Assembly: GCA_945786855.1 (NCBI GenBank)
Contig: CALZGI010000254.1
Span: forward strand, 1 to 58,066
DNA: 58,066 nt
Reading direction: 5' to 3'
Source of the DNA: Thermodesulfovibrionia bacterium
GTDB taxonomy: Bacteria; Nitrospirota; Thermodesulfovibrionia; UBA6902
Program-made: the position numbers and the translations under genes
Part shown: positions 1-58,066 of the stretch, piece after piece
How the letters are laid out: each line of letters begins with the position of its first letter
Position numbering within the stretch: the stretch's first letter is position 1
The notes under the pieces: generated by a model
What the model was told of the DNA's origin: nothing
What the model saw: the letters and a program-made list of their open reading frames with translations, nothing else
The model's database searches: none

Positions 1-189
1 AAGCGAAGAGTCATCAGGCTGAGGCTACGATCATGTTCAAAGATATCTTTCGTTAATAAATGAAATGTGTTCGGAATCAGGAGTGCAACCTGTTATTGTC
101 AGATTTTATTCCTGCCAGAATTGTTGAGTCTATCTAAGAATTAATTATCAACGGGGATAATAATTTTATTGATTACCGTCAGAAGTCAA

Positions 190-225
190 GAAAAAAGGCA
201 GAGCCATTTCTGACACTGCCCTTTT
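190..225 (-). terminator. Rho-independent terminator after small lipoprotein gene
   Basis: Read on the minus strand, a GGCAG...CTGCC hairpin (with a short inner extension) is followed directly by a run of six T. It sits 14 bases after the stop codon of the 52-residue lipoprotein gene, as expected for its terminator. Confidence 0.65.
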
Positions 226-238
226 CCCCTTGTATGCG

Positions 239-397
239 TTAATATCTTTTTTTGCTCATTTCCCCTGATACGGGATGTACTCCTGTAGCTTTCTTGATTT
301 GACCAGGGGCATATTGTTTCTTAACTTGTCCAGGGGGAAATAAACAACTGGACAAGAGAAACATTACTGCAATTAAAATCAATGTTATTTTTTTCAT
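239..397 (-). CDS. small lipoprotein, 52 residues
   Basis: A 52-codon gene running from ATG at 397 to TAA at 239. The protein starts with a lysine-rich n-region, a hydrophobic stretch and a lipobox (LLSSC, Cys18), so it should be exported and lipidated. The mature part is only about 34 residues and carries two PPGQ/APGQ-plus-lysine motifs (PPGQVKKQ, APGQIKK). I recall similar motifs in short Gram-negative lipoproteins but cannot assign a role. A modest GATAGGA ribosome site precedes the ATG and a hairpin terminator follows the stop. It is separated from the upstream minus-strand genes by another terminator, so it is probably its own unit. The lipoprotein call is seen in the sequence; function is unknown. 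Confidence 0.7.
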   Translation of the reverse strand: MKKITLILIAVMFLLSSCLFPPGQVKKQYAPGQIKKATGVHPVSGEMSKKRY

Positions 398-476
398 AGT
401 CCTATCTTTCATAATCTAATAAATTTTGGAATTAATATTCCCTATGTAGATTATCGGAAGCAATAATGACAATCTT

Positions 477-509
477 AAATAAAAAAGGCAGAGCCGATCT
501 TGACTCTGC
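477..509 (-). terminator. Rho-independent terminator, minus strand
   Basis: On the minus strand GCAGAGTC and GGCTCTGC form an eight-pair stem around a six-base loop, followed by TTTTTTATTT. It lies downstream of the 56-residue zinc-ribbon gene and implies that minus-strand transcription from the 1.2-kb region ends here. Confidence 0.75.
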
Positions 510-682
510 ATATATTCGTACGGGGCATTGCACTTAGCATAAATGGTTAATGATAACCGAAGATAATTTAAGTGATACCCCTATTTCTTAAATTTCTTTC
601 TGCAACGCCTCAATCCTAATGTTGCTCCGCCAACTATACAAAGAGTTAAACTTAAATGAATTTATTTTAATTCGCTATCTGT

Positions 683-853
683 TTATCTGCTTCTACTAAT
701 GACTCGATACTGTCCACATCCATTGCAGACAACGCATTCAAAATTACTTTTTTTAAAAGAGCAGATAGGGCACACCTGATTGCTAAGCCTTAAATCTTTT
801 CTTTTAATTGCTAAGATTAATTCTTGAGTATTTTTATCCAGTGATGATCTCAC
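683..853 (-). CDS. small zinc-ribbon protein, 56 residues
   Basis: A 56-codon ORF with a GTG start at 853, preceded by AGGAGAG about ten bases upstream. The C-terminal half has five cysteines: CPIC at residues 28-31, then Cys40, Cys43 and Cys46 in a CVVCNGC cluster followed by GQYRVISR. This looks like a compact zinc ribbon. The N-terminal 25 residues are charged and probably helical. It lies between the 79-residue ORF and a strong terminator, all on the minus strand, downstream of a sigma-54-type promoter at 1194-1210. In the same frame, after two stop codons, a further open stretch ends in a basic tail (GLRRCRKKFKK), so the gene may once have been longer. Function unknown. Confidence 0.5.
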   Translation of the reverse strand: MRSSLDKNTQELILAIKRKDLRLSNQVCPICSFKKSNFECVVCNGCGQYRVISRSR

Positions 854-939
854 AGTAGTGTAACTCTCCTATACCTTTTAAGAAATAGGCTAATGTCAAT
901 CCTGCAATTAAAGATGCTTAGTGAATTTATGAGGTGAGA

Positions 940-1179
940 TTAATGATTTATTGACTTAATGATGTTATTGAGCACCACTAAACCAACTCTCTTTTCTATT
1001 TCTCCTCCTCTTTGAGAATATAAAAGGGAATGGACAATTCGCTCGTATACCTTCGCAGCTTTTAGTGCTTTTCCTTGTCCAACCTTTAACTGACAGAGAA
1101 AACTATAAAAATGGAGACTGTTCATACGATGCTGTAATCTTAACCTGAATGATGGTGGTTTTCGGGTAAAGGTATTCAT
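940..1179 (-). CDS. conserved-looking hypothetical protein, 79 residues
   Basis: An ORF from ATG 1179. The core (HRMNSLHFYSFLCQLKVG, then KAAKVYERIVHSLLY) resembles a short family I recall from anaerobic diderms with a pattern like H-x-LNPLHVYCRL...A...YER. This is memory, not a search. No ribosome site is visible before ATG 1179, and an internal ATG at 1125 (Met19) is an alternative start. A sigma-54-type -24/-12 element at 1194-1210 would place transcription start only a few bases upstream of ATG 1179, so the transcript would have almost no leader if this start is used. It is the first gene of a minus-strand group of tiny genes. Function unknown. Confidence 0.45.
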   Translation of the reverse strand: MNTFTRKPPSFRLRLQHRMNSLHFYSFLCQLKVGQGKALKAAKVYERIVHSLLYSQRGGEIEKRVGLVVLNNIIKSINH

Positions 1180-1193
1180 AATAACGATAAAGA

Positions 1194-1210
1194 ATGCAAG
1201 ACTCTTGCCA
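1194..1210 (-). promoter_or_regulatory. sigma-54 (-24/-12) promoter
   Basis: Minus strand reads TGGCAAGAGTCTTGCAT: GG and GC elements are exactly 12 bases apart, with full TGGCA and TTGCA half-elements. It faces the 79-residue and zinc-ribbon ORFs. Confidence 0.6.
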
Positions 1211-2482
1211 TCTCTGTATCATATTGATTTTTAAAAATTCTCTTACAGAGGAAATTGTAGGGCTAGACAATAAATGTAAAAGTAATTTACAAAATAATAA
1301 ATAACTTTACATTTTAAGTGGGAGTAATAATGATAAGTAGCAATTTATATTTACTTATAATCTTCTAGTAAGAGGTAGAAGTTATGAGTGACGATAAATG
1401 CCTATAATCCTCAATATTTGTATCGTCTTCCATTTATTTATAAGAGAGGGGATTGTCAGTGGTTACTCGCAGCTGTCAGATTCAATGAGTTAAGCGAACA
1501 ATCAAGTAACAATGAGACCGGGGTGGGTTGCAGATTTCAAACGTATATTTCTAACTGACCGAAGATTCCTATCGATTATTCTCAGATGTTGCTCTTATCA
1601 GAACTGCGAACAATATCTAAGAGTCAACAGCATGAAAATGAAATTGAACTGAGGATTATTGGTACATATTTTTGTAGGGGCGTCTCTTGTGGACGCCCTT
1701 TCTTTAACATCGCCAAACGATACATACAGGGGTCAACCTGCCAGAGACAACGTTAACCCTTCCAAAAACAGGGCAGGCACAAGACATGCCCCTACAGCAT
1801 CATTGGGAGATTTTTTTAGAATGTCTAAATCAATATCAACCCATAAAATATACAATGAATCTTAAGGCAAACAATTGGCAGCCCTTTCTCGGCAGATTAT
1901 GGCAACTCAATTATTATGATCGTATCAATCGAAATGAAATAGAAATGAACCGTATAGGTTAATATCGCATCAATAATCTCACACAATGGGAGAACGACGA
2001 GAATGAGCATGAAAATTATATGATTGCAGATCTCTGAAATAAATCAATACCTCAGCATGATTTATATCATTTATAGCGAATTATTGAGAATATGACTTTG
2101 CGCCATAAACTAAAGGTTATTACCTCTCATTGACAACTGCCTCGTGTGTGTTTGTGTAAAACAATCAACATTAATTCAACAAATTTCAAAACACCTCCCT
2201 CTCCCCTCTATGCAGTAACTATGCAATTCATATTTGAAAGAATGTAAAAAATTGCAATAGGAATTTTCTGAAATTGAGAAAAATAAAAGAATATGAAAGG
2301 ATTAAGAAAAATATGAAAGGTAAGCTATTGAAAAACGATATACATGGTATTCAAGAGGTCGTCCCGACTCCCGATGGGATCAACTCCTGTCCCCATTTCT
2401 CTTCAGAGCAACTAGTCATCCTTGGCATCTAATGGTTTATATACGGCACCAGTCTCCTACAAAAAGAATGCCGATTCCTGCT
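1211..2482. other. gene-poor stretch with repeats
   Basis: No convincing gene was found in this 1.27-kb AT-rich stretch. It holds an inverted repeat with nine-base arms (AAATGTAAA at 1272-1280 and TTTACATTT at 1306-1314) and a GC-richer palindromic repeat unit at 1673-1796. The short ORF over 1659-1865 is just the translation of that repeat. Confidence 0.6.
1673..1796. repeat. palindromic repeat element (TGTAGGGGC...GCCCCTACA ends)
   Basis: The ends are inverted copies (TGTAGGGGC and GCCCCTACA). Inside are two hairpins: GGGCGTC/GACGCCC near the left end and GGGCA/TGCCC near the right end. Such TTGTAGGGGC-type units are widespread intergenic repeats in bacterial genomes. The base composition differs from the AT-rich surroundings, which suggests an inserted mobile-type repeat. 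Confidence 0.65.
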
Positions 2483-5242
2483 TTAGCCCGTTTCATATAA
2501 TTCACCTGGAGCAAAAATGCCAAGGGAATCATCGAGAAGAATAATCTCTGTTTGCAGGAGATCAATTTTCTGATTCAAAAGACCTGTCCTTCTTGACCTG
2601 ATCTCACCGGGAGTAATGAAAATCGCGCAGTATCCCCTGTCACAAGACAGGTAATACAAATTCTGGTCATTCAAAAAATCCACAGTTGCTTTCTCCAGGT
2701 CAAGCCAGCCGTTCTGAAGTGCCAGTTCATCCTGAACAAATTGATTCCAGTCTGCATCGATCCAGGATTTTGCTTCTTCCGATTCCCAATAGGGGATAAT
2801 GTCTTCCTTGAGCCTCCTGACCCTGCCTTTCACGGTCCCGCCATAATTTGCCGACTCGCCGTCATCGGTATTCAGGAAAAACAGGCCGTCCTGAATCACC
2901 TGACGGGCGGCAAAATCTCCATTGACCTGAGGTAAGTCATTCTGGGCACGGAGTATCTGCTCCTGGATCAGACGATGTTTTTCAAGAATTGCTTCCTGAG
3001 AAATCTGTCCTTTACCCGTAAAGTAAAGCACGGCCAGCGAAACAGGTGTTGCAGAGACAACCTTGGATGGCACACTCTCACCAACATGATTGAGGGCAGT
3101 AACGATGAAATAGTATGTTGTTCCATTGATCAGTCCGTTAACAGTGAATGGCTTAGGCACATGAGTAAACATATGTCCATCTGATAAGGAACTGTAATTT
3201 TTCAATGTTAATCCTTCTTCCGAGGTCATGTACAGGTTGTACCCCGTTGCGTCAAAAACCTCTCCCCAGTCCACCGTCAATCGCCCATCTTCAGCCGAAA
3301 GAGTTATATTTGCCGGTGCATCGGGGGTAAGTTCATGCAGCACATCGTCGATTTCAGAGGAGAATATGTACGCAGATCCGGTGCCAGCATCCATTCCAGG
3401 GGCACTTGCAATCGCATATGTCCCGCTTATTGAGACAGAACTGCCAAACCAGTCCTGCGTCCGGACATTAGTCGGCATAATCGCATTGAGATAAGTTCCT
3501 CTGTGCCATGTGTCAGGAGCAGTGCGTCGAAAAAGATATACTGCCGAAAGTCCTTTGGCCCCTACGATTGCATGATCACCGCTGATGGCAACAAAATTAC
3601 CAAAAAAACGGGATGCCCCCGGGGCACTCGGTGCCATGATCCTCGTACCGTCGTTCCAGGTGTTGATGTCTATGCGCCGGAAAATGTAAGCAGCAGAGTT
3701 GCCAATACTTCCTACGATGGCATACTTGCCGTCAATGGCCACTGTATCACCAAATAAATTACCCGGCTCTGCATCAGGCGTCTTGAGCTTCGTGCCACTC
3801 CAGGTATTATTGCCGGTACGTTTGTAAATGTACGCCGCGCCGGTGTCATCGGTTTCAACGTCTCCGGAGCCCCCGTCTCTCCCCGCAGCTCCAACAATGG
3901 CATAATCACCATCAATCGCAACAGATTGACTGAAACCGTCAAATGCCTGTTTCCCATCTGACGGGAGAATCTTTGTACCGCTGTCCCAGGCATTGGTGCC
4001 GGTGCGATGAAATATATATGCCGCTGAAGGGAGAAATGAAGCTGTTCCGACAATGGCGTAGTCACCGTTTGTATCAACAGCTGTGCCGAAATGTCTGTAC
4101 GATCCTCTTGACAGGGCATCGGGTGCTCCTATCTTGGTCCCGGCATCCCATGAATTGAGCCCCGTTCGGCGGAAAATGTACGCTGCACCGGCATTCTCAA
4201 TATGATATACAGTGCCTCCATCATCATTTTGCGGATCTCCTACAATCGCGTAATCGCCGCGGATGGCGACGTATGATGCGAAACCACCGGATGTCTTCAG
4301 TGCATCGGGAGATACGACCTTTGTCCCGTTGTCCCACGTATTCGGACCAGTACGTCGAAAGATGTATGCTGCACCTTCACCGTTGGCCCCTATAATGGCA
4401 TAATCGCCGTCAATATCGACTGCGATACCGAATTTAGCACCGGGCTGTGCTTCACCAGCTGAAACCATATGCAATATTTTGGGTAAGTTCATTGCAGGCA
4501 CTGCAGAAACCTCGGCTGAAGGCAAGCTTTCACCGTCAGCAGTTACTGCCGTAACTGTGAAGTAATAGGTTTTTCCATTGGTAAGTCCGGAATTGATAAA
4601 TGGACTGGTCACATCGAAATGCTTCATTCCATCATCCAAAGAATTGAAATTATGAGGGGCAACCCCAGACTCCGATGCCATATATATGTTGTATGATGCA
4701 GCGACCGCAACTCCTGTCCACGATATATTTATCTGACCATTACCTTCAATGGCACTGATGCCGGTTGGAACAGTATTTGTTTCAGACGTCTCCCCCTTAT
4801 TAATGGTTATCCGTCTCTTCCGGTAATTATTCTTCTCCGACTTCTCTTTATTCTTCTTTGTTCCGTCGGCCATGGCGATCAGGTAGTAGGTTCCAGCAGG
4901 TATGTCAGATGAAATCTTGAGGTAGCTTTTCTTCTTTTTCGATGACTTCTTCTTTTTCAGTGAGGGGACTTTGGCTTTCCCAAGGTAATAATCACTTTTT
5001 CCGACTGTCTTGTTTTTTGAAAGGTAAAACCTGGTATAGGACCCTTTCGCCTTTATTTTCCCCTTGTTCTTTACCCGTGAGATAATTCGGATTTTTGAAC
5101 TTGAGTCAGCAGAGGATGGGGCTGAAAGCGACCTGACGATCAGGTCACATCGGTCTTTTTTCTTTTTAGCATACAGGCCGTCTGAACCTGCAAGACATAA
5201 GATTATTGCCAGCATTATTATTAATATTGATTTAATTTTCAT
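2483..5242 (-). CDS. secreted CARDB / fibronectin III / FG-GAP beta-propeller protein
   Basis: A 919-residue exported protein. Residues 1-25 are a signal peptide. Residues about 30-150 resemble a CARDB adhesion domain with a very lysine-rich patch (KKKKSSKKKK). A fibronectin type III domain follows at about 157-252. Next come at least seven FG-GAP-like repeats (about 255-640) with the recurring pattern GDYAIVGA ... AYIFRRTG ... W..GTK, predicted to fold as a beta-propeller. A second fibronectin III domain lies at about 655-750, with a unique 170-residue C-terminus. GGAGGAAGGA precedes the ATG. The repeats suggest a surface or periplasmic binding protein; no enzymatic motif is visible. It stands alone, with no neighbours that hint at a partner. 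Confidence 0.8.
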   Translation of the reverse strand: MKIKSILIIMLAIILCLAGSDGLYAKKKKDRCDLIVRSLSAPSSADSSSKIRIISRVKNKGKIKAKGSYTRFYLSKNKTVGKSDYYLGKAKVPSLKKKKSSKKKKSYLKISSDIPAGTYYLIAMADGTKKNKEKSEKNNYRKRRITINKGETSETNTVPTGISAIEGNGQINISWTGVAVAASYNIYMASESGVAPHNFNSLDDGMKHFDVTSPFINSGLTNGKTYYFTVTAVTADGESLPSAEVSAVPAMNLPKILHMVSAGEAQPGAKFGIAVDIDGDYAIIGANGEGAAYIFRRTGPNTWDNGTKVVSPDALKTSGGFASYVAIRGDYAIVGDPQNDDGGTVYHIENAGAAYIFRRTGLNSWDAGTKIGAPDALSRGSYRHFGTAVDTNGDYAIVGTASFLPSAAYIFHRTGTNAWDSGTKILPSDGKQAFDGFSQSVAIDGDYAIVGAAGRDGGSGDVETDDTGAAYIYKRTGNNTWSGTKLKTPDAEPGNLFGDTVAIDGKYAIVGSIGNSAAYIFRRIDINTWNDGTRIMAPSAPGASRFFGNFVAISGDHAIVGAKGLSAVYLFRRTAPDTWHRGTYLNAIMPTNVRTQDWFGSSVSISGTYAIASAPGMDAGTGSAYIFSSEIDDVLHELTPDAPANITLSAEDGRLTVDWGEVFDATGYNLYMTSEEGLTLKNYSSLSDGHMFTHVPKPFTVNGLINGTTYYFIVTALNHVGESVPSKVVSATPVSLAVLYFTGKGQISQEAILEKHRLIQEQILRAQNDLPQVNGDFAARQVIQDGLFFLNTDDGESANYGGTVKGRVRRLKEDIIPYWESEEAKSWIDADWNQFVQDELALQNGWLDLEKATVDFLNDQNLYYLSCDRGYCAIFITPGEIRSRRTGLLNQKIDLLQTEIILLDDSLGIFAPGELYETG

Positions 5243-5461
5243 GCTTTCCTTCCTCCGTATAAAGGCACATATATATTACAAGACGATTCGTGCAAAAAGA
5301 GTAATACTTAGCGGAATGATTGATTATAGCTGAAACTGTTAAATTTAAAAAGCATTAAATGCTATACGAATGTGGAATGCATGAGCATGAGTAACACTGG
5401 AATGAGTCACGATATCTAGAGGCACTAGTGCTTTTTGGGCAATGAGTGACTCTACTGATAT

Positions 5462-5593
5462 ATGCCAATAGTCAACGGTATCCAGACTAATTCATACTTA
5501 TTGACAGGAGGGAATACTCAACGATATTCAGCCCGCCTCGAAAAACTTGATAAAAGCGAAGAAGTGAGAATCGAAGACAGCGGTATAACTTAA
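5462..5593 (+). CDS. possible 43-residue protein
   Basis: A short ORF (ATG 5462, TAA 5591-5593) encoding a protein that starts MPIVNGIQTNSYLL and ends RLEKLDKSEEVRIEDSGIT. The pattern of a short N-terminal segment, an arginine-rich helix and a tail like D-x-V-x-I-S/E resembles tiny proteins I recall near flagellar genes of Nitrospirota and Deltaproteobacteria, but there are no flagellar neighbours here. No clear ribosome site precedes the ATG. It could be chance; an alignment to relatives would decide. Confidence 0.3.
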   Translation: MPIVNGIQTNSYLLTGGNTQRYSARLEKLDKSEEVRIEDSGIT

Positions 5594-6054
5594 TGATTTT
5601 TAGCATACATGAACGCATATTTCAATATTCATAATTGCAGTTCGAAATATTCACTTTTTGATTCATTCTGAAGCTACACATTCTGTTCGGTAATCTTAAA
5701 TATCGACCCGTCCCATGGATGTGAATATTGAGAGGAGTAATTATCGTTTATGCGTTGATCTATGATGTATAGTGCACATATGAAGTTGCCCGCTTGAGAA
5801 AGTCGACACCGCACGACAAATATTAAAAGACTGCTTATTTCAGTTTCCTGATCGAATATTTCTTACGGGTTAACGTTTAAACCGCACTGACCTCCAAGTT
5901 TTTATCAAGCATCAATTTCTCATTTTATCATTAATTTAACGGACTATATCTCATCCTACTTATAAAGAATTTCGTTGCTACAGTTGGGACAGGGTTTCCC
6001 CTTTCGTGTAAATATTTTTTCTTCCCACCCCTTGTTTTCTCTATCAAAGAATAC

Positions 6055-6081
6055 TTGACAATAATAGTAGACTATTATAAT
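6055..6081 (+). promoter_or_regulatory. sigma-70 promoter of the Fe-S operon
   Basis: TTGACA at 6055-6060 and TATAAT at 6076-6081, with a short 15-base spacer. The -10 ends only eight bases before the ATG at 6090, so the transcript should start at or next to the start codon. Confidence 0.6.
6062..6077. promoter_or_regulatory. palindromic operator within the promoter
   Basis: TAATAGT-AG-ACTATTA: perfect seven-base inverted arms filling the -35/-10 spacer and overlapping the -10. Its position predicts repression of the operon, most simply by the Rrf2 protein encoded directly downstream, as IscR does at its own promoter. Confidence 0.6.
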
Positions 6082-6089
6082 CTTTAATC

Positions 6090-6515
6090 ATGTTAAGGTT
6101 ATCAACAAAAGGTCAATACGGGGTAAGGGCAATGTTTGAACTCGCAAAAAATTTCGAAAAAGGCCCGCTTACTATTAAAGAGATAGCGAGCAGGCAGGAT
6201 GTTTCAACCGCCTATCTTGAGCAGCTTTTAAACAAGCTGAGAAAGTCCGATTTAATCACGAGCCAAAAAGGCCCGGGCGGTGGCTACAGCATCAACAGCA
6301 AGCCGGAGGAAATCAGTGTGGGGATGATACTGAATTCCCTCGAAGGACCTGTTGCAATAACACAGTGTCTTGACCCGGCTGCCAAGGGATGTAAGCGCGT
6401 TGAAGGCTGCGTTGCACGATTGTTATGGAAATCTCTCGGAGAAAAAATAGAAGATTTTCTGGACACCATTAATCTGAACGATCTTATAAGGGAAGAAGTA
6501 AAATTATTGAGGTGA
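6090..6515 (+). CDS. Rrf2/IscR-family transcriptional regulator
   Basis: A 141-residue Rrf2-family winged-helix regulator. The N-terminus (STKGQYGVRAMFELA) and the DNA-recognition region (STAYLEQLLNKLRKSDLI, GPGGGYS) are typical. Three cysteines at 93, 101 and 107 sit where IscR binds its [2Fe-2S] cluster, although the first spacing is wider (IscR uses 92, 98 and 104), so Fe-S sensing is likely. It heads an operon with a TusA-like gene, a nifS-like gene and iscU, consistent with control of Fe-S or sulfur metabolism. A perfect palindrome lies across its own promoter, suggesting autoregulation. No ribosome site is possible upstream if transcription starts where the -10 predicts, so translation is probably leaderless. 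Confidence 0.85.
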   Translation: MLRLSTKGQYGVRAMFELAKNFEKGPLTIKEIASRQDVSTAYLEQLLNKLRKSDLITSQKGPGGGYSINSKPEEISVGMILNSLEGPVAITQCLDPAAKGCKRVEGCVARLLWKSLGEKIEDFLDTINLNDLIREEVKLLR

Positions 6516-6521
6516 AATATT

Positions 6522-6815
6522 ATGTCACTCGCGGAGGCTCATCAATTGGACGGCAATCAGCTTAACTTTCTGGAAAAACCTTTGGAGGCAGATGCTGAAA
6601 CGGACATCATTTACATGATGTGCCCAATGCATCTGCTCACCATAGAAGACAATGTAAAAGAAATCAATACTGGTCAGGTACTTTCAATTCTCACCGATTA
6701 TGATGGAGCATTGGAAGACATTCCCGAATGGTGCGAAAAAACAGGCAATGAATTTCTGGGGATCTACGAGGATGATGACCATTACAAATTTTTCATAAAG
6801 AAAACGAAGGAGTAG
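6522..6815 (+). CDS. TusA/SirA-like sulfur-carrier protein
   Basis: A 97-residue protein with a TusA-like core. The key cysteine lies at residue 34 in a CPMHLL motif where TusA has CPxP, followed by a helix and a C-terminal segment (IPEWCEKTGNEFLGIYEDDDHYKFFIKK) typical of the family. TusA proteins accept persulfide sulfur from a cysteine desulfurase. The gene lies six bases after the Rrf2 regulator and two bases before the nifS-like gene, so it probably passes sulfur within this operon. The second proline of CPxP is replaced by histidine, and there is an extra N-terminal 30 residues. The family assignment is fairly sure; the exact sulfur acceptor is not known. Confidence 0.7.
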   Translation: MSLAEAHQLDGNQLNFLEKPLEADAETDIIYMMCPMHLLTIEDNVKEINTGQVLSILTDYDGALEDIPEWCEKTGNEFLGIYEDDDHYKFFIKKTKE

Positions 6816-6817
6816 CC

Positions 6818-8014
6818 ATGAATAAAATATATATGGATCACGTTGCTACCAATCCCCTTCATCCTGATGTACTGGATGCGATGCTGCCCTATTTAAAGGA
6901 AAACTACGGCAACCCGTTGAGCCTGTACGAGCCCGGCATGAAGGCGCGGGAGGCCCTGGAAACTGCCCGTGCACAGACTGCTGACCTCATTCATGCAAAA
7001 CCGAAAGAAATCATTTTCACCGCAAGCGGCGCAGAAGCAAACAACTTTGCTGTAAAGGGGATCGCCTTTGCCCTTCAGAACAAGGGCAGGCACATCATTG
7101 TTTCCAAAATTGAACACCACTCTATCCTGAACACAGCACGTTTCCTCGAGAAAAACGGCTTTGCCGTGACCTATCTCCCCGTTGACAATGACGGACTGGT
7201 AAGTCCGGCTGACGTGGAAAAGGCCATAACAGATGAAACCATATTAATATCCATCATTCACGCCAGTCCCGAGATAGGCACGATTCAGCCGATCAGCGAT
7301 ATCGGGAAGATCGCGAGAGGCAGGAAGATCGTTTTTCATACCGATGCGGTTTCTACGGTCGGCAATATTCCTGTTGATATGGAGTCATTGAATGTTGACC
7401 TTATGTCGTTTGCGGCACACCAGTTTTACGGGCCCAAGGGCGCTGCCGCTTTATACGTAAGGGAAGGAACACGGATCGTACCCCTGATATACGGCGGAAT
7501 TCAGGAAGGGGGAAGAAGGGCCGGTACCGAAAATGTCCCCGCCATTGTTGGAATGGGAAAGGCAGCTGAGATCACGAAAAGGGATTTACAGAAACGCATA
7601 GACCATGTAACACCCCTGAGGGACAGCATCATCAGCAATGCATCAAAAATAGACAAGGCAATTCTTACAGGCCACCCTGAACAGAGACTCCCGGGCCATG
7701 CAAGCTTTGTCGTTGAATACATAGAAGGTGAAGCAATGCTTCTCATGCTTGCTGCCAAGGGTATCTATTCCGCCAGCGGCTCCGCCTGCAGTTCAAAGGC
7801 ACTGAAGTCATCACCGGTCCTGATTTCCATCGGGATTCCGGTGCACCAGGCTCAGGGCTCTGTGGTATTCACTCTTGGAGAAGGCACCACAAAGGAACAC
7901 ATAGATTATTTTAACGAAACTTTCCCACAAATCATATCACGACTTAGAGAAATCTCGCCCTATGCGAAGGGATGGGAAGATACGGAGGACAGCTCATGTA
8001 CAGTGAAAAAGTAA
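6818..8014 (+). CDS. NifS/IscS-like aminotransferase-fold protein lacking the PLP lysine
   Basis: A 398-residue class-V aminotransferase-fold protein of NifS/IscS type. The catalytic-loop cysteine is kept (GSACSSK, Cys324), as are the IEHH motif (His100/101), Asp176 and RRAGTEN. The Schiff-base lysine is not: the usual GHK/AHK-FYGPKG reads AAHQFYGPKG, with Gln202 encoded by CAG at 7421-7423. Other PLP-pocket positions also differ: DAVST where DAVQS/A is usual, HASPE where HANNE is usual, and SGAEANN where GATESNN is usual. Known enzymes release sulfur from cysteine through PLP bound to that lysine, so this copy may be inactive as a desulfurase or have another role. It is flanked by a TusA-like gene and overlaps iscU by 19 bases. 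Confidence 0.8.
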   Translation: MNKIYMDHVATNPLHPDVLDAMLPYLKENYGNPLSLYEPGMKAREALETARAQTADLIHAKPKEIIFTASGAEANNFAVKGIAFALQNKGRHIIVSKIEHHSILNTARFLEKNGFAVTYLPVDNDGLVSPADVEKAITDETILISIIHASPEIGTIQPISDIGKIARGRKIVFHTDAVSTVGNIPVDMESLNVDLMSFAAHQFYGPKGAAALYVREGTRIVPLIYGGIQEGGRRAGTENVPAIVGMGKAAEITKRDLQKRIDHVTPLRDSIISNASKIDKAILTGHPEQRLPGHASFVVEYIEGEAMLLMLAAKGIYSASGSACSSKALKSSPVLISIGIPVHQAQGSVVFTLGEGTTKEHIDYFNETFPQIISRLREISPYAKGWEDTEDSSCTVKK

Positions 8015-8367
8015 TGGACCATTTTACAAATCCCCGGAATGTGGGTGAAATGCCCGATGCCGACGGAGTAGGACAGGAAGGAAACCCCGTGTGCGGTGAC
8101 GCAATGAAGATATTCATCAAGGTCAAGGATGATGTGATTACCGATGTTAAATTCCAGACCTTCGGATGCGGTGCTGCAATCGCAGTCTCCAGCATGGTCA
8201 CCGAAGTAGCAAAGGGCATGACCCTTGAAGAAGCATCGAAGATAACAAAGGCATCTCTTGCCGAGGCCCTCGACGGACTGCCTCCGCAGAAAATGCACTG
8301 CTCCAACCTCGGAGCCGATGCATTGCAAAAAGCAATAGCGGACTACAAGTCCAAACAGGGAAAATAG
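7996..8367 (+). CDS. iscU: Fe-S cluster scaffold protein IscU/NifU-type
   Basis: A 123-residue scaffold protein. ATG 7996 is chosen because GGAGG lies just upstream and because MYSEKVMDHFTNPRNVG is the standard family start. The three cluster-ligand cysteines are present at 33 (PVCGD), 58 (FGCGA) and 102 (HCSNL), with the conserved Asp35. It builds [2Fe-2S] clusters from iron and sulfur supplied by a cysteine desulfurase. The gene overlaps the end of the NifS-like gene by 19 bases, so the two are translationally coupled. No HscA/HscB, ferredoxin or IscA follows, so this is a minimal Rrf2-TusA-NifS-IscU unit. A long GC-rich inverted repeat lies just after the stop. Confidence 0.9.
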   Translation: MYSEKVMDHFTNPRNVGEMPDADGVGQEGNPVCGDAMKIFIKVKDDVITDVKFQTFGCGAAIAVSSMVTEVAKGMTLEEASKITKASLAEALDGLPPQKMHCSNLGADALQKAIADYKSKQGK

Positions 8368-8377
8368 AGCATGAACC

Positions 8378-8414
8378 GCCGGTCCGCATCACGGCCGCCG
8401 TGCAGCGGACCGGC
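8378..8414. terminator. strong inverted repeat after iscU
   Basis: Ten-base perfect arms (GCCGGTCCGC at 8378-8387 and GCGGACCGGC at 8405-8414), with a further CACGGC/GCCGTG stem inside. It lies between iscU and mqnD and has no T-run, so it may be a hairpin that blocks 3' decay or a factor-assisted terminator rather than a classic intrinsic one. Confidence 0.5.
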
Positions 8415-8472
8415 ATATTCATTTCCAACTTCTTCTTCATCCCACAACCACTGATACATTATTGATATACTT

Positions 8473-9342
8473 ATGCCCATGAACAACCTGACCCTTGGCT
8501 ATTCCCCCTGCCCCAACGACACCTTTATTTTTTACGCCATGGTCCATGGTAAAATTGAGTCCGAAGCACTGAATTTCCATGAAATCCTCCTCGATGTAGA
8601 GACTTTGAATCAGAAAGCGCTGAAGGGCGAACTCGATATAACAAAAATCTCCTATCATGCCTTCGGCCACCTGCGGAACAATTATTGCCTGCTCAGGTCA
8701 GGAGGCGCCCTTGGACGGGGGTGCGGACCTCTCGTTATTTCGAAGAATGAATCCACCATGGAGGAACTGCGTGTTAAGAAAATTGCCGTCCCCGGGAAAA
8801 TGACCACTGCATATATGCTCCTGCAGCTTTATGATAGAGCTTTCAGCGGTCAGCTCTCAGCGGTCAGCTCTCAACAGCAGATCATTGAAATGCCCTTTCA
8901 TGAAATCATGGAGTCAGTTGCGAAAGGCGCAGTCGATGCAGGATTGATAATCCATGAAAGCCGGTTCACCTACCCTTCGTATGGATTAAGGAAAATATTA
9001 GACCTCGGAGAGTGGTGGGAAAAAGAGACAGGGCTGCCCATTCCCCTCGGGGGTATTATTGCAAAGAGATCACTCGGTGAAGATTTAATCAGGCAGATAG
9101 ATAACATTCTAAGACTGAGCATTGAGTATGCCTTCTCCAATCGAACAGAACCACTCAGCTACATAAAAGATCATTCTCAGGAACTCTCAGAACAGGTAAT
9201 TCGGGAACACATTAAACTTTACGTGAACGACTTTTCTCTTGATATCGGTGAAGAAGGGGAAATGGCAATTCAGGAATTTCTTTCGAGGACAGAAGAGGCA
9301 GGGTTAATCCCGAAATCAGAGATGCCCTTTCTCTGCCATTAA
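8473..9342 (+). CDS. mqnD: 1,4-dihydroxy-6-naphthoate synthase
   Basis: A 289-residue MqnD-family enzyme of the futalosine menaquinone pathway, which converts cyclic dehypoxanthine futalosine to 1,4-dihydroxy-6-naphthoate in the cytoplasm. The signature YSPCPNDTFIF near the N-terminus, the TKISYHAFG region and DAGLIIHESRFTY support the call. It implies menaquinone-based anaerobic respiration. Residues around 124-133 (SGQLSAVSSQ) are an insertion relative to the family, encoded by a 14-base tandem repeat that also occurs in intergenic DNA near the tRNA gene. The reading frame stays open, so the enzyme is probably functional. ATG 8473 or 8479 could be the start; neither has a good ribosome site. 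Confidence 0.85.
   Translation: MPMNNLTLGYSPCPNDTFIFYAMVHGKIESEALNFHEILLDVETLNQKALKGELDITKISYHAFGHLRNNYCLLRSGGALGRGCGPLVISKNESTMEELRVKKIAVPGKMTTAYMLLQLYDRAFSGQLSAVSSQQQIIEMPFHEIMESVAKGAVDAGLIIHESRFTYPSYGLRKILDLGEWWEKETGLPIPLGGIIAKRSLGEDLIRQIDNILRLSIEYAFSNRTEPLSYIKDHSQELSEQVIREHIKLYVNDFSLDIGEEGEMAIQEFLSRTEEAGLIPKSEMPFLCH
8844..8871. repeat. two tandem 14-bp units inside mqnD
   Basis: CAGCGGTCAGCTCT occurs twice back to back. Thirteen of the 14 bases occur again at 18498-18510, in a palindromic intergenic element. This indicates that repeat DNA invaded mqnD in frame. Confidence 0.75.
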
Positions 9343-9343
9343 T

Positions 9344-9366
9344 ATATCGAGGTTCAACCTCGATAT
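9344..9366. terminator. 23-bp near-perfect palindrome after mqnD
   Basis: Eleven-base arms (ATATCGAGGTT and AACCTCGATAT) around one base begin one base after the mqnD stop codon. There is no T-run. It could terminate mqnD transcription or serve as an operator upstream of the ppx promoter. Confidence 0.45.
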
Positions 9367-9416
9367 GAAAAACCGCCATAGAGTCCGGGATATTTCTAAA
9401 ATATTGACAGGCTGGT

Positions 9417-9422
9417 TATAAT
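9417..9422 (+). promoter_or_regulatory. -10 box abutting the ppx start codon
   Basis: A perfect TATAAT ends six bases before the ATG at 9429, so the predicted +1 is the A of the ATG (leaderless). The -35 region is weak. Confidence 0.45.
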
Positions 9423-9428
9423 CTCACT

Positions 9429-10382
9429 ATGAAAAACAGAAAACTGGCGGCCATCGATATCGGGACCAACACCTTCAGGCTGCTTATTGCTGAGGTCTGT
9501 CATCATCCCCTTCAAAACACCTATTCTATAAATGAAATCCATTCTGAAAGAGTGATAACGAGACTGGGGGAAGGGATTCACGACGGCAGAAATCTCAGTC
9601 GGGAAGCAATGGACAGGAGCATCAAAGCCCTCAGGAAATTCTGTCAGGCTATTGCATTTAAGGATGTTTATAAAGTATCTGCCATTGCAACAAGTGCCCT
9701 GCGAGAAGCTGAAAACAGTGATTATTTCCTGGGAGAGGTAAAAAAAGTAACAGAACTCCCCATAGAGATTATCAGCGGACAGAGGGAAGCGGAGGTAACG
9801 GCAGCGGGAATGTTTCTGGACATGACTGTCCCGGAAAAAGCCTTCATGATAGACATCGGGGGAGGCAGCACAGAACTTATTTATGCAATAAAGGGATCAC
9901 CGGAGCGTGTCCGAAGCCTGAACACCGGCGTGGTGCATCTGGCGGGCAAATACATGAGCTCTGACCCTCCAGATCGTGAGAATCTCGATAGAATGGAACA
10001 GGAAATCCTCCGAAGTATTCATGGTTCTTATCAATCATTCAGGGATTACTTTTCAAATGACACTGTTATGATAGGCACGGCGGGTACGGTTACATCGCTT
10101 GCTGCCATGTCGCAAAACCTGAGGGAATTTGATCACAGAAAAATCCATAATTTCCTGCTTCCCATTCATGCTGTAAAAAATATATTCACCACGATTTCAT
10201 CTCTATCCTCAAAGGAGAGAGCAGAACACATACCTTTCGAGCTGTCACGGCTTGACATAATAGTGCCGGGAACACTTATACTTTCTACGTTAATGGAGAC
10301 CTTCGGTTTTGCGGAAATTAGAGTCAGCAATTATGGCTTGCGGGAAGGGATACTGATTGAGCTCTTTAAGGGATTGAAATAA
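9429..10382 (+). CDS. Ppx/GppA exopolyphosphatase / pppGpp phosphatase family protein
   Basis: A 317-residue protein of the Ppx/GppA family in the ASKHA fold. Phosphate-binding motifs are present: AIDIGTNTFRLLIAE at the N-terminus, SGQREAE in the middle and MIDIGGGSTELIY. It covers the two catalytic ASKHA domains only and lacks the long C-terminal HD domain of E. coli Ppx, as is common in other phyla. The likely role is hydrolysis of polyphosphate and/or pppGpp; the sequence alone does not separate these. A TATAAT box six bases before the ATG and the lack of a ribosome site suggest a leaderless transcript. The acetyltransferase gene follows 25 bases later. Confidence 0.85.
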   Translation: MKNRKLAAIDIGTNTFRLLIAEVCHHPLQNTYSINEIHSERVITRLGEGIHDGRNLSREAMDRSIKALRKFCQAIAFKDVYKVSAIATSALREAENSDYFLGEVKKVTELPIEIISGQREAEVTAAGMFLDMTVPEKAFMIDIGGGSTELIYAIKGSPERVRSLNTGVVHLAGKYMSSDPPDRENLDRMEQEILRSIHGSYQSFRDYFSNDTVMIGTAGTVTSLAAMSQNLREFDHRKIHNFLLPIHAVKNIFTTISSLSSKERAEHIPFELSRLDIIVPGTLILSTLMETFGFAEIRVSNYGLREGILIELFKGLK

Positions 10383-10407
10383 CAGGAACTCAGAAATTGA
10401 CAACCAT

Positions 10408-10872
10408 ATGAGCATACAAATCAGAAAAGCATCCATGAGCAACGCAAAGGCGATACACTCTCTCGTGAACAAGTTCGCAAAAAGGGATGATATGCTCCCC
10501 CGCTCACTGAACGATATTTACGAGAATATTCGTGATTTTTTTATCTGTAACCATGACAACCGGCTTATTGCTATTGCATCCCTGCATATTGTGTGGGAAA
10601 ATCTCGCCGAAATCAGGTCCATCGCGGTCTCAAGAAAACATCAGGGACAGGGAATTGGCGGGAAACTCGTGAAGCACTGCCTGAAAGAAGCAAAAAGTCT
10701 CGGCATCGGGAAAGTCTTTGCACTTACCTATCATCCTGATTATTTCAGGCGGCTCGGTTTTGAAAATATTGACAAAAATGAACTGCCCCACAAAATCTGG
10801 GGAGATTGTCTCAATTGCCACAAGTTCCCTGACTGCGATGAAGTTGCCGTTATGAAACTACTTAAGAAATAA
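10408..10872 (+). CDS. GNAT N-acetyltransferase, short N-acetylglutamate synthase type
   Basis: A 154-residue single-domain GNAT enzyme. The acetyl-CoA loop (RKHQGQGIGGKLV) and the pattern VFALTYHPDYFRRLGF...K.ELP.KIW.DC..C..FP.CDEVAV match the short ArgA-like N-acetylglutamate synthases that lack the amino-acid-kinase domain. It probably makes N-acetylglutamate, the first step of arginine synthesis. Met30-Leu-Pro-Arg-Ser in the first third is typical of this subgroup. An AGGAA site lies upstream. It follows ppx/gppA closely and converges with the SurA-like gene. I am confident of the fold and fairly confident of the substrate. Confidence 0.75.
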   Translation: MSIQIRKASMSNAKAIHSLVNKFAKRDDMLPRSLNDIYENIRDFFICNHDNRLIAIASLHIVWENLAEIRSIAVSRKHQGQGIGGKLVKHCLKEAKSLGIGKVFALTYHPDYFRRLGFENIDKNELPHKIWGDCLNCHKFPDCDEVAVMKLLKK

Positions 10873-10927
10873 GCATGTATCTATTTGTTTTTACTGCTTA
10901 TTATTCCCAAACCATTTAAAGGGAACT

Positions 10928-11467
10928 TTACTCATCGGCCGCTAACTGAACACTGATGTATGCCTTCTTTCTCAGCTCTTCCATAAATGTATGGAGTTTA
11001 GTGTTTAACTCTTTTTCGATCAGTTTTTTTTCTATCTCATCCCTGACATCGTACAGCTCTTTCCCGTCATAGAGTTCCCTGTTCCAGTGGTAATAATATT
11101 CTATGTCTTCCTGACGTATGTGTATAAATGCCTTGATTCTTCTGTCAATAAACTCCCTGATGACTGTCCTGTTGTTCCTGTTATTTCTGGGTTGATAATC
11201 AGCATCGCCAATCCTGAAACGCTTTGCCTCTATCAGCAGCAGCATACTGCTGATCATTCCATTCAGGACTTCTTCCTCAGACACAGCAGGGTTTGATTCC
11301 CGGGCTGTTCGAAAGGTCTCCTGAAATTCAGTGAGCAGTATTACCTCGTCATTTACAACCGCAACTATTCGTTCCAGAACTTCCCCGCGGGACTCAGGTG
11401 TAACGAGCAGACTGCAGGCAAGGAAAATAAAAGCGATCAGAGCTTTATCTGTGAATGTACGTATCAT
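10928..11467 (-). CDS. SurA N-terminal domain protein without a PPIase domain
   Basis: A 179-residue exported protein. A signal peptide (about residues 1-28) is followed by the typical SurA/PrsA chaperone start (ERIVAVVNDEVILLTEFQ), a helical segment and a C-terminal helical region (RDEIEKKLIEKELNTKLHTFMEELRKKAYISVQL) that matches the end of SurA-type chaperones. The parvulin peptidyl-prolyl isomerase domains that normally lie between these parts are absent. It should act in the periplasm as a chaperone for outer-membrane proteins. That fits its position 17 bases downstream of the BamA-type gene and in one run with tamB. It may be a natural short form rather than a truncation, because both ends are intact. 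Confidence 0.7.
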   Translation of the reverse strand: MIRTFTDKALIAFIFLACSLLVTPESRGEVLERIVAVVNDEVILLTEFQETFRTARESNPAVSEEEVLNGMISSMLLLIEAKRFRIGDADYQPRNNRNNRTVIREFIDRRIKAFIHIRQEDIEYYYHWNRELYDGKELYDVRDEIEKKLIEKELNTKLHTFMEELRKKAYISVQLAADE

Positions 11468-11484
11468 AGCCCACCTTCAGGAGG

Positions 11485-14220
11485 CTAAAATGCATGCCCA
11501 AAGCTGAAATGCACCTCTCCCGAACTCTCACCCTCCTCCTTGTTCATTTTGTGTCCATAGTCTATTCTGATGGGACCGACAGGAGTTCTGTACCTTAATC
11601 CCGCACCTGCCGTGTACTTTAATTCGTCTTCCACGTCATCAAAGGTCTGCCAGACATTTCCCGCATCAACAAATGCGACAAGACCGAAACCTTTCTTCAG
11701 AGAAAAACGCAGTTCCCAGTTCAGAAGGGCCAAAACGTTTCCTCCTGTCGGGTCGCCGTTTTCACCCTTCGGCCCAAGAGCATCATTTTTATAGCCCCTC
11801 ACTGAACTTCGTCCTCCGAGAAAAAACCTTTCAATAAGCGGAAGCTCTTTCGTGTCAAATCCGTGTGCTGCACCTCCCCTGAGGGAAAAGGCAAATACAA
11901 CGGGTTTCATCAACTGAAAAAACCAGGAACTCTGAAAATTCCCCTTGATGAATTCCGTCTCCGACAGGAATGCCTGTGAAGCATACTTTACCACTATGCC
12001 GTGAAGAGACCCCGACAGGGGATCAAAAGGGTTGTCCCGCGTATCATAAAACAGAGACGGCGACACACTTCCGATACCCAGTGTCCCTGTGTCTTCCTTG
12101 CTTAATATGACATCCTCCTCTACGTCTTTTGTATCGGTAAAGGAATACTCATAATCCAGTCCAGCTTTCAGCCCTTTGGCAATTTCCTTCTCAATTCCTA
12201 CGATCAGGCTCTGCTTGTCTAATTTGTAAAGCACGTCTCTCGTCTCAATATTAATTGATCTGCGGTTTTCCCTGATCAGGAATATTTTGAGCGGAATATC
12301 ATCCATGTTAAAGAGCCAGGGCTCCCTGAAACTGAATATAAATTTCTTTTCTACTTCGCTGATTTCCGTGCGAAAGCCCGCTTCTCTGTCGTACCCGCCG
12401 ATGTTCCGGTACTTTATGTCAAAGGACCCCCTGAACCCTTCATAATCACCATATCCGGCAGTCACTTCCACTGACCCCGCCTTTGCTTCCTTTAACGTCA
12501 CCAGCATGTCTTTTACAATTTCACCGTTGCGTTCATTCCCCGGCTCCAGAGCTTCAATCGATACCTCGTTAAATATACCGAGCTTGTAGAGATGCCGTTT
12601 GATGTTTGTTATTTCTTCACTGTTAAAGGGATCTCCTTCTTCAATGGTAAATTCACGAAAGATGATCTTGGCCTTGGTCCTCTGGTTACCGCGGAGGATA
12701 ATTTTTCCAACGATGGCACGCCTGTTCTCGGTTACCTTGAAGGTAATAAAAGCACTTTTCCCTTCTATCCTGCTGTCTACAGCAACGACAGCATCAAGAA
12801 AACCGTACCGCCGGTAGTAAGAAATCAGTCTGTGCCGAGCATCACCGATATCAAGTGAATTATAGGGGGATCCCTCGTGCAGTTCAATCGCTTCCAGAAT
12901 TTGAGATGTCAAAATCAGCACATTTCCTTCAATACTGATTTTTTGCATTGTGGTCTTCGTCCCTTCAGACATTACATATTCAAGGTTTATTTCCCTGCCG
13001 TCATCGGAAAACTCTTTCCTTATGTCCAGGACATCCGCCTGCAGATAGCCGAGAGCATTGTAAAATCTTCTCAGTGTATCCCTGCTTTCATCAAGCCGGT
13101 TAGCATTGAAAGGTTTCTTTTCTTTCAGAGGAATAATTTTTTTTACACTTTCCGGGTTTATGGTAATGCCCGAAAAACTGACGCCCTTCAAAAGGACCTT
13201 TTCCCCCTCAAAAATAACAAAGGTAACCCTTACGGTCTCTTCATCCTGAACAAGACCGGCAGCTGACTCTGCATTATAAAATCCTCTGCTGATGTACAGC
13301 CGTTTTATCCGGTCTGATGTTTCTGCTACCAGTTCATCCGTCACTTCTCCATTTTCAATAAAGGTCAGCTCCCCCTTTAGTTTATTTGTGCTGAGAGCAG
13401 AGTTATTCTTGAATTGCACTTCGACCCTGAGGCCGGGATAAACTGGAATTGTAAGCTCCCCTTCGCTAAAATGCCAGGGGCCGACCAGAGGATTAAAGTA
13501 ATTCTCTTTTTTGTAATGTTCCTCTATTTTCTTTATACTCTGATCAGCCTTATCCCGGTCAAAAACACTGTTTTCATTCAGAGCAACGAGGCGTCTCATT
13601 GCTTCGGGAATGATTATTTTTTTTACAATAAGCGCCTGTCCTTCTTCTACCTCAACTGTTATATTGACACTGGAATTCATCATGTCTTCATCAACGAATA
13701 TTTCTATTTCCGCATCAGGGTATCCCTTCCTCTGGAAAAATTTCATAAGGTCAACGCGGGCACTGTTTATGTATTCTTTTCTGTAAAGCTCCCCTTGTTG
13801 ATAATAAAAATTATTCCTGACTTCTTTCCTGCTTATTTTCTGGTTTCCCCTCACATCAATCATGTTGACAATGAGAATTTCCCTGACGCGGTAAATCAAT
13901 CGTATCCCGTCGTCATATTCTTCCGAGACTGCCTGTATATCCTGAAATATTCCCTTCTTAAAAGCCCTCCTGATTCCCGCCTTCAATTTTTCACGGTCAA
14001 GCCTTTCTCCAATGTTAAGGCTCAGCAGGTCAATGAGTTCACCCTCCTCCAGCCTCGTTAAGCCCCTGACTTCAATATCCTTGATGATCTTTCCTGCAGG
14101 AGATGCATAGAGTAGAAATGGTGCGGAAAAATTAAAAATAAGAAGAAGTGACAGGAGACAGGGAACTCTGCGCATGAGCAGCAGTGTGTCATGTATCACT
14201 TCCTGTTTCCAGTTTTTCAT
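11485..14220 (-). CDS. BamA/TamA-family outer-membrane assembly protein
   Basis: An Omp85-family protein of 911 residues. After a signal peptide there are six, perhaps seven, POTRA-like repeats, each marked by an I-x-V/I-x-G-N-like strand (for example IKDIEVRGL, VNMIDVRGNQK, LKGVSFSGI, QKISIEGNV, GKIILRGNQR). The membrane barrel spans about residues 570-911. It has the L6 signature SSVRGYKND and ends in phenylalanine (FSFGHAF), the signal for outer-membrane insertion. BamA has five POTRA domains and TamA three, so this is longer than either. The stop of the upstream tamB gene lies four bases before ATG 14220, and TTG 14223 is an alternative start. Together with TamB it may form an inner-to-outer-membrane assembly complex. 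Confidence 0.85.
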   Translation of the reverse strand: MKNWKQEVIHDTLLLMRRVPCLLSLLLIFNFSAPFLLYASPAGKIIKDIEVRGLTRLEEGELIDLLSLNIGERLDREKLKAGIRRAFKKGIFQDIQAVSEEYDDGIRLIYRVREILIVNMIDVRGNQKISRKEVRNNFYYQQGELYRKEYINSARVDLMKFFQRKGYPDAEIEIFVDEDMMNSSVNITVEVEEGQALIVKKIIIPEAMRRLVALNENSVFDRDKADQSIKKIEEHYKKENYFNPLVGPWHFSEGELTIPVYPGLRVEVQFKNNSALSTNKLKGELTFIENGEVTDELVAETSDRIKRLYISRGFYNAESAAGLVQDEETVRVTFVIFEGEKVLLKGVSFSGITINPESVKKIIPLKEKKPFNANRLDESRDTLRRFYNALGYLQADVLDIRKEFSDDGREINLEYVMSEGTKTTMQKISIEGNVLILTSQILEAIELHEGSPYNSLDIGDARHRLISYYRRYGFLDAVVAVDSRIEGKSAFITFKVTENRRAIVGKIILRGNQRTKAKIIFREFTIEEGDPFNSEEITNIKRHLYKLGIFNEVSIEALEPGNERNGEIVKDMLVTLKEAKAGSVEVTAGYGDYEGFRGSFDIKYRNIGGYDREAGFRTEISEVEKKFIFSFREPWLFNMDDIPLKIFLIRENRRSINIETRDVLYKLDKQSLIVGIEKEIAKGLKAGLDYEYSFTDTKDVEEDVILSKEDTGTLGIGSVSPSLFYDTRDNPFDPLSGSLHGIVVKYASQAFLSETEFIKGNFQSSWFFQLMKPVVFAFSLRGGAAHGFDTKELPLIERFFLGGRSSVRGYKNDALGPKGENGDPTGGNVLALLNWELRFSLKKGFGLVAFVDAGNVWQTFDDVEDELKYTAGAGLRYRTPVGPIRIDYGHKMNKEEGESSGEVHFSFGHAF

Positions 14221-14223
14221 CAA

Positions 14224-17200
14224 TTATTTAAATTCAAAGCGGTATTTCAAATCCACGCCGGCACTGCCGATTTCATTTCGTGATCCCACAACAGAAATAT
14301 TTCTGTCTACCTTGTATTCAAGCTTGATTACGTCCTCTTCTGCCGTTCCGATAGCGGATGAATAGGTGACAAAGAGCTTGTCCTCAAACAAGCGCTTCCC
14401 TATCGTCACCTTTGGAACAAAGGCCCCCTCTGTTGTTGTGTGCGGTTCGATTTCAAATCTCTCAAAGCCGGTAACGTATTTAAATTCCTCTTCAACGGTA
14501 TCCTGCAGCCCCCCCGTCAACATCGCTGCAGCTTCACCGGCAGCAATTCCGCTGTCAATTCCCTGCCTGTCCTTCCCGGTCTGGCCCACAGTAAGCAGTG
14601 CCAGTATCTCTGTTTCTTCCAGAGGAGGGTCTGAAAAAAGCGACAGGGTAAAATTATCCATTGTCCCGTCGAGTATGAGCCTGACGTAATAGTCCCCAAT
14701 GTAGGAATCGGCCAGAATATGAAAAAAGGGAGTAATGTTTGCAGTGTCAACAAAGTCTACGCTGCTGCCTTCCCGTATCTCAAATTCATTACTCCTGAAA
14801 TAGACCGTCCCTTCATCTGCCTCTATCCTTCCGAGAAGACCCTTCTTGTCAAGGGTCCCTACGAGATTCAGTGCAATTTCGACCTGCGTCCGCGCAATGT
14901 TGTTATCGACGGTTATGTTTTCGCCCCCCCTCACATGCACATTTACTTTAGTACCCGCAAGAAACTCGGGATAATTGTTTTCTTCCTCCTTTATTTCCCT
15001 GAGACCGAGCAGCCAACTCTTCCATTCAGTCCTCTTCGTGTATCTGGCCTTCAGGATATCAATATTTCCCGTTAACACCGAACCTTTTGAAGAAGTCTCG
15101 TAAAAAAGTTCTCCGGCAAGAGACGTATTCAGTCCTTCCACAGGCTTAATTTTTATTTCTTCAATATCAGCTGACATGAAGAATCTTTTCAGGGACAGAT
15201 GATCAAGATAAGCGGCCCCGGACATGACAACAGACCCCCCAGCAAATTTTGAGTTTACCGATTCAAAAACAATCCGGTCTTTCTTCAGATAAAATGTTCC
15301 TGCAACAGGACCGATTGTGTACGCAAAGTCTGACAGAGTTCCCGTTGCATCGATTATATTTACTTCACCGTTCATTTCAGGGTTCTCCCACTGACCGTCA
15401 AGATCAATGCCGAATTGCCCCCTTCCTCTCAGGGAATCAATATTGTCATTCAGGGCCCTCAAGGGAGCAATATCAAGGTTACCGTCCATACGCAGGTCGT
15501 AGCTTTCATAAAGCTTCACCATGCCAGATGTTTTCCAATCAGCATTCTTACCGCTCATGGAAAGTGAATTGACGGTAAGCACATTATCGGCAAGTTGAAC
15601 ATCAATAGCTTCCCGGTTTGTAAAATTATACCCGTACAAAGACACTGATCCCGAGGGAAATAAGGCCTTTGCAGAAACAGCGTCCCCCTGTCCCTCAAGC
15701 TTGACACTGCCCTGCAGAGAAAGGGAAAAATCCTCGGGCACTTCTTTCATATAGCCCTCGAGAAGGAAATCGTATCTGCCCTCTTTGAATGCAGCATCCA
15801 CATCCCATGGGATGTTACCCCTGAAAAAGGCATGAGCGTCCGCAGTAATAAGGCCATCAATGAAACTTCCGCTGGCATTGAGTTTCCGGTCTTTCAGCGT
15901 CCCGGTAATTTCCCCCTCTCCGGCCTGTACGCCCCTTAACGAGCTTTCAGTGATATTCGCTGAAAACTTCAGATCAGGATTGTCTATCGACCCATTTCCG
16001 CTTATGTCAAGATCAAACAGGACATCAACAGGGCAGTCATTATAGTTCGGGAACTCCGACAAACGCATATTTTTCACGGCTGCCGTTATATTAAAGTCCT
16101 TATTGAAATATAAAGTCCCTGTCGTCTCGAGGTTCGTTTTATCCCTTTCGGCTTTTAATGACCTGAATTCAATTTCTTCAGGTCGAAGAATATAATCAAC
16201 GGATATTGTATCAACCTTCTCTCCATATATTTCACTGTCATTGAGTACCAGATCACCAGTACTGATAAATTCATCGAAATCACCTTCAAAGGAGGCCAGA
16301 CCGCTGATCAGGCCTGATACGGGAATCTCTCTGAATGCATTTTTAATGTAGGGAGAAATATCAACATTCATTAGTTCAGCCTTCACCCGGTAGAAGGGGC
16401 TCCTGAATGTAAAAAGCTCTTCAGATTCCCTGAAATCTATGGTGCCTGAAAGTGTGTATGAAGCATCATCCTGATAAATGACCATCGGATTTACAGACAG
16501 AAAACTGATTCTGTACTCCACTTCCGCATGGGCTGAACTGAACTGCATACCCTCTACGCTCCCCGCTTCCGCTTCTGCTGTCCCCACGATGAACGGGTCG
16601 GCAGCAGGACCTGTTGCAACGCCTGCAAAACTCAAAGGCCCCTGCAGCTCTGTATAGTAGGGAGATGTTAAATCTTCAGCATCCACAGTAGAGAGATCAA
16701 GACTCAGGTTCAGGGCTTCTTCTTCAAGATCAATCATACCGTCAATAAACAGATCTGAACGTGATGTGGAGAGAACAGTATCATAAAGCCAGAGGGTATC
16801 TCCTCTCAACATCAGGTCAGTCTTTGCTGATATCAGTCGCTCCAGAACATCCCCCTCTCCCGGGACAGTATTTTGATAACGAAGATCAGCGCTTAAATCA
16901 ATCCCATTTCTCTCATCATGGCTGAGTTCAACAACTCCGTCAATCTTTCCCTCTGGAAAAGGTGGTTCCCATTGTATGTACTGAAAAAACCGGGGACTGT
17001 TTATATTGCTGATCGAGGCAGCAACACCAAAATCTCCTTCAGGAATCACAATATGGGCCTTTCCTGCCATATTCCCGCCAAAGGTATGTGCTGTAACTCC
17101 GCTCAGAGAAAATTTCTTGTTTTTGTACTTCACCGCTCCTTCTGCATCATCAATTGGCAGGGTGTCAAACATTCCATGCTCCAGCCTCCCTGTGCCCTTA

Positions 17201-18210
17201 CCCACGATCTTCGGATAGACTCCCTGAATAGTACCTTGTGCAGTAACTTTCCCGGAAATGTTTTCCTTTACATCCAGTAGTTCCATCAATGTTTCGAGAA
17301 AAAAAGTGCCCTCTGTTTTCAAATCTACACGAAACTTTGGCAGTTTTGATTTCTTACGTGAAGAAAGCTTCACCGGCCCCTCAATTGACAGTACCCCGTT
17401 TCTTTGCCCCTTCAGGTTGAACAGGTCAGCAACAGTTTCCCCATTGATCTCAGTCTGCACCGTAAAATTTCCTTCTTTAATCCTGCCCTTTTTTGAAATT
17501 ACCATTTCGCCCTCAGTCGAGAATGATGATTTCGAAGAACGAATATTCAGCTCTGCGATTTCGATCCTGGTTCCGTCGACTTTCGCTTTTCCGTCAATAC
17601 TTCCCGCCAGTTCTGAATTATTGGGAAACTGAACCGCCCCATTTTTCACATGCACTGATATATTCGATGAGTTCCTTATTGTCCCCATGTCTGCATAAAG
17701 ACCTCTACCGGAAAATCCATATTTCCCGTCCCCGCTGCGGTACACTACACTACCGTCGGTCAGTTTTATGTTTTTGACGCTGACACTATATTCTCCTTCA
17801 TCGTCAAAAGAACCGGATTTCTTCAGCTGTTTCATTATCCTTTGCAGATCATTTTCACCTGCTACCAAATCAGGCTCTATCAGAGTCAGCTTCCGTACTC
17901 GTATCTCTTTGGACAGCAGTCCGAGCAAATCAATGTAAGCCCTTGACTTGGTGATCCAGAGAAGCTGTTCCCCGTTCTTGTCAAACACCTTGAATCCCTT
18001 TGCCTGGACATAGAATGGAAAAAGATTGATGACAGCCTTGTCAATAATAATTCTCTCCCTCGTCGCATTTTCAAGAACCGGTATAAGGATCCTTTTTATG
18101 TAATTCGATAAATAGGGTCCTCTGAGCAGGAAAAACAACAGGCCGATGGTTAAAAGGGCCGCTCCCAGTATGACCGCCATTTTTGCACTTTTGCTTTTTA
18201 TACCATCCAT
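14224..18210 (-). CDS. tamB: TamB/AsmA-like translocation and assembly module protein
   Basis: A 1328-residue protein with one N-terminal membrane anchor (about residues 10-30), a long periplasmic region of repeating beta-strands (AsmA/DUF748-like at the start, then a continuous beta-taco type region) and a C-terminal DUF490/TamB domain (about 1000-1328). That domain carries the family features NITVDNNIARTQVEIALNL, GTVYFRSNEFEIREGSSVDF and LLTVGQTGK. It ends YRFEFK. TamB proteins span the periplasm and are implicated in outer-membrane protein insertion or phospholipid transport. The neighbouring Omp85 gene begins two bases after its stop, so the pair is surely co-expressed. The start has only a weak ribosome site. 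Confidence 0.85.
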   Translation of the reverse strand: MDGIKSKSAKMAVILGAALLTIGLLFFLLRGPYLSNYIKRILIPVLENATRERIIIDKAVINLFPFYVQAKGFKVFDKNGEQLLWITKSRAYIDLLGLLSKEIRVRKLTLIEPDLVAGENDLQRIMKQLKKSGSFDDEGEYSVSVKNIKLTDGSVVYRSGDGKYGFSGRGLYADMGTIRNSSNISVHVKNGAVQFPNNSELAGSIDGKAKVDGTRIEIAELNIRSSKSSFSTEGEMVISKKGRIKEGNFTVQTEINGETVADLFNLKGQRNGVLSIEGPVKLSSRKKSKLPKFRVDLKTEGTFFLETLMELLDVKENISGKVTAQGTIQGVYPKIVGKGTGRLEHGMFDTLPIDDAEGAVKYKNKKFSLSGVTAHTFGGNMAGKAHIVIPEGDFGVAASISNINSPRFFQYIQWEPPFPEGKIDGVVELSHDERNGIDLSADLRYQNTVPGEGDVLERLISAKTDLMLRGDTLWLYDTVLSTSRSDLFIDGMIDLEEEALNLSLDLSTVDAEDLTSPYYTELQGPLSFAGVATGPAADPFIVGTAEAEAGSVEGMQFSSAHAEVEYRISFLSVNPMVIYQDDASYTLSGTIDFRESEELFTFRSPFYRVKAELMNVDISPYIKNAFREIPVSGLISGLASFEGDFDEFISTGDLVLNDSEIYGEKVDTISVDYILRPEEIEFRSLKAERDKTNLETTGTLYFNKDFNITAAVKNMRLSEFPNYNDCPVDVLFDLDISGNGSIDNPDLKFSANITESSLRGVQAGEGEITGTLKDRKLNASGSFIDGLITADAHAFFRGNIPWDVDAAFKEGRYDFLLEGYMKEVPEDFSLSLQGSVKLEGQGDAVSAKALFPSGSVSLYGYNFTNREAIDVQLADNVLTVNSLSMSGKNADWKTSGMVKLYESYDLRMDGNLDIAPLRALNDNIDSLRGRGQFGIDLDGQWENPEMNGEVNIIDATGTLSDFAYTIGPVAGTFYLKKDRIVFESVNSKFAGGSVVMSGAAYLDHLSLKRFFMSADIEEIKIKPVEGLNTSLAGELFYETSSKGSVLTGNIDILKARYTKRTEWKSWLLGLREIKEEENNYPEFLAGTKVNVHVRGGENITVDNNIARTQVEIALNLVGTLDKKGLLGRIEADEGTVYFRSNEFEIREGSSVDFVDTANITPFFHILADSYIGDYYVRLILDGTMDNFTLSLFSDPPLEETEILALLTVGQTGKDRQGIDSGIAAGEAAAMLTGGLQDTVEEEFKYVTGFERFEIEPHTTTEGAFVPKVTIGKRLFEDKLFVTYSSAIGTAEEDVIKLEYKVDRNISVVGSRNEIGSAGVDLKYRFEFK

Positions 18211-18476
18211 TATTGATTGAGCCTACTCAAGGGCCTCCCACCTTCAAATGAAAGAACTGAATCCTTCTCCTTACACAGGATGAATGAAGAAATGAATTGC
18301 AGGACATGGCTGTTACAGGGTCCGTTTCGCACATGATTGCAGGCAAAATATTTGAACTCCTCATACACATTACAGGCAATTTTCATAAGTTATAAGAAAA
18401 ACGCACTTTTCTCATAGTTTTTAAAGTCAAAAACATCAAATGGTATAATAACTGAACAAAAAGATAGGCGTCAATT

Positions 18477-18570
18477 AAGCTGTCAGCCATCAGCTACCAG
18501 CGGTCAGCTCAAAAATAGTTCTCAATTCTAACCATGCAATCAACAGCTGACTGCTGATGTCTGAAGGCTT
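18477..18570. repeat. imperfect palindromic TCAGC-rich repeat
   Basis: The left end (AAGCTGTCAGCCATCAGC) and the reverse complement of the right end (AAGCCTTCAGACATCAGC) agree at most positions. The 13-mer CAGCGGTCAGCTC at 18498-18510 recurs twice inside mqnD. It is a REP/MITE-like unit lying five bases before the tRNA gene. Confidence 0.7.
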
Positions 18571-18575
18571 TTATC

Positions 18576-18651
18576 GGGCGGTTAGCTCAGTTGGGAGAGC
18601 GCCACGTTCGCAACGTGGAAGTCGGGGGTTCGAATCCCCTACCGTCCACCA
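18576..18651 (+). tRNA. tRNA-Ala (anticodon CGC)
   Basis: A 76-base cloverleaf. The acceptor stem GGGCGGT pairs with ACCGTCC and includes the G3:U70 wobble pair that identifies alanine tRNAs. The D arm is TTAGCTCAGTTGGGAGAGC, and the anticodon stem CCACG/CGTGG encloses the loop TTCGCAA, giving anticodon CGC (codon GCG). The T arm is GGGGGTTCGAATCCCC, with a discriminator A and an encoded CCA. No intron. The gene stands alone, directly downstream of a palindromic repeat and with no integrase nearby. Confidence 0.97.
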
Positions 18652-18732
18652 TTACCCATTAAATGAGTTCCTTTACCTATACAATTATAACGTACTGATT
18701 TACTGTTGCTTCGAGCCCTGAATTTAATGCTG

Positions 18733-19068
18733 TCAGTTGGCAAGGTTCCTGTAAAAAACTACGTAGACCGGGGGAGGAAATATAATTTCCATTCCAATTT
18801 TCCTCTTTAATCCATGGGGTGCTATTTTATAAGACCATGCTACTTTGCAGTGCAATTTTATGTCATCCCCGCCAGGAGTCTGAAATGCTATTTTGTACTC
18901 GCTCCCTGGATGAAAGCGGGTTGTTGTACTCAACAGGTTTTTTGACTCTGTTTCCAGGCAGATCCCATCTTCGGCAATATTTTCGATAACCCCGTCACAA
19001 CTGTCCTTTTCCGTCAGGATTCGTGCATCGATCTGAACATTTTTTCGCTCTGACCGCCTTCGTTCCAT
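18733..19068 (-). CDS. PilZ-domain protein (c-di-GMP receptor)
   Basis: A 111-residue single-domain PilZ protein. The N-terminal arginine motif (RRRSERK, residues 3-9) and ENIAEDGICLET (the [DN]-x-[SA]-x-x-G element) are the two parts that clasp cyclic di-GMP. The rest follows the PilZ beta-barrel pattern, including IKLHCKVAWSYK and KIGMEIIF. It probably binds c-di-GMP and changes the activity of a partner protein. No partner is evident beside it: it lies between the tRNA and the shikimate kinase gene, transcribed away from the latter. It links with the GGDEF/EAL protein and the PilZ-activator elsewhere in the window. Confidence 0.85.
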   Translation of the reverse strand: MERRRSERKNVQIDARILTEKDSCDGVIENIAEDGICLETESKNLLSTTTRFHPGSEYKIAFQTPGGDDIKLHCKVAWSYKIAPHGLKRKIGMEIIFPPPVYVVFYRNLAN

Positions 19069-19206
19069 TTCTGAATAGTATCATTATTGTTCTATTTTTT
19101 AAAGGTATTCAGATCACAAACACTGCATCTGTCATGTTCACTCATGCAAATAAACAGCCGCTTCAGGAGATCATTTTCAGATCCCGGCAGGGAGGGGATG
19201 AGAATC

Positions 19207-19764
19207 ATGAAACATTATTCACTCCATGGTATATACTCTGGATATCAGGAACTGATCGTGGAAATGAAGTCAAACATCACCCTTATAGGAATGCCTGGAG
19301 CGGGGAAGAGCACTGTAGGCATCATCCTTGCCAAATATCTTTCATTCGGCTTTCTTGATACGGATATCCTGATTCAGATGAGCCGGCAAAAATCGCTTCA
19401 GCAAATTATCAGTGAAAGTGACCACCTCAATTTGAGAAAAATTGAGGAAGAAGAAATCCTGAAAGTAGATGTAGCAAGCCATGTAATAGCAACAGGCGGC
19501 AGTGCTGTCTACAGTAACCCGGCCATGTTACATTTACAGGGAATATCACAAGTCGTATTCCTGAATGTATCCTTCGAAAACATTAAGAAACGAATTCATG
19601 ATTTTGATACAAGAGGAATTGCAAAGGCAGATACACAGACATTTGAGGATCTCTTTCATGAACGACAGGCCCTGTACCGGGAGTATGCAGATGTGACTGT
19701 TGACTGCAATGAGCTTAATCAGGAAGAAGTCGCCAGGAGAATAACATCAAAAGTCGGCATTTGA
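19207..19764 (+). CDS. aroK: shikimate kinase
   Basis: A P-loop kinase of 185 residues from ATG 19207, which is chosen because GGAGGGG lies about ten bases upstream. ATG 19264, giving 166 residues starting MKSNITLIG, is closer to the usual family length. The Walker A motif GMPGAGKST, the DTD motif after it (FLDTDILIQ), the ATGGSAVYS glycine loop and a late arginine region match shikimate kinases. It phosphorylates shikimate on the way to chorismate. It stands alone here; the other shikimate-linked gene in the window is the DAHP synthase/chorismate mutase at 37.5 kb. The lid region (DFDTRGIAKADTQTF) is less like the classical RPLL lid, so a related small-molecule kinase is possible. Confidence 0.75.
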   Translation: MKHYSLHGIYSGYQELIVEMKSNITLIGMPGAGKSTVGIILAKYLSFGFLDTDILIQMSRQKSLQQIISESDHLNLRKIEEEEILKVDVASHVIATGGSAVYSNPAMLHLQGISQVVFLNVSFENIKKRIHDFDTRGIAKADTQTFEDLFHERQALYREYADVTVDCNELNQEEVARRITSKVGI

Positions 19765-19817
19765 GGCGAAAAGGTTTACTATAAAAAATGAACATCTTTC
19801 AAAACAACTTAGCGCTT

Positions 19818-19834
19818 ATGGGGCAGAGCCCCAT
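19818..19834. terminator. GC hairpin between convergent genes
   Basis: ATGGGGC-AGA-GCCCCAT makes a seven-pair stem with a three-base loop between aroK and the convergent FGE-like gene, so it could end transcripts from both sides. It also matches the end sequence of the larger repeat at 29462-29953. Confidence 0.5.
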
Positions 19835-19888
19835 ATAAATAAATGGGCCGTGCCTTCAAATACTATTGTTTACTTCTGAACTTTCGCA

Positions 19889-20818
19889 CTACTGCATTTT
19901 TTTTGCACGAAAGAGGTTCCCCGGATGGGCCAACCGGAATCCTATCCATGCCCCCCGGGCACCGGGTACGTTCCATCGGCGGGTAGTCGTCCATACAAGT
20001 TCGGGCAGCGGATTCCAGGATCCCCCGCGCATCACTTTCGCTTTTCCCTCTTCCGGACCTGCGGGATTGTATTTCGGACTGACGCGATAATATTCACTGT
20101 CCGCCCAGTCAGACACCCATTCATAGACATTTCCCGACATGTCATAGAGACCTTCTTCATTTGCTCTGAAACTCCCGACAGGGGAAGTAAACACATAACC
20201 GTCATCATATTCCTGTCCCGATATTTCTCCGAGCAGTTCCTTCCTGGCCGTCTTATCGGCAATATTATCAGAAGGCTCTCCTTTTCCCCAGCTGAATTGA
20301 AAATCCTTCCCTCTGCTCCTGGCTGCATACTCCCACTCGGCTTCCGTCGGAAGGCGGTAGTCTTTTCCACTCTTTTCATTCAACCATCTGATATACTGCC
20401 CCGCGTCGTTCCAGCTCACACAGACAACGGGGTCATTGCGGGTCTGCAAAAAACCTGCGTTGCGCCAGTTAAACTCCATTTTCTTACTCTCCCCATTCCC
20501 TTCCCAACTGTGGCATCCATCCTGCTGTTCTGCTTCTGTCATGTAACCGGTCCGTTCAACAAACTGTTTGAACTCCCTCACCGTCACTTCGTGTTTTCCA
20601 AGGTAGTAATCGTCAAGACACACCTCATGAACAGGTTTCTCCCGCGGGAATTCTTCGGTGAAGACATTGCCCATATGAAAGCAGCCGCCCTTCACAAAGA
20701 CCATGTCCTGCGCAATTTCCTGAATCCTGCTGTCCTGCTCCAGAGCAGACGACGCTGTCTTTCCCGACGACACATGACAGACCAGGAAGAAGAGTATCAA
20801 CAACTGAAATGTCCTCAT
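19889..20818 (-). CDS. exported formylglycine-generating enzyme (SUMF1) family protein
   Basis: A 309-residue protein with a signal peptide (about 1-20) and a complete FGE-sulfatase domain. It shows DMVFVKGGCFHMGN, REKPVHEVCLDDYYLGKHEVTVREFKQFVERTGY, PVVCVSWNDAGQYIRWLNEKSGKDYRLPTEAEWEYAAR (quoted here as separate family blocks) and GLYDMSGNVYEWVSDW...VMRGGSW. True FGE enzymes oxidise a sulfatase cysteine using a Cys pair near the C-terminus; that pair is not evident here and no sulfatase gene is nearby. It is therefore more likely a C-type-lectin-like FGE-family protein of unknown role in the periplasm. It may be co-transcribed with the lipoprotein and TPR genes upstream. Confidence 0.85.
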   Translation of the reverse strand: MRTFQLLILFFLVCHVSSGKTASSALEQDSRIQEIAQDMVFVKGGCFHMGNVFTEEFPREKPVHEVCLDDYYLGKHEVTVREFKQFVERTGYMTEAEQQDGCHSWEGNGESKKMEFNWRNAGFLQTRNDPVVCVSWNDAGQYIRWLNEKSGKDYRLPTEAEWEYAARSRGKDFQFSWGKGEPSDNIADKTARKELLGEISGQEYDDGYVFTSPVGSFRANEEGLYDMSGNVYEWVSDWADSEYYRVSPKYNPAGPEEGKAKVMRGGSWNPLPELVWTTTRRWNVPGARGAWIGFRLAHPGNLFRAKKMQ

Positions 20819-21062
20819 TTACTTATTACCTCCATCAATGGTTGTTCCCGAACCTATTCCCTTTATAACCCCTGTTACTATTCATGCAGTGAAGCAGGTA
20901 TGTCGAAAATACGAATTGTGAGCGGCGCTTGCAGAACATTATTTAGAAACACTCTGGATGGTAATTATGGAGAAAGACACTTCATCATAAATGTATTTCG
21001 CCGCATTCAATACGTTTTTGAGATATGCCTGCTTTGCTGCTGACATTTATGAATAATGCGGC

Positions 21063-21596
21063 TTAATAGACCCATCCGGCATGTCTCCATGTGTCCAGAC
21101 CCTGCCGGTTGAAGTATGCAAAATTCTCTGTCTTCCATAGTTGTTTATCCTTGCCGATCCATTCAACGGGCAGTTTCATATTGTTTCCTGGCTTTCCTGC
21201 TCCATAGGCAGTTACCTTTACCATTAACCCAACCTCTTCAGACTCCCCGCGAAAAAGGACTGGGCTGCTGACTATGATTGCATCAATGTAGGGAGTATAT
21301 TTATCAAAATCCTTTTTGTGAAAATGCGCTTTTATGAATGCCAGTCCTTCCTGTATAAATTCCCGTGCTCCGGACACCTCGAGTTCATCTTCACTGACCC
21401 CGGAATGTTTCATACTCATTAAAGAAACGCCTGAGATATCGGAAGGGTATGAAAACCCGTGTGACTCAACATACTCCCTTGCCGAATCATTGCCTGAACA
21501 GGAAGAACTCAGCATCACTGCGACTATGGAAACAGCATAGAGGGCCATGAATGATAAAGAAGTGAGTCGGCGAAAGATAAAAATCATATTTCTCAT
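21063..21596 (-). CDS. hypothetical lipoprotein
   Basis: A 177-residue protein with a long hydrophobic leader and a lipobox-like SSSC (Cys33) followed by SGND, so probably a lipoprotein. The rest has no motif I recognise. It includes YIDAIIVSSPVLFRGESEEVGLMVKVTAYGAGKPGNN, which looks like beta-strands of a small domain and is split here only for description. It lies 45 bases downstream of the TPR/exported gene on the same strand and upstream of the FGE-like gene, suggesting one envelope-related transcription unit. Function unknown. Confidence 0.65.
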   Translation of the reverse strand: MRNMIFIFRRLTSLSFMALYAVSIVAVMLSSSCSGNDSAREYVESHGFSYPSDISGVSLMSMKHSGVSEDELEVSGAREFIQEGLAFIKAHFHKKDFDKYTPYIDAIIVSSPVLFRGESEEVGLMVKVTAYGAGKPGNNMKLPVEWIGKDKQLWKTENFAYFNRQGLDTWRHAGWVY

Positions 21597-21640
21597 TTGG
21601 AATTTATATCATGGAGAGCCCGTTAAAAACAAGGAGCAGA

Positions 21641-22747
21641 CTACTGTTTTAATCTGTCAAGGCCTTCCATTGCAGGCTGGAAATATTCCGAATCAGCCTT
21701 AAGATAATCAATGGCTCTCCCGTAATTCTCCGCCGCCTTTGATTTCTGTCCCTTTGCCTCATGTGCACGGGCAAGCAGGTAATGGTTTTCCCCTGATTTC
21801 ATCCTGTGCAGGCCGGAATTATAGGGAAACCGTTTCAGTGCATTTGCCCTCACCATAATGGCACCTTCCAGGTTGCCCTGTTTCTCGTAGACCGCTGCCA
21901 CCGTATCGAAGGGGTCAATGTTGATTGATAAAAGGTAACGCATGTCTTCCTGTCGGGCTCCCTCTGCCAGTTCTATTATCCTTCGCCCCTCTTCCAGTAT
22001 CTCCCCCTGATACACATCTTTGTTCATCAGGTAAAGATCAAGAAGCAGTGCACGGACGGGGATAGATTCGGGCGCCATGGAAATATGGTTTTTCATTTTC
22101 ATAATCGCCGCACTATAAGAGGTAAGACCGGCCATGTACTTTCTCACATCCGCTTCGGCCTCGTTTAATACATTTTCTTTCCTGAGCCAGACCGAAATGC
22201 TTTTTGCCAGCTCCGATAACCGGACAGGGATTTCTCCATCATTCTCTCCCGAGAGGTTAAATGACTTCTCCGGTTCCGCCTCACCCTTCTCCTTAAGGAA
22301 GGCATCGATCCTCCATGAATCGCCGAAATACAGAAGGTCTCCATATATATAAAACCGGGCATTCACGGCGCTATTTATTTTCTCAAAGAGCAGAGGCTCA
22401 ATGTTCCAGAGAATACCTCCCCTTTTTCTGTTGCCATCCTTTTCCGTCCACAGGTGCACCGGTTCAATTTCATAGAGCTTTTCTCTGACAACTTCTACGG
22501 GTACAATCTGAAGAAATTCAAAACGGGAAAACTCTGATTGCAGCAACGCTGGAATGCTCATGTCAAGAGAACTTTTTTGTACATCATTGAAAGGATAGAT
22601 CGCCAGGCTGATTTTTGCCGGACCTGACTCTGCATTCGACATTGCTGAGGGACTTCCCAGGATGCAGAGAATGAATAACAGACCCGTGCAGGCCTTGATT
22701 TCGTTCATTGCCCTATTAATTCTGTCTTTTCGGGGCGGCAGCGTCAT
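21641..22747 (-). CDS. exported protein with TolB/FlgO-like N-domain and TPR repeats
   Basis: A 368-residue protein with a cleavable or anchoring N-terminal signal (hydrophobic about 20-40). The first half reads like the small FlgO/CsgG-like fold used by envelope proteins (KISLAIYPFNDVQKSS...LLQSEFSRFEFLQIVPVEVVREKL). The second half has helix-turn-helix units with TPR spacing (for example GAIMVRANALKRFPYNSGLHR and AKAAENYGRAIDYLKAD). It probably assembles protein complexes in the periplasm. The ATG overlaps the TGA of the upstream small ORF by four bases (ATGA), so the two are coupled. An internal start at 22708 (MNEIKACTGLL) would also keep the signal. Confidence 0.65.
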   Translation of the reverse strand: MTLPPRKDRINRAMNEIKACTGLLFILCILGSPSAMSNAESGPAKISLAIYPFNDVQKSSLDMSIPALLQSEFSRFEFLQIVPVEVVREKLYEIEPVHLWTEKDGNRKRGGILWNIEPLLFEKINSAVNARFYIYGDLLYFGDSWRIDAFLKEKGEAEPEKSFNLSGENDGEIPVRLSELAKSISVWLRKENVLNEAEADVRKYMAGLTSYSAAIMKMKNHISMAPESIPVRALLLDLYLMNKDVYQGEILEEGRRIIELAEGARQEDMRYLLSINIDPFDTVAAVYEKQGNLEGAIMVRANALKRFPYNSGLHRMKSGENHYLLARAHEAKGQKSKAAENYGRAIDYLKADSEYFQPAMEGLDRLKQ

Positions 22748-22935
22748 CTATTTATTATACAAAAATTCCCGTTCGCCTTCTTTTCCAACCATTTCAGGGC
22801 CCTGTCCTTCTCTTTCATTCCCGGCCGATTGAGATCCTGTTCACTCTTCTCACTGATCAATAACTGCATTTTTCGGGCGAACAGGTAAAGACTCTGCTGA
22901 GGTGCAGTTCCCCGTATAAAGCAACCCTTCACCAT
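22744..22935 (-). CDS. small ORF, possibly frameshifted zinc-finger gene
   Basis: A 63-codon ORF (first ATG 22935) ending in an ATGA overlap with the next gene. It encodes a charged, helical protein ending ALKWLEKKANGNFCIINR. The N-terminal part is doubtful: the overlapping frame reads SCQTCPDCHGEGLL from about 22960, a DnaJ-type CxxC-PDC-HGEG zinc-knuckle motif, but stops after about 38 codons. One base change in phase near 22885 would join that motif to the helical C-terminus seen here. A sigma-54-like element lies upstream at 22990-23004. This may be a gene broken by a natural frameshift, a sequencing error, or two chance frames. Confidence 0.35.
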   Translation of the reverse strand: MVKGCFIRGTAPQQSLYLFARKMQLLISEKSEQDLNRPGMKEKDRALKWLEKKANGNFCIINR

Positions 22936-22989
22936 GACAATCAGGGCAGGTCTGACAGGACAAACCTCATTGTTTTTTAATGATTATTT

Positions 22990-23004
22990 GCATGAAGGTT
23001 GCCT
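22990..23004 (-). promoter_or_regulatory. possible sigma-54 promoter (weaker match)
   Basis: Minus strand AGGCAACCTTCATGCA: GG and GC are exactly 12 bases apart, but the outer bases differ from TGGCA/TTGC. It faces the small zinc-finger-like ORF. Confidence 0.35.
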
Positions 23005-23077
23005 AATTGAAGCTGACATTCTATAATAATCCGTCTTAATCGCTGTCTATGTTAATAATCAGAAATGTGGAGACATA

Positions 23078-23818
23078 ATGAGGCTTGAAGGGAAAAATGC
23101 TTTAATAACCGGTGCGGCCCAGGGAATTGGAAAGTCCATTGCACTCGGAATGGCGCAGGAAGGCGCCAATATAGCAATAGCCGACGTGAATATGGAAAGT
23201 GCGCAGGAGACATCCCTGGAGATTGCTTCAAAGGGTGTGAAGAGCACAGCAATGAAACTCGACGTATCAAATCATGAAGATGTTGCACACGTTATGAAAG
23301 CATTCACCGAAGAGTTCGGCTCACTCGACATCCTCGTAAATAATGCAGGCATCACGCGAGACGGACTGCTCATGCGGATGAAGGAAGAGGACTGGGACGC
23401 TGTTCTGAATATTAACCTGAAGGGTTCTTTCTTATGCTGTAAAGAGGCAATCAGGATAATGGCAAAACAGCGGTACGGAAAAATTATCAGTATTTCATCT
23501 GTGGTTGCATTTATGGGAAATGCGGGGCAGGCAAACTACAGTTCTTCAAAAGCCGGCCTTATCGGGCTGACCAAGACTATCGCCAAAGAATACGCAAGCC
23601 GGGGAATACGGGCAAATGCAGTGGCCCCGGGATTTATCCAGACGGCAATGACAGATAATCTCAGTGACGAGGTCAAAGATGAAATGAAGAAAAACATCCC
23701 CCTCGGGGTTTTCGGCACGCCGGAGGATGTGTCCAGTGCCGTAATTTTTCTCGCCTCAAAGGAGGCAGATTACATAACAGGCCAGGTTATTCATGTAAAC
23801 GGCGGCATGTATATGTAA
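23078..23818 (+). CDS. fabG: 3-oxoacyl-[acyl-carrier-protein] reductase
   Basis: A 246-residue short-chain dehydrogenase of FabG type. It has the NADPH-binding TGAAQGIGKS motif, NNAG at 88-91 and the catalytic triad Ser141, Tyr154, Lys158 in ISSVVAF...GQANYSSSKAG, matching E. coli FabG (138/151/155). It reduces 3-oxoacyl-ACP in each cycle of fatty acid elongation. A GTGGAG ribosome site lies before the ATG. It is the first gene of a fabG-acpP-fabF-rnc-purM-purN series, the common order in many bacteria except that plsX, fabH and fabD are not beside it. Confidence 0.93.
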   Translation: MRLEGKNALITGAAQGIGKSIALGMAQEGANIAIADVNMESAQETSLEIASKGVKSTAMKLDVSNHEDVAHVMKAFTEEFGSLDILVNNAGITRDGLLMRMKEEDWDAVLNINLKGSFLCCKEAIRIMAKQRYGKIISISSVVAFMGNAGQANYSSSKAGLIGLTKTIAKEYASRGIRANAVAPGFIQTAMTDNLSDEVKDEMKKNIPLGVFGTPEDVSSAVIFLASKEADYITGQVIHVNGGMYM

Positions 23819-23908
23819 TATATGAAAATTGTCCTGCAAAAATGTATAATTGATTTCCTGCAGTAAGAAATAAATATTAAGGAATAGAATAAAAAACGGA
23901 GGTGCTCA

Positions 23909-24142
23909 ATGTCAGTTGAAGCAAAAGTAAAAGATATAATAGCAAAACAGCTCGGTGTTGATATGGAAAAGGTAACACTCGAAGCATCATTTATAGAAGA
24001 TCTGGGAGCCGATTCACTTGATACGGTAGAACTTGTTATGGCCTTTGAAGAGTCATTCAATATCGAAATACCTGATGAAGACGCAGAAAAGATTTTAAAA
24101 GTGCAGGACGCTACTCAATATATAGAAAACAAGTCCAGTTAA
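23909..24142 (+). CDS. acpP: acyl carrier protein
   Basis: A 77-residue acidic four-helix protein. The [12 protein letters not shown] motif contains Ser36, which carries the 4'-phosphopantetheine arm. It shuttles growing acyl chains between fatty acid synthase enzymes. A strong GGAGG site lies upstream. It is located between fabG and fabF, the usual order. The C-terminus ([13 protein letters not shown]) is typical of bacterial ACP. Confidence 0.97.
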
Positions 24143-24275
24143 ATAGTAAATTTGTATCTTTGGAAAGCCCGCAGGAAGGAAGTCCGCGATTGAGAGAACG
24201 TTTATCCGCCCCTTAATGACGGATCATTTTGGCCTGCTGCCGGGTTCACACATCAGATACTATTAAAGACAGGGT

Positions 24276-25520
24276 ATGAAAAGAAGAGTAGTAATAACAG
24301 GAATGGGAATGATAACACCTCTTGGTGCTGATACCGGAAAGTCATGGGAAGGGCTTCTACAGGGACGGTCAGCAATCGGGAGGATCACCCATTTTGATCC
24401 TGAAGGGCTCCCATGCCAGATTGCCGCAGAAGTCCCTGACTTCGACATAGACAGGCATATTGAAGTGAAAGACCAGAAAAAGATGGACAGGTTTATTCAC
24501 TTTGGTCTTGCTGCAGCATCCATGGCCATGCATGACTCGGGACTGGAAGTGACGGACAGCAATGCACACAGAATCGGAGTTATTGTTGGCGCTGGAATCG
24601 GAGGGTTGTCCTCAATCGAAAAATTTACAAAGATTATTAATGAACGGGGAGCGAAAAGGGTTTCTCCCTTCTTCATTCCCATGACAATCATCAATCTTAC
24701 CTCGGGACAGATTTCTATCCGCTTTGGTGTAAAAGGCCCGAATTCGGCAGTTTCAACGGCCTGCGCTACAGGTACTCACGCAATCGGGGATTCCTTTAAG
24801 CTTATCCAGCACGGCTCTGCAGACGCAATGATCTGTGGAGGTTCAGAGGCGGTGATTACACCCCTGGGCATTGCGGGCTTCACCTCTATGAAGGCCCTTT
24901 CAACGAGAAATGATGAGCCTGAAAAAGCAAGCAGACCCTTTGACCGTGACAGAGACGGCTTTGTCATGGGAGAAGGAGCCGGCATTCTCGTGATAGAAGA
25001 ACTGGATCATGCGCTGAACAGAGGTGCGCGGATTTATGCGGAAGTGATCGGCTATGGACTGAACTCGGACGCCTATCACATAACAAGCCCTTCTCCAAAC
25101 GGTGAAGGTGCCGCCAGCTGTATGAATTCTGCCATTGCCGATGCGGCCATTGAGCCCGGACAGGTGAACTACATTAATGCTCACGGAACATCTACCAAAT
25201 ATGGAGATGAAATAGAAACGTCTGCTGTTAAGACGGTATACGGCGAACACGCCTACAAACTCTGCGTAAGTTCCACAAAGTCGATGATCGGGCACCTGCT
25301 CGGCGCATCGGGGGGAGTGGAGGCTGCAATTTGCGCACTCGGCATTTACAATCAGAAAGTACCGCCCACTATTAACCTTGACAATCCTGATTCAGAGTGC
25401 GACCTTGACTATGTTCCCCATACTGCAAGAGACCTTGACCTGAATATAGCAATGTCTAATTCATTTGGATTCGGTGGAACGAATGCATGCATCATCCTCA
25501 AAAGATTTGACCGATCTTGA
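24276..25520 (+). CDS. fabF: beta-ketoacyl-ACP synthase II
   Basis: A 414-residue condensing enzyme. The Cys-His-His triad is complete: Cys163 in VSTACATGTHA, His in NAHGTST and His in KSMIGHLLGASGG. It elongates acyl-ACP with malonyl-ACP. The gene follows acpP after about 130 bases and overlaps the start of rnc. Length and motifs are ordinary for FabF. Confidence 0.95.
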   Translation: MKRRVVITGMGMITPLGADTGKSWEGLLQGRSAIGRITHFDPEGLPCQIAAEVPDFDIDRHIEVKDQKKMDRFIHFGLAAASMAMHDSGLEVTDSNAHRIGVIVGAGIGGLSSIEKFTKIINERGAKRVSPFFIPMTIINLTSGQISIRFGVKGPNSAVSTACATGTHAIGDSFKLIQHGSADAMICGGSEAVITPLGIAGFTSMKALSTRNDEPEKASRPFDRDRDGFVMGEGAGILVIEELDHALNRGARIYAEVIGYGLNSDAYHITSPSPNGEGAASCMNSAIADAAIEPGQVNYINAHGTSTKYGDEIETSAVKTVYGEHAYKLCVSSTKSMIGHLLGASGGVEAAICALGIYNQKVPPTINLDNPDSECDLDYVPHTARDLDLNIAMSNSFGFGGTNACIILKRFDRS

Positions 25521-26196
25521 AGATCTCTTAGGGTACACCTTCAAGAAAAAGTCTCTCCTGAAAGAAGCTGTTACCCACAAATCCTATGCCCACGAAAAAG
25601 CAAATAACCGGATGTCCTTCAACGAACGCATGGAATTTCTCGGTGATGCTGTCCTTGAATTAATTATCAGCGAATATCTTTTCACATTCTATCCTGAATA
25701 CACCGAAGCAGATCTCTCAAGAATCAAGGCCTACGTCGTTCAGGAATCCACATTGGCTGAAGCGGCAAAAAATCTTGAGATCGGCGTCCATCTCCTTCTG
25801 GGCAAAGGGGAGGAAATGACAGGGGGAAGAGAGAAACCTTCATTACTTGCCGATGCCTTCGAGGCAGTGCTGGCCGCTCTTTATCTGGACGGGGGATATA
25901 AAAGTGCCAGCGATTTCGTTCTCAGACAATTAGCGGACAAAATAGACCAACTGACAAAAAACAATTTCATTTTTGATTTTAAAACAAAACTTCAGGAGGA
26001 GGCACAGGCACGGTTCGCTGTCCTTCCGAGATATGTCACCCACAATGAAGAAGGCCCGGAGCATGAGAAAACCTTCGAGGTTAAAGTGTATATAAAAGAT
26101 GATTTCATTGGTTCCGGGAAGGGCAAAACAAAAAAAGCGGCAGCTCAGAAGGCCGCTGAACAGGGATTGAATAAAATCAACGAAGACAGCCCATAA
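25483..26196 (+). CDS. rnc: ribonuclease III
   Basis: A 237-residue double-strand-specific endonuclease from ATG 25483. TTG 25465 and TTG 25507 are in-frame alternatives, and all overlap fabF. The catalytic helix ERMEFLGDAVLEL and the acidic pair near ADAFEAVLAALY are intact, and a double-stranded RNA-binding domain fills the C-terminus (FKTKLQEEAQARF...GKTKKAAAQKAAEQGL). It processes rRNA and structured mRNAs. The overlap with fabF implies coupled expression. An 11-pair inverted repeat spans its stop codon, an attractive target for its own cleavage. Confidence 0.93.
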   Translation: MHASSSKDLTDLEDLLGYTFKKKSLLKEAVTHKSYAHEKANNRMSFNERMEFLGDAVLELIISEYLFTFYPEYTEADLSRIKAYVVQESTLAEAAKNLEIGVHLLLGKGEEMTGGREKPSLLADAFEAVLAALYLDGGYKSASDFVLRQLADKIDQLTKNNFIFDFKTKLQEEAQARFAVLPRYVTHNEEGPEHEKTFEVKVYIKDDFIGSGKGKTKKAAAQKAAEQGLNKINEDSP

Positions 26197-26218
26197 CCGA
26201 CGGTTCGGGGCTGTCTTC
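26182..26218. promoter_or_regulatory. 11-pair inverted repeat across the rnc stop codon
   Basis: GAAGACAGCCC (26182-26192) and GGGCTGTCTTC (26208-26218) form a perfect stem closing 18 bases before the purM ATG. No T-run follows, so simple intrinsic termination is unlikely. It could be an RNase III processing site or an attenuator between rnc and purM. Confidence 0.6.
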
Positions 26219-26235
26219 TCAGTGAAAGGAATATT

Positions 26236-27270
26236 ATGCCTCTTACATACAAAGCATCCGGTGTCGACATTCACAAGGGGAACAGGCTGGTAGACATCAT
26301 TAAGCCGCTGGCGCGGTCCACTTTCAAGCCCTATGTGATGGCTGACATAGGGTCCTTCGGAGCTTTATGCTCGCTGGACACGAAGCGGTATAAAAATCCT
26401 GTTCTTGTCAGCGGCACAGATGGTGTGGGAACAAAGCTGAAAATTGCGTTTATGATGAACAGGCACGATACGGTAGGAATAGACCTCGTAGCCATGTGCG
26501 TAAACGATGTCCTGACAAGCGGTGCCAGGCCTCTTTTTTTCCTCGATTATTTTGCATCGGGAAAACTCTCTACCCGTCAGGCCGGCAACGTTATAAAAGG
26601 CATTGCAGATGGGTGTAAGATGGCGGACTGTTCGCTGATCGGCGGGGAGACTGCCGAAATGCCCGGTTTTTATGACAAGGGAGAGTACGATCTGTCCGGT
26701 TTCACTGTCGGCGTTGTGGACAAGAAAAATATTATCACCGGTTCTGAGATCAGGAATGGAGATGTACTGATCGGACTCGGTTCGAGCGGAATTCACAGCA
26801 ACGGGTATTCCATGGTGAGAAAACTTTTCTTTGACATAAAAAAATACAGCCCGAAAAAGAAGATAAAGGAGCTTGGCTGCTCAATCGGTGAAGAGCTCCT
26901 GAAACCCACACGGATTTATGTGAAAAGTGTATTAAAGGCTATCGACAATTATTACGTAAAGGGAATCGCCCACATTACTGGAGGGGGACTAACAGAAAAC
27001 CTCCCTAGAATCCTATCCCGAAAATCAAACTTAAAATTCGTTCTTGAAAAAGACAGCTGGCCTGTCCACACAATCTTTAATCTTATCCAATCAATGGGCA
27101 ACGTATCAGACGCTGAGATGTATAAGACCTTCAATATGGGAATCGGCATGGTCCTCGTTGTATCAAAAACCGATTCACAGAAGATAGTCAGGAGAATGAA
27201 ACGGCTCGGGGAAGATGCGTACATTATAGGTCATGTTGAAAGAGGGAAGAGAGCCGTTCTATATGTCTAA
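26236..27270 (+). CDS. purM: phosphoribosylformylglycinamidine cyclo-ligase
   Basis: A 344-residue PurM (AIR synthetase), which closes the imidazole ring in purine synthesis using ATP. Family features: YKASGVDIHKG at the start, the SGTDGVGTKLKIA nucleotide loop, IGGETAEMPGFY, GLGSSGIHSNGYSMVR and AHITGGGLTENLPR. It follows rnc in the same direction with an inverted repeat between them and precedes purN, so the two purine genes form a unit. Nothing unusual is seen. Confidence 0.95.
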   Translation: MPLTYKASGVDIHKGNRLVDIIKPLARSTFKPYVMADIGSFGALCSLDTKRYKNPVLVSGTDGVGTKLKIAFMMNRHDTVGIDLVAMCVNDVLTSGARPLFFLDYFASGKLSTRQAGNVIKGIADGCKMADCSLIGGETAEMPGFYDKGEYDLSGFTVGVVDKKNIITGSEIRNGDVLIGLGSSGIHSNGYSMVRKLFFDIKKYSPKKKIKELGCSIGEELLKPTRIYVKSVLKAIDNYYVKGIAHITGGGLTENLPRILSRKSNLKFVLEKDSWPVHTIFNLIQSMGNVSDAEMYKTFNMGIGMVLVVSKTDSQKIVRRMKRLGEDAYIIGHVERGKRAVLYV

Positions 27271-27303
27271 AGGTATTGAATGACTTGATCAATCTAAAAA
27301 ACA

Positions 27304-27350
27304 ACCTCCCCTTCCCCCTCCTTGGTAAGGAGGGGAGATACAGAGGGGTA
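27304..27350. repeat. CCCCTCCTT/AAGGAGGGG palindromic repeat
   Basis: Nine-base arms at 27315-27323 and 27327-27335, flanked by further CCTCCCC and GAGGGGT sequence. This pattern is a familiar intergenic repeat in many bacterial genomes. It lies between purM and purN. Confidence 0.6.
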
Positions 27351-27473
27351 ATGGTAAATTTTTCTATCCGATAATCACCCATCTTTGTTTGAATTTTGAG
27401 TAATTGAAATTTATTTGTAATTTGTTATTTGATATTTGGAATTTCAGTCACAAATAAGGGGAGGGATTTTATA

Positions 27474-28130
27474 ATGCTTACACTGGGAGTTCTTGCATCA
27501 GGATCAGGTTCCAATTTTCAATCGATAGTCAATAACATTGAATCAGGATATCTGAATGCCAGGGTAGCCGTGCTCATAAGCGACAAACCGGATGCCTATG
27601 CCATTGAGAGAGCAAAGAAGCACAATATAGAACACCTGGTGCTAAATCCGAAAGACTTCCCTGATAAAGATGCCTACTATTCACATATAGCAAAAGAACT
27701 CAAACGGCGCGGAGTTGAGTTAGTTATACTGGCCGGCTTCATGCGCGTCGTGGGCAAGGCGTTGATAGATGAGTACCGGAACAGAATAATGAACATCCAC
27801 CCTGCCCTGCTCCCTTCCTTTCCCGGCCTTCACGGACAGAAACAGGCGGCTGATTACAGTGTGAAGATTTCCGGATGCACAGTCCACTTTGTCGATGAAG
27901 GCATGGACACTGGTCCCATCATCATTCAGGCAGCAGTTCCTGCTTACCACGATGATACGGAAGAGACGCTGGGTAAGCGGATACTGAAGCAGGAGCACAA
28001 AATTTTCCCCTATGCCATTAAGCTTTATTCTGAAGGGAAGATTACGCTTGAAAGCCGGAAGGTGGTCATCTCAGGTGATCGGGAGGACTTTGCAGTTGCC
28101 AATCCGCCAATCGATGAATTGAAAACGTAA
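27474..28130 (+). CDS. purN: phosphoribosylglycinamide formyltransferase
   Basis: PurN, 218 residues from ATG 27474, chosen because GGGGAGGG lies ten bases upstream and the family begins near LGVLASGSGSNFQ. It transfers a formyl group from 10-formyl-tetrahydrofolate to GAR. The motifs AGFMRVV, MNIHPALLPSFPG and CTVHFVDEGMDTGPII, with the catalytic Asn-His-Asp, are complete. A 200-base gap holding a palindromic repeat separates it from purM. Confidence 0.94.
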   Translation: MLTLGVLASGSGSNFQSIVNNIESGYLNARVAVLISDKPDAYAIERAKKHNIEHLVLNPKDFPDKDAYYSHIAKELKRRGVELVILAGFMRVVGKALIDEYRNRIMNIHPALLPSFPGLHGQKQAADYSVKISGCTVHFVDEGMDTGPIIIQAAVPAYHDDTEETLGKRILKQEHKIFPYAIKLYSEGKITLESRKVVISGDREDFAVANPPIDELKT

Positions 28131-28423
28131 ACCTTTGCGTCCAGGCTTACCCGAAAATAACAGCAGCAGTTCATGAATTTGAGATTCAAGACCCGACCTG
28201 TTTTGTCTTCCGCGTTCATTGGCCCCAATCGTACAGCCAAAGAGGTTCAGGTTACTTCCTGTTAATGTCCCGGTGCCCCAGTCTGCCCATAAAACGCAGG
28301 CAAAATTTCTAGTGCCCACTTGATTTGACGAAAAAGTGGGCGCAATTAAAGTTTGGGCTGTAAAAACTTCAAAAATATCTTATAAATTCAGGAATAAGGA
28401 AGGTTTAGTCCCAATAAATTATT

Positions 28424-28750
28424 TTAGCAGTCCTGCTGGCACTCTGTCCTCTTCTTTATTCTTTCACCTGAGGGCAGAACAATAGAGGCCCCATCAAATG
28501 CAGCCTGGCCTACTGCTTTTCTTGCTATCATGAGGATCTCTTTCATATTGACCGGACGTTCTGTTTGCAGACTTTCTTCTATGACAATGTCTGTATCGAA
28601 GACAACCCTGCTCATTATTTCATCGACGACAGATTCAGGTTCAATCCCCCCGTCGCGGCCTTTTGCAATGATTGCACATATGTCTGATTTAATTCCTGAT
28701 AATTCCTCGGTCATACTGACAGTCCTCATATTTAATGATTTTTGTATCAT
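28424..28750 (-). CDS. hypothetical protein, 108 residues, sigma-54-type promoter
   Basis: ATG 28750 is preceded by an excellent AGAGGAGGAG site, so the start is well supported. The protein is a 108-residue soluble, mostly helical polypeptide (MTEELSGIKSDICAIIAKG, then VVDEIMSRVVFDTDIVIEES) ending in two cysteines (TECQQDC). I do not recognise the family. A full sigma-54 promoter match lies 46 bases upstream (28796-28810), which is strong support that this is a real, regulated gene. The neighbours are purN (opposite strand) and a repeat-rich region. Confidence 0.65.
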   Translation of the reverse strand: MIQKSLNMRTVSMTEELSGIKSDICAIIAKGRDGGIEPESVVDEIMSRVVFDTDIVIEESLQTERPVNMKEILMIARKAVGQAAFDGASIVLPSGERIKKRTECQQDC

Positions 28751-28795
28751 GGCGTCTCCTCCTCTGTTCTGTTTGCTGGTATGTGTATAGTAAAA

Positions 28796-28810
28796 GCAAT
28801 TCCCCTGCCA
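28796..28810 (-). promoter_or_regulatory. sigma-54 (-24/-12) promoter
   Basis: Minus strand TGGCAGGGGAATTGCT has full TGGCA and TTGCT elements with GG and GC exactly 12 bases apart, upstream of the 108-residue ORF. Confidence 0.7.
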
Positions 28811-28919
28811 GCCGTACAACTCATTGATTTAACGATTATTTATAGATTTCTTCTTACTCGAGCACATCTGATTTTCGGTATCAGTTACCCTTTCCCGGTA
28901 ATACTTCCATGATATAAGC

Positions 28920-28975
28920 GGGGTCAAACCTTCAAACGTCACTTATAGATTAGTGAATAATGAAGGTTTGACCCC
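28920..28975. repeat. REP-like palindrome
   Basis: Fourteen-base perfect arms GGGGTCAAACCTTC and GAAGGTTTGACCCC enclose a 28-base centre that itself contains CACT/AGTG. It is of the GGGGTCA type seen at REP elements moved by Y1 (IS200-like) transposases; none is encoded here. Confidence 0.75.
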
Positions 28976-29059
28976 ATACACTGGGGCTCTGGGTTAGAAG
29001 GCAGTACCATGAGACTCTATGGTTGAACAATTGCGTACAGATAGTACTAAGGAGATAAG

Positions 29060-29098
29060 GGGGTCAGGTCTTGAATCTTGAATTCCTGACCTGACCCC
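29060..29098. repeat. second REP-like palindrome
   Basis: Arms GGGGTCAGGTC and GACCTGACCCC (11 pairs) around a 17-base centre, with the same GGGGTCA core as the unit 85 bases away. Confidence 0.75.
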
Positions 29099-29151
29099 GA
29101 CTTTTAAAGCTCAAATTACTCTTTCATCATCCCCGGCGTCGATGGGGGATG

Positions 29152-29289
29152 CTATTTGACCATTGAGGGAGTGGACGTAGGCTTTTCTTTAATCCCCCCT
29201 GCGGGCTCCATGGGTTTGTGGCACCCTGTGACCAGAGCGAGTGAAAATACAACTGCCAGGGCAAGCATCAGGTTTAAACATTTTTTCAT
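29152..29289 (-). CDS. small lipoprotein, 45 residues
   Basis: A 45-codon gene starting at ATG 29289, with AAGGAG nine bases upstream. ATG 29298 is an in-frame alternative. MKKCLNLMLALAVVFSLALV is a signal peptide, and VTGC supplies the lipobox cysteine at 23. Only about 23 residues remain, rich in proline, lysine and threonine, ending PSMVK. It is probably an entericidin-like or anchor-type small lipoprotein, but no family is recognised. The region around it is full of palindromic repeats. Confidence 0.65.
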   Translation of the reverse strand: MKKCLNLMLALAVVFSLALVTGCHKPMEPAGGIKEKPTSTPSMVK

Positions 29290-29346
29290 ATTTAACATCT
29301 CCTTTCTTTTTGGGCTTAAGTCAAAGACCCGAACCATAGTAATCAT

Positions 29347-30163
29347 TCACAATCATTTTCATTTCCTGAACGTCACGTGTATTAAGACGGTAATGACACG
29401 TTTTGTATAGTACAATAATTATTCGGAGATAGGGTTGGATATCTTAAATTGCATTATATAAATGGGGCTCTGCCCCAAACCCCGGGATGCCCTTCCGGCG
29501 GAGGTACTTTTTGCAGGCATAAAAAGTACCCAAAAATGCGCCCCGGGAACCGAGTTCTTAACGGCTCTTCAGTCGACCTCCGGGGAGTTAATTTGAACTC
29601 GCTCCACTCAAACATAAATTAACTCTTTTCCCTCCGATCTCCCTCAGAGCCTAAACTCGCTAAAGGGGAAGGTCAAATCCCCCCTAACCCCCCTTTTCTA
29701 AAGGGGGGAATCCATCAGGATATATATTAATTTCCATAATGAATCATTTATTCTTTAAATCCCCTTTGATTGTTTTAGGTCAGATGCAGGACTGAACGCG
29801 TTAAGAATTAAAAGGAGAAGCGAAGCGGCTTTTTTAATTTAGTGTTCAGGCCTGTAGCTGACCGTGAAGAAACAATCTTTGGGGCGCCCTTCTTTTGATT
29901 CCGTTTTCTTGGGCGCGCAAGAAAATGAATCAGGGTTTGGGGCAGCGCCCCATATTCAATAAATTAAAAAGTCACTTCAGTTCCTCGACAGGAAAGCTTC
30001 GATCGTAGCTATGCACGCCTTCAGCGTCAAAATCTGTGCCGTTGTATGTGTGCGCAGATGTTCTGGTTCTTTACAAATATTTTTTATGAAATTGAAAATA
30101 TATCTACGATTGTCCGATATAAAATAGAGACAGTAATGCATCACCGAATTGATTTAAAAATGC
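29347..30163. other. gene-free, repeat-rich stretch
   Basis: No gene is visible. Most of it is the inverted-repeat-ended element at 29462-29953; the rest is AT-rich leader DNA for the SHOCT-domain gene. Confidence 0.6.
29462..29953. mobile_element. MITE-like element, about 490 bp, with terminal inverted repeats
   Basis: The left end (GGGGCTCTGCCCCAAACCC) matches the reverse complement of the right end (GGGGCGCTGCCCCAAACCC) at all but one base. Inside is a CCCCCCTTT/AAAGGGGGG hairpin (29688-29708) and an AAAAGTACC-type motif, but no ORF. The ends also match the hairpin at 19818-19834. It fits a non-autonomous mobile repeat. Confidence 0.55.
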
Positions 30164-30172
30164 TGTTATAAT
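30164..30172 (+). promoter_or_regulatory. extended -10 promoter
   Basis: TG-T-TATAAT upstream of the SHOCT-domain gene (ATG 30205); transcription would start about 26 bases before the ATG. Confidence 0.5.
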
Positions 30173-30204
30173 TAAAGAGGAGCAGCCGGACAGGAAATGA
30201 AAGA

Positions 30205-30672
30205 ATGAATCAAAAGGACGACACCTCACTCTTTAGAACGATCAGTACAGCATTCCTGATACTGATCATGCATGTGCTCCTGCTTGGAACCATAGGGGCC
30301 CTCATTCTTTTCTTCTATGGCGTTGTCAATCACATGGTCTGGATCGCAATCGGTGTTGCCTGCCTGTCCATAGGCGGCTACTTTTTCTTCAGACGTATAC
30401 GCTCAGACAGTAAGGTGCTGAAAGATATTGCGGGCGGCTCTTTCAAGGGAAAGACTGTTGAAGTGAGTTTTTTGGGAGGTGTAGCAAACTTCAAGATCAG
30501 CGATTCGCAGACCGGTCAGGAATTGAGTCAACTCGAATCAGATCAGCCCAGGCAGTTGGAAGCTCCTGATTCTGACCGCGCCACGACCCTTACTGAGCTT
30601 GCACGTCTCTATGAAAAAGACCTGATCAATAAGGACGAATTTAATAAAGCCAAAGACGAACTCCTTAAATAG
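30205..30672 (+). CDS. membrane protein with C-terminal SHOCT domain
   Basis: A 155-residue protein with two membrane helices (about 13-37 and 43-61) and a short linker with beta-character (GKTVEVSFLGGVANFKI). The C-terminal SHOCT motif (LTELARLYEKDLINKDEFNKAKDELL) is a short helical module of unknown but probably protein-binding function, common at the C-termini of small membrane proteins. AGAGGAG lies well upstream and AGGAAATGAAAG just before the ATG. No neighbouring gene suggests a pathway. Confidence 0.75.
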   Translation: MNQKDDTSLFRTISTAFLILIMHVLLLGTIGALILFFYGVVNHMVWIAIGVACLSIGGYFFFRRIRSDSKVLKDIAGGSFKGKTVEVSFLGGVANFKISDSQTGQELSQLESDQPRQLEAPDSDRATTLTELARLYEKDLINKDEFNKAKDELLK

Positions 30673-30730
30673 ATTAAGAGCGGGTGATTCTCCATCTTCC
30701 GTTCATTTTCAAAGTAATTCACGCACCCTC

Positions 30731-30776
30731 CCTGTCACGCTCCTGTCACAGTCATCATGTGCGCTGCACAGTGATG
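30731..30776. promoter_or_regulatory. candidate activator-binding region upstream of a sigma-54 promoter
   Basis: CCTGTCAC is repeated at 30731-30738 and 30742-30749 (11-base period, one helical turn). Next to it is an imperfect inverted repeat at 30753-30776 (CATCA...GTGC/GCAC...TGATG). Such repeats 40-85 bases upstream of the -24 element are where enhancer-binding proteins usually sit. Confidence 0.4.
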
Positions 30777-30813
30777 TCGAACTAAATATTACATAAATTC
30801 AGGATGTTACAAA

Positions 30814-30830
30814 TGGCATTCTATTTGCAA
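30814..30830 (+). promoter_or_regulatory. sigma-54 (-24/-12) promoter
   Basis: TGGCATTCTATTTGCAA has full TGGCA and TTGCA elements with GG (30815) and GC (30827) exactly 12 bases apart. It lies 35 bases before the ATG of the 54-residue gene. Confidence 0.75.
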
Positions 30831-30864
30831 TATTGCGCATATATATCGCTCAAGGAGAATGCTG

Positions 30865-31029
30865 ATGGTATCTATAATTTCGAAGGCCTGTTTCATTATG
30901 TTGCTGCTCCTGATCTTTATTGGAATCTACTGTTTTTATTTCATGAATGACTCTGTTTATAAATTCATTCTTTGCCTTAAAAGAACAAATCATTTATATA
31001 AACCATATATCAAGAATAGCAGCGCGTAA
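30865..31029 (+). CDS. small membrane protein, 54 residues
   Basis: A 54-codon gene (ATG 30865 to TAA 31029). AAGGAGA lies eight bases before the start. One membrane helix runs from about residue 9 to 27 (CFIMLLLLIFIGIYCFYF), followed by a basic tail with KRTNHLYKPYIKNSSA. A full sigma-54 promoter lies 35 bases upstream, and the tetra-repeat gene starts 16 bases after the stop with its own AGGAGG, so the two form an operon. No homologous family is recognised. The regulatory context makes it unlikely to be a chance ORF. Confidence 0.65.
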   Translation: MVSIISKACFIMLLLLIFIGIYCFYFMNDSVYKFILCLKRTNHLYKPYIKNSSA

Positions 31030-31045
31030 TGAGCAGGAGGTTCAG

Positions 31046-31336
31046 ATGAATAGTAAATTATATCCAGCATACGGACACCCGAGGGGCTCCAGTAAATCAC
31101 CTTGGTACCGCATAGACAATAGCAGGATTTATTCCAGCTATGGACACCCTGACGGGAGAAGGCCGTCACCCCAATTCATTATTAAAGGTAGCAAGGTATA
31201 CACATCACATCTTCACCCAATGGGAATGAGCGGCAGTCCATGGTTCCAAATCAAGGATAACAAACTTTACCCGGCAACAGGGCATCCTGATGGATACTGC
31301 ACTCGTCCATGGTTTGTTATTGAGGAGGGCGAGTAA
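31046..31336 (+). CDS. four-fold 23-residue repeat protein
   Basis: A 96-residue protein from ATG 31046 (AGGAGG eight bases upstream). It consists of four consecutive units of exactly 23 residues, beginning at residues 4, 27, 50 and 73. Each has the pattern K-x-Y-x-x-x-x-HP-x-G-x-x-x-x-P-W/Q-F/Y-x-I. The His-Pro pairs fall at 11-12, 34-35, 57-58 and 80-81. Four equal short beta-rich repeats suggest a closed four-bladed mini-propeller or beta-flower shape, which is an inference. No signal peptide is seen. It is in an operon with the small membrane protein under a sigma-54 promoter. Function unknown. Confidence 0.75.
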   Translation: MNSKLYPAYGHPRGSSKSPWYRIDNSRIYSSYGHPDGRRPSPQFIIKGSKVYTSHLHPMGMSGSPWFQIKDNKLYPATGHPDGYCTRPWFVIEEGE

Positions 31337-31386
31337 GTATTACACACATTCAAGTAGAAGAACTCATGCTCATATCTGAAAGATCT

Positions 31387-32316
31387 TCACAGGTTCCTGA
31401 AGTATTCAATTGTCTTATTGAGGCCATCCTCAAGTTTCACCGTCGGTTTCCACTGCAGGGCTTTTCTGGCAAGTGTGATTTTAGGCTGGCGCTGGGTTGG
31501 ATCATCATGGGGCAGCGGTTTGAACACAATTTTTGATTTAGATTTTGTGAGTTCTACGATCTTATGAGCAATTTCAAGTATAGTATACTCTACAGGGTTT
31601 CCGAGGTTTACCGGCCCTGTAAAATCATCAGGTGAATTCATCAATTTTATAAAGCCGGTGATCATGTCATCAACATAACAGAAACTTCGTGTCTGTTTCC
31701 CCTTTCCATACACGGTAATCGGTTTCCCCTTCAGTGCCTGCATAATGAAGTTACTAACCACACGGCCGTCATCGGGATGCATTCGAGGGCCATAGGTGTT
31801 AAATATTCGCGCAACTTTCACTTTAAGGTTATGCTGCCGGTGATAGTCAAAAAACAGGGTTTCGGCACAGCGTTTGCCTTCATCATAGCATGACCGAATA
31901 CCGACGGGATTCACGTTCCCCCAGTATGATTCGGGCTGCGGATGGACCATCGGGTCACCATACACTTCAGACGTTGACGCCTGGAATATTTTTGCTTTTA
32001 TCCTTTTCGCCAGGCCAAGGACATTGATCGCTCCATGAACCGACGTTTTTGTGGTCTGCACCGGATCGTGCTGATAATGAATCGGTGATGCAGGACAGGC
32101 AAGATTATATATCTCATCTACTTCCACATACAGAGGAAAACATACGTCATGTCGCATTATTTCGAAGTAGGGATTTTTTATAAACTCTACAACGTTGGAC
32201 CTGCGGCCTGTATAAAAATTATCTAGACACAGGACTTCATTTCCTTCCTGCAGCAGTCGCTCACACAGATGTGAGCCGAGGAAACCTGCCCCTCCGGTAA
32301 CGAGAATTCTTTTCAT
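31387..32316 (-). CDS. UDP-glucuronate decarboxylase (UDP-xylose synthase)
   Basis: A 309-residue extended short-chain dehydrogenase. The NAD-binding [10 protein letters not shown], the STSEVYGDP segment, the catalytic YxxxK ([10 protein letters not shown]) and the UXS-type pattern [14 protein letters not shown] and [22 protein letters not shown] identify UDP-glucuronate decarboxylase rather than a 4-epimerase. It would make UDP-xylose for cell-surface polysaccharide. It stands alone on the minus strand between the tetra-repeat gene and livK, so the glycan it serves is not known. Confidence 0.9.
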
Positions 32317-32436
32317 ATACTCCTCACGTTTAAATAGTGATGTATTTTAGCATAGACAAAGAGCAAATTATTGATGAAATAATTTTTCTGGTCCCCCTCT
32401 CATTTCAATACTTCACAATATATAACCCGCTCTTTC

Positions 32437-32466
32437 TTGACAATGTTTTTCCCTGTTGAATATAAT
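32437..32466 (+). promoter_or_regulatory. sigma-70 promoter of the liv operon
   Basis: TTGACA (32437-32442) and TATAAT (32461-32466) with an 18-base spacer, about 50 bases before the livK ATG. Both hexamers match consensus. Confidence 0.75.
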
Positions 32467-32516
32467 GGCGTAATTTTCAGCATTCATCTTAGACATTATA
32501 TTCATGGAGGTATAGT

Positions 32517-33644
32517 ATGAAAAATGGAATAACAAGGCTGTTGATTCTACTCTCTGTCATGTCACTGGCAGTAATTCTGTCCTGTACCAAAAAGGATTCT
32601 TCCACGATAAAATTAGGTGTTGCAGGATCTCACAGTGGTGATCTTGCCTCATATGGACTCCCTTCGGTCAAAGCGGCTGAACTCGTCGTTGACGCTGTCA
32701 ATGAAAAGGGAGGTGTCCTTGGCCAAAGAGTTGAACTGCTCGTTGAAGATGACGTCTGCAAACCTGAAATAGCGACAAACACTGCAACAAAACTTGTATC
32801 CCTTGGTGCCCATGTAGTTCTCGGGCATATATGCAGCGGTGCAACAAAAGCGGCACTCGGAATATACAAGGATACAAACCTTATTGCAATGTCGCCTTCA
32901 GCTACAAACCCTCCCCTGACTCAGAGCGGTGATTATCCCAATTTTTTCCGAACCATTGCGTCTGATGATGCTCAGGCAAAGCTCGAAGTTAATTTTGCAC
33001 TGGATGTGTTAAAGCTGAAAAAAATAGCGGTGCTGCATGACAAGGGGGATTACGGAAAGGGTCTTGCAGAATTTGCCAGACTTTTTCTTGAAGAATCGGA
33101 CAAGGCGGACGTTGTTCTCTATGAAGGAATCACACCCGGAGCAGTCGATTATTCCGCAGTGGTCCATAAAATAAAGAACTCCGGAGCCGAAGCTGTCATA
33201 TATGGAGGATACCATCCTGAAGCATCGAAAATAGTTATGCTGATGCGCAAAAAGAAGATGGAGACAGTCTTTATTTCCGATGATGGTGTCAAAGACGTCA
33301 CCTTCATAAAGGTTGCAGGCAATAATGCAGAAGGCGTTTATGCAACAGGGCCGAAAGATGTATCAAAAAACCAGATGGCTATTGCGGCAAATGAGGCCCA
33401 CAAGAAAAAATACGGCTCAGATCCCGGAGCTTTTTTCCTGAATGCCTATGCAGCTGCACAGGCCCTTCTGAATGCAATAGAGAAAGCAGGCTCAACGGAC
33501 TATAAAGCCGTTGCGAAGGCCCTGCGAACTGAATATGTAGACACACCGCTCGGGAAAATCAGTTTTGATGAGCGGGGAGATGCAATAGGCGTCGGCTTTT
33601 CCATGTACCAGGTACGAAACGGTGCATATATTGAATTAGAGTAG
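32517..33644 (+). CDS. livK: branched-chain amino acid ABC transporter, substrate-binding lipoprotein
   Basis: A 375-residue periplasmic binding protein of the Leu/Ile/Val type. The signal peptide ends in a lipobox (AVILSC, Cys23), so it is membrane-anchored. The type-I fold shows IKLGVAGSHSGDLASYGL, the hinge ATKAALGIYKDTNLIAMSPSATNPPLT and IAVLHDKGDYGKGLAEF. It captures a hydrophobic amino acid or related ligand; the exact ligand cannot be read. GGAGG precedes the ATG and a consensus promoter lies upstream. livH, livM, livG and livF follow in order, a complete transporter. Confidence 0.9.
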   Translation: MKNGITRLLILLSVMSLAVILSCTKKDSSTIKLGVAGSHSGDLASYGLPSVKAAELVVDAVNEKGGVLGQRVELLVEDDVCKPEIATNTATKLVSLGAHVVLGHICSGATKAALGIYKDTNLIAMSPSATNPPLTQSGDYPNFFRTIASDDAQAKLEVNFALDVLKLKKIAVLHDKGDYGKGLAEFARLFLEESDKADVVLYEGITPGAVDYSAVVHKIKNSGAEAVIYGGYHPEASKIVMLMRKKKMETVFISDDGVKDVTFIKVAGNNAEGVYATGPKDVSKNQMAIAANEAHKKKYGSDPGAFFLNAYAAAQALLNAIEKAGSTDYKAVAKALRTEYVDTPLGKISFDERGDAIGVGFSMYQVRNGAYIELE

Positions 33645-33848
33645 CATATGCTAATCTGACTACCCGGGGCACCTGTTCTGTGCCCTCTCGTCAGTTCTGC
33701 CTTTTTGCATTCCACCCCATCGGCCGGAGTATTTCTCTTGCATCAGTAGCATGTACCCTCTTAAAGCATGGGGCAACCTCTTCATGCAACAACCGGAAAG
33801 AAAATAAATTTCAATAATTTCCAATATTGCGTATCATAGTAAGCAATT

Positions 33849-34751
33849 ATGCAATATTTCATCGAACTTTTTATGGGAGGCCTGACGAGAGGCAGTATCT
33901 ATGCATTGATTGCCCTTGGCTATACAATGGTGTATGGAATTATTGAGCTCATCAACTTCGCCCATGGAGAAATCTATATGATTGGTGCATTTACTGCCCT
34001 CATCGTTGCCAGTGTCCTGACATTACATGGTTTTAACGAAGTCGCCATACTGGTACTGGCATCACTGGTTGCTGTCATCTATTCATCTGCCTATGGGTAT
34101 ACTATTGAAAAAATTGCCTATAAACCTCTTCGCCACGCACCCCGCCTCTCTCCGTTGATAAGCGCCATCGGCATGTCTATATTCCTTCAAAACTATGTAC
34201 TGCTGGCACAGACATCGGATTTCCTCCCCTTCCCGAGCCTCATTCCCGAATTTCATTTTATGGAGCAATACGAACACATTTTCAGTTCCGCAGAATTAAT
34301 GATATTTCTGACAACAGCATCGGTAATGATTATTTTAACCGTGGTTATCAAATTTACGAAAATTGGAAAGGCGATGCGTGCAACAGCACAGGACAGGACG
34401 ATGGCCATGCTCATCGGTGTTGATGTGAACAGGGTTATTTCGGCCACATTTATTATAGGATCTGCCCTTGCTGCGATCGGTGGAGTTCTCATTGCATCCC
34501 ATATCGGCCAGATTAATTTTTACATAGGTTTTATAGCGGGCATCAAGGCATTCACTGCAGCAGTTCTGGGAGGGATCGGCAGCATCCCCGGAGCTGTCCT
34601 GGGCGGATTCATTCTTGGGTGGACAGAGAGCTTTGCGACCGGTTATGTATCAAGCGACTATGAGGATGTTTTTGCGTTTGCACTTCTTGTGCTCATACTG
34701 ATATTCAGACCGGCAGGAATTCTCGGCAAATCGACGACACAGAAGGTGTAA
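33849..34751 (+). CDS. livH: branched-chain amino acid ABC transporter permease LivH
   Basis: A 300-residue inner-membrane permease with about eight hydrophobic helices. The family start (GLTRGSIYALIALGYTMVYGIIELINFAHGEIYMIGAF) and the EAA-like loop (GKAMRATAQDRTMAMLIGVDVNRVI), described here in parts, are typical of LivH. It forms one half of the membrane channel with LivM. A 200-base gap with a weak GGGCAC/GTGCCC hairpin separates it from livK, perhaps allowing higher expression of the binding protein. Confidence 0.92.
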   Translation: MQYFIELFMGGLTRGSIYALIALGYTMVYGIIELINFAHGEIYMIGAFTALIVASVLTLHGFNEVAILVLASLVAVIYSSAYGYTIEKIAYKPLRHAPRLSPLISAIGMSIFLQNYVLLAQTSDFLPFPSLIPEFHFMEQYEHIFSSAELMIFLTTASVMIILTVVIKFTKIGKAMRATAQDRTMAMLIGVDVNRVISATFIIGSALAAIGGVLIASHIGQINFYIGFIAGIKAFTAAVLGGIGSIPGAVLGGFILGWTESFATGYVSSDYEDVFAFALLVLILIFRPAGILGKSTTQKV

Positions 34752-34759
34752 TTCAGAGA

Positions 34760-35971
34760 ATGAATTTCAATGAAATGAAAAAGTCGTTCCTGGTTTCTCT
34801 GTGGTTCATGTTCCTTACATTCCCCATAATGGTTATTCGGGTGAATCCCATTGAAAAAATTATTGATTGGCGATGGGAAAACATGATCATCGTCGGAACA
34901 GGCAGTTTTTTTCTTTCCTTCCTGTGGCGTTATTTATTGAAAAAAAAAGAAGCAGCGCTTGAAAATAATAAGGCAGGGGAAAAGACCGGAGCTCAATTTG
35001 CCGACAGCCTTCGAACGCATCCAAAGTTTCATTTCGCAGGACGTGCAATTCTTGTACTGATTATCGTAACGTTCCCGTTTCTCTTCTCTATCTATCAGGT
35101 AAACATTATGACAACGGCCCTGATGTACGTGGTACTCGGCCTTGGCCTGAATATTGTTGTGGGACTTGCAGGACTCCTTGATCTGGGATATGTAGCCTTT
35201 TACGCCGTTGGCGCATACAGTTACGGACTGTTAAATCATCACTTCGGTCTTGGCTTCTGGACTGTGCTGCCGCTCGGTGCTTTTATAGGGGCTGTCTTCG
35301 GAATACTTCTCGGGTTTCCCGTCCTCCGGCTGCGGGGTGACTACCTTGCCATTGTAACTCTTGGATTCGGGGAAATCATCAGACTTATTCTGGAAAACTG
35401 GAATGAGTTTTCTTTTGGACCAAGCGGAATCGCCAATATATCGAGACCTTCTTTTTTCGCCATGGACCTGTCTCTTCACGGAGCGACAATCTACCTCTAT
35501 TTTTTGATGATCGGCCTGGCATTGTTTACAGTCTTTGTCGTGAACAGGCTGCAGAATTCCAGGATAGGCAGGGCATGGGTTGCCCTGAGAGAAGACGAAG
35601 TAGCCTGTCAGGCTATGGGTATTGATAAAACAAAGACAAAGCTCTCCGCCTTTGCTCTCGGTGCAACATGGGCCGGCATGATGGGGGTCATGTTTGCTGC
35701 CAAGACAACCTTTATCAATCCGTCAAGTTTTACATTTCTCGAGTCTGCAATAATACTTTCCATTGTTGTGATCGGTGGCATGGGGTCTATCATCGGTGTT
35801 GTCATCGGGGCCTTCGTCCTGATCCTTCTTCCCGAATATCTGAGAGCTTTTTCCGATTACCGGATGCTTCTGTTCGGAGGGATTCTTGTCATAATGATGG
35901 TCTTCCGCCCTCAGGGTATTATCAGTAATGTACGCCGCACGTACACTTTCGAAGGACTGGAAAATGATTAA
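34760..35971 (+). CDS. livM: branched-chain amino acid ABC transporter permease LivM
   Basis: A 403-residue permease. The core (MTTALMYVVLGLGLNIVVGLAGLLDLGYVAFYAVGAY onward) is standard LivM, with the cytoplasmic coupling loop SRIGRAWVALREDEVACQAMGI. The N-terminal about 100 residues add two or more extra membrane helices and a charged loop, as seen in longer LivM proteins. It begins eight bases after livH, and its end overlaps the livG start by eight bases, showing tight coupling. Confidence 0.92.
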   Translation: MNFNEMKKSFLVSLWFMFLTFPIMVIRVNPIEKIIDWRWENMIIVGTGSFFLSFLWRYLLKKKEAALENNKAGEKTGAQFADSLRTHPKFHFAGRAILVLIIVTFPFLFSIYQVNIMTTALMYVVLGLGLNIVVGLAGLLDLGYVAFYAVGAYSYGLLNHHFGLGFWTVLPLGAFIGAVFGILLGFPVLRLRGDYLAIVTLGFGEIIRLILENWNEFSFGPSGIANISRPSFFAMDLSLHGATIYLYFLMIGLALFTVFVVNRLQNSRIGRAWVALREDEVACQAMGIDKTKTKLSAFALGATWAGMMGVMFAAKTTFINPSSFTFLESAIILSIVVIGGMGSIIGVVIGAFVLILLPEYLRAFSDYRMLLFGGILVIMMVFRPQGIISNVRRTYTFEGLEND

Positions 35972-36776
35972 AAAACCGGATAGTCAACCCCGTCCGATAT
36001 TGGAAGTCAGGCAACTCACCATGGACTTCGGCGGCCTTCGCGCTATTGACAACCTTGATCTCGATATCAAAAGAGGGGAAATTCTGGCACTTATCGGCCC
36101 AAACGGTGCAGGAAAAACAACTTTATTTAATTGTATTACCGGAATCTATACTCCTTCCGGCGGGGATATATTCATGCTGGTCCGCAGCAAAAAAAGGGAA
36201 CCCATAAAGGGACTCAAACCAAACAAGGTTACTGCAAAGGGAATGGCCAGGACCTTTCAAAACATACGCCTTTTCCCCACCATGACAGTTCTCGAAAACA
36301 TTATGATCGGCCGTCATTGCCGCACCCGTGCCCGAATTGCAGGTGCTATTTTCAGGGGAAAATCAACGATGAGAGAAGAGAAAGAAGTTGTGAATACAAG
36401 TTATGAAATTCTCGAAAAAATAGGCCTTGCATCCTCAGTGAATGAAATCGCTAAAAACCTGCCCTACGGTGACCAGAGACGTCTTGAAATAGCACGGGCC
36501 CTGGCAACGGAACCTTCTCTCCTGCTGCTTGACGAGCCGGCTGCGGGAATGAATCCCCGAGAAACCAGAGTGCTTGATACGCTCATCACAAAAATTCGTG
36601 ATGAAGAAGGCATTTCCATCCTGTTGATAGAGCACGATATGAAACTTGTAATGAGAATATCCGACCGGGTCACTGTGATGGATTATGGGAAAAAAATTGC
36701 CGAGGGGACCCCAGATGAAATAAAAAACAATCCATCGGTTATCAAGGCATACCTTGGAGAAGAGTTCGTTGCTTAA
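35964..36776 (+). CDS. livG: branched-chain amino acid ABC transporter ATPase LivG
   Basis: A 270-residue ABC ATPase from ATG 35964, which overlaps the last codons of livM. Walker A GPNGAGKT, the signature NLPYGDQRRLEIARALA, Walker B LLLLDEPAAGMNP and the switch histidine (LIEHDM) are all present. It powers LivHM import of amino acids. The C-terminal KAYLGEEF is typical of LivG. Its end overlaps the start of livF. Confidence 0.92.
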   Translation: MIKKPDSQPRPILEVRQLTMDFGGLRAIDNLDLDIKRGEILALIGPNGAGKTTLFNCITGIYTPSGGDIFMLVRSKKREPIKGLKPNKVTAKGMARTFQNIRLFPTMTVLENIMIGRHCRTRARIAGAIFRGKSTMREEKEVVNTSYEILEKIGLASSVNEIAKNLPYGDQRRLEIARALATEPSLLLLDEPAAGMNPRETRVLDTLITKIRDEEGISILLIEHDMKLVMRISDRVTVMDYGKKIAEGTPDEIKNNPSVIKAYLGEEFVA

Positions 36777-37476
36777 ACTCTGCAATATTCAAACATACTA
36801 TGGCAATATACAGGCCCTGAAAGGAGTCAACGTGGAAATCTCTGAGGGTGAAATTATCACTCTCATTGGTGCAAACGGCGCAGGAAAGACAACAACCCTG
36901 ATGTCTGTTTCAGGAATAGTTCCTGCGAGATCAGGGGAAATATTTTTTTTGGGTCAGCCCATCCACAGGATGCAGCCGAACAGAATTGTTTCTCTCGGAA
37001 TTTCCCAGGTCCCTGAAGGACGTCACATATTCCCCCAGTTAACAGTCATGGAGAACCTTCACATGGGTGCATTTTTGAGAAATGACAAAAAGACGATAAG
37101 ACAGGACATAGATTATATGTTTCAACTATTCCCCATGCTCACGCAAAGACGTCATCAGGCAGGAGGAACCCTGAGCGGAGGAGAGCAGCAGATGCTCGCA
37201 ATATCCAGGGCCCTTATGGCACGGCCCCGTCTCCTGTTACTGGATGAGCCTTCATTGGGCCTTGCGCCCAAGATTGTCACGCAGATATTCGAAATTATAA
37301 AAAAAATCAACAGGGAGCAGAATACCACCATTTTTCTTGTAGAGCAGAATGCAAACCTGGCGCTCCAGGTGGCTCACCGGGGATATGTCATGGAAAACGG
37401 AAAAATCGTGCTTTCTGATTCTGCAGACAGCCTTCGTTCCAATGATGCAGTCAAAAAAGCCTATCTTGGTTTGTAA
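36769..37476 (+). CDS. livF: branched-chain amino acid ABC transporter ATPase LivF
   Basis: A 235-residue ABC ATPase. The start is taken as TTG 36769, with GGAGAAGAG upstream; TTG 36754 is also in frame, and both overlap livG. Walker A GANGAGKTT, the signature LSGGEQQMLAISRAL, Walker B LLLLDEPSLGLAP and the LVEQNAN switch region are intact. It completes the livKHMGF set. It converges with the DAHP synthase gene 41 bases away. Confidence 0.92.
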   Translation: MLKLCNIQTYYGNIQALKGVNVEISEGEIITLIGANGAGKTTTLMSVSGIVPARSGEIFFLGQPIHRMQPNRIVSLGISQVPEGRHIFPQLTVMENLHMGAFLRNDKKTIRQDIDYMFQLFPMLTQRRHQAGGTLSGGEQQMLAISRALMARPRLLLLDEPSLGLAPKIVTQIFEIIKKINREQNTTIFLVEQNANLALQVAHRGYVMENGKIVLSDSADSLRSNDAVKKAYLGL

Positions 37477-37517
37477 AACTATCAGAGAGGAACTGATGAG
37501 CAGCACACATCATTTGG

Positions 37518-38633
37518 CTACTCAATTTTCCAGAGGATCGGATTATCAGCATACTTTCGACCACCCTCTTCTTCCTGGCGACGGATTGCTTCTTCATGAA
37601 TCAACTGGAATAAATGAAGGATAAACTCTCCGGACAAATCATATTCTTTTCCTTCCGCCTGTCTGCTTTCAAGAATTTCTTTCCAGCGATGGGGTTGATA
37701 AACTGAAATATTATTCGTTCGCTTCAGGTCACCCATCTTTTCAGCAATTTCCATCCGTGTGCCCAGCAGCTTAAGCAGATGTTCGTCTATGGTATCAACT
37801 TCATGACGGAGCTCTTTAATTCTTTGTTGAAACTCCTCACTGTCCCCAGTCTCACTCTTGACTGTCAGGCGTTTGATTAAATCAATGAACTGTTCAGGGG
37901 TAATTTGCTGACCAGAATCACTCAGGGCCTCCGTCGGATTTCTATGGACCTCAATCATCAATCCATCATAAAGCAAATCGAGAGCTTCCTGCGCAATCGA
38001 AAAAATCAACTCCCTGTTCCCGCAAATGTGACTGGGATCACAGAGAAGGGGAATGTCCGGGACCCGTCGTTTCAGTTCAATAGGAATTTTCCAGTTCGGG
38101 GTGTTTCTGTACAGCACTTTTTTCGATGTACTGAATCCCCGGTGGATTGCACCAATTCTCCTGAGGCCTGCGTTATAAAGACGCATTATGGCCCCAATCC
38201 AAAGCTCAAGGTCGGGGCTGATCGGGTTTTTCACAAAAAGGGGGATATCCGTTCCCTTCAAGGCGTCTGCAATTGCCTGTACCGCAAAGGGATTTGCCGT
38301 GGTTCGAGCTCCGATCCAGAGCACATCTATATTATGCTCCAGGCATGCCTTCACGTGATCAGGATTGGCAACTTCAGTCCCTACGGGCAGGTGCAGTTCA
38401 TCCCGAACTCTCCCGAGCCATTTCAGTCCTTCCGGTCCTACTCCTTCGAAAGACCCGGGATGGGTCCTCGGTTTCCAGATCCCGGCGCGAAAAAATCCGA
38501 CCCTTTGATCAACAAGCCCGCCAGCAGTCTGAAGCACCTGTTCTTCCGACTCGGCACTGCAGGGCCCGACAGAGAGAAACTTTTCCTTAAAAGGCAGGCC
38601 CCATTCTTTCAATGGTGTAATTGATAAATCCAT
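37518..38633 (-). CDS. bifunctional DAHP synthase / chorismate mutase
   Basis: A 371-residue fusion. Residues about 1-265 are a type I-beta-like 3-deoxy-7-phosphoheptulonate synthase with SVGPCSAESEEQ, GTEVANPDH, WIGARTTANPF, LFVKNP, RIGAIHRGF and CDPSHICG metal/substrate motifs. Residues about 280-360 are an AroQ chorismate mutase (QQRIKELRHEVDTIDEHLLKLLGTRMEIAEKMG, described as a block). It joins the first step of the shikimate pathway to the first step toward Phe/Tyr. This order (synthase first, mutase last) is the one I associate with Bacteroidetes, so lateral origin is possible. It could allow feedback by prephenate. Confidence 0.9.
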   Translation of the reverse strand: MDLSITPLKEWGLPFKEKFLSVGPCSAESEEQVLQTAGGLVDQRVGFFRAGIWKPRTHPGSFEGVGPEGLKWLGRVRDELHLPVGTEVANPDHVKACLEHNIDVLWIGARTTANPFAVQAIADALKGTDIPLFVKNPISPDLELWIGAIMRLYNAGLRRIGAIHRGFSTSKKVLYRNTPNWKIPIELKRRVPDIPLLCDPSHICGNRELIFSIAQEALDLLYDGLMIEVHRNPTEALSDSGQQITPEQFIDLIKRLTVKSETGDSEEFQQRIKELRHEVDTIDEHLLKLLGTRMEIAEKMGDLKRTNNISVYQPHRWKEILESRQAEGKEYDLSGEFILHLFQLIHEEAIRRQEEEGGRKYADNPILWKIE

Positions 38634-38888
38634 ATTGTGTACGCCCTCTCGTTCCTCGGTTGCTAATTACCTGACTTATTAAAACACAGGTGCTCTCGTA
38701 GTACTCAATTATACTAACTATGCCGCTATTCGTAAACCAGTCGTGAGTCATTGTTCTTGTCTTGCAGTGCGCATGGTTTCAGATTATTTATGAGTGATAT
38801 CCCTCTTACATAGAAGGTGATATGCCACAAAACAGTTTATATTTCTCTTAACTTCCCGTTTTCTTCACACATAGTGAACAATTATCTC

Positions 38889-38905
38889 GGGCACGCTAAT
38901 TGCAT
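38889..38905 (+). promoter_or_regulatory. sigma-54 (-24/-12) promoter
   Basis: GGGCACGCTAATTGCAT: GGCACG and TTGCA elements, with GG (38890) and GC (38902) exactly 12 bases apart. Only the base before GG departs from consensus. It is 26 bases before the two-CW gene. Confidence 0.7.
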
Positions 38906-38930
38906 TTATTCACATAGGGAGGAAAGAATA

Positions 38931-39239
38931 ATGAAAAAACAAAACTGTTGGGAAATTAAGAAGTGTGGAAGAGATCCGGGCGGCTCAAGGTCCGAAGAAT
39001 TCGGTGTTTGTCCTGCTGCATCAGATACCAGTTCAGACAGCATTAACAGCGGCAGGAATGCCGGGCGACTTTGCTGGGCTGTAGCAGGAACCTTCTGCGG
39101 AGGTAAGGTTCAGGGTGTTTTTGCACAAAAACAGGTTTCATGTATGGCTTGTGAAGTTTTCAAGGAAGTAAAATCTGAAGAAGGGAATAACTTTACTCTT
39201 CTGAAATCAGTGAACACATGCCTTTCGTTTAAGGAATAA
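38931..39239 (+). CDS. two-CW domain protein (cysteine-rich)
   Basis: A 102-residue cysteine-rich protein. ATG 38931 follows GGGAGGAA, and the protein then starts MKKQNCWEIKKCGRDPGG. It has two Cys-Trp pairs (6-7 and 48-49) and further cysteines at 12, 27, 56, 71, 74 and 97. The pattern CWE.KKCGR.PGG ... CPA ... GR.CW.VAGTFCGG.VQG.FA.K...C..CE is that of the two-CW domain family. The cysteines probably bind metal or a cofactor; the role is unknown, though relatives occur near signalling proteins. A sigma-54 promoter lies directly upstream. No signal peptide. Confidence 0.8.
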   Translation: MKKQNCWEIKKCGRDPGGSRSEEFGVCPAASDTSSDSINSGRNAGRLCWAVAGTFCGGKVQGVFAQKQVSCMACEVFKEVKSEEGNNFTLLKSVNTCLSFKE

Positions 39240-39474
39240 GCATCATTTTTCTCTGTTGATTGCTGACCGAGTTCCGTCTATGCCGCATTTCCTCTCATCT
39301 TTTATTGCCTCCCATCCTGCCCTCCTGGAAATATAATTGTTCTGACCTGCTCTCTCCCGCAGACTCCTCTCCTTCGCAGATTTTTTTTAGTGTCTAATAT
39401 TGCAAATACTGTGTCAAGAGATTAGACTTAGTATTATTAATATAATAATCATCTATGGCATTGCAGGACAATTA

Positions 39475-39990
39475 ATGTTACGAAAACTCATATTCCTTGG
39501 GAATATATATACATACAAGCTACAGGTCATGCTGGGCATGAAAAGATCAGACGTAATGTCGTCTATAAATAATTATTACAGAGAGGCCTTTAAAAAGCTC
39601 CGGAAAGAGGATATTGCAATTATCCTTCCTCACTGTCTGATAGACGATAAATGCCCTGCCAGATTTTCAAAGTCTGACGGTGTTCTGTGTACCAGATGCA
39701 AACTCTGCGGATGCGGGAAGATATTAGAGGCAGCGGAAACAAAAGGATATCAGTTTTATATTACTCCCAGTGTAGGTTTTACGAAAAGACTTGTCCAGAG
39801 AAAGAAGCTCAAAGGGGTAATCGGTATCGCCTGTGAGTATGAAATAGAAAAAGGCATACATTCGGAAAAAATCACCGCCCTCGGAGTACGAATGAATGGA
39901 ACAAGTATAAAAACACAGGGCATTCGTCTGCATGAGTATGATTGTATGCGCAACAGCGTCGACTGGGATAAAATAGAAGCTCTGATGTGA
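39475..39990 (+). CDS. DUF116 domain protein
   Basis: A 171-residue protein from ATG 39475 (AGGA seven to nine bases upstream). The core is the DUF116 pattern: IILPHCLIDDKCPARF, then LCTRCKLCGCGKILEAAETKGYQFY, GVIGIACEYEIEKGI and a late HEYDCM cysteine. Nine or so cysteines suggest metal binding. The function of DUF116 is unsettled; in other genomes it occurs with lipoate- or radical-SAM-type genes, which are absent here. Upstream, GTCTAAT and ATTAGAC form separated inverted arms around 39391-39426, a possible operator. Residues 1-25 are hydrophobic and may associate with the membrane. Confidence 0.75.
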   Translation: MLRKLIFLGNIYTYKLQVMLGMKRSDVMSSINNYYREAFKKLRKEDIAIILPHCLIDDKCPARFSKSDGVLCTRCKLCGCGKILEAAETKGYQFYITPSVGFTKRLVQRKKLKGVIGIACEYEIEKGIHSEKITALGVRMNGTSIKTQGIRLHEYDCMRNSVDWDKIEALM

Positions 39991-40113
39991 ACAACAGCGC
40001 CCGGTCTTCAGCTGTCTTGATCACGCCGAACAGAAAACAAGTACCCGCATAATGCTGTATTCAGTTCTGAAACAGTTGACTGAAAGAGAAAGACGATATC
40101 TGGAGAAAGCCCT

Positions 40114-41160
40114 CTACTCGTATTCCGGCTCCTCAAAGGTATAAATCTCGAGCAGGGAGAGGCAGAGCGCCGTTATCAGCGGCCCGAGGATGAAACCAAG
40201 AAATCCAAAAAAATTGATGCCGCCCAGGACGCTAAAAAACACCAGAAGGGTATGAAGTTTTGTGCGGCCGCCTATTACGAGCGGCTTAATGATATTATCA
40301 ATACTGGTAATTAACAGAACACAATAGAGAAGAAATCCTATCCCCTTTGCATAACTTCCCGACAGGAGCAAATATATTCCCGTAGGCACCCATATGGTGG
40401 CACAACCGAAAAGTGGAACAAGAGAAAATATTGCCATTGCTGTCCCCCAGAATACAGGTGACTGCAGACCGAAAACCAGGAAGGCAAATCCTCCAAGCAT
40501 ACCCTGTGCTACAGCCACCGCCAGCCCTCCGTAAATTGCCGCCACGACCAGCTCCCGGACACGCTCTTCAAGCCTGTCTTTCTGATTTTCCGAGAAGGGC
40601 AGCAGTTTCTTGATAAACTTTGCAAGGGTGTCTCCGTCTTTAAGAAAATAAAATGTCGTTATACACATAATGATGAAACTAACAATAAGAAGAACCGCAT
40701 TTTTAAAAACCGCGGATATATGCTCTGCAATGGTTTTCCCGATTGTCTTTAACGTATTCACTACTCCCTGCTGCAAGTCTATTCCCTTGAATATTTCATA
40801 GGAACCGATTTTTTCAAAAAAAGCTGCCACTCGGGGATAGTTCTGTATTTGCGTTAATGTATCAAAACCCTTTTCCTCAAGCAAATGGTAAACATCATTA
40901 ATCTCGTCAACCAGTGAGCCCACAATTAACGAGAAGGGGCCAAGCATAATGATTAAAATAAGTATCAGGGTAATCAGAGATGCTGCCCACGGCCTTTTGA
41001 TAGGCTTAAGCAGTAAACGGTAAAGCGGATAGAAAATGATGCTCAGAACCATGGCCCATGCTATTGTTATGAGAAAGGGACTGATCACCTGATAAAAAAG
41101 ATAGAAAAGGGCGAGAATTATGGCAAGTGAAAATGTCTTATATAACCATTCCGCTTTCAT
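40114..41160 (-). CDS. AI-2E family transporter (TqsA/PerM type)
   Basis: A 348-residue inner-membrane protein with about seven or eight hydrophobic helices. The family pattern is clear: ISPFLITIAWAMVLSIIFYPLY near the N-terminus, YFLKDGDTLAKFIKKLLPF in the middle and NIIKPLVIGGRTKLHTLLVFFSVLGGINFFG near the end (blocks quoted separately). Members export autoinducer-2 or act as Na+/H+ antiporters, so the substrate is not known. It lies about 100 bases downstream of the D-aminoacylase gene on the same strand. Confidence 0.85.
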   Translation of the reverse strand: MKAEWLYKTFSLAIILALFYLFYQVISPFLITIAWAMVLSIIFYPLYRLLLKPIKRPWAASLITLILILIIMLGPFSLIVGSLVDEINDVYHLLEEKGFDTLTQIQNYPRVAAFFEKIGSYEIFKGIDLQQGVVNTLKTIGKTIAEHISAVFKNAVLLIVSFIIMCITTFYFLKDGDTLAKFIKKLLPFSENQKDRLEERVRELVVAAIYGGLAVAVAQGMLGGFAFLVFGLQSPVFWGTAMAIFSLVPLFGCATIWVPTGIYLLLSGSYAKGIGFLLYCVLLITSIDNIIKPLVIGGRTKLHTLLVFFSVLGGINFFGFLGFILGPLITALCLSLLEIYTFEEPEYE

Positions 41161-41265
41161 GAGTACGTGAACCTTGCACGTAGTTTAACAGCATTGGATG
41201 AAAAATATAAGCTGAACTGTCCCGTCTCAAATAATCATGATATTCTTGAAAACGGGCATTTTCCA

Positions 41266-42852
41266 TCAACTGCTTCGTCTGACTATCCTGCCCGGCAAAG
41301 AGCCTGTGAGAACTCCTTCGTAAAGGACGGGAATCCCGTTGACAAAAACATGATGTATGCCCTGTGGCTGTTGGAATGGTGCTGAAAAGTCAGCCCTATC
41401 AATTATTGCATCGGCATCAAAGATAGTTATATCAGCGAAATGTCCTCTTTTAAGAACCCCGCGGCGTTCAATTCCAAAAATATCTGCAGGCAGCCCTGTC
41501 ATCATACGGACAGCTTCAGGCAATGATAACAGACCGAGCTGCCTGACATACTTTCCCAGTATTCGTGGACAGCTTCCAAATCCGCGTGGATGGGGCATCC
41601 CTGATGCAGTGATACCGCTAAAACTTCGTGCAGCACTGTCAGTGCCTGCGACCGTATAGGGCTGGCTCAGAACAGACCTCAGGTTATGTTCATTCATGGT
41701 AAAAAATATTGCACCAACCTGCACATCTTCATCAATAAGGACATCAAACACGGTGTCTGGTTCTGTCTTATTCTGAGTTCTCGAAATTTCGGCGATATTC
41801 TTCCCTTCCATCCATTTGTTTTTGCCTGTGATCACTGAAGATACAAAAACCTTTTCCCAGTCCGATGGTCCTTCATAATCTTTTTGCATATGCTCTGCAA
41901 GAATTTCACGGTCATTTCTCAATCTCTGTATTTCTCTTTTGCGCCCTCCCTCGAATGCCCAGGGTGGTAATACGGTGTCGAGATCAGTACTGGAGGCGAT
42001 ATAGGGGTATCGATCACAGGTTACGGACAGCCCCCTCTTACCGGCTTTTTCGATCAGTCTGAAGACAGTACCCATTTTCCCCCAGTTTTTTTTACCGCTT
42101 GCCTTCAGGTGTGATATATGGGCATGCACACCCGATTGAGCAGCAATAGTAATAGCTTCCTCCACGGACTCAATCAACCGGTCTCCTTCACTTCTCATAT
42201 GTGTTGCATAGATTCCTTTACGCCCTGCCACTTCACCTGCCAGATCAACAATCTCGGAAGTTTCGGCATAAACACCGGGCGGATAAATAAGCCCGGTGGA
42301 CAATCCTAACGCACCTTCATCCATGGCATTTCTTAAAAAGGTCCTCATCTGCAGTAATTCAGAAGGGCTGAGAGGCCTGTCTTCATATCCTGCTACCGAT
42401 GCCCTGATATTCCCATGGCCTGCAAGTGTTGCAAAGTTTGCAGCAATTCCCCGCCCTTCCAGGAGAGCAAAATATTCTGAGAATGTGTTCCATCGTTCTT
42501 TGATCCCCAGTTCGTACAGCTCTCCTTCCCTCTGTTCCAGGGCCGGGCCGTACAGGGGCGCGGCAGACAAACCGCAGTTCCCGTTTATTTCCGTTGTTAT
42601 TCCCTGAGCTATTTTTCCTTCTCCCCTCCCATCTGCAAGAAGGCTGAATTCTGAATGTGCATGTACATCTATAAATCCCGGGCAAACTATTAGTCCATCT
42701 ACACTTAAGGTTCTCTCCGCAGAAACATGATTAAGCTTTCCCATATCCTTAATACATTCACCTTCAATGGCAAGATCAACTTTCTGGAAAGATGCGTCCC
42801 CGGAGGACCCGTCGATGACTGTACCGCCCCTGATCAAATAATCAATACTCAA
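41266..42852 (-). CDS. N-acyl-D-amino-acid deacylase (D-aminoacylase) family
   Basis: A 528-residue amidohydrolase. The metal-binding features are GFIDVHAHSE at the N-terminus, GNCGLSAAPLYG, THMRSEGD, HISHLKASGKKNWGK and the late aspartate in AGTDSAAR. These match N-acyl-D-amino-acid deacylases, which release D-amino acids from acylated forms. Its start overlaps the end of the EcfT gene by four bases (ATGA), and a murein amidase gene lies further upstream. A role in recycling peptidoglycan-derived D-amino acids is therefore plausible, but is inference. Confidence 0.87.
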   Translation of the reverse strand: MSIDYLIRGGTVIDGSSGDASFQKVDLAIEGECIKDMGKLNHVSAERTLSVDGLIVCPGFIDVHAHSEFSLLADGRGEGKIAQGITTEINGNCGLSAAPLYGPALEQREGELYELGIKERWNTFSEYFALLEGRGIAANFATLAGHGNIRASVAGYEDRPLSPSELLQMRTFLRNAMDEGALGLSTGLIYPPGVYAETSEIVDLAGEVAGRKGIYATHMRSEGDRLIESVEEAITIAAQSGVHAHISHLKASGKKNWGKMGTVFRLIEKAGKRGLSVTCDRYPYIASSTDLDTVLPPWAFEGGRKREIQRLRNDREILAEHMQKDYEGPSDWEKVFVSSVITGKNKWMEGKNIAEISRTQNKTEPDTVFDVLIDEDVQVGAIFFTMNEHNLRSVLSQPYTVAGTDSAARSFSGITASGMPHPRGFGSCPRILGKYVRQLGLLSLPEAVRMMTGLPADIFGIERRGVLKRGHFADITIFDADAIIDRADFSAPFQQPQGIHHVFVNGIPVLYEGVLTGSLPGRIVRRSS

Positions 42853-43457
42853 ATGTTTTCTCCTGCACCTGACATTTCCTGTGCCTTCTTTAAACTCCTC
42901 TCAAAAAGAGGTGTTATGAGAGAAACAGAAAGCTTTATTTTTCCGGCAAAATTTGTTTCCCCGGAATTCCTGATGCTCCGGAACGTCTCCAGAGCCTCAT
43001 CATATACAATCGGAAGCAGCCGAAGAGTAAGCGTCATGGTATATACAAGTTCCTTCACAAATCCTGTTCTGCCAAAAGGGCCAAGAAGTCCGTTCAGTCC
43101 GGTGACCAGTTCCTCTGCTTCTGTCGTTGCCGTTAACACCCTTGCTCCCAGCATTAATATTACGAGCCTCAGCGTCAACTGACCTCCCCTGTCAATGCCT
43201 TCACGAGCTATGGAAAAACCCCACACCTCATAGAAGTTTTCTCCCTTTTGGAACAGAACACTGCTTAGGAAGGTAAACATGAGAAACAGGAAAGTGGGGA
43301 TCGCCCCCCGCTTGAATGATGACAGGGGCAGCCTGAAAGCAAACGCTGCAACACAGCAGAGGAGAAAAAGACTTACTTGAAAAGAAGAGGAAAGGAAAAC
43401 TGCCAGGACGAGAATAATATATATAAAAATCTTAGCCTGAGGGCGCACTGTTCTCAC
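42849..43457 (-). CDS. EcfT/CbiQ-type transporter transmembrane protein
   Basis: A 202-residue membrane protein with four to five helices and the EcfT-like regions LRLVILMLGARVLTATTEAEELVTGLNGLLGPFG and LPIVYDEALETFRSIRNSGE (the second with the A-R-x-x-G-like coupling site). In ECF transporters this subunit joins two ATPases to a vitamin or metal-binding S component. No ATPase or S component is encoded nearby, so it must use distant partners or act alone. It overlaps the deacylase gene by ATGA and follows the amidase gene by 65 bases. Confidence 0.75.
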   Translation of the reverse strand: MRTVRPQAKIFIYIILVLAVFLSSSFQVSLFLLCCVAAFAFRLPLSSFKRGAIPTFLFLMFTFLSSVLFQKGENFYEVWGFSIAREGIDRGGQLTLRLVILMLGARVLTATTEAEELVTGLNGLLGPFGRTGFVKELVYTMTLTLRLLPIVYDEALETFRSIRNSGETNFAGKIKLSVSLITPLFERSLKKAQEMSGAGENI

Positions 43458-43522
43458 TATCGCCCTCTACGCTACGAGCAGGAACGGTGGTGAACTTCGC
43501 TGAACTCGAAGATCTCCCTGTT

Positions 43523-44695
43523 TTACCCTCTTGGCTGAATTTCCCCATTGTTTTCCACAATAAGAGTTGATTCCGATATATAGGCATCAACCCCATTCGC
43601 GATCGCCTCTGCAATTTTGTTTTTGTAATTGCTTCTGGATAGTCTTTTTTCTTCCTCCCGATTGCTGATAAACGAAATTTCAGCAAGTATGGACGGCATT
43701 TCAGCTCCAACAAGCACGTAGAAAAGGGCGTACTTGACGCCCAGGTCTTCTATTTCAGTGTAATCCTTCTTTAGAGTAGTAACCATTGAATTCTGAACGC
43801 TGTGGGCCAGCCTCATTGACTCATCCCTCTTATTGTTTCTCGCAAAATCATGGAGGATCATTTGGAGACCATCCTGCACTTTCCGCATTTTACTGACTGA
43901 AATTTTATTTTCCCTGGCAGCTACTCTCATCGCTTCCCTGTTGTTTGTCCAGTTGAGGAAATAGGTCTCAATGCCCCGTGCGTTCCTTTTCTTGCTTGCA
44001 TTCACGTGAATAGAGAGAAAAAGGTCTGATTTCTTTGAATTTGCTATTTCCGTCCTGTCGTTCAGAGGGACAAATATATCTTTGTCCCGTGTGTAGATAA
44101 TATTCACTTTGTACTTGGCTTTCAGTATTGTTCCCAGTTTTTTCCCTACGTATAATGTAATATCTTTTTCACGAAGCCCCCTGGGACCGATGGCTCCCGG
44201 GTCCTTTCCTCCGTGGCCCGGATCAATAACGATAGTCCTGATCTTATTCAGGTTTTTATTCTCTATCATCTTCCTTTTTTTCAGGCGTTCAAATCTGACA
44301 TTGTTCTCCTTCACGGGATAAATATCAATTACTAGTCTGCTTGGGTCCTCGAGCTTAAAAGCTGAATATTTTTTCAACTGTTGAAGGTCGAGAACGACTC
44401 TCACTGTGTTCCTGTTGTACTGGGCAAGGCGGACTTTATTGAGAATTCCATCATGAATTGGAAAGGATGTTTTGACTTCGCTGGACAGGACGCAGTCTTT
44501 CAGATCAAAAAAAAGCCTGTCAGGATTTGAAATCCGATTTTCTGAATACTCTATGGAACCCTTCAGATCAACAACAACACGTGTATAACTCTCATATGTT
44601 GAATATCGCACCTGCTGAACAAAAGTCTGCCTGGACGCTTCTCCAATGTTCAGTAAAAAAAGTACCAATAAAGACAGTATTAAAACCTTCTTCAT
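43523..44695 (-). CDS. amiC: N-acetylmuramoyl-L-alanine amidase (AMIN + Amidase_3)
   Basis: A 390-residue exported amidase. The signal peptide covers about residues 1-20; an AMIN domain (about 25-125) targets the protein to the cell wall or divisome. The zinc amidase domain follows from TIVIDPGHGGKDPGAIGP (first zinc His) through LFLSIHVNASKKRNARGIETYFLN to ILAEISFISNREEEKRL (catalytic Glu). It cuts the bond between MurNAc and the peptide stem, usually for daughter-cell separation. The downstream EcfT and D-aminoacylase genes make an unusual wall-recycling-like set. Confidence 0.9.
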   Translation of the reverse strand: MKKVLILSLLVLFLLNIGEASRQTFVQQVRYSTYESYTRVVVDLKGSIEYSENRISNPDRLFFDLKDCVLSSEVKTSFPIHDGILNKVRLAQYNRNTVRVVLDLQQLKKYSAFKLEDPSRLVIDIYPVKENNVRFERLKKRKMIENKNLNKIRTIVIDPGHGGKDPGAIGPRGLREKDITLYVGKKLGTILKAKYKVNIIYTRDKDIFVPLNDRTEIANSKKSDLFLSIHVNASKKRNARGIETYFLNWTNNREAMRVAARENKISVSKMRKVQDGLQMILHDFARNNKRDESMRLAHSVQNSMVTTLKKDYTEIEDLGVKYALFYVLVGAEMPSILAEISFISNREEEKRLSRSNYKNKIAEAIANGVDAYISESTLIVENNGEIQPRG

Positions 44696-45149
44696 GTATT
44701 ATTTTTAAAATAAAACTTCTGAAATGTCAATATTTTGATAAGGGAGGCTGGTTTTGCAGTCCTGGTATTTTACTTATGATTTATGCGTACTGTCTATGAA
44801 ATGTCTCACTCTCGGGGATATTTGAATAATAAAGAACACTACAAATTCTGGAAAGAAGACTGTTTATGTTTCTGTCTCGTCCCAGAATATTATTATAATC
44901 AGCCTTTCTGTCATCCTCGTTCTTTACTCAAACGTTCTATTTGAATAGTACCGCTATATCTCATTTCTCTTTTTTGATTTTATGCTATCCGATTTATTTA
45001 GTCAATAAAAAATGACATTAGTATTCGCTATGATTTTTTATGTTTCTCAAGCATCACGAAATTAACGCATCTCATTCAGTGAACAAAAGGACGCAGCACA
45101 GTACTTCCTGTTTTAATAGAAAAAAATGAGAATGAGGGGCAATCCGATA
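44696..45149. other. intergenic stretch without a gene
   Basis: About 450 bases of AT-rich DNA between the divergent amidase side and the 63-residue ORF. No convincing ORF, RNA or repeat was seen. Confidence 0.5.
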
Positions 45150-45341
45150 TTAATGTACCTGCTTAATCAACCAGCTTGCCTCATACCCGATATCCATATC
45201 ACCGCTCTTCTGGCAATTCAGCTGAGGGTATGTTTGAAGTAACTCTTTAACGAGTATTTCCCTTTCTCGTATGGAGAGTTCTGTAAAGAAAGGGGACTCA
45301 TCAAGTATATTGAAGAGAGAAAAACATTTTTTCAGCAGCAT
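45150..45341 (-). CDS. hypothetical protein, 63 residues, sigma-54-type promoter
   Basis: ATG 45341 is preceded by AGAGGAA eight to ten bases upstream; a TTG at 45347 is also in frame. The protein begins MLLKKCFSLFNILDESPFF and continues as a helix (SIREREILVKELLQTY), ending with DIGYEASWLIKQVH. No family is recognised. A -24/-12 element lies at 45367-45381. It sits next to the PilZ-activator gene on the same strand, which makes it a candidate target of that activator. Confidence 0.5.
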   Translation of the reverse strand: MLLKKCFSLFNILDESPFFTELSIREREILVKELLQTYPQLNCQKSGDMDIGYEASWLIKQVH

Positions 45342-45366
45342 TTTCAATTCCTCTGCAGGTATAAAA

Positions 45367-45381
45367 GCAAATAGTATGCCT
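45367..45381 (-). promoter_or_regulatory. sigma-54 (-24/-12) promoter
   Basis: Minus strand AGGCATACTATTTGCT: GGCA and TTGCT with GG and GC 12 bases apart; the first base is A rather than T. The 63-residue ORF starts 26 bases downstream. Confidence 0.55.
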
Positions 45382-45516
45382 ATATACAGTATTCTTATAA
45401 TTCAATAAGTTATGAATTTAGCTGGGAGTTTTCAGTGAATGGTTCAGTAAATTCTATTTACAGATGAAGGAAAATCTTTACATATAAAACTTCTATGTTA
45501 CGGCACGAATAAAAGA

Positions 45517-46983
45517 CTATATATTATATTTTTTTCTGAGGCTGTATACTGACGGTCTGCTGATTCCAAGAACTCTGGCAACCTTCGAAATATTGTTATT
45601 ACAATACCTGAGTGCTTCAATCAGTTTCTGTTTTTCTATTGAATACCGCACTTCTTTCAGGGAAGTCATTACGTCCGTCTGCATAACCGGAACATTCAAT
45701 CCAAGATCAACAGGCGTAATTGCGGAGTCCTTTGACATCACCACTGCTCTCCGAACCTTGTTGATGATTTCTCTGACATTGCCCGGCCAATCGAAACTTT
45801 TAATTGCATCTATTGCTTCCATTGTATATGTTTTGCTTACATTCATTTCCTTCGAAAATTTGTTCAGAAAATATCTGGCAAGGATAACTTTATCCTCTTC
45901 TCTTTCCCGAACAGGCGGTAAATTTATATTGAACACGTCCAGCCTGTAAAATAAGTCTTTTCTGAATGTCCCCTTTGCAATAGCTGATTTAAGATCTCTG
46001 TTCGTTGCAGCGATAAGCCTGACATTTACTTTCTTCCCTCCGTTCGATCCCACTTTTTCGACGATCTTATCCTCCAGAAATCTGAGAAGTTTTGACTGCA
46101 GCGCCGTTGAAAGTTCTCCGATTTCATCAAGGAATATAGACCCTCCATCGGCATATTCAAACTTTCCAATTTTAGTTGCGTAGGCTCCCGTAAACGATCC
46201 TTTTTCATGCCCAAAGAGTTCCGCCTCAATAAGGTTATCCGGAATGGCTGCGCAGTTTATCGTCACACAGGCCTTATTCTTTCTCTGGCTTCTTTCATGG
46301 ATGGCCATGGCCGTTAATTCTTTTCCCGTTCCGCTTTCACCGGTAATAAGAACAGGAATGTCAGTTGGTGCGACCTTTCGTATCATAGAGAAAACATTCA
46401 GTAAACCCTGGCTCGACCCCACAAATTCCTCATTGATGTCCAGGTTCTTTCCTATTCCGAGGACCTGAACGTCTATAAAGTTCAGAACCTTATACATGTC
46501 TTCAATAGAAAAAAAATTGCTTTTCGCGGCAAGTCTTTTGATGAAGGACTCTTTCTCATGCTCCACAATATAATCCTGCGAATAATAATTGAGCCCCCAG
46601 TTGCATTCTTCACAGTTTCTGCGCTTCGTCGAATTTTCTTTTCCACAATATGGACATGTGAGATCCTCTTCCATGTTTTCTTTAATGTAATCCCAGAGCT
46701 TCAGTTTTGCATCTCTGTTTAAGTTGTAAAACTTGGTAGCAAATCCATTTTTTTCAGATCGCGTGACTTCCCCTAATATTTCGAATTCTCCGTGCTTGGG
46801 AAGGTCATATTTCAGACCAAGAATTTTATTCTCCTGATAAGGCTGATCGTAATCAATGAACCCGCCGCTAAGGCTAAGTGAACTGAATTTCGCCTGCAAT
46901 TCTGTTATGCCCTTTCCGCCATTATTGTTTGCCATTATAGCAACGGGCAACTCAACTTTACACCTGATATCTATTCGCGACAT
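45517..46983 (-). CDS. sigma-54 activator with N-terminal PilZ-like and zinc-ribbon domains
   Basis: A 488-residue enhancer-binding protein with an unusual front end. Residues about 1-105 resemble a PilZ domain (Arg3 and Arg7 spaced as RxxxR; SLSLSGGF in the second motif, with Ser in place of Asp/Asn). A Cys4 zinc ribbon follows (Cys110, 113, 124, 127: CPYCG...CEECNWGL). The AAA+ domain has Walker A GESGTGKE (about 215-222), the sigma-54 contact loop as GSFTGA (262-267), Walker B SIFLDEIGEL and the arginine-rich DLFYRLDVFNINLPPLRE-like region. A Fis-type helix-turn-helix (KVARVLGISRPSVYSLRKKY) ends the protein. It probably activates sigma-54 promoters in response to c-di-GMP and/or metal or redox state. 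Confidence 0.9.
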   Translation of the reverse strand: MSRIDIRCKVELPVAIMANNNGGKGITELQAKFSSLSLSGGFIDYDQPYQENKILGLKYDLPKHGEFEILGEVTRSEKNGFATKFYNLNRDAKLKLWDYIKENMEEDLTCPYCGKENSTKRRNCEECNWGLNYYSQDYIVEHEKESFIKRLAAKSNFFSIEDMYKVLNFIDVQVLGIGKNLDINEEFVGSSQGLLNVFSMIRKVAPTDIPVLITGESGTGKELTAMAIHERSQRKNKACVTINCAAIPDNLIEAELFGHEKGSFTGAYATKIGKFEYADGGSIFLDEIGELSTALQSKLLRFLEDKIVEKVGSNGGKKVNVRLIAATNRDLKSAIAKGTFRKDLFYRLDVFNINLPPVREREEDKVILARYFLNKFSKEMNVSKTYTMEAIDAIKSFDWPGNVREIINKVRRAVVMSKDSAITPVDLGLNVPVMQTDVMTSLKEVRYSIEKQKLIEALRYCNNNISKVARVLGISRPSVYSLRKKYNI

Positions 46984-47267
46984 GATGTATCCTCCTGCAT
47001 ATAATTTTTAAGCAATTGTATAAATGAGAAAAGAGTATGTTCAACAATAACATAAAAAAATTCACTTGTCAAGTTCCTTTACACATAAATTTACATATTT
47101 AATCAACCTCATCTTTTAGGCAAATTATTTAAATTTCAGAGAATGAAAACAGATATTTTATGAGAGTTATCCACACCTTAAAAAAGGCGGTATATCAATG
47201 GAATACATCGGGTAGGTTTTTCTGCGACATAATGTATGTGCTGAGTACACTGTCCACGTCTGTAAAC

Positions 47268-47396
47268 TCAGTGAGCGCAATGGATAAGTCCCGGTAAGCA
47301 CTTAACACAGACGAATAACAGCTCTCCTTTATACTCGCACGATAGCAGAAGGACTTCTTCACTTGCTATACCGCAATTCAGACAATTATGTTGCAT
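47268..47396 (-). CDS. small zinc-ribbon protein, 42 residues
   Basis: A 42-codon gene whose ATG (47396) lies inside the end of the DUF1858 gene, overlapping it by 11 bases. The protein has CLNC at 5-8, Cys20 in SCEYKGELLFVC (Cys30) and KCLPGLIHC (Cys33, Cys40). The pattern CxxCG ... EYKGE.LFVCV.CLP.LIH matches a short cysteine-rich family that I recall from anaerobes. It should bind one zinc or an Fe-S cluster. The overlap with a DUF1858 gene, itself with a GCFTCPG motif, suggests a joint redox role. Confidence 0.65.
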   Translation of the reverse strand: MQHNCLNCGIASEEVLLLSCEYKGELLFVCVKCLPGLIHCAH

Positions 47397-47604
47397 CACT
47401 TTTCTCCGCGAGTTCCCTGAGTTCGTTCACAACCTTCTCAGGATCCATGTTATGCATCGTAGCACCAAATGCAATCGATTCTACATTAATGCCAGGGCAG
47501 GTGAAACAGCCATTGCCAAAAAACTTTTCTATAACCTTATCAGCACCGGGAATTTCCTTAATGACATTTCCGATGATAGAGTCTTTCGTAATCTCAGTCT
47601 TCAT
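47386..47604 (-). CDS. DUF1858 (ScdA_N-like) protein
   Basis: A 72-residue protein of the DUF1858/ScdA N-terminal type: ITKDSIIGNVIKEIPGADKVIEKFFGNGCFTCPGINVESIAFGA, described here as a block; the CFTC pair is the family hallmark. This domain forms the N-terminus of the RIC/YtfE/ScdA proteins that repair nitrosative damage, and it also occurs alone beside hybrid cluster protein. GGGAGGAATATTCCGC precedes the ATG. A class-II FNR-like promoter lies 133 bases upstream, and a tiny zinc-ribbon gene overlaps the 3' end. A role in the response to NO or low oxygen is inferred. Confidence 0.85.
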   Translation of the reverse strand: MKTEITKDSIIGNVIKEIPGADKVIEKFFGNGCFTCPGINVESIAFGATMHNMDPEKVVNELRELAEKSDAT

Positions 47605-47702
47605 AGCGGAATATTCCTCCCTTTCATTTTTTCATAATTTGAAAAACAGGACATCCTTTCCCTTACCCGGAAGACCGCCCTCTTAATAATACCTCTATAA
47701 TT

Positions 47703-47744
47703 ACTTTAGAAGAAAATTGAAATACATTCTATGATTTGAATCAT
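47703..47744 (-). promoter_or_regulatory. FNR/CRP-type class-II promoter of the DUF1858 gene
   Basis: The palindrome ATGAT-TTGA-ATCAT (47731-47744) follows the TTGAT-N4-ATCAA plan. On the minus strand a TAAAGT hexamer lies at 47708-47703, exactly where the -10 falls when an FNR-type box is centred at -41.5. Confidence 0.65.
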
Positions 47745-47764
47745 ACAGGCAGATGAGGAAGGAT

Positions 47765-48163
47765 TTATACTGATTTGACAGTTTTCAGTATGTTAATCGA
47801 AAATAATACGACTGAAATCAATGTCATGAAAGCAGACAACATCAGCAGATATTCAAAGGGGGAGGCTTCTCCAATCGTAAAAGGCCAGCTGACAGCCATA
47901 CCGATCAACCCTGCGTTTGCCAGCCAGAACTGGACCTTCATAATTCCCGGGCTATAAATATGTCTCCCACTAAATTTTGGCAGTATATGATAACCCACAC
48001 CATATATCATCATTGACATAAATCCCAACAGATTGAGATGCGCGTGAACAGTAACAAAATAACCCGATTCACCGGGCCACAGGATCATACCAACTCCTAC
48101 TGCAGCACCGGCAACAAAATATATCAAGCTCATCCTGAGATACCATACTACAACAGATTCCAT
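47765..48163 (-). CDS. small heme-copper-oxidase subunit I-like membrane protein
   Basis: A 132-residue membrane protein with four helices. The segments VTVHAHLNLLGFMSMMIYGVGYHILPKF and WLANAGLIGMAVSW resemble part of the heme-copper (cbb3/NorB-type) subunit I fold, with histidines in HAHLNLLG and GYHILP (quoted separately). It is far too short to be a full oxidase. Such short COX1-like proteins occur near NO- or oxygen-responsive genes. It lies between a NifU-like gene and a DUF1858 gene, both with FNR-like promoter boxes. Possible roles are heme binding or sensing; this is inference. Confidence 0.75.
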   Translation of the reverse strand: MESVVVWYLRMSLIYFVAGAAVGVGMILWPGESGYFVTVHAHLNLLGFMSMMIYGVGYHILPKFSGRHIYSPGIMKVQFWLANAGLIGMAVSWPFTIGEASPFEYLLMLSAFMTLISVVLFSINILKTVKSV

Positions 48164-48238
48164 GCAGTTAACCCCGCTCTATTATAAAAGACAATACAAA
48201 ACAACGTTCAAACTTCCCTCGAATGATCACTGCCGGAA

Positions 48239-48463
48239 TCAGCTTACCTGTTCAACAGATTTAATTTCAGGGATCTCTTTCTTGATCGTTTCTTCAATAG
48301 CATTTTTCAATGTCATAGTCGACATTGGACATCCTGCACAGGCCCCCGTCAGTCTTACCTTAACAATGCCGTCATCCTGAACATCGACCAATTCAACATC
48401 TCCTCCGTCACGCTGCAGCAACGGCCTGACCTTATCCAGCACTTCTTCTACTTTTTCTCTCAT
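48239..48463 (-). CDS. NifU C-terminal domain Fe-S carrier
   Basis: A 74-residue protein that is just the NifU C-terminal (Nfu) domain. It carries the Fe-S-binding CAGC motif (GACAGCPMS) in [17 protein letters not shown]...[18 protein letters not shown] context. It probably carries or repairs Fe-S clusters. AAGGAGGGA precedes the ATG. A second FNR-like box (48520-48533) lies upstream. It heads the minus-strand set that continues with the COX1-like, DUF1858 and zinc-ribbon genes. Confidence 0.9.
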
Positions 48464-48491
48464 TTCAATCCCTCCTTATTAATTAGATTTT

Positions 48492-48533
48492 AGTCTACAA
48501 CCTGAATCTATAATAATCTATGATCTTTATCAT
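48492..48533 (-). promoter_or_regulatory. FNR/CRP-type class-II promoter of the NifU-like gene
   Basis: ATGAT-CTTT-ATCAT (48520-48533) has the same half-sites as the box at 47731. The minus-strand hexamer TAGACT at 48497-48492 sits at exactly the same offset as TAAAGT does there, so the two promoters share one design. Confidence 0.65.
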
Positions 48534-48756
48534 AATGTAGAAATCATCCGGTGCCAGCCTGGCTTGTCTGTCATGAGCAATGAACATCCATAAAAAATAT
48601 TGTTCGCAAAGTCCATTATCCAAAGATAACATATTGATGCGCTGAATCGGCATAGTACAATACTATATGCTAAATTTGACAAAGGCATGTAGTTATTTAT
48701 AACATTTACAGTCAGAACTGACGTTAACCATAATTTCCAATAATTCAGCAAATAAA

Positions 48757-49626
48757 TTGCACTTACAAGATCTGATTTTAACGCTTCACAATTTCTGGAT
48801 TGCGAAAGGATGCGTAATCCATCAGCCCTACGACATTGAAGTAGGGGCCGGTACATTCAATCCAGCAACTTTCTTCAGGGTACTGGGGCCGGAACCATGG
48901 AACACAGCATATGTAGAGCCTTCCCGAAGACCTACCGACGGCAGGTATGGTGAAAATCCTAACAGGCTGCAGCATTACTACCAGTATCAGGTCATATTAA
49001 AACCTTCTCCCTCTGATCCACAGGGAACATACCTCGACAGCCTGAAAGCCATTGGCATTGACCTGTTAAAACATGATATACGTTTCGTAGAAGACGACTG
49101 GGAATCACCGACACTCGGTGCATGGGGACTGGGCTGGGAAGTCTGGCTTGACGGAATGGAAGTAACTCAATTTACATACTTCCAGCAGGTTGGCGGGATT
49201 GAATTGGCTCCCGTATCAGTAGAACTGACCTACGGACTTGAAAGAATAGCAATGTACCTTCAGGAAGTAGATAATGTCTATGATCTCCAGTGGACGAAGG
49301 GTATTACCTATGGTGATATACATCATGAAACAGAAGTCCAATTTTCAAGATATAACTTTGACACCGCTGACATTGATTTGTATTTCAGCCTTTTTGATAA
49401 ATTTGAAAAGGAGGCACTCTGCCAGGCAGATCAGGGACTGGTACTGCCTGCATATGATTTCTGCCTGAAGTGCTCACATAGCTTCAATATGCTTGATGCC
49501 CGCGGCGCGCTGAGTGTCACTGAAAGAACCGCATATATAGGAAAGGTCAGGAACCTTGCAAAGACGTGCGCTGAAGGATACCTGAAACTGCGGGAAGACA
49601 GGGGCTTCCCGTTACTAAAAAAATAG
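48757..49626 (+). CDS. glyQ: glycyl-tRNA synthetase alpha subunit
   Basis: A 289-residue alpha subunit of the tetrameric class II glycyl-tRNA synthetase. The protein matches the family from its first residues ([63 protein letters not shown]), and class II motifs 2 and 3 follow ([10 protein letters not shown]). The start is a TTG at 48757; there is no in-frame ATG or clear ribosome site upstream, so translation initiation looks weak. glyS follows 33 bases later. Confidence 0.93.
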
Positions 49627-49658
49627 ATCAAACTGTTTAAAGGTTTAAATTTTATTTC

Positions 49659-51695
49659 ATGAAACCGTTCCTTATTGAAATAGGTTCAGAAGAAATACCT
49701 GCCCGATTCGTTCACAGGGGGCTGGAATTGCTGAAAGAAGGCCTGTCAGGGCTCTTTGAAAAAAACTCTATTGAATACGGAGAGATGAAGGCCTATGCTA
49801 CCCCCAGACGGCTGACGATCCTTGTTAAAGATCTATCGGAGAAACAAAAAGACAGTAAGATTGAATCCCTCGGACCACCTAAAAAAATTGCCTTTGATGA
49901 AAATGGCAATCCGACAAAAGCTGCTACGGGCTTCGCTCAATCCCTGAATCTGGATGTCAGTCAACTGACTGTGAAAAAAACGGACCGCGGTGAATATATA
50001 GCAGCCATAAGAGAAGAAAAAGGCAGAGACACCCTCGATGTCCTTAGAGAGGTTCTCCCGGGCCTCATATCGTCGCTTCAGCTGCCAAAATCTATGAGGT
50101 GGGGAGACAGCACATTAAGGTTTTTCAGGCCAGTACAGTGGATTCTTGCACTCCTCGGAAGTGACGTTGTTCCATTCAAAATTGACGGGATAAAGAGCAG
50201 CAATATTTCTTACGGCCACAGATTTTTATCTCCAGTGGCTCTCAAGATACATGACCCCTCATCCTATTTACCGCTGCTGAAACAGAATCACGTTCTTGCT
50301 GATCTTGATGAGCGGAAAAACACGATCCTGGCGGGGATAAAGTCCTTTGAATCTTCTGCCGATTGCAGCGTACACATCGATCCGGACCTGCTTGATACAG
50401 TCACCAACCTCGTTGAATATCCGACCGTAACTTCAGGAACCTTTGATGAAAAGTATCTTGCTCTGCCAAAAGAGCTTCTCATCATCGTGATGAAGTCCCA
50501 TCAGAAATATTTTTCTACGGGGGACAAAGAGGGGAATATGACCTCTTCTTTTGTACTGGTGAGCAATACAAAAGCTGAAAATAATGAAACAGTGCGCAAA
50601 GGCGCGGAACGGGTGCTGCGGGCGCGTCTTGAAGACGCTCAGTTTTACTATAGTGAAGACCGGAGCAGACCATTTGGCGACTATGTTGAAGAGCTGAAAA
50701 AAGTGACCTTTCAGGAAAAACTCGGCAGCCTTTATCAAAAAGCGGAAAGGATATCTGCATTGGCTACTGTTCTGTCAAAGGCGCTGAAGTTAAAGGAGGA
50801 AGACAAGTTGCATCGGGCTGCCATGCTGTGCAAGGCTGATCTTGTAACGGGCGTTGTAGGTGAATTTCCTGAACTGCAGGGGTACATGGGTATGATATAT
50901 GCCGCCCAATCAGGAGAAAACAGCGATGTAGCATCGTCTGTGTATGAACATTACCTGCCCAAATATGCCGGAGACAGTCTTCCTTCCGGGATAACGGCTT
51001 CCCTTCTGTCCCTCTCCGACAAGATGGACAACATAGCATCATTTTTCTTGTTGGACATGATTCCTACCGGGTCTGAAGATCCTTTTGCACTTCGGCGACA
51101 GGCACTCGGGATCATCAATATCCTTCAGGAAAATGATCTGCATATTACGCTGAATTTCCTGGTCAATAAATCCCTTGAAAATCATGAGCTGTTCGATCAG
51201 GCCGGCAATAAACGGGAAAAACAGGTTCTGCAGTTTTTTCGTCAGAGACTGGAAGGTTTCTATTTGTCAAAGGGATACACCCATGATGCGATCAATGCAG
51301 CTCTGTCATCAGCAGAACTCAATATAACCGATGTGAGTCAGCGAATCAAGACAATTGCCGATATGAAAAAGGAAAGCGGTTTTGCTGCTCTGCTGACTGC
51401 GGCAAAGCGGGTCTACAATATTCTCGCAAAAGTCAAACCCGGCAACGTAGAAGAGAGTCGCCTGACAGAGTCTCAGGAAAAGGAGCTGTTCCGTGCAGCT
51501 GGGGAAGTGAAAATCAAACTGGATGCAAACGATTTCAGGGCCTTATTTGATCTTGAACAGCCGGTAAACTCATTCTTTGACAATATTCTCGTCATGGATA
51601 AGGACCCTGCAATCAGGGACAACAGGCTTGCCTTGCTCTTATCGGTGAAACGTTCATTTGATCTTCTCGGTGATTTTTCGCAGATTGTAGACTAA
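49659..51695 (+). CDS. glyS: glycyl-tRNA synthetase beta subunit
   Basis: A 678-residue beta subunit with IEIGSEEIPARF at the start, the conserved SMRWG...RFFRPVQWILAL and DKMDNIASFF blocks and a C-terminal anticodon-binding (DALR-like) helical region. Together with GlyQ it forms the alpha2-beta2 enzyme that charges tRNA-Gly. Its length is normal. No obvious ribosome site precedes the ATG, which lies 33 bases after glyQ; coupling to glyQ is likely. Confidence 0.93.
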   Translation: MKPFLIEIGSEEIPARFVHRGLELLKEGLSGLFEKNSIEYGEMKAYATPRRLTILVKDLSEKQKDSKIESLGPPKKIAFDENGNPTKAATGFAQSLNLDVSQLTVKKTDRGEYIAAIREEKGRDTLDVLREVLPGLISSLQLPKSMRWGDSTLRFFRPVQWILALLGSDVVPFKIDGIKSSNISYGHRFLSPVALKIHDPSSYLPLLKQNHVLADLDERKNTILAGIKSFESSADCSVHIDPDLLDTVTNLVEYPTVTSGTFDEKYLALPKELLIIVMKSHQKYFSTGDKEGNMTSSFVLVSNTKAENNETVRKGAERVLRARLEDAQFYYSEDRSRPFGDYVEELKKVTFQEKLGSLYQKAERISALATVLSKALKLKEEDKLHRAAMLCKADLVTGVVGEFPELQGYMGMIYAAQSGENSDVASSVYEHYLPKYAGDSLPSGITASLLSLSDKMDNIASFFLLDMIPTGSEDPFALRRQALGIINILQENDLHITLNFLVNKSLENHELFDQAGNKREKQVLQFFRQRLEGFYLSKGYTHDAINAALSSAELNITDVSQRIKTIADMKKESGFAALLTAAKRVYNILAKVKPGNVEESRLTESQEKELFRAAGEVKIKLDANDFRALFDLEQPVNSFFDNILVMDKDPAIRDNRLALLLSVKRSFDLLGDFSQIVD

Positions 51696-51802
51696 CGGTC
51701 CCTCCGGCTTCAGCAAAAAAGTTACATACCACCCCTTTCACGACATCAGAAGTGGAATGAATGCGCCTCCGCTGCAAGAGACTGATCAGATATTCCTGAG
51801 AA

Positions 51803-54703
51803 TTATTTTCTGAAAGAAGTCCGGGTGAAGTGAGTAACCAGGTCCATGCGTCCTTTTCTCAGCAGGGCCTCCATGTCTTTACCGTTCAGCGGTTTGGAAA
51901 ACAAATATCCCTGAATGTTTTCGCACTCCAGTGCCTTCAGATGCGCAAGTTGCTGTTCTGTTTCAACTCCTTCTGCAATAACATCCATATTCAGACTGTG
52001 AGCAAGGGTTATGATTGCCTTTACAATTTCAAGGTTGTCCTCGTCTTCGCCGATCCTTTTCACGAACGACCGGTCTATTTTGAGAACGTCAACCGGAAAC
52101 TGGTGAAGGTAACTTAATGAAGAATATCCGGTTCCAAAATCATCGATATGAACTTTGACTGTCATGTCTTTCAATTCGACCAGCAAAGAAGAGACCATTT
52201 CCGCGTTTTCCATGATCATGCTTTCCGTAATCTCAAGAACCAGACTGCCCGGCTTAAGGCCTGTCTCTGATACAACAGTTTTTATCTGATTTATCAGGCT
52301 GGGGCGCAATTGTCTGCTGGATATGTTCACGCTGACAGATACGGGTGCGGCAGAGGGAAACTTCTTCTGCCAGGCACTCAATTGATGGCATGCTTCATAC
52401 AGTACCCATTCTCCAATCTGAATAATCAACCCTGTCTCTTCAGTCGTCGGGATAAATTCACCGGGAAGGATAAGGCCCTGAACCGGATGGTCCCACCGGA
52501 CCAGCGCTTCTACCCCCTCTACTTTCCCATCTTTCAGTGACACGATTGGCTGATAGTGCAGGATGAACTGATTCTTTTTCACTGCCTTCCGAAGATCTGT
52601 CTCCAGCTGAAGACGGGCAACTGCCGTAGCATACATCCCAATGTCAAACACTTTAAATCGGATATTGCCCTTATCAGCCTTGGCATGATACATTGCGATA
52701 TCTGCGTTTCTAAGAAGGTGCTCCGGTTTCTCATATCCTGTAGTACTGAACGCTATCCCTGTACTCGCCGAGACAAAAACTTCCTGCCCTTCAACATTAA
52801 AGGGTATGTTCAGTTTTTCCTGCATCCTCTCTGCAATAAATATAGCCTCCCGCTTATTCTTCAGGTCCTCCAGCAGCACCGCAAATTCATCACCTCCGAA
52901 CCGTGCAACAGTATCCCCCGGCCGGAGGCTTTCTTCCAGCCTTTTACTGACAGCGATCAGAAGCTTGTCTCCTATGGCATGGCCCATGCTGTCATTGAGA
53001 ACCTTAAAACGGTCAATGTCCAGAAAAAGCACTGCAAACAGATATTTCTGTGCCCTCTTTTCCTTGTCAACCGCGTGTCCCAGGCGGTCCATAAACAATG
53101 CCCTGTTCGGAAGGCCTGTCAGAGAGTCATGGAGGGCATCAAAGAGAAGCTGTTCCTCGGCTGCCTTGCGTTCTGATATATCCGTCGTAGAACCGACCAT
53201 CCGGTGTGATTTTGCATTGTCACCGCTTACTGCCAGGCCGCGGCTGAGCATCCATCTATATGACCCATCTTTATGCCGCATCCTGTGCTCACTTCTGAAA
53301 TGAGTCAACTTCCCGGTGATGTGTGAAGCAATTTCCTTTTCCACTCTTTTCCGTTCGTCAGGGTGAATACGGCCGAACCACTCATCAGGACTGTTTGTTA
53401 TTGCTTTTTCTTCATATCCAAGCATCGACTTCCAGCGGGGAGAGAAGAACACCTTATTGGACTTCAGGTTCCAGTCCCACAATCCATCGTTCGCACCGCG
53501 GGCAGCCAGAGCGTACCGTTCTTCACTTTCCCTCAGTTCCTCTTCAGTTCTTTTACGGTTTGTAATGTCCCTCGTGTACTCAATAATATGTGATACATCG
53601 CCCCTTTCATCAAATATGGGATAGGTATAGATCTCCCACCACCGGGGCGTCCCGTTTTCAAGAATTTCCAGCTTTTCCTTTGCACAGGGATCTTTCGATT
53701 TAAATGTTGCCTCAACGATGCAATTCTCACAAATGGTGTCTCTTTCATGGTTGACCTGGTAGCATTTACTTCCGATCAGTTCACTAATTGTCTTCTCCTT
53801 GATGTCAGCATAAGCATCGTTCGTTCGCACTATTCTGTACCCACGGTCAAAAATAGAGAAGGGATCACGAATACTGTCGTAGATCGTATTGAGAAATTTT
53901 TCAGACTGAATGAGGGCCTCTTCAGCGAGCCTGCGCTCATTCACTTCTTTCCTGATTTCCTCGTACCCGCGTTGTATCTTTGTACTCATAGAATTGAAAT
54001 GCTGCGCAAGTTCTCCGAATTCCGTGTTATCATGGTAGTCAGTCGTTGAGCCCAGATTTCCCGCGGTTATCTTCCTCGTTGCATCTACGAGGGCCTTTAC
54101 GGGACGGGTGACCGATCTCGTCAGCATCAATGCTACCAGAACCCCCATAAGCAGAGTAACAAACACCGTCACAAACAGTGTTTTCCTCACATTATTCATT
54201 TCCTGTAAAGCCATCTTTTTTTCCAGTTCAATGTTCCTGCTGGCTATGTGGGACATTTCTTCTGTGGTCTTGAGGAGTCTGTTGCCGATATTGACGGCTT
54301 CTGTTTTCAGAAGTCTGAGTCTCTCAGAACCCGCCCGTGACGTTATGTAATAACTCAGGCTCTTTTCATAGTCTTTTATGAGCGACTGAATTCCGGAAAT
54401 ACGAGCAGAAAGTCGGGGTGAATGATGACAGGACGTGCATTGATGAGCCGTTGCTTCCAGCATTGCGGCCTTCGTAACAATTGAATCCAGACCGTCAGAA
54501 TAGGGTGTATTCACAGCGTGAAGATCCGTTTGAACCGCCTGAAGATTAATAACGAGCGTCCGGCGCAGCTGCTCAATCTGCTGTAGCTTGATAATGTATT
54601 CCAGCTCGGATGCTATTTTCGTAATGTTCAGTATAGAAATAGCCGCACCAATACTGAACAGTGAGAATATAATGAGCAGGGATATAACAATCTTTCTTTT
54701 CAT
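51803..54703 (-). CDS. haem-motif sensor, HAMP-PAS-PAS-GGDEF-EAL
   Basis: A 966-residue cyclic di-GMP enzyme. Membrane helices (about 5-27 and 172-195) frame a periplasmic sensor that contains a c-type haem attachment motif, CTSCH (Cys89, Cys92, His93). A HAMP domain (about 196-248), two PAS domains (about 263-380 and 385-505), a GGDEF domain with intact FGGDEF and an EAL domain with intact EAL and DDFGTGYSSL follow. Both synthesis and hydrolysis of c-di-GMP are possible. It is 16 bases downstream of a PhnD-like binding protein gene, which may deliver a ligand signal. The haem motif suggests sensing of redox state, O2 or NO. Confidence 0.9.
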   Translation of the reverse strand: MKRKIVISLLIIFSLFSIGAAISILNITKIASELEYIIKLQQIEQLRRTLVINLQAVQTDLHAVNTPYSDGLDSIVTKAAMLEATAHQCTSCHHSPRLSARISGIQSLIKDYEKSLSYYITSRAGSERLRLLKTEAVNIGNRLLKTTEEMSHIASRNIELEKKMALQEMNNVRKTLFVTVFVTLLMGVLVALMLTRSVTRPVKALVDATRKITAGNLGSTTDYHDNTEFGELAQHFNSMSTKIQRGYEEIRKEVNERRLAEEALIQSEKFLNTIYDSIRDPFSIFDRGYRIVRTNDAYADIKEKTISELIGSKCYQVNHERDTICENCIVEATFKSKDPCAKEKLEILENGTPRWWEIYTYPIFDERGDVSHIIEYTRDITNRKRTEEELRESEERYALAARGANDGLWDWNLKSNKVFFSPRWKSMLGYEEKAITNSPDEWFGRIHPDERKRVEKEIASHITGKLTHFRSEHRMRHKDGSYRWMLSRGLAVSGDNAKSHRMVGSTTDISERKAAEEQLLFDALHDSLTGLPNRALFMDRLGHAVDKEKRAQKYLFAVLFLDIDRFKVLNDSMGHAIGDKLLIAVSKRLEESLRPGDTVARFGGDEFAVLLEDLKNKREAIFIAERMQEKLNIPFNVEGQEVFVSASTGIAFSTTGYEKPEHLLRNADIAMYHAKADKGNIRFKVFDIGMYATAVARLQLETDLRKAVKKNQFILHYQPIVSLKDGKVEGVEALVRWDHPVQGLILPGEFIPTTEETGLIIQIGEWVLYEACHQLSAWQKKFPSAAPVSVSVNISSRQLRPSLINQIKTVVSETGLKPGSLVLEITESMIMENAEMVSSLLVELKDMTVKVHIDDFGTGYSSLSYLHQFPVDVLKIDRSFVKRIGEDEDNLEIVKAIITLAHSLNMDVIAEGVETEQQLAHLKALECENIQGYLFSKPLNGKDMEALLRKGRMDLVTHFTRTSFRK

Positions 54704-54719
54704 TTATACCGCTGTGGGC

Positions 54720-55589
54720 CTAATCATTTTCATACTTGTATTTCGTGAGATTAATCCCTGCTTTCCGGGCAAGGTCAAAAACCGGATCGTAGTCTTCTTT
54801 TGTAGTTTCAATAAATTTTTGAACACCGAATTCTTCAAGGATATCCCGCCCATCCGCGTCATCGTGCATTTCAAGAAGAGCTTTCTTCAGCTTCTGCTTT
54901 ATCTCAGTAGATATATCTTTTCTCAGCCCCAGTCCGTTGGAGGGAACGTAGGGAGATTTCTCAAGGATAACCAGATTCTCTTTCACATTGGGATCTTCCC
55001 TGGCAAGCATATCAAATATTGTATTTTTTGCTGCCCCGATTTCAGCATCTTTATTCAGGACTGCATAAATGGCAGCATCATGACTGCCGGCAAAATAATA
55101 TTCCTTGAAAAAAGTATTGATATTTTTCACTCCCTGTCCCCTTAAATAGGCCACAGGGAATATATACCCTGCGGTTGTTGCTTTATCTACGAAAGCAATC
55201 ACCGAATGTCTCATTCTCTGCACACTGTCTATTGAACTGTTTTTGTGAACAAATATATAGCCGCGGTATGAAGACGTTCCATCGGGATTTACGGGACGTA
55301 CAATCGGTTCGATCCCCAGTTTTTTAATAGCCATTGCCCCGGTAAAGCTTCCCCAGAAAGCACCGTCCATTTTTTTAATTTTAAAACTGTCAATAATATT
55401 TCCGTATCTGGATAGAATAGTGAATCTGATTGTGAGACCAGTCTGCTTTTTTATATATTCCCCTATGGGTTTATACCGCTTCATCTGATTGAAGACGTTT
55501 TGTTCCGGAATGAGACCAATGGTGAGCTCCGTCGCCTGAGACACTCCGGACAGGAACAGAATCATTATTAAAGACAAAATGAATCGCAT
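54720..55589 (-). CDS. PhnD-like periplasmic substrate-binding protein
   Basis: A 289-residue binding protein from ATG 55589, with AAGGAG eight to nine bases upstream. The signal peptide covers about residues 1-21. The rest is PhnD-like (TIGLIPEQNVFNQMKRYKPIGEYIKKQTG, then GAFWGSFTGAMAIKKLG). The pocket residues that bind phosphonate cannot be judged by eye. No ABC permease or ATPase follows; instead the GGDEF/EAL sensor gene starts 16 bases later, so the protein may act as a ligand-sensing partner of that sensor, as PhnD-family proteins sometimes do. Confidence 0.85.
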   Translation of the reverse strand: MRFILSLIMILFLSGVSQATELTIGLIPEQNVFNQMKRYKPIGEYIKKQTGLTIRFTILSRYGNIIDSFKIKKMDGAFWGSFTGAMAIKKLGIEPIVRPVNPDGTSSYRGYIFVHKNSSIDSVQRMRHSVIAFVDKATTAGYIFPVAYLRGQGVKNINTFFKEYYFAGSHDAAIYAVLNKDAEIGAAKNTIFDMLAREDPNVKENLVILEKSPYVPSNGLGLRKDISTEIKQKLKKALLEMHDDADGRDILEEFGVQKFIETTKEDYDPVFDLARKAGINLTKYKYEND

Positions 55590-56343
55590 ACAATTTCTCC
55601 TTGATAAATATGATGTTATCATTATTCTTATCGGTATAATCCGCAATATCATTAGAAAAAGTTAATATGTCCTCCTGAATTTAATCATTTATTTACGTTT
55701 TGGACATCTTTGCGTACCGGGAATCAGCGTTTTGCAGATTCACCTGTAAAATGTGTCAGGATTTATTGTCCTGCTCATTTGATTGTTTCTCATCGCAAGC
55801 ATGAAATATTTAGCAATTTATAAGTCTGATGGATACTCCCTAAAAAGCATATTCAATGCCAACCATAATATTGTTTGAATAAGAGAAGTTATTGTCCTAT
55901 CTCGAAAAATGGTAAGTAATTTCCACTGTGACTGCGCTATTTCACCCAGTATATTTTCAAGAAAACAGAAAAACTCAATCTTCTTCAGAGAAGTAAAAAA
56001 GCACGATATCCCACCCCGTGTTGTCACGGTAATCAAGCTGTTGTCAGAAATGGGAAACGTTAATCTCAATATTTCTTTCTCAAATACCCGATCAATGCGA
56101 GGCGATTACTGAACTGTTCTCAGGCTTTTTTGCAGATTAACTTTCATCTTATCAAAAAATACCCTGCTGTCATACTATCAGCATTTTTTTATTTTACACC
56201 GTATTTGATGAATTAGTGTTCTTAATACCATTGTTAATTTTTTTGTGTTTGAATTTACCGTATTATATTGTGTAAAATAAGCCTTCTTAACAACGGTATA
56301 AACATATTTTAATCAAAATCATTAACAGAGTGGAGGATTAAGA
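55590..56343. other. intergenic stretch with possible gene remnants
   Basis: About 750 bases. On the minus strand a fragment at 55840-55896 ends NIMVGIEYAF followed by a stop, like the last strand of an outer-membrane barrel. An ORF at 55818-56069 contains SLITVTTRGG and a helical stretch that weakly recall a transposase N-terminus. Both are too short to call. The right 60 bases contain the ppdK leader with GTGGAGG. Confidence 0.3.
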
Positions 56344-58066
56344 ATGGCCAAAAAGTATGTCTATTTTTTCGGATCCGGCAAAGCAGACGGTAATGCAGGA
56401 ATGAAGAATCTTCTTGGGGGCAAAGGTGCAAATCTAGCTGAAATGTCAGGGCACAAAAAGTTAAAACTGCCCGTCCCTCCGGGATTTACCATCACTACAG
56501 AGGTGTGTACTGAGTACTATAAAAACAGGCGCAGATATCCAAAAGAGCTGAAAAAACAGGTTGACACTGCAATGGCTAAAGTTGAAAAAATTATGGGCAA
56601 GAAATTTGGCGACCCGAATGATCCCCTCCTCATGTCCATCCGTTCAGGAGCCAGAAGCTCAATGCCCGGAATGATGGAGACTATTCTCAATGCAGGACTT
56701 ACGACAAAGACAATTCCCGGGCTCATAAAGAAAACCAATAATCCCCGTTTTGTCTATGACGCATACCGCCGCCTGATGATGATGTACTCCGATGTTGTTA
56801 TGGAGAAGGCAGGCGGCATTGAGCCAAAGACAGACCACGACGGGATCCGCCACAAACTCGAGACCGAACTCGAGAGAGTTAAGAAGAAAAACGGCTGCAA
56901 GAGCGATACAGACCTTACTGTTGATGATCTCAAAGCACTCTGTAATTCCTTTAAGACAATTATAAAAAAGACTTTGAAGAAACCTTTCCCTGACACACAC
57001 GAAGAGCAGCTCTGGGGAAGTATCAGTGCGGTCTTCTCATCATGGATGGGCAAGCGCGCTATCGCATACAGAAAGATCGAGGGACTGCCCGACTGGTGGG
57101 GAACTGCTGTTAACGTCCAGACCATGGTCTTCGGTAATACCGGTAACACTTCTGCAACAGGCGTTGCATTTACCCGGAACCCTGCTACCGGTGAGAACAT
57201 GTTCTTCGGTGAATGGCTGCCGAATGCACAGGGTGAAGACGTTGTCGCCGGACTAAGGACTCCGAACCCGGTCAACAAGGCAGGCAAGACCTCGGACACG
57301 AGGCACCTCCCTTCACTGGAAGAGAAGATGCCCAAACTGTACAAGGAGCTTCACAGTTATGAACTGAGACTGGAAAACCATTATACCGACATGCAGGACA
57401 TCGAGTTCACGATCGAAGAAGGCAAACTCTGGATGCTCCAGACCCGTATCGGAAAACGTAACGGGCAGGCCGCTATCCGTATGGCAGTAGAAATGGCAAA
57501 GCAGAAACTCATCACAAAGGAGACCGCATTAACGCGCGTAAGGCCGGACCAGATAGACGAACTCCTCCACCCGAGTGTTGATATGGCAGCTGAGAAAAAA
57601 GCGGGCATGCTTGTCAAGGGTCTTCCCGCAGGACCGGGCGGAGCTAAAGGACATGTTACTTTTACCGCTGATGATGCAGAGGCCTGGGCCAAGAAGGGCA
57701 AGAAAGTCATTCTTGTCAGAACTGAGACCTCTCCTGAAGACGTGCACGGCATGCACGCTGCAGAGGCGATCCTTACAGCAAAAGGCGGTATGACCAGCCA
57801 CGCTGCTCTCGTTGCACGTGGATGGGGCAAATGCTGCATCGTTGGATGTTCAGATATTCAGATCAACCTTAAAAAGAAGTCAATGATCGTTAATGGTAAA
57901 ACAATTAAAGAAGGTGTCTGGATCACACTGAACGGAACCAAAGGCACATTCTATGAAGGTCAGCTTAAGCTTAACCCTGCAAACCCGGAGCATAACAAGT
58001 GGTACAAAGAGCTCATGACATGGGCAGACCAGTTCAGGTTCCTCAAGGTCAGGACCAACGCAGAAT
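56344..58066 (+). CDS. ppdK: pyruvate, phosphate dikinase (cut by the window end)
   Basis: The first 574 codons of a protein normally of about 880-920 residues; the window ends before the stop. ATG 56344 has GGAGG eight to nine bases upstream. The N-terminal ATP-grasp domain (GGKGANLAEM, VPPGFTITTE, MSIRSGARSSMPGMMETILN) and the phosphohistidine domain with GGMTSHAALVARGWGK (catalytic His486) are clear. The enzyme interconverts pyruvate and phosphoenolpyruvate using ATP and phosphate, typical of anaerobes that make PEP from pyruvate. The TIM-barrel PEP domain lies beyond the edge. Confidence 0.95.
   Translation, partial: MAKKYVYFFGSGKADGNAGMKNLLGGKGANLAEMSGHKKLKLPVPPGFTITTEVCTEYYKNRRRYPKELKKQVDTAMAKVEKIMGKKFGDPNDPLLMSIRSGARSSMPGMMETILNAGLTTKTIPGLIKKTNNPRFVYDAYRRLMMMYSDVVMEKAGGIEPKTDHDGIRHKLETELERVKKKNGCKSDTDLTVDDLKALCNSFKTIIKKTLKKPFPDTHEEQLWGSISAVFSSWMGKRAIAYRKIEGLPDWWGTAVNVQTMVFGNTGNTSATGVAFTRNPATGENMFFGEWLPNAQGEDVVAGLRTPNPVNKAGKTSDTRHLPSLEEKMPKLYKELHSYELRLENHYTDMQDIEFTIEEGKLWMLQTRIGKRNGQAAIRMAVEMAKQKLITKETALTRVRPDQIDELLHPSVDMAAEKKAGMLVKGLPAGPGGAKGHVTFTADDAEAWAKKGKKVILVRTETSPEDVHGMHAAEAILTAKGGMTSHAALVARGWGKCCIVGCSDIQINLKKKSMIVNGKTIKEGVWITLNGTKGTFYEGQLKLNPANPEHNKWYKELMTWADQFRFLKVRTNAE

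Follow-up and report, generated by a model that had tools for sequence, protein, structure and literature searches.

The window, by which we mean the whole 58,066-nucleotide stretch of Thermodesulfovibrionia DNA that was analyzed, carries a compact locus in which a sigma-54-type promoter precedes an ORF for a small membrane peptide and a gene for a protein composed of four repeats (Table 1). The promoter, both ORFs, and both ribosome-binding sites are present where a sequence-only reading of this DNA had placed them, and the layout supports the view that the locus is a sigma-54-driven operon of two unnamed genes. Upstream (positions 30205–30672) lies a membrane-protein gene whose product has a SHOCT-like C terminus, scoring below the Pfam cutoff, and a gene resembling it also precedes the corresponding operon in genome G014.

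Table 1. Features of the operon and its control region, numbered from the first nucleotide of the window.
Feature	Position	Strand	Basis or remark
Enhancer dyad 1, CTGTCACGCTCCTGTCACAG, probable activator site	30732..30751	+	Consensus in the taxonomic family about TGKCACA-N4-TGTGNCA
Enhancer dyad 2, TGTGCGCTGCACA	30758..30770	+	Consensus about TGTGCA-N-TGCACA; clearest in the window and G004
Sigma-54 -24/-12 promoter, TGGCATTCTATTTGC	30814..30828	+	Kept at 6 of 8 repeat-gene loci of the taxonomic family, plus two more genes
Dyad TATTTGC-N8-GCATAT	30822..30842	+	Overlaps both the -12 element and the expected start
Ribosome-binding site AAGGAG of the membrane ORF	30852..30857	+	Sequence; 7 nt upstream of the ORF
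54-codon ORF, single-span membrane peptide	30865..31029	+	Hydropathy; homologues in G014, G023, and G004
Ribosome-binding site AGGAGG of the repeat gene	31035..31040	+	Sequence; 5 nt upstream of the ORF
96-residue four-repeat protein, ring or mini-propeller-like	31046..31336	+	Encoded in 8 of 37 genomes of the taxonomic family; dN/dS; AlphaFold2
Repeat 1, KLYPAYGHPRGSSKSPWYRIDNS	31055..31123	+	
Repeat 2, RIYSSYGHPDGRRPSPQFIIKGS	31124..31192	+	
Repeat 3, KVYTSHLHPMGMSGSPWFQIKDN	31193..31261	+	
Repeat 4, KLYPATGHPDGYCTRPWFVIEEG	31262..31330	+	

The -24/-12 element (TGGCAYNNTAYTTGC) has GG at -24 and GC at -12 with the correct spacing and is conserved, in that six of the eight repeat-gene loci of the taxonomic family carry TGGCAY or CGGCAY, five further nucleotides, and TTGC upstream. 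Dyad 1 is centered 73 to 74 bp upstream of GGCA and dyad 2 about 51 bp upstream, which places the two ~22.5 bp apart. By using search patterns derived from these same loci, such that the scans report on specificity and co-location and not on independent discovery, we found the promoter followed by TGCGCA at exactly eight sites in the 37 genomes of the family with zero mismatches (a reversed-pattern control gave none), and a separate scan for the dyads recovered seven of these eight sites plus one match in G031. The latter was set down to chance, as it precedes an unrelated gene and no sigma-54 promoter was seen there by eye. The eight promoter sites, distributed over seven genomes, serve six repeat-gene loci, one membrane-peptide gene standing alone (G004), and, elsewhere in the genome that contains the window, a membrane ORF of 29 codons. 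Outside the family, a sample of 396 genomes of the phylum yielded the promoter pattern once, with a mismatch.

The site before the 29-codon ORF is a second complete promoter, with dyads, -24/-12 element, and start-site dyad (L055 2903–3056; contig C111, 5902 onward), and the ORF that it precedes encodes a single-span membrane peptide (MDTEYIIVFGIVILLMVSRFLMDFSEEDD). The same genome encodes one RpoN and about 30 sigma-54 activators. The sigma-54 promoter of the sequence-only reading gains from conservation in related genomes and from enhancer dyads that the reading had not mentioned. On these sequence grounds, a sigma-54 promoter with putative enhancer dyads is strongly supported, and the operon together with its sigma-54 control is well supported. 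The dyad words do not occur in the text of a paper describing the sigma-54 regulome of D. vulgaris (PMC4641369).

A third dyad (TAYTTGC-N8-GCATAT) spans the -12 and start region at all eight repeat-gene loci and was never reproduced in 300 shuffles per locus; it is possibly the operator of a second regulator. The repeat genes of G020 and G028 have a sigma-70-like promoter and no sigma-54 site, yet a counterpart of the start-region dyad lies upstream of both. Judged from these upstream regions, sigma-54 control is not universal among the repeat genes of the family.

Each of the four 23-residue units of the repeat protein has a His-Pro pair and a late aromatic residue (in PWY, PQF, PWF, and PWF). 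The units had been described as exact copies, and although their number, the His-Pro pair, and the late aromatic hold, exactness does not: pairwise identity is 39 to 52% for protein and 45 to 54% for DNA, and Tandem Repeats Finder reports no array at the gene. The 23-residue periodicity is nevertheless pronounced, with an offset score of 163, whereas 10,000 shuffles never exceeded 18. Values of dN/dS range from ~0.04 to 0.22 for the gene pairs where dS is computable, many others being saturated (G020 versus G028, for example, gives 0.08 at a dS of 1.15), and codon comparison thus indicates that the protein is under strong purifying selection. Since both ORFs are small and unannotated, they could in principle be chance reading frames or part of a noncoding region, but we give this next to no weight, because the conserved frame, the purifying selection, and the periodicity score already refute it for the repeat ORF.

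The repeat protein has no transmembrane stretch, and no secretion signal was seen. In searches of Pfam, NCBIfam, PHROGs, and PADLOC, its sequence gave no match that passed the threshold, and PDB sequences gave no significant one. A metal site formed by four histidines was considered and dropped, since 10 of the 52 units have Asn in place of His and a Vibrio version of the protein lacks this His. Within the taxonomic family, a repeat resembles its positional counterparts in other species (0.53) more closely than it resembles the other repeats of its own protein (0.40), which indicates that the four units diverged before those species did.

The distribution of the gene is patchy within the window's taxonomic family, where 8 of 37 genomes encode it and the other seven proteins are 47 to 65% identical to that of the window. 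No credible copy was found outside this family in the 396 sampled genomes of the phylum, where the single weak match (G047) is in the wrong frame. This match and weak ones in G056, G038, and G005 were inspected and rejected as chance similarities in other reading frames of unrelated genes. Relatives that are ~31 to 41% identical to the window protein do exist farther afield, and every intact member examined has four units. Translated searches recovered relatives of 31 to 34% identity on an Enterobacter mori plasmid and on several E. coli plasmids, whose units (for example, KIYRTVSHVDGWNGLPQYEIRGN) are 92 to 95% identical to one another within a protein. Of the 5,426 complete E. coli genomes searched, 14 have a match, and it is plasmid-borne in every case. 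Further relatives occur in Aeromonas veronii, Alcanivorax limicola, an uncultured gammaproteobacterium, a Desulfarculales MAG, an unclassified MAG, and two viral contigs, and the Alcanivorax and unclassified MAG proteins (for example, KIYPTVSHPDGWSGLPWYEIRGD) are intermediate between the two sequence styles. A relative on a Vibrio plasmid has four units of about 18 residues. In the copies from Cupriavidus and the matching copy from a Rhodocyclaceae MAG, the second unit is interrupted by the same in-frame stop (L034 5001–5252 and L040–L043); on this sequence evidence, these copies are probably decayed.

Most of the E. coli plasmid copies lie under no annotated feature, and the protein family is therefore probably undercounted. 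Annotation omits the gene on such plasmids (L033 2142–2648 and L113 1950–2222), and on one plasmid a hypothetical protein is annotated on the other strand of this stretch. GenBank phage searches returned no relative, nor did our first scans of genome contigs and viral contigs, and literature searches found no description. The repeat protein is not unique: the sequence comparisons place it in a wider family that the databases searched do not name.

AlphaFold2, given an alignment of only seven rows (the window protein and six relatives), returned a model of the window protein with a pLDDT of 89.2 and a pTM of 0.79, the five models spanning pLDDT values of 72 to 89. The relative from Aeromonas (about 32% identical) was predicted with the same strand order (pLDDT 91.8, pTM 0.80), although this prediction uses the same set of seven sequences and is not fully independent. 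DSSP assigns eight strands to the window model (residues 3–7, 21–24, 27–30, 42–47, 50–53, 67–70, 73–76, and 90–94), and in both models there are two strands per unit, with hairpins that join neighboring units. The first and last segments of the window model (residues 3–7 and 90–94) are both strands, as a closing pair needs, and this strand assignment is consistent with closure. That these two strands are free to pair and that the number of units is constant together suggest a closed ring with four-fold symmetry, built from two-stranded units.

A Foldseek search found no match at E ≤ 0.001 in the PDB or among viral models. The protein had earlier been called mini-propeller-like, and the arrangement of eight strands in hairpins fits this description, but neither sequence nor Foldseek comparison gives a significant match to a solved propeller. 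It would resemble beta-propellers in the predicted toroidal arrangement of its repeats, and it resembles them in the recent amplification of near-identical units, as seen in the E. coli plasmid members (PMC6805158, PMC9218822). However, a classical propeller blade consists of four antiparallel strands (PMC9218822), whereas each 23-residue unit contributes two, and we therefore do not file the repeat protein as a beta-propeller.

The choline-binding repeats of C-LytA consist of short hairpin units, about 20 residues long and rich in aromatic residues. Because the repeat protein shares these traits, and because C-LytA repeats are among its best Foldseek matches (nonsignificant, with E about 0.3), we considered whether it could instead be an open solenoid of the choline-binding or cell wall-binding type that recognizes a surface polymer. 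We regard this as very improbable. The C-LytA-type matches have E values above 0.2 and TM scores of about 0.2, there is no significant match to C-LytA in sequence or fold, no Pfam profile matches the protein, including CW_binding, and no secretion signal was seen. Moreover, C-LytA is an open solenoid of variable length, whereas the repeat protein always has four units, even in the version with 18-residue units, and this constancy is more readily explained by a closed ring than by an open solenoid.

Taken with its distribution, the predicted ring is compatible with a cross-phylum, unnamed family whose members always have four units of ~23 residues and would form a very small, propeller-like closed ring of two-stranded units (~93 residues), represented both by an old, diverged chromosomal gene under sigma-54 control and by freshly homogenized, near-identical copies on mobile elements. 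We put this composite description forward tentatively, at slightly less than even odds.

The membrane peptide has its hydropathy maximum (2.64) at residues 9 to 27 and a tail with a net charge of +4. Its homologues in G014, G023, and G004 are 24 to 34% identical to the window peptide, with E values of 7e-16 to 2e-25 against a profile built from these same four sequences. The 54-codon ORF is accordingly conserved in four genomes; its lack of conservation had been named as grounds for abandoning the proposed operon. A 50-codon membrane ORF also precedes the repeat gene of the Enterobacter plasmid, but a terminator-like hairpin lies between the two and the ORF looks unrelated by eye, and we do not count it as shared.

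It has been proposed that the peptide anchors the repeat protein, and in its strictest form this would mean an obligate pair in which the peptide tethers a mini-propeller to the inner membrane and neither works without the other. The genes are indeed adjacent and in one order behind one promoter in the window, G014, and G023, and the positive tail of the peptide, which is probably cytoplasmic, could bind the ring. However, these three loci are only half of the six promoter-borne repeat genes; in the others (G030, G008, and G018) the repeat gene directly follows the promoter with no membrane ORF, and in G004 the promoter and the membrane ORF occur with no repeat gene. The peptide also diverges faster (24–36% identity) than the ring does in the same genomes (54–65%). 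Since three genomes have both genes, three have only the ring gene behind the promoter, and one has only the peptide gene, the pair is co-regulated but not obligate. The membrane-anchor pairing thus stands as adjacency under a shared promoter in three genomes and finds no support as a general rule, and an obligate pair appears improbable.

The sigma-54 phage-shock regulon (pspABCDE and pspG; PMC2763126) offers a parallel, as it too combines sigma-54 and an enhancer-binding activator with small membrane proteins expressed from separate promoters. It differs in that no PspA-type gene was seen adjoining the window operon.

The distant relatives are found in settings of another kind. Among neighbors picked by eye are a SIR2-domain gene, an FRG-domain gene (PDC-S15), a PDC-S54 gene, and a RhuM gene (PDC-S05); some relatives reside on small plasmids of E. 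coli, several of which are mobilizable, and others among phage genes or on viral contigs. On a Vibrio cyclitrophicus plasmid (L035 3929–4165), a shortened, KYMSAS-type relative has a DUF6236 gene next to it and a RelBE-type toxin–antitoxin pair nearby. These neighborhoods suggest that the distant relatives may be accessory or defense-related cargo. They could also be taken to mean that the ring is itself a factor for phage defense, counter-defense, or mobile-element maintenance that was captured under sigma-54 control in the window's taxonomic family. We consider this unlikely, though less so than the open solenoid or the obligate pair, because no PADLOC model matches the window protein or its E. 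mori relative, islands of this sort hold accessory genes of many kinds, and in the window's taxonomic family the gene is chromosomal, with a nuoF-like neighbor at three loci (G014, G023, and G030).

The explanation that we favor, with a probability of roughly 0.5, is that the repeat protein is a stress-induced soluble ring that binds symmetrically and is encoded in a sigma-54-inducible operon, with membrane peptides that are co-regulated but independent. Under this proposal, sigma-54 and an enhancer-binding activator acting through the two dyads would induce the operon; the activator would sense a signal, probably a stress, and the ring would then be made in a burst. Four equivalent loops (H-P-x-G ... 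P-W/Q-Y/F) could contact the target, and the ring would act as a small, symmetric protein that binds or titrates it. The membrane peptide may be an effector in its own right within the same regulon and not a required anchor, and the relatives on plasmids, in phages, and on islands would carry the same ring as accessory cargo. We infer that a role as a stress-induced symmetric binding protein is the most likely one.

These findings delineate a compact sigma-54 regulon, comprising tiny membrane peptides and the predicted ring protein, for which the activator and the signal can now be sought. If our description of the protein family is true, it would add a very small fold with four-fold symmetry, and it would make the amplification of a repeat and its later divergence directly traceable, from units that are 92 to 95% identical in the plasmid proteins of E. 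mori and E. coli to units that are about 40% identical in the clade of the window.
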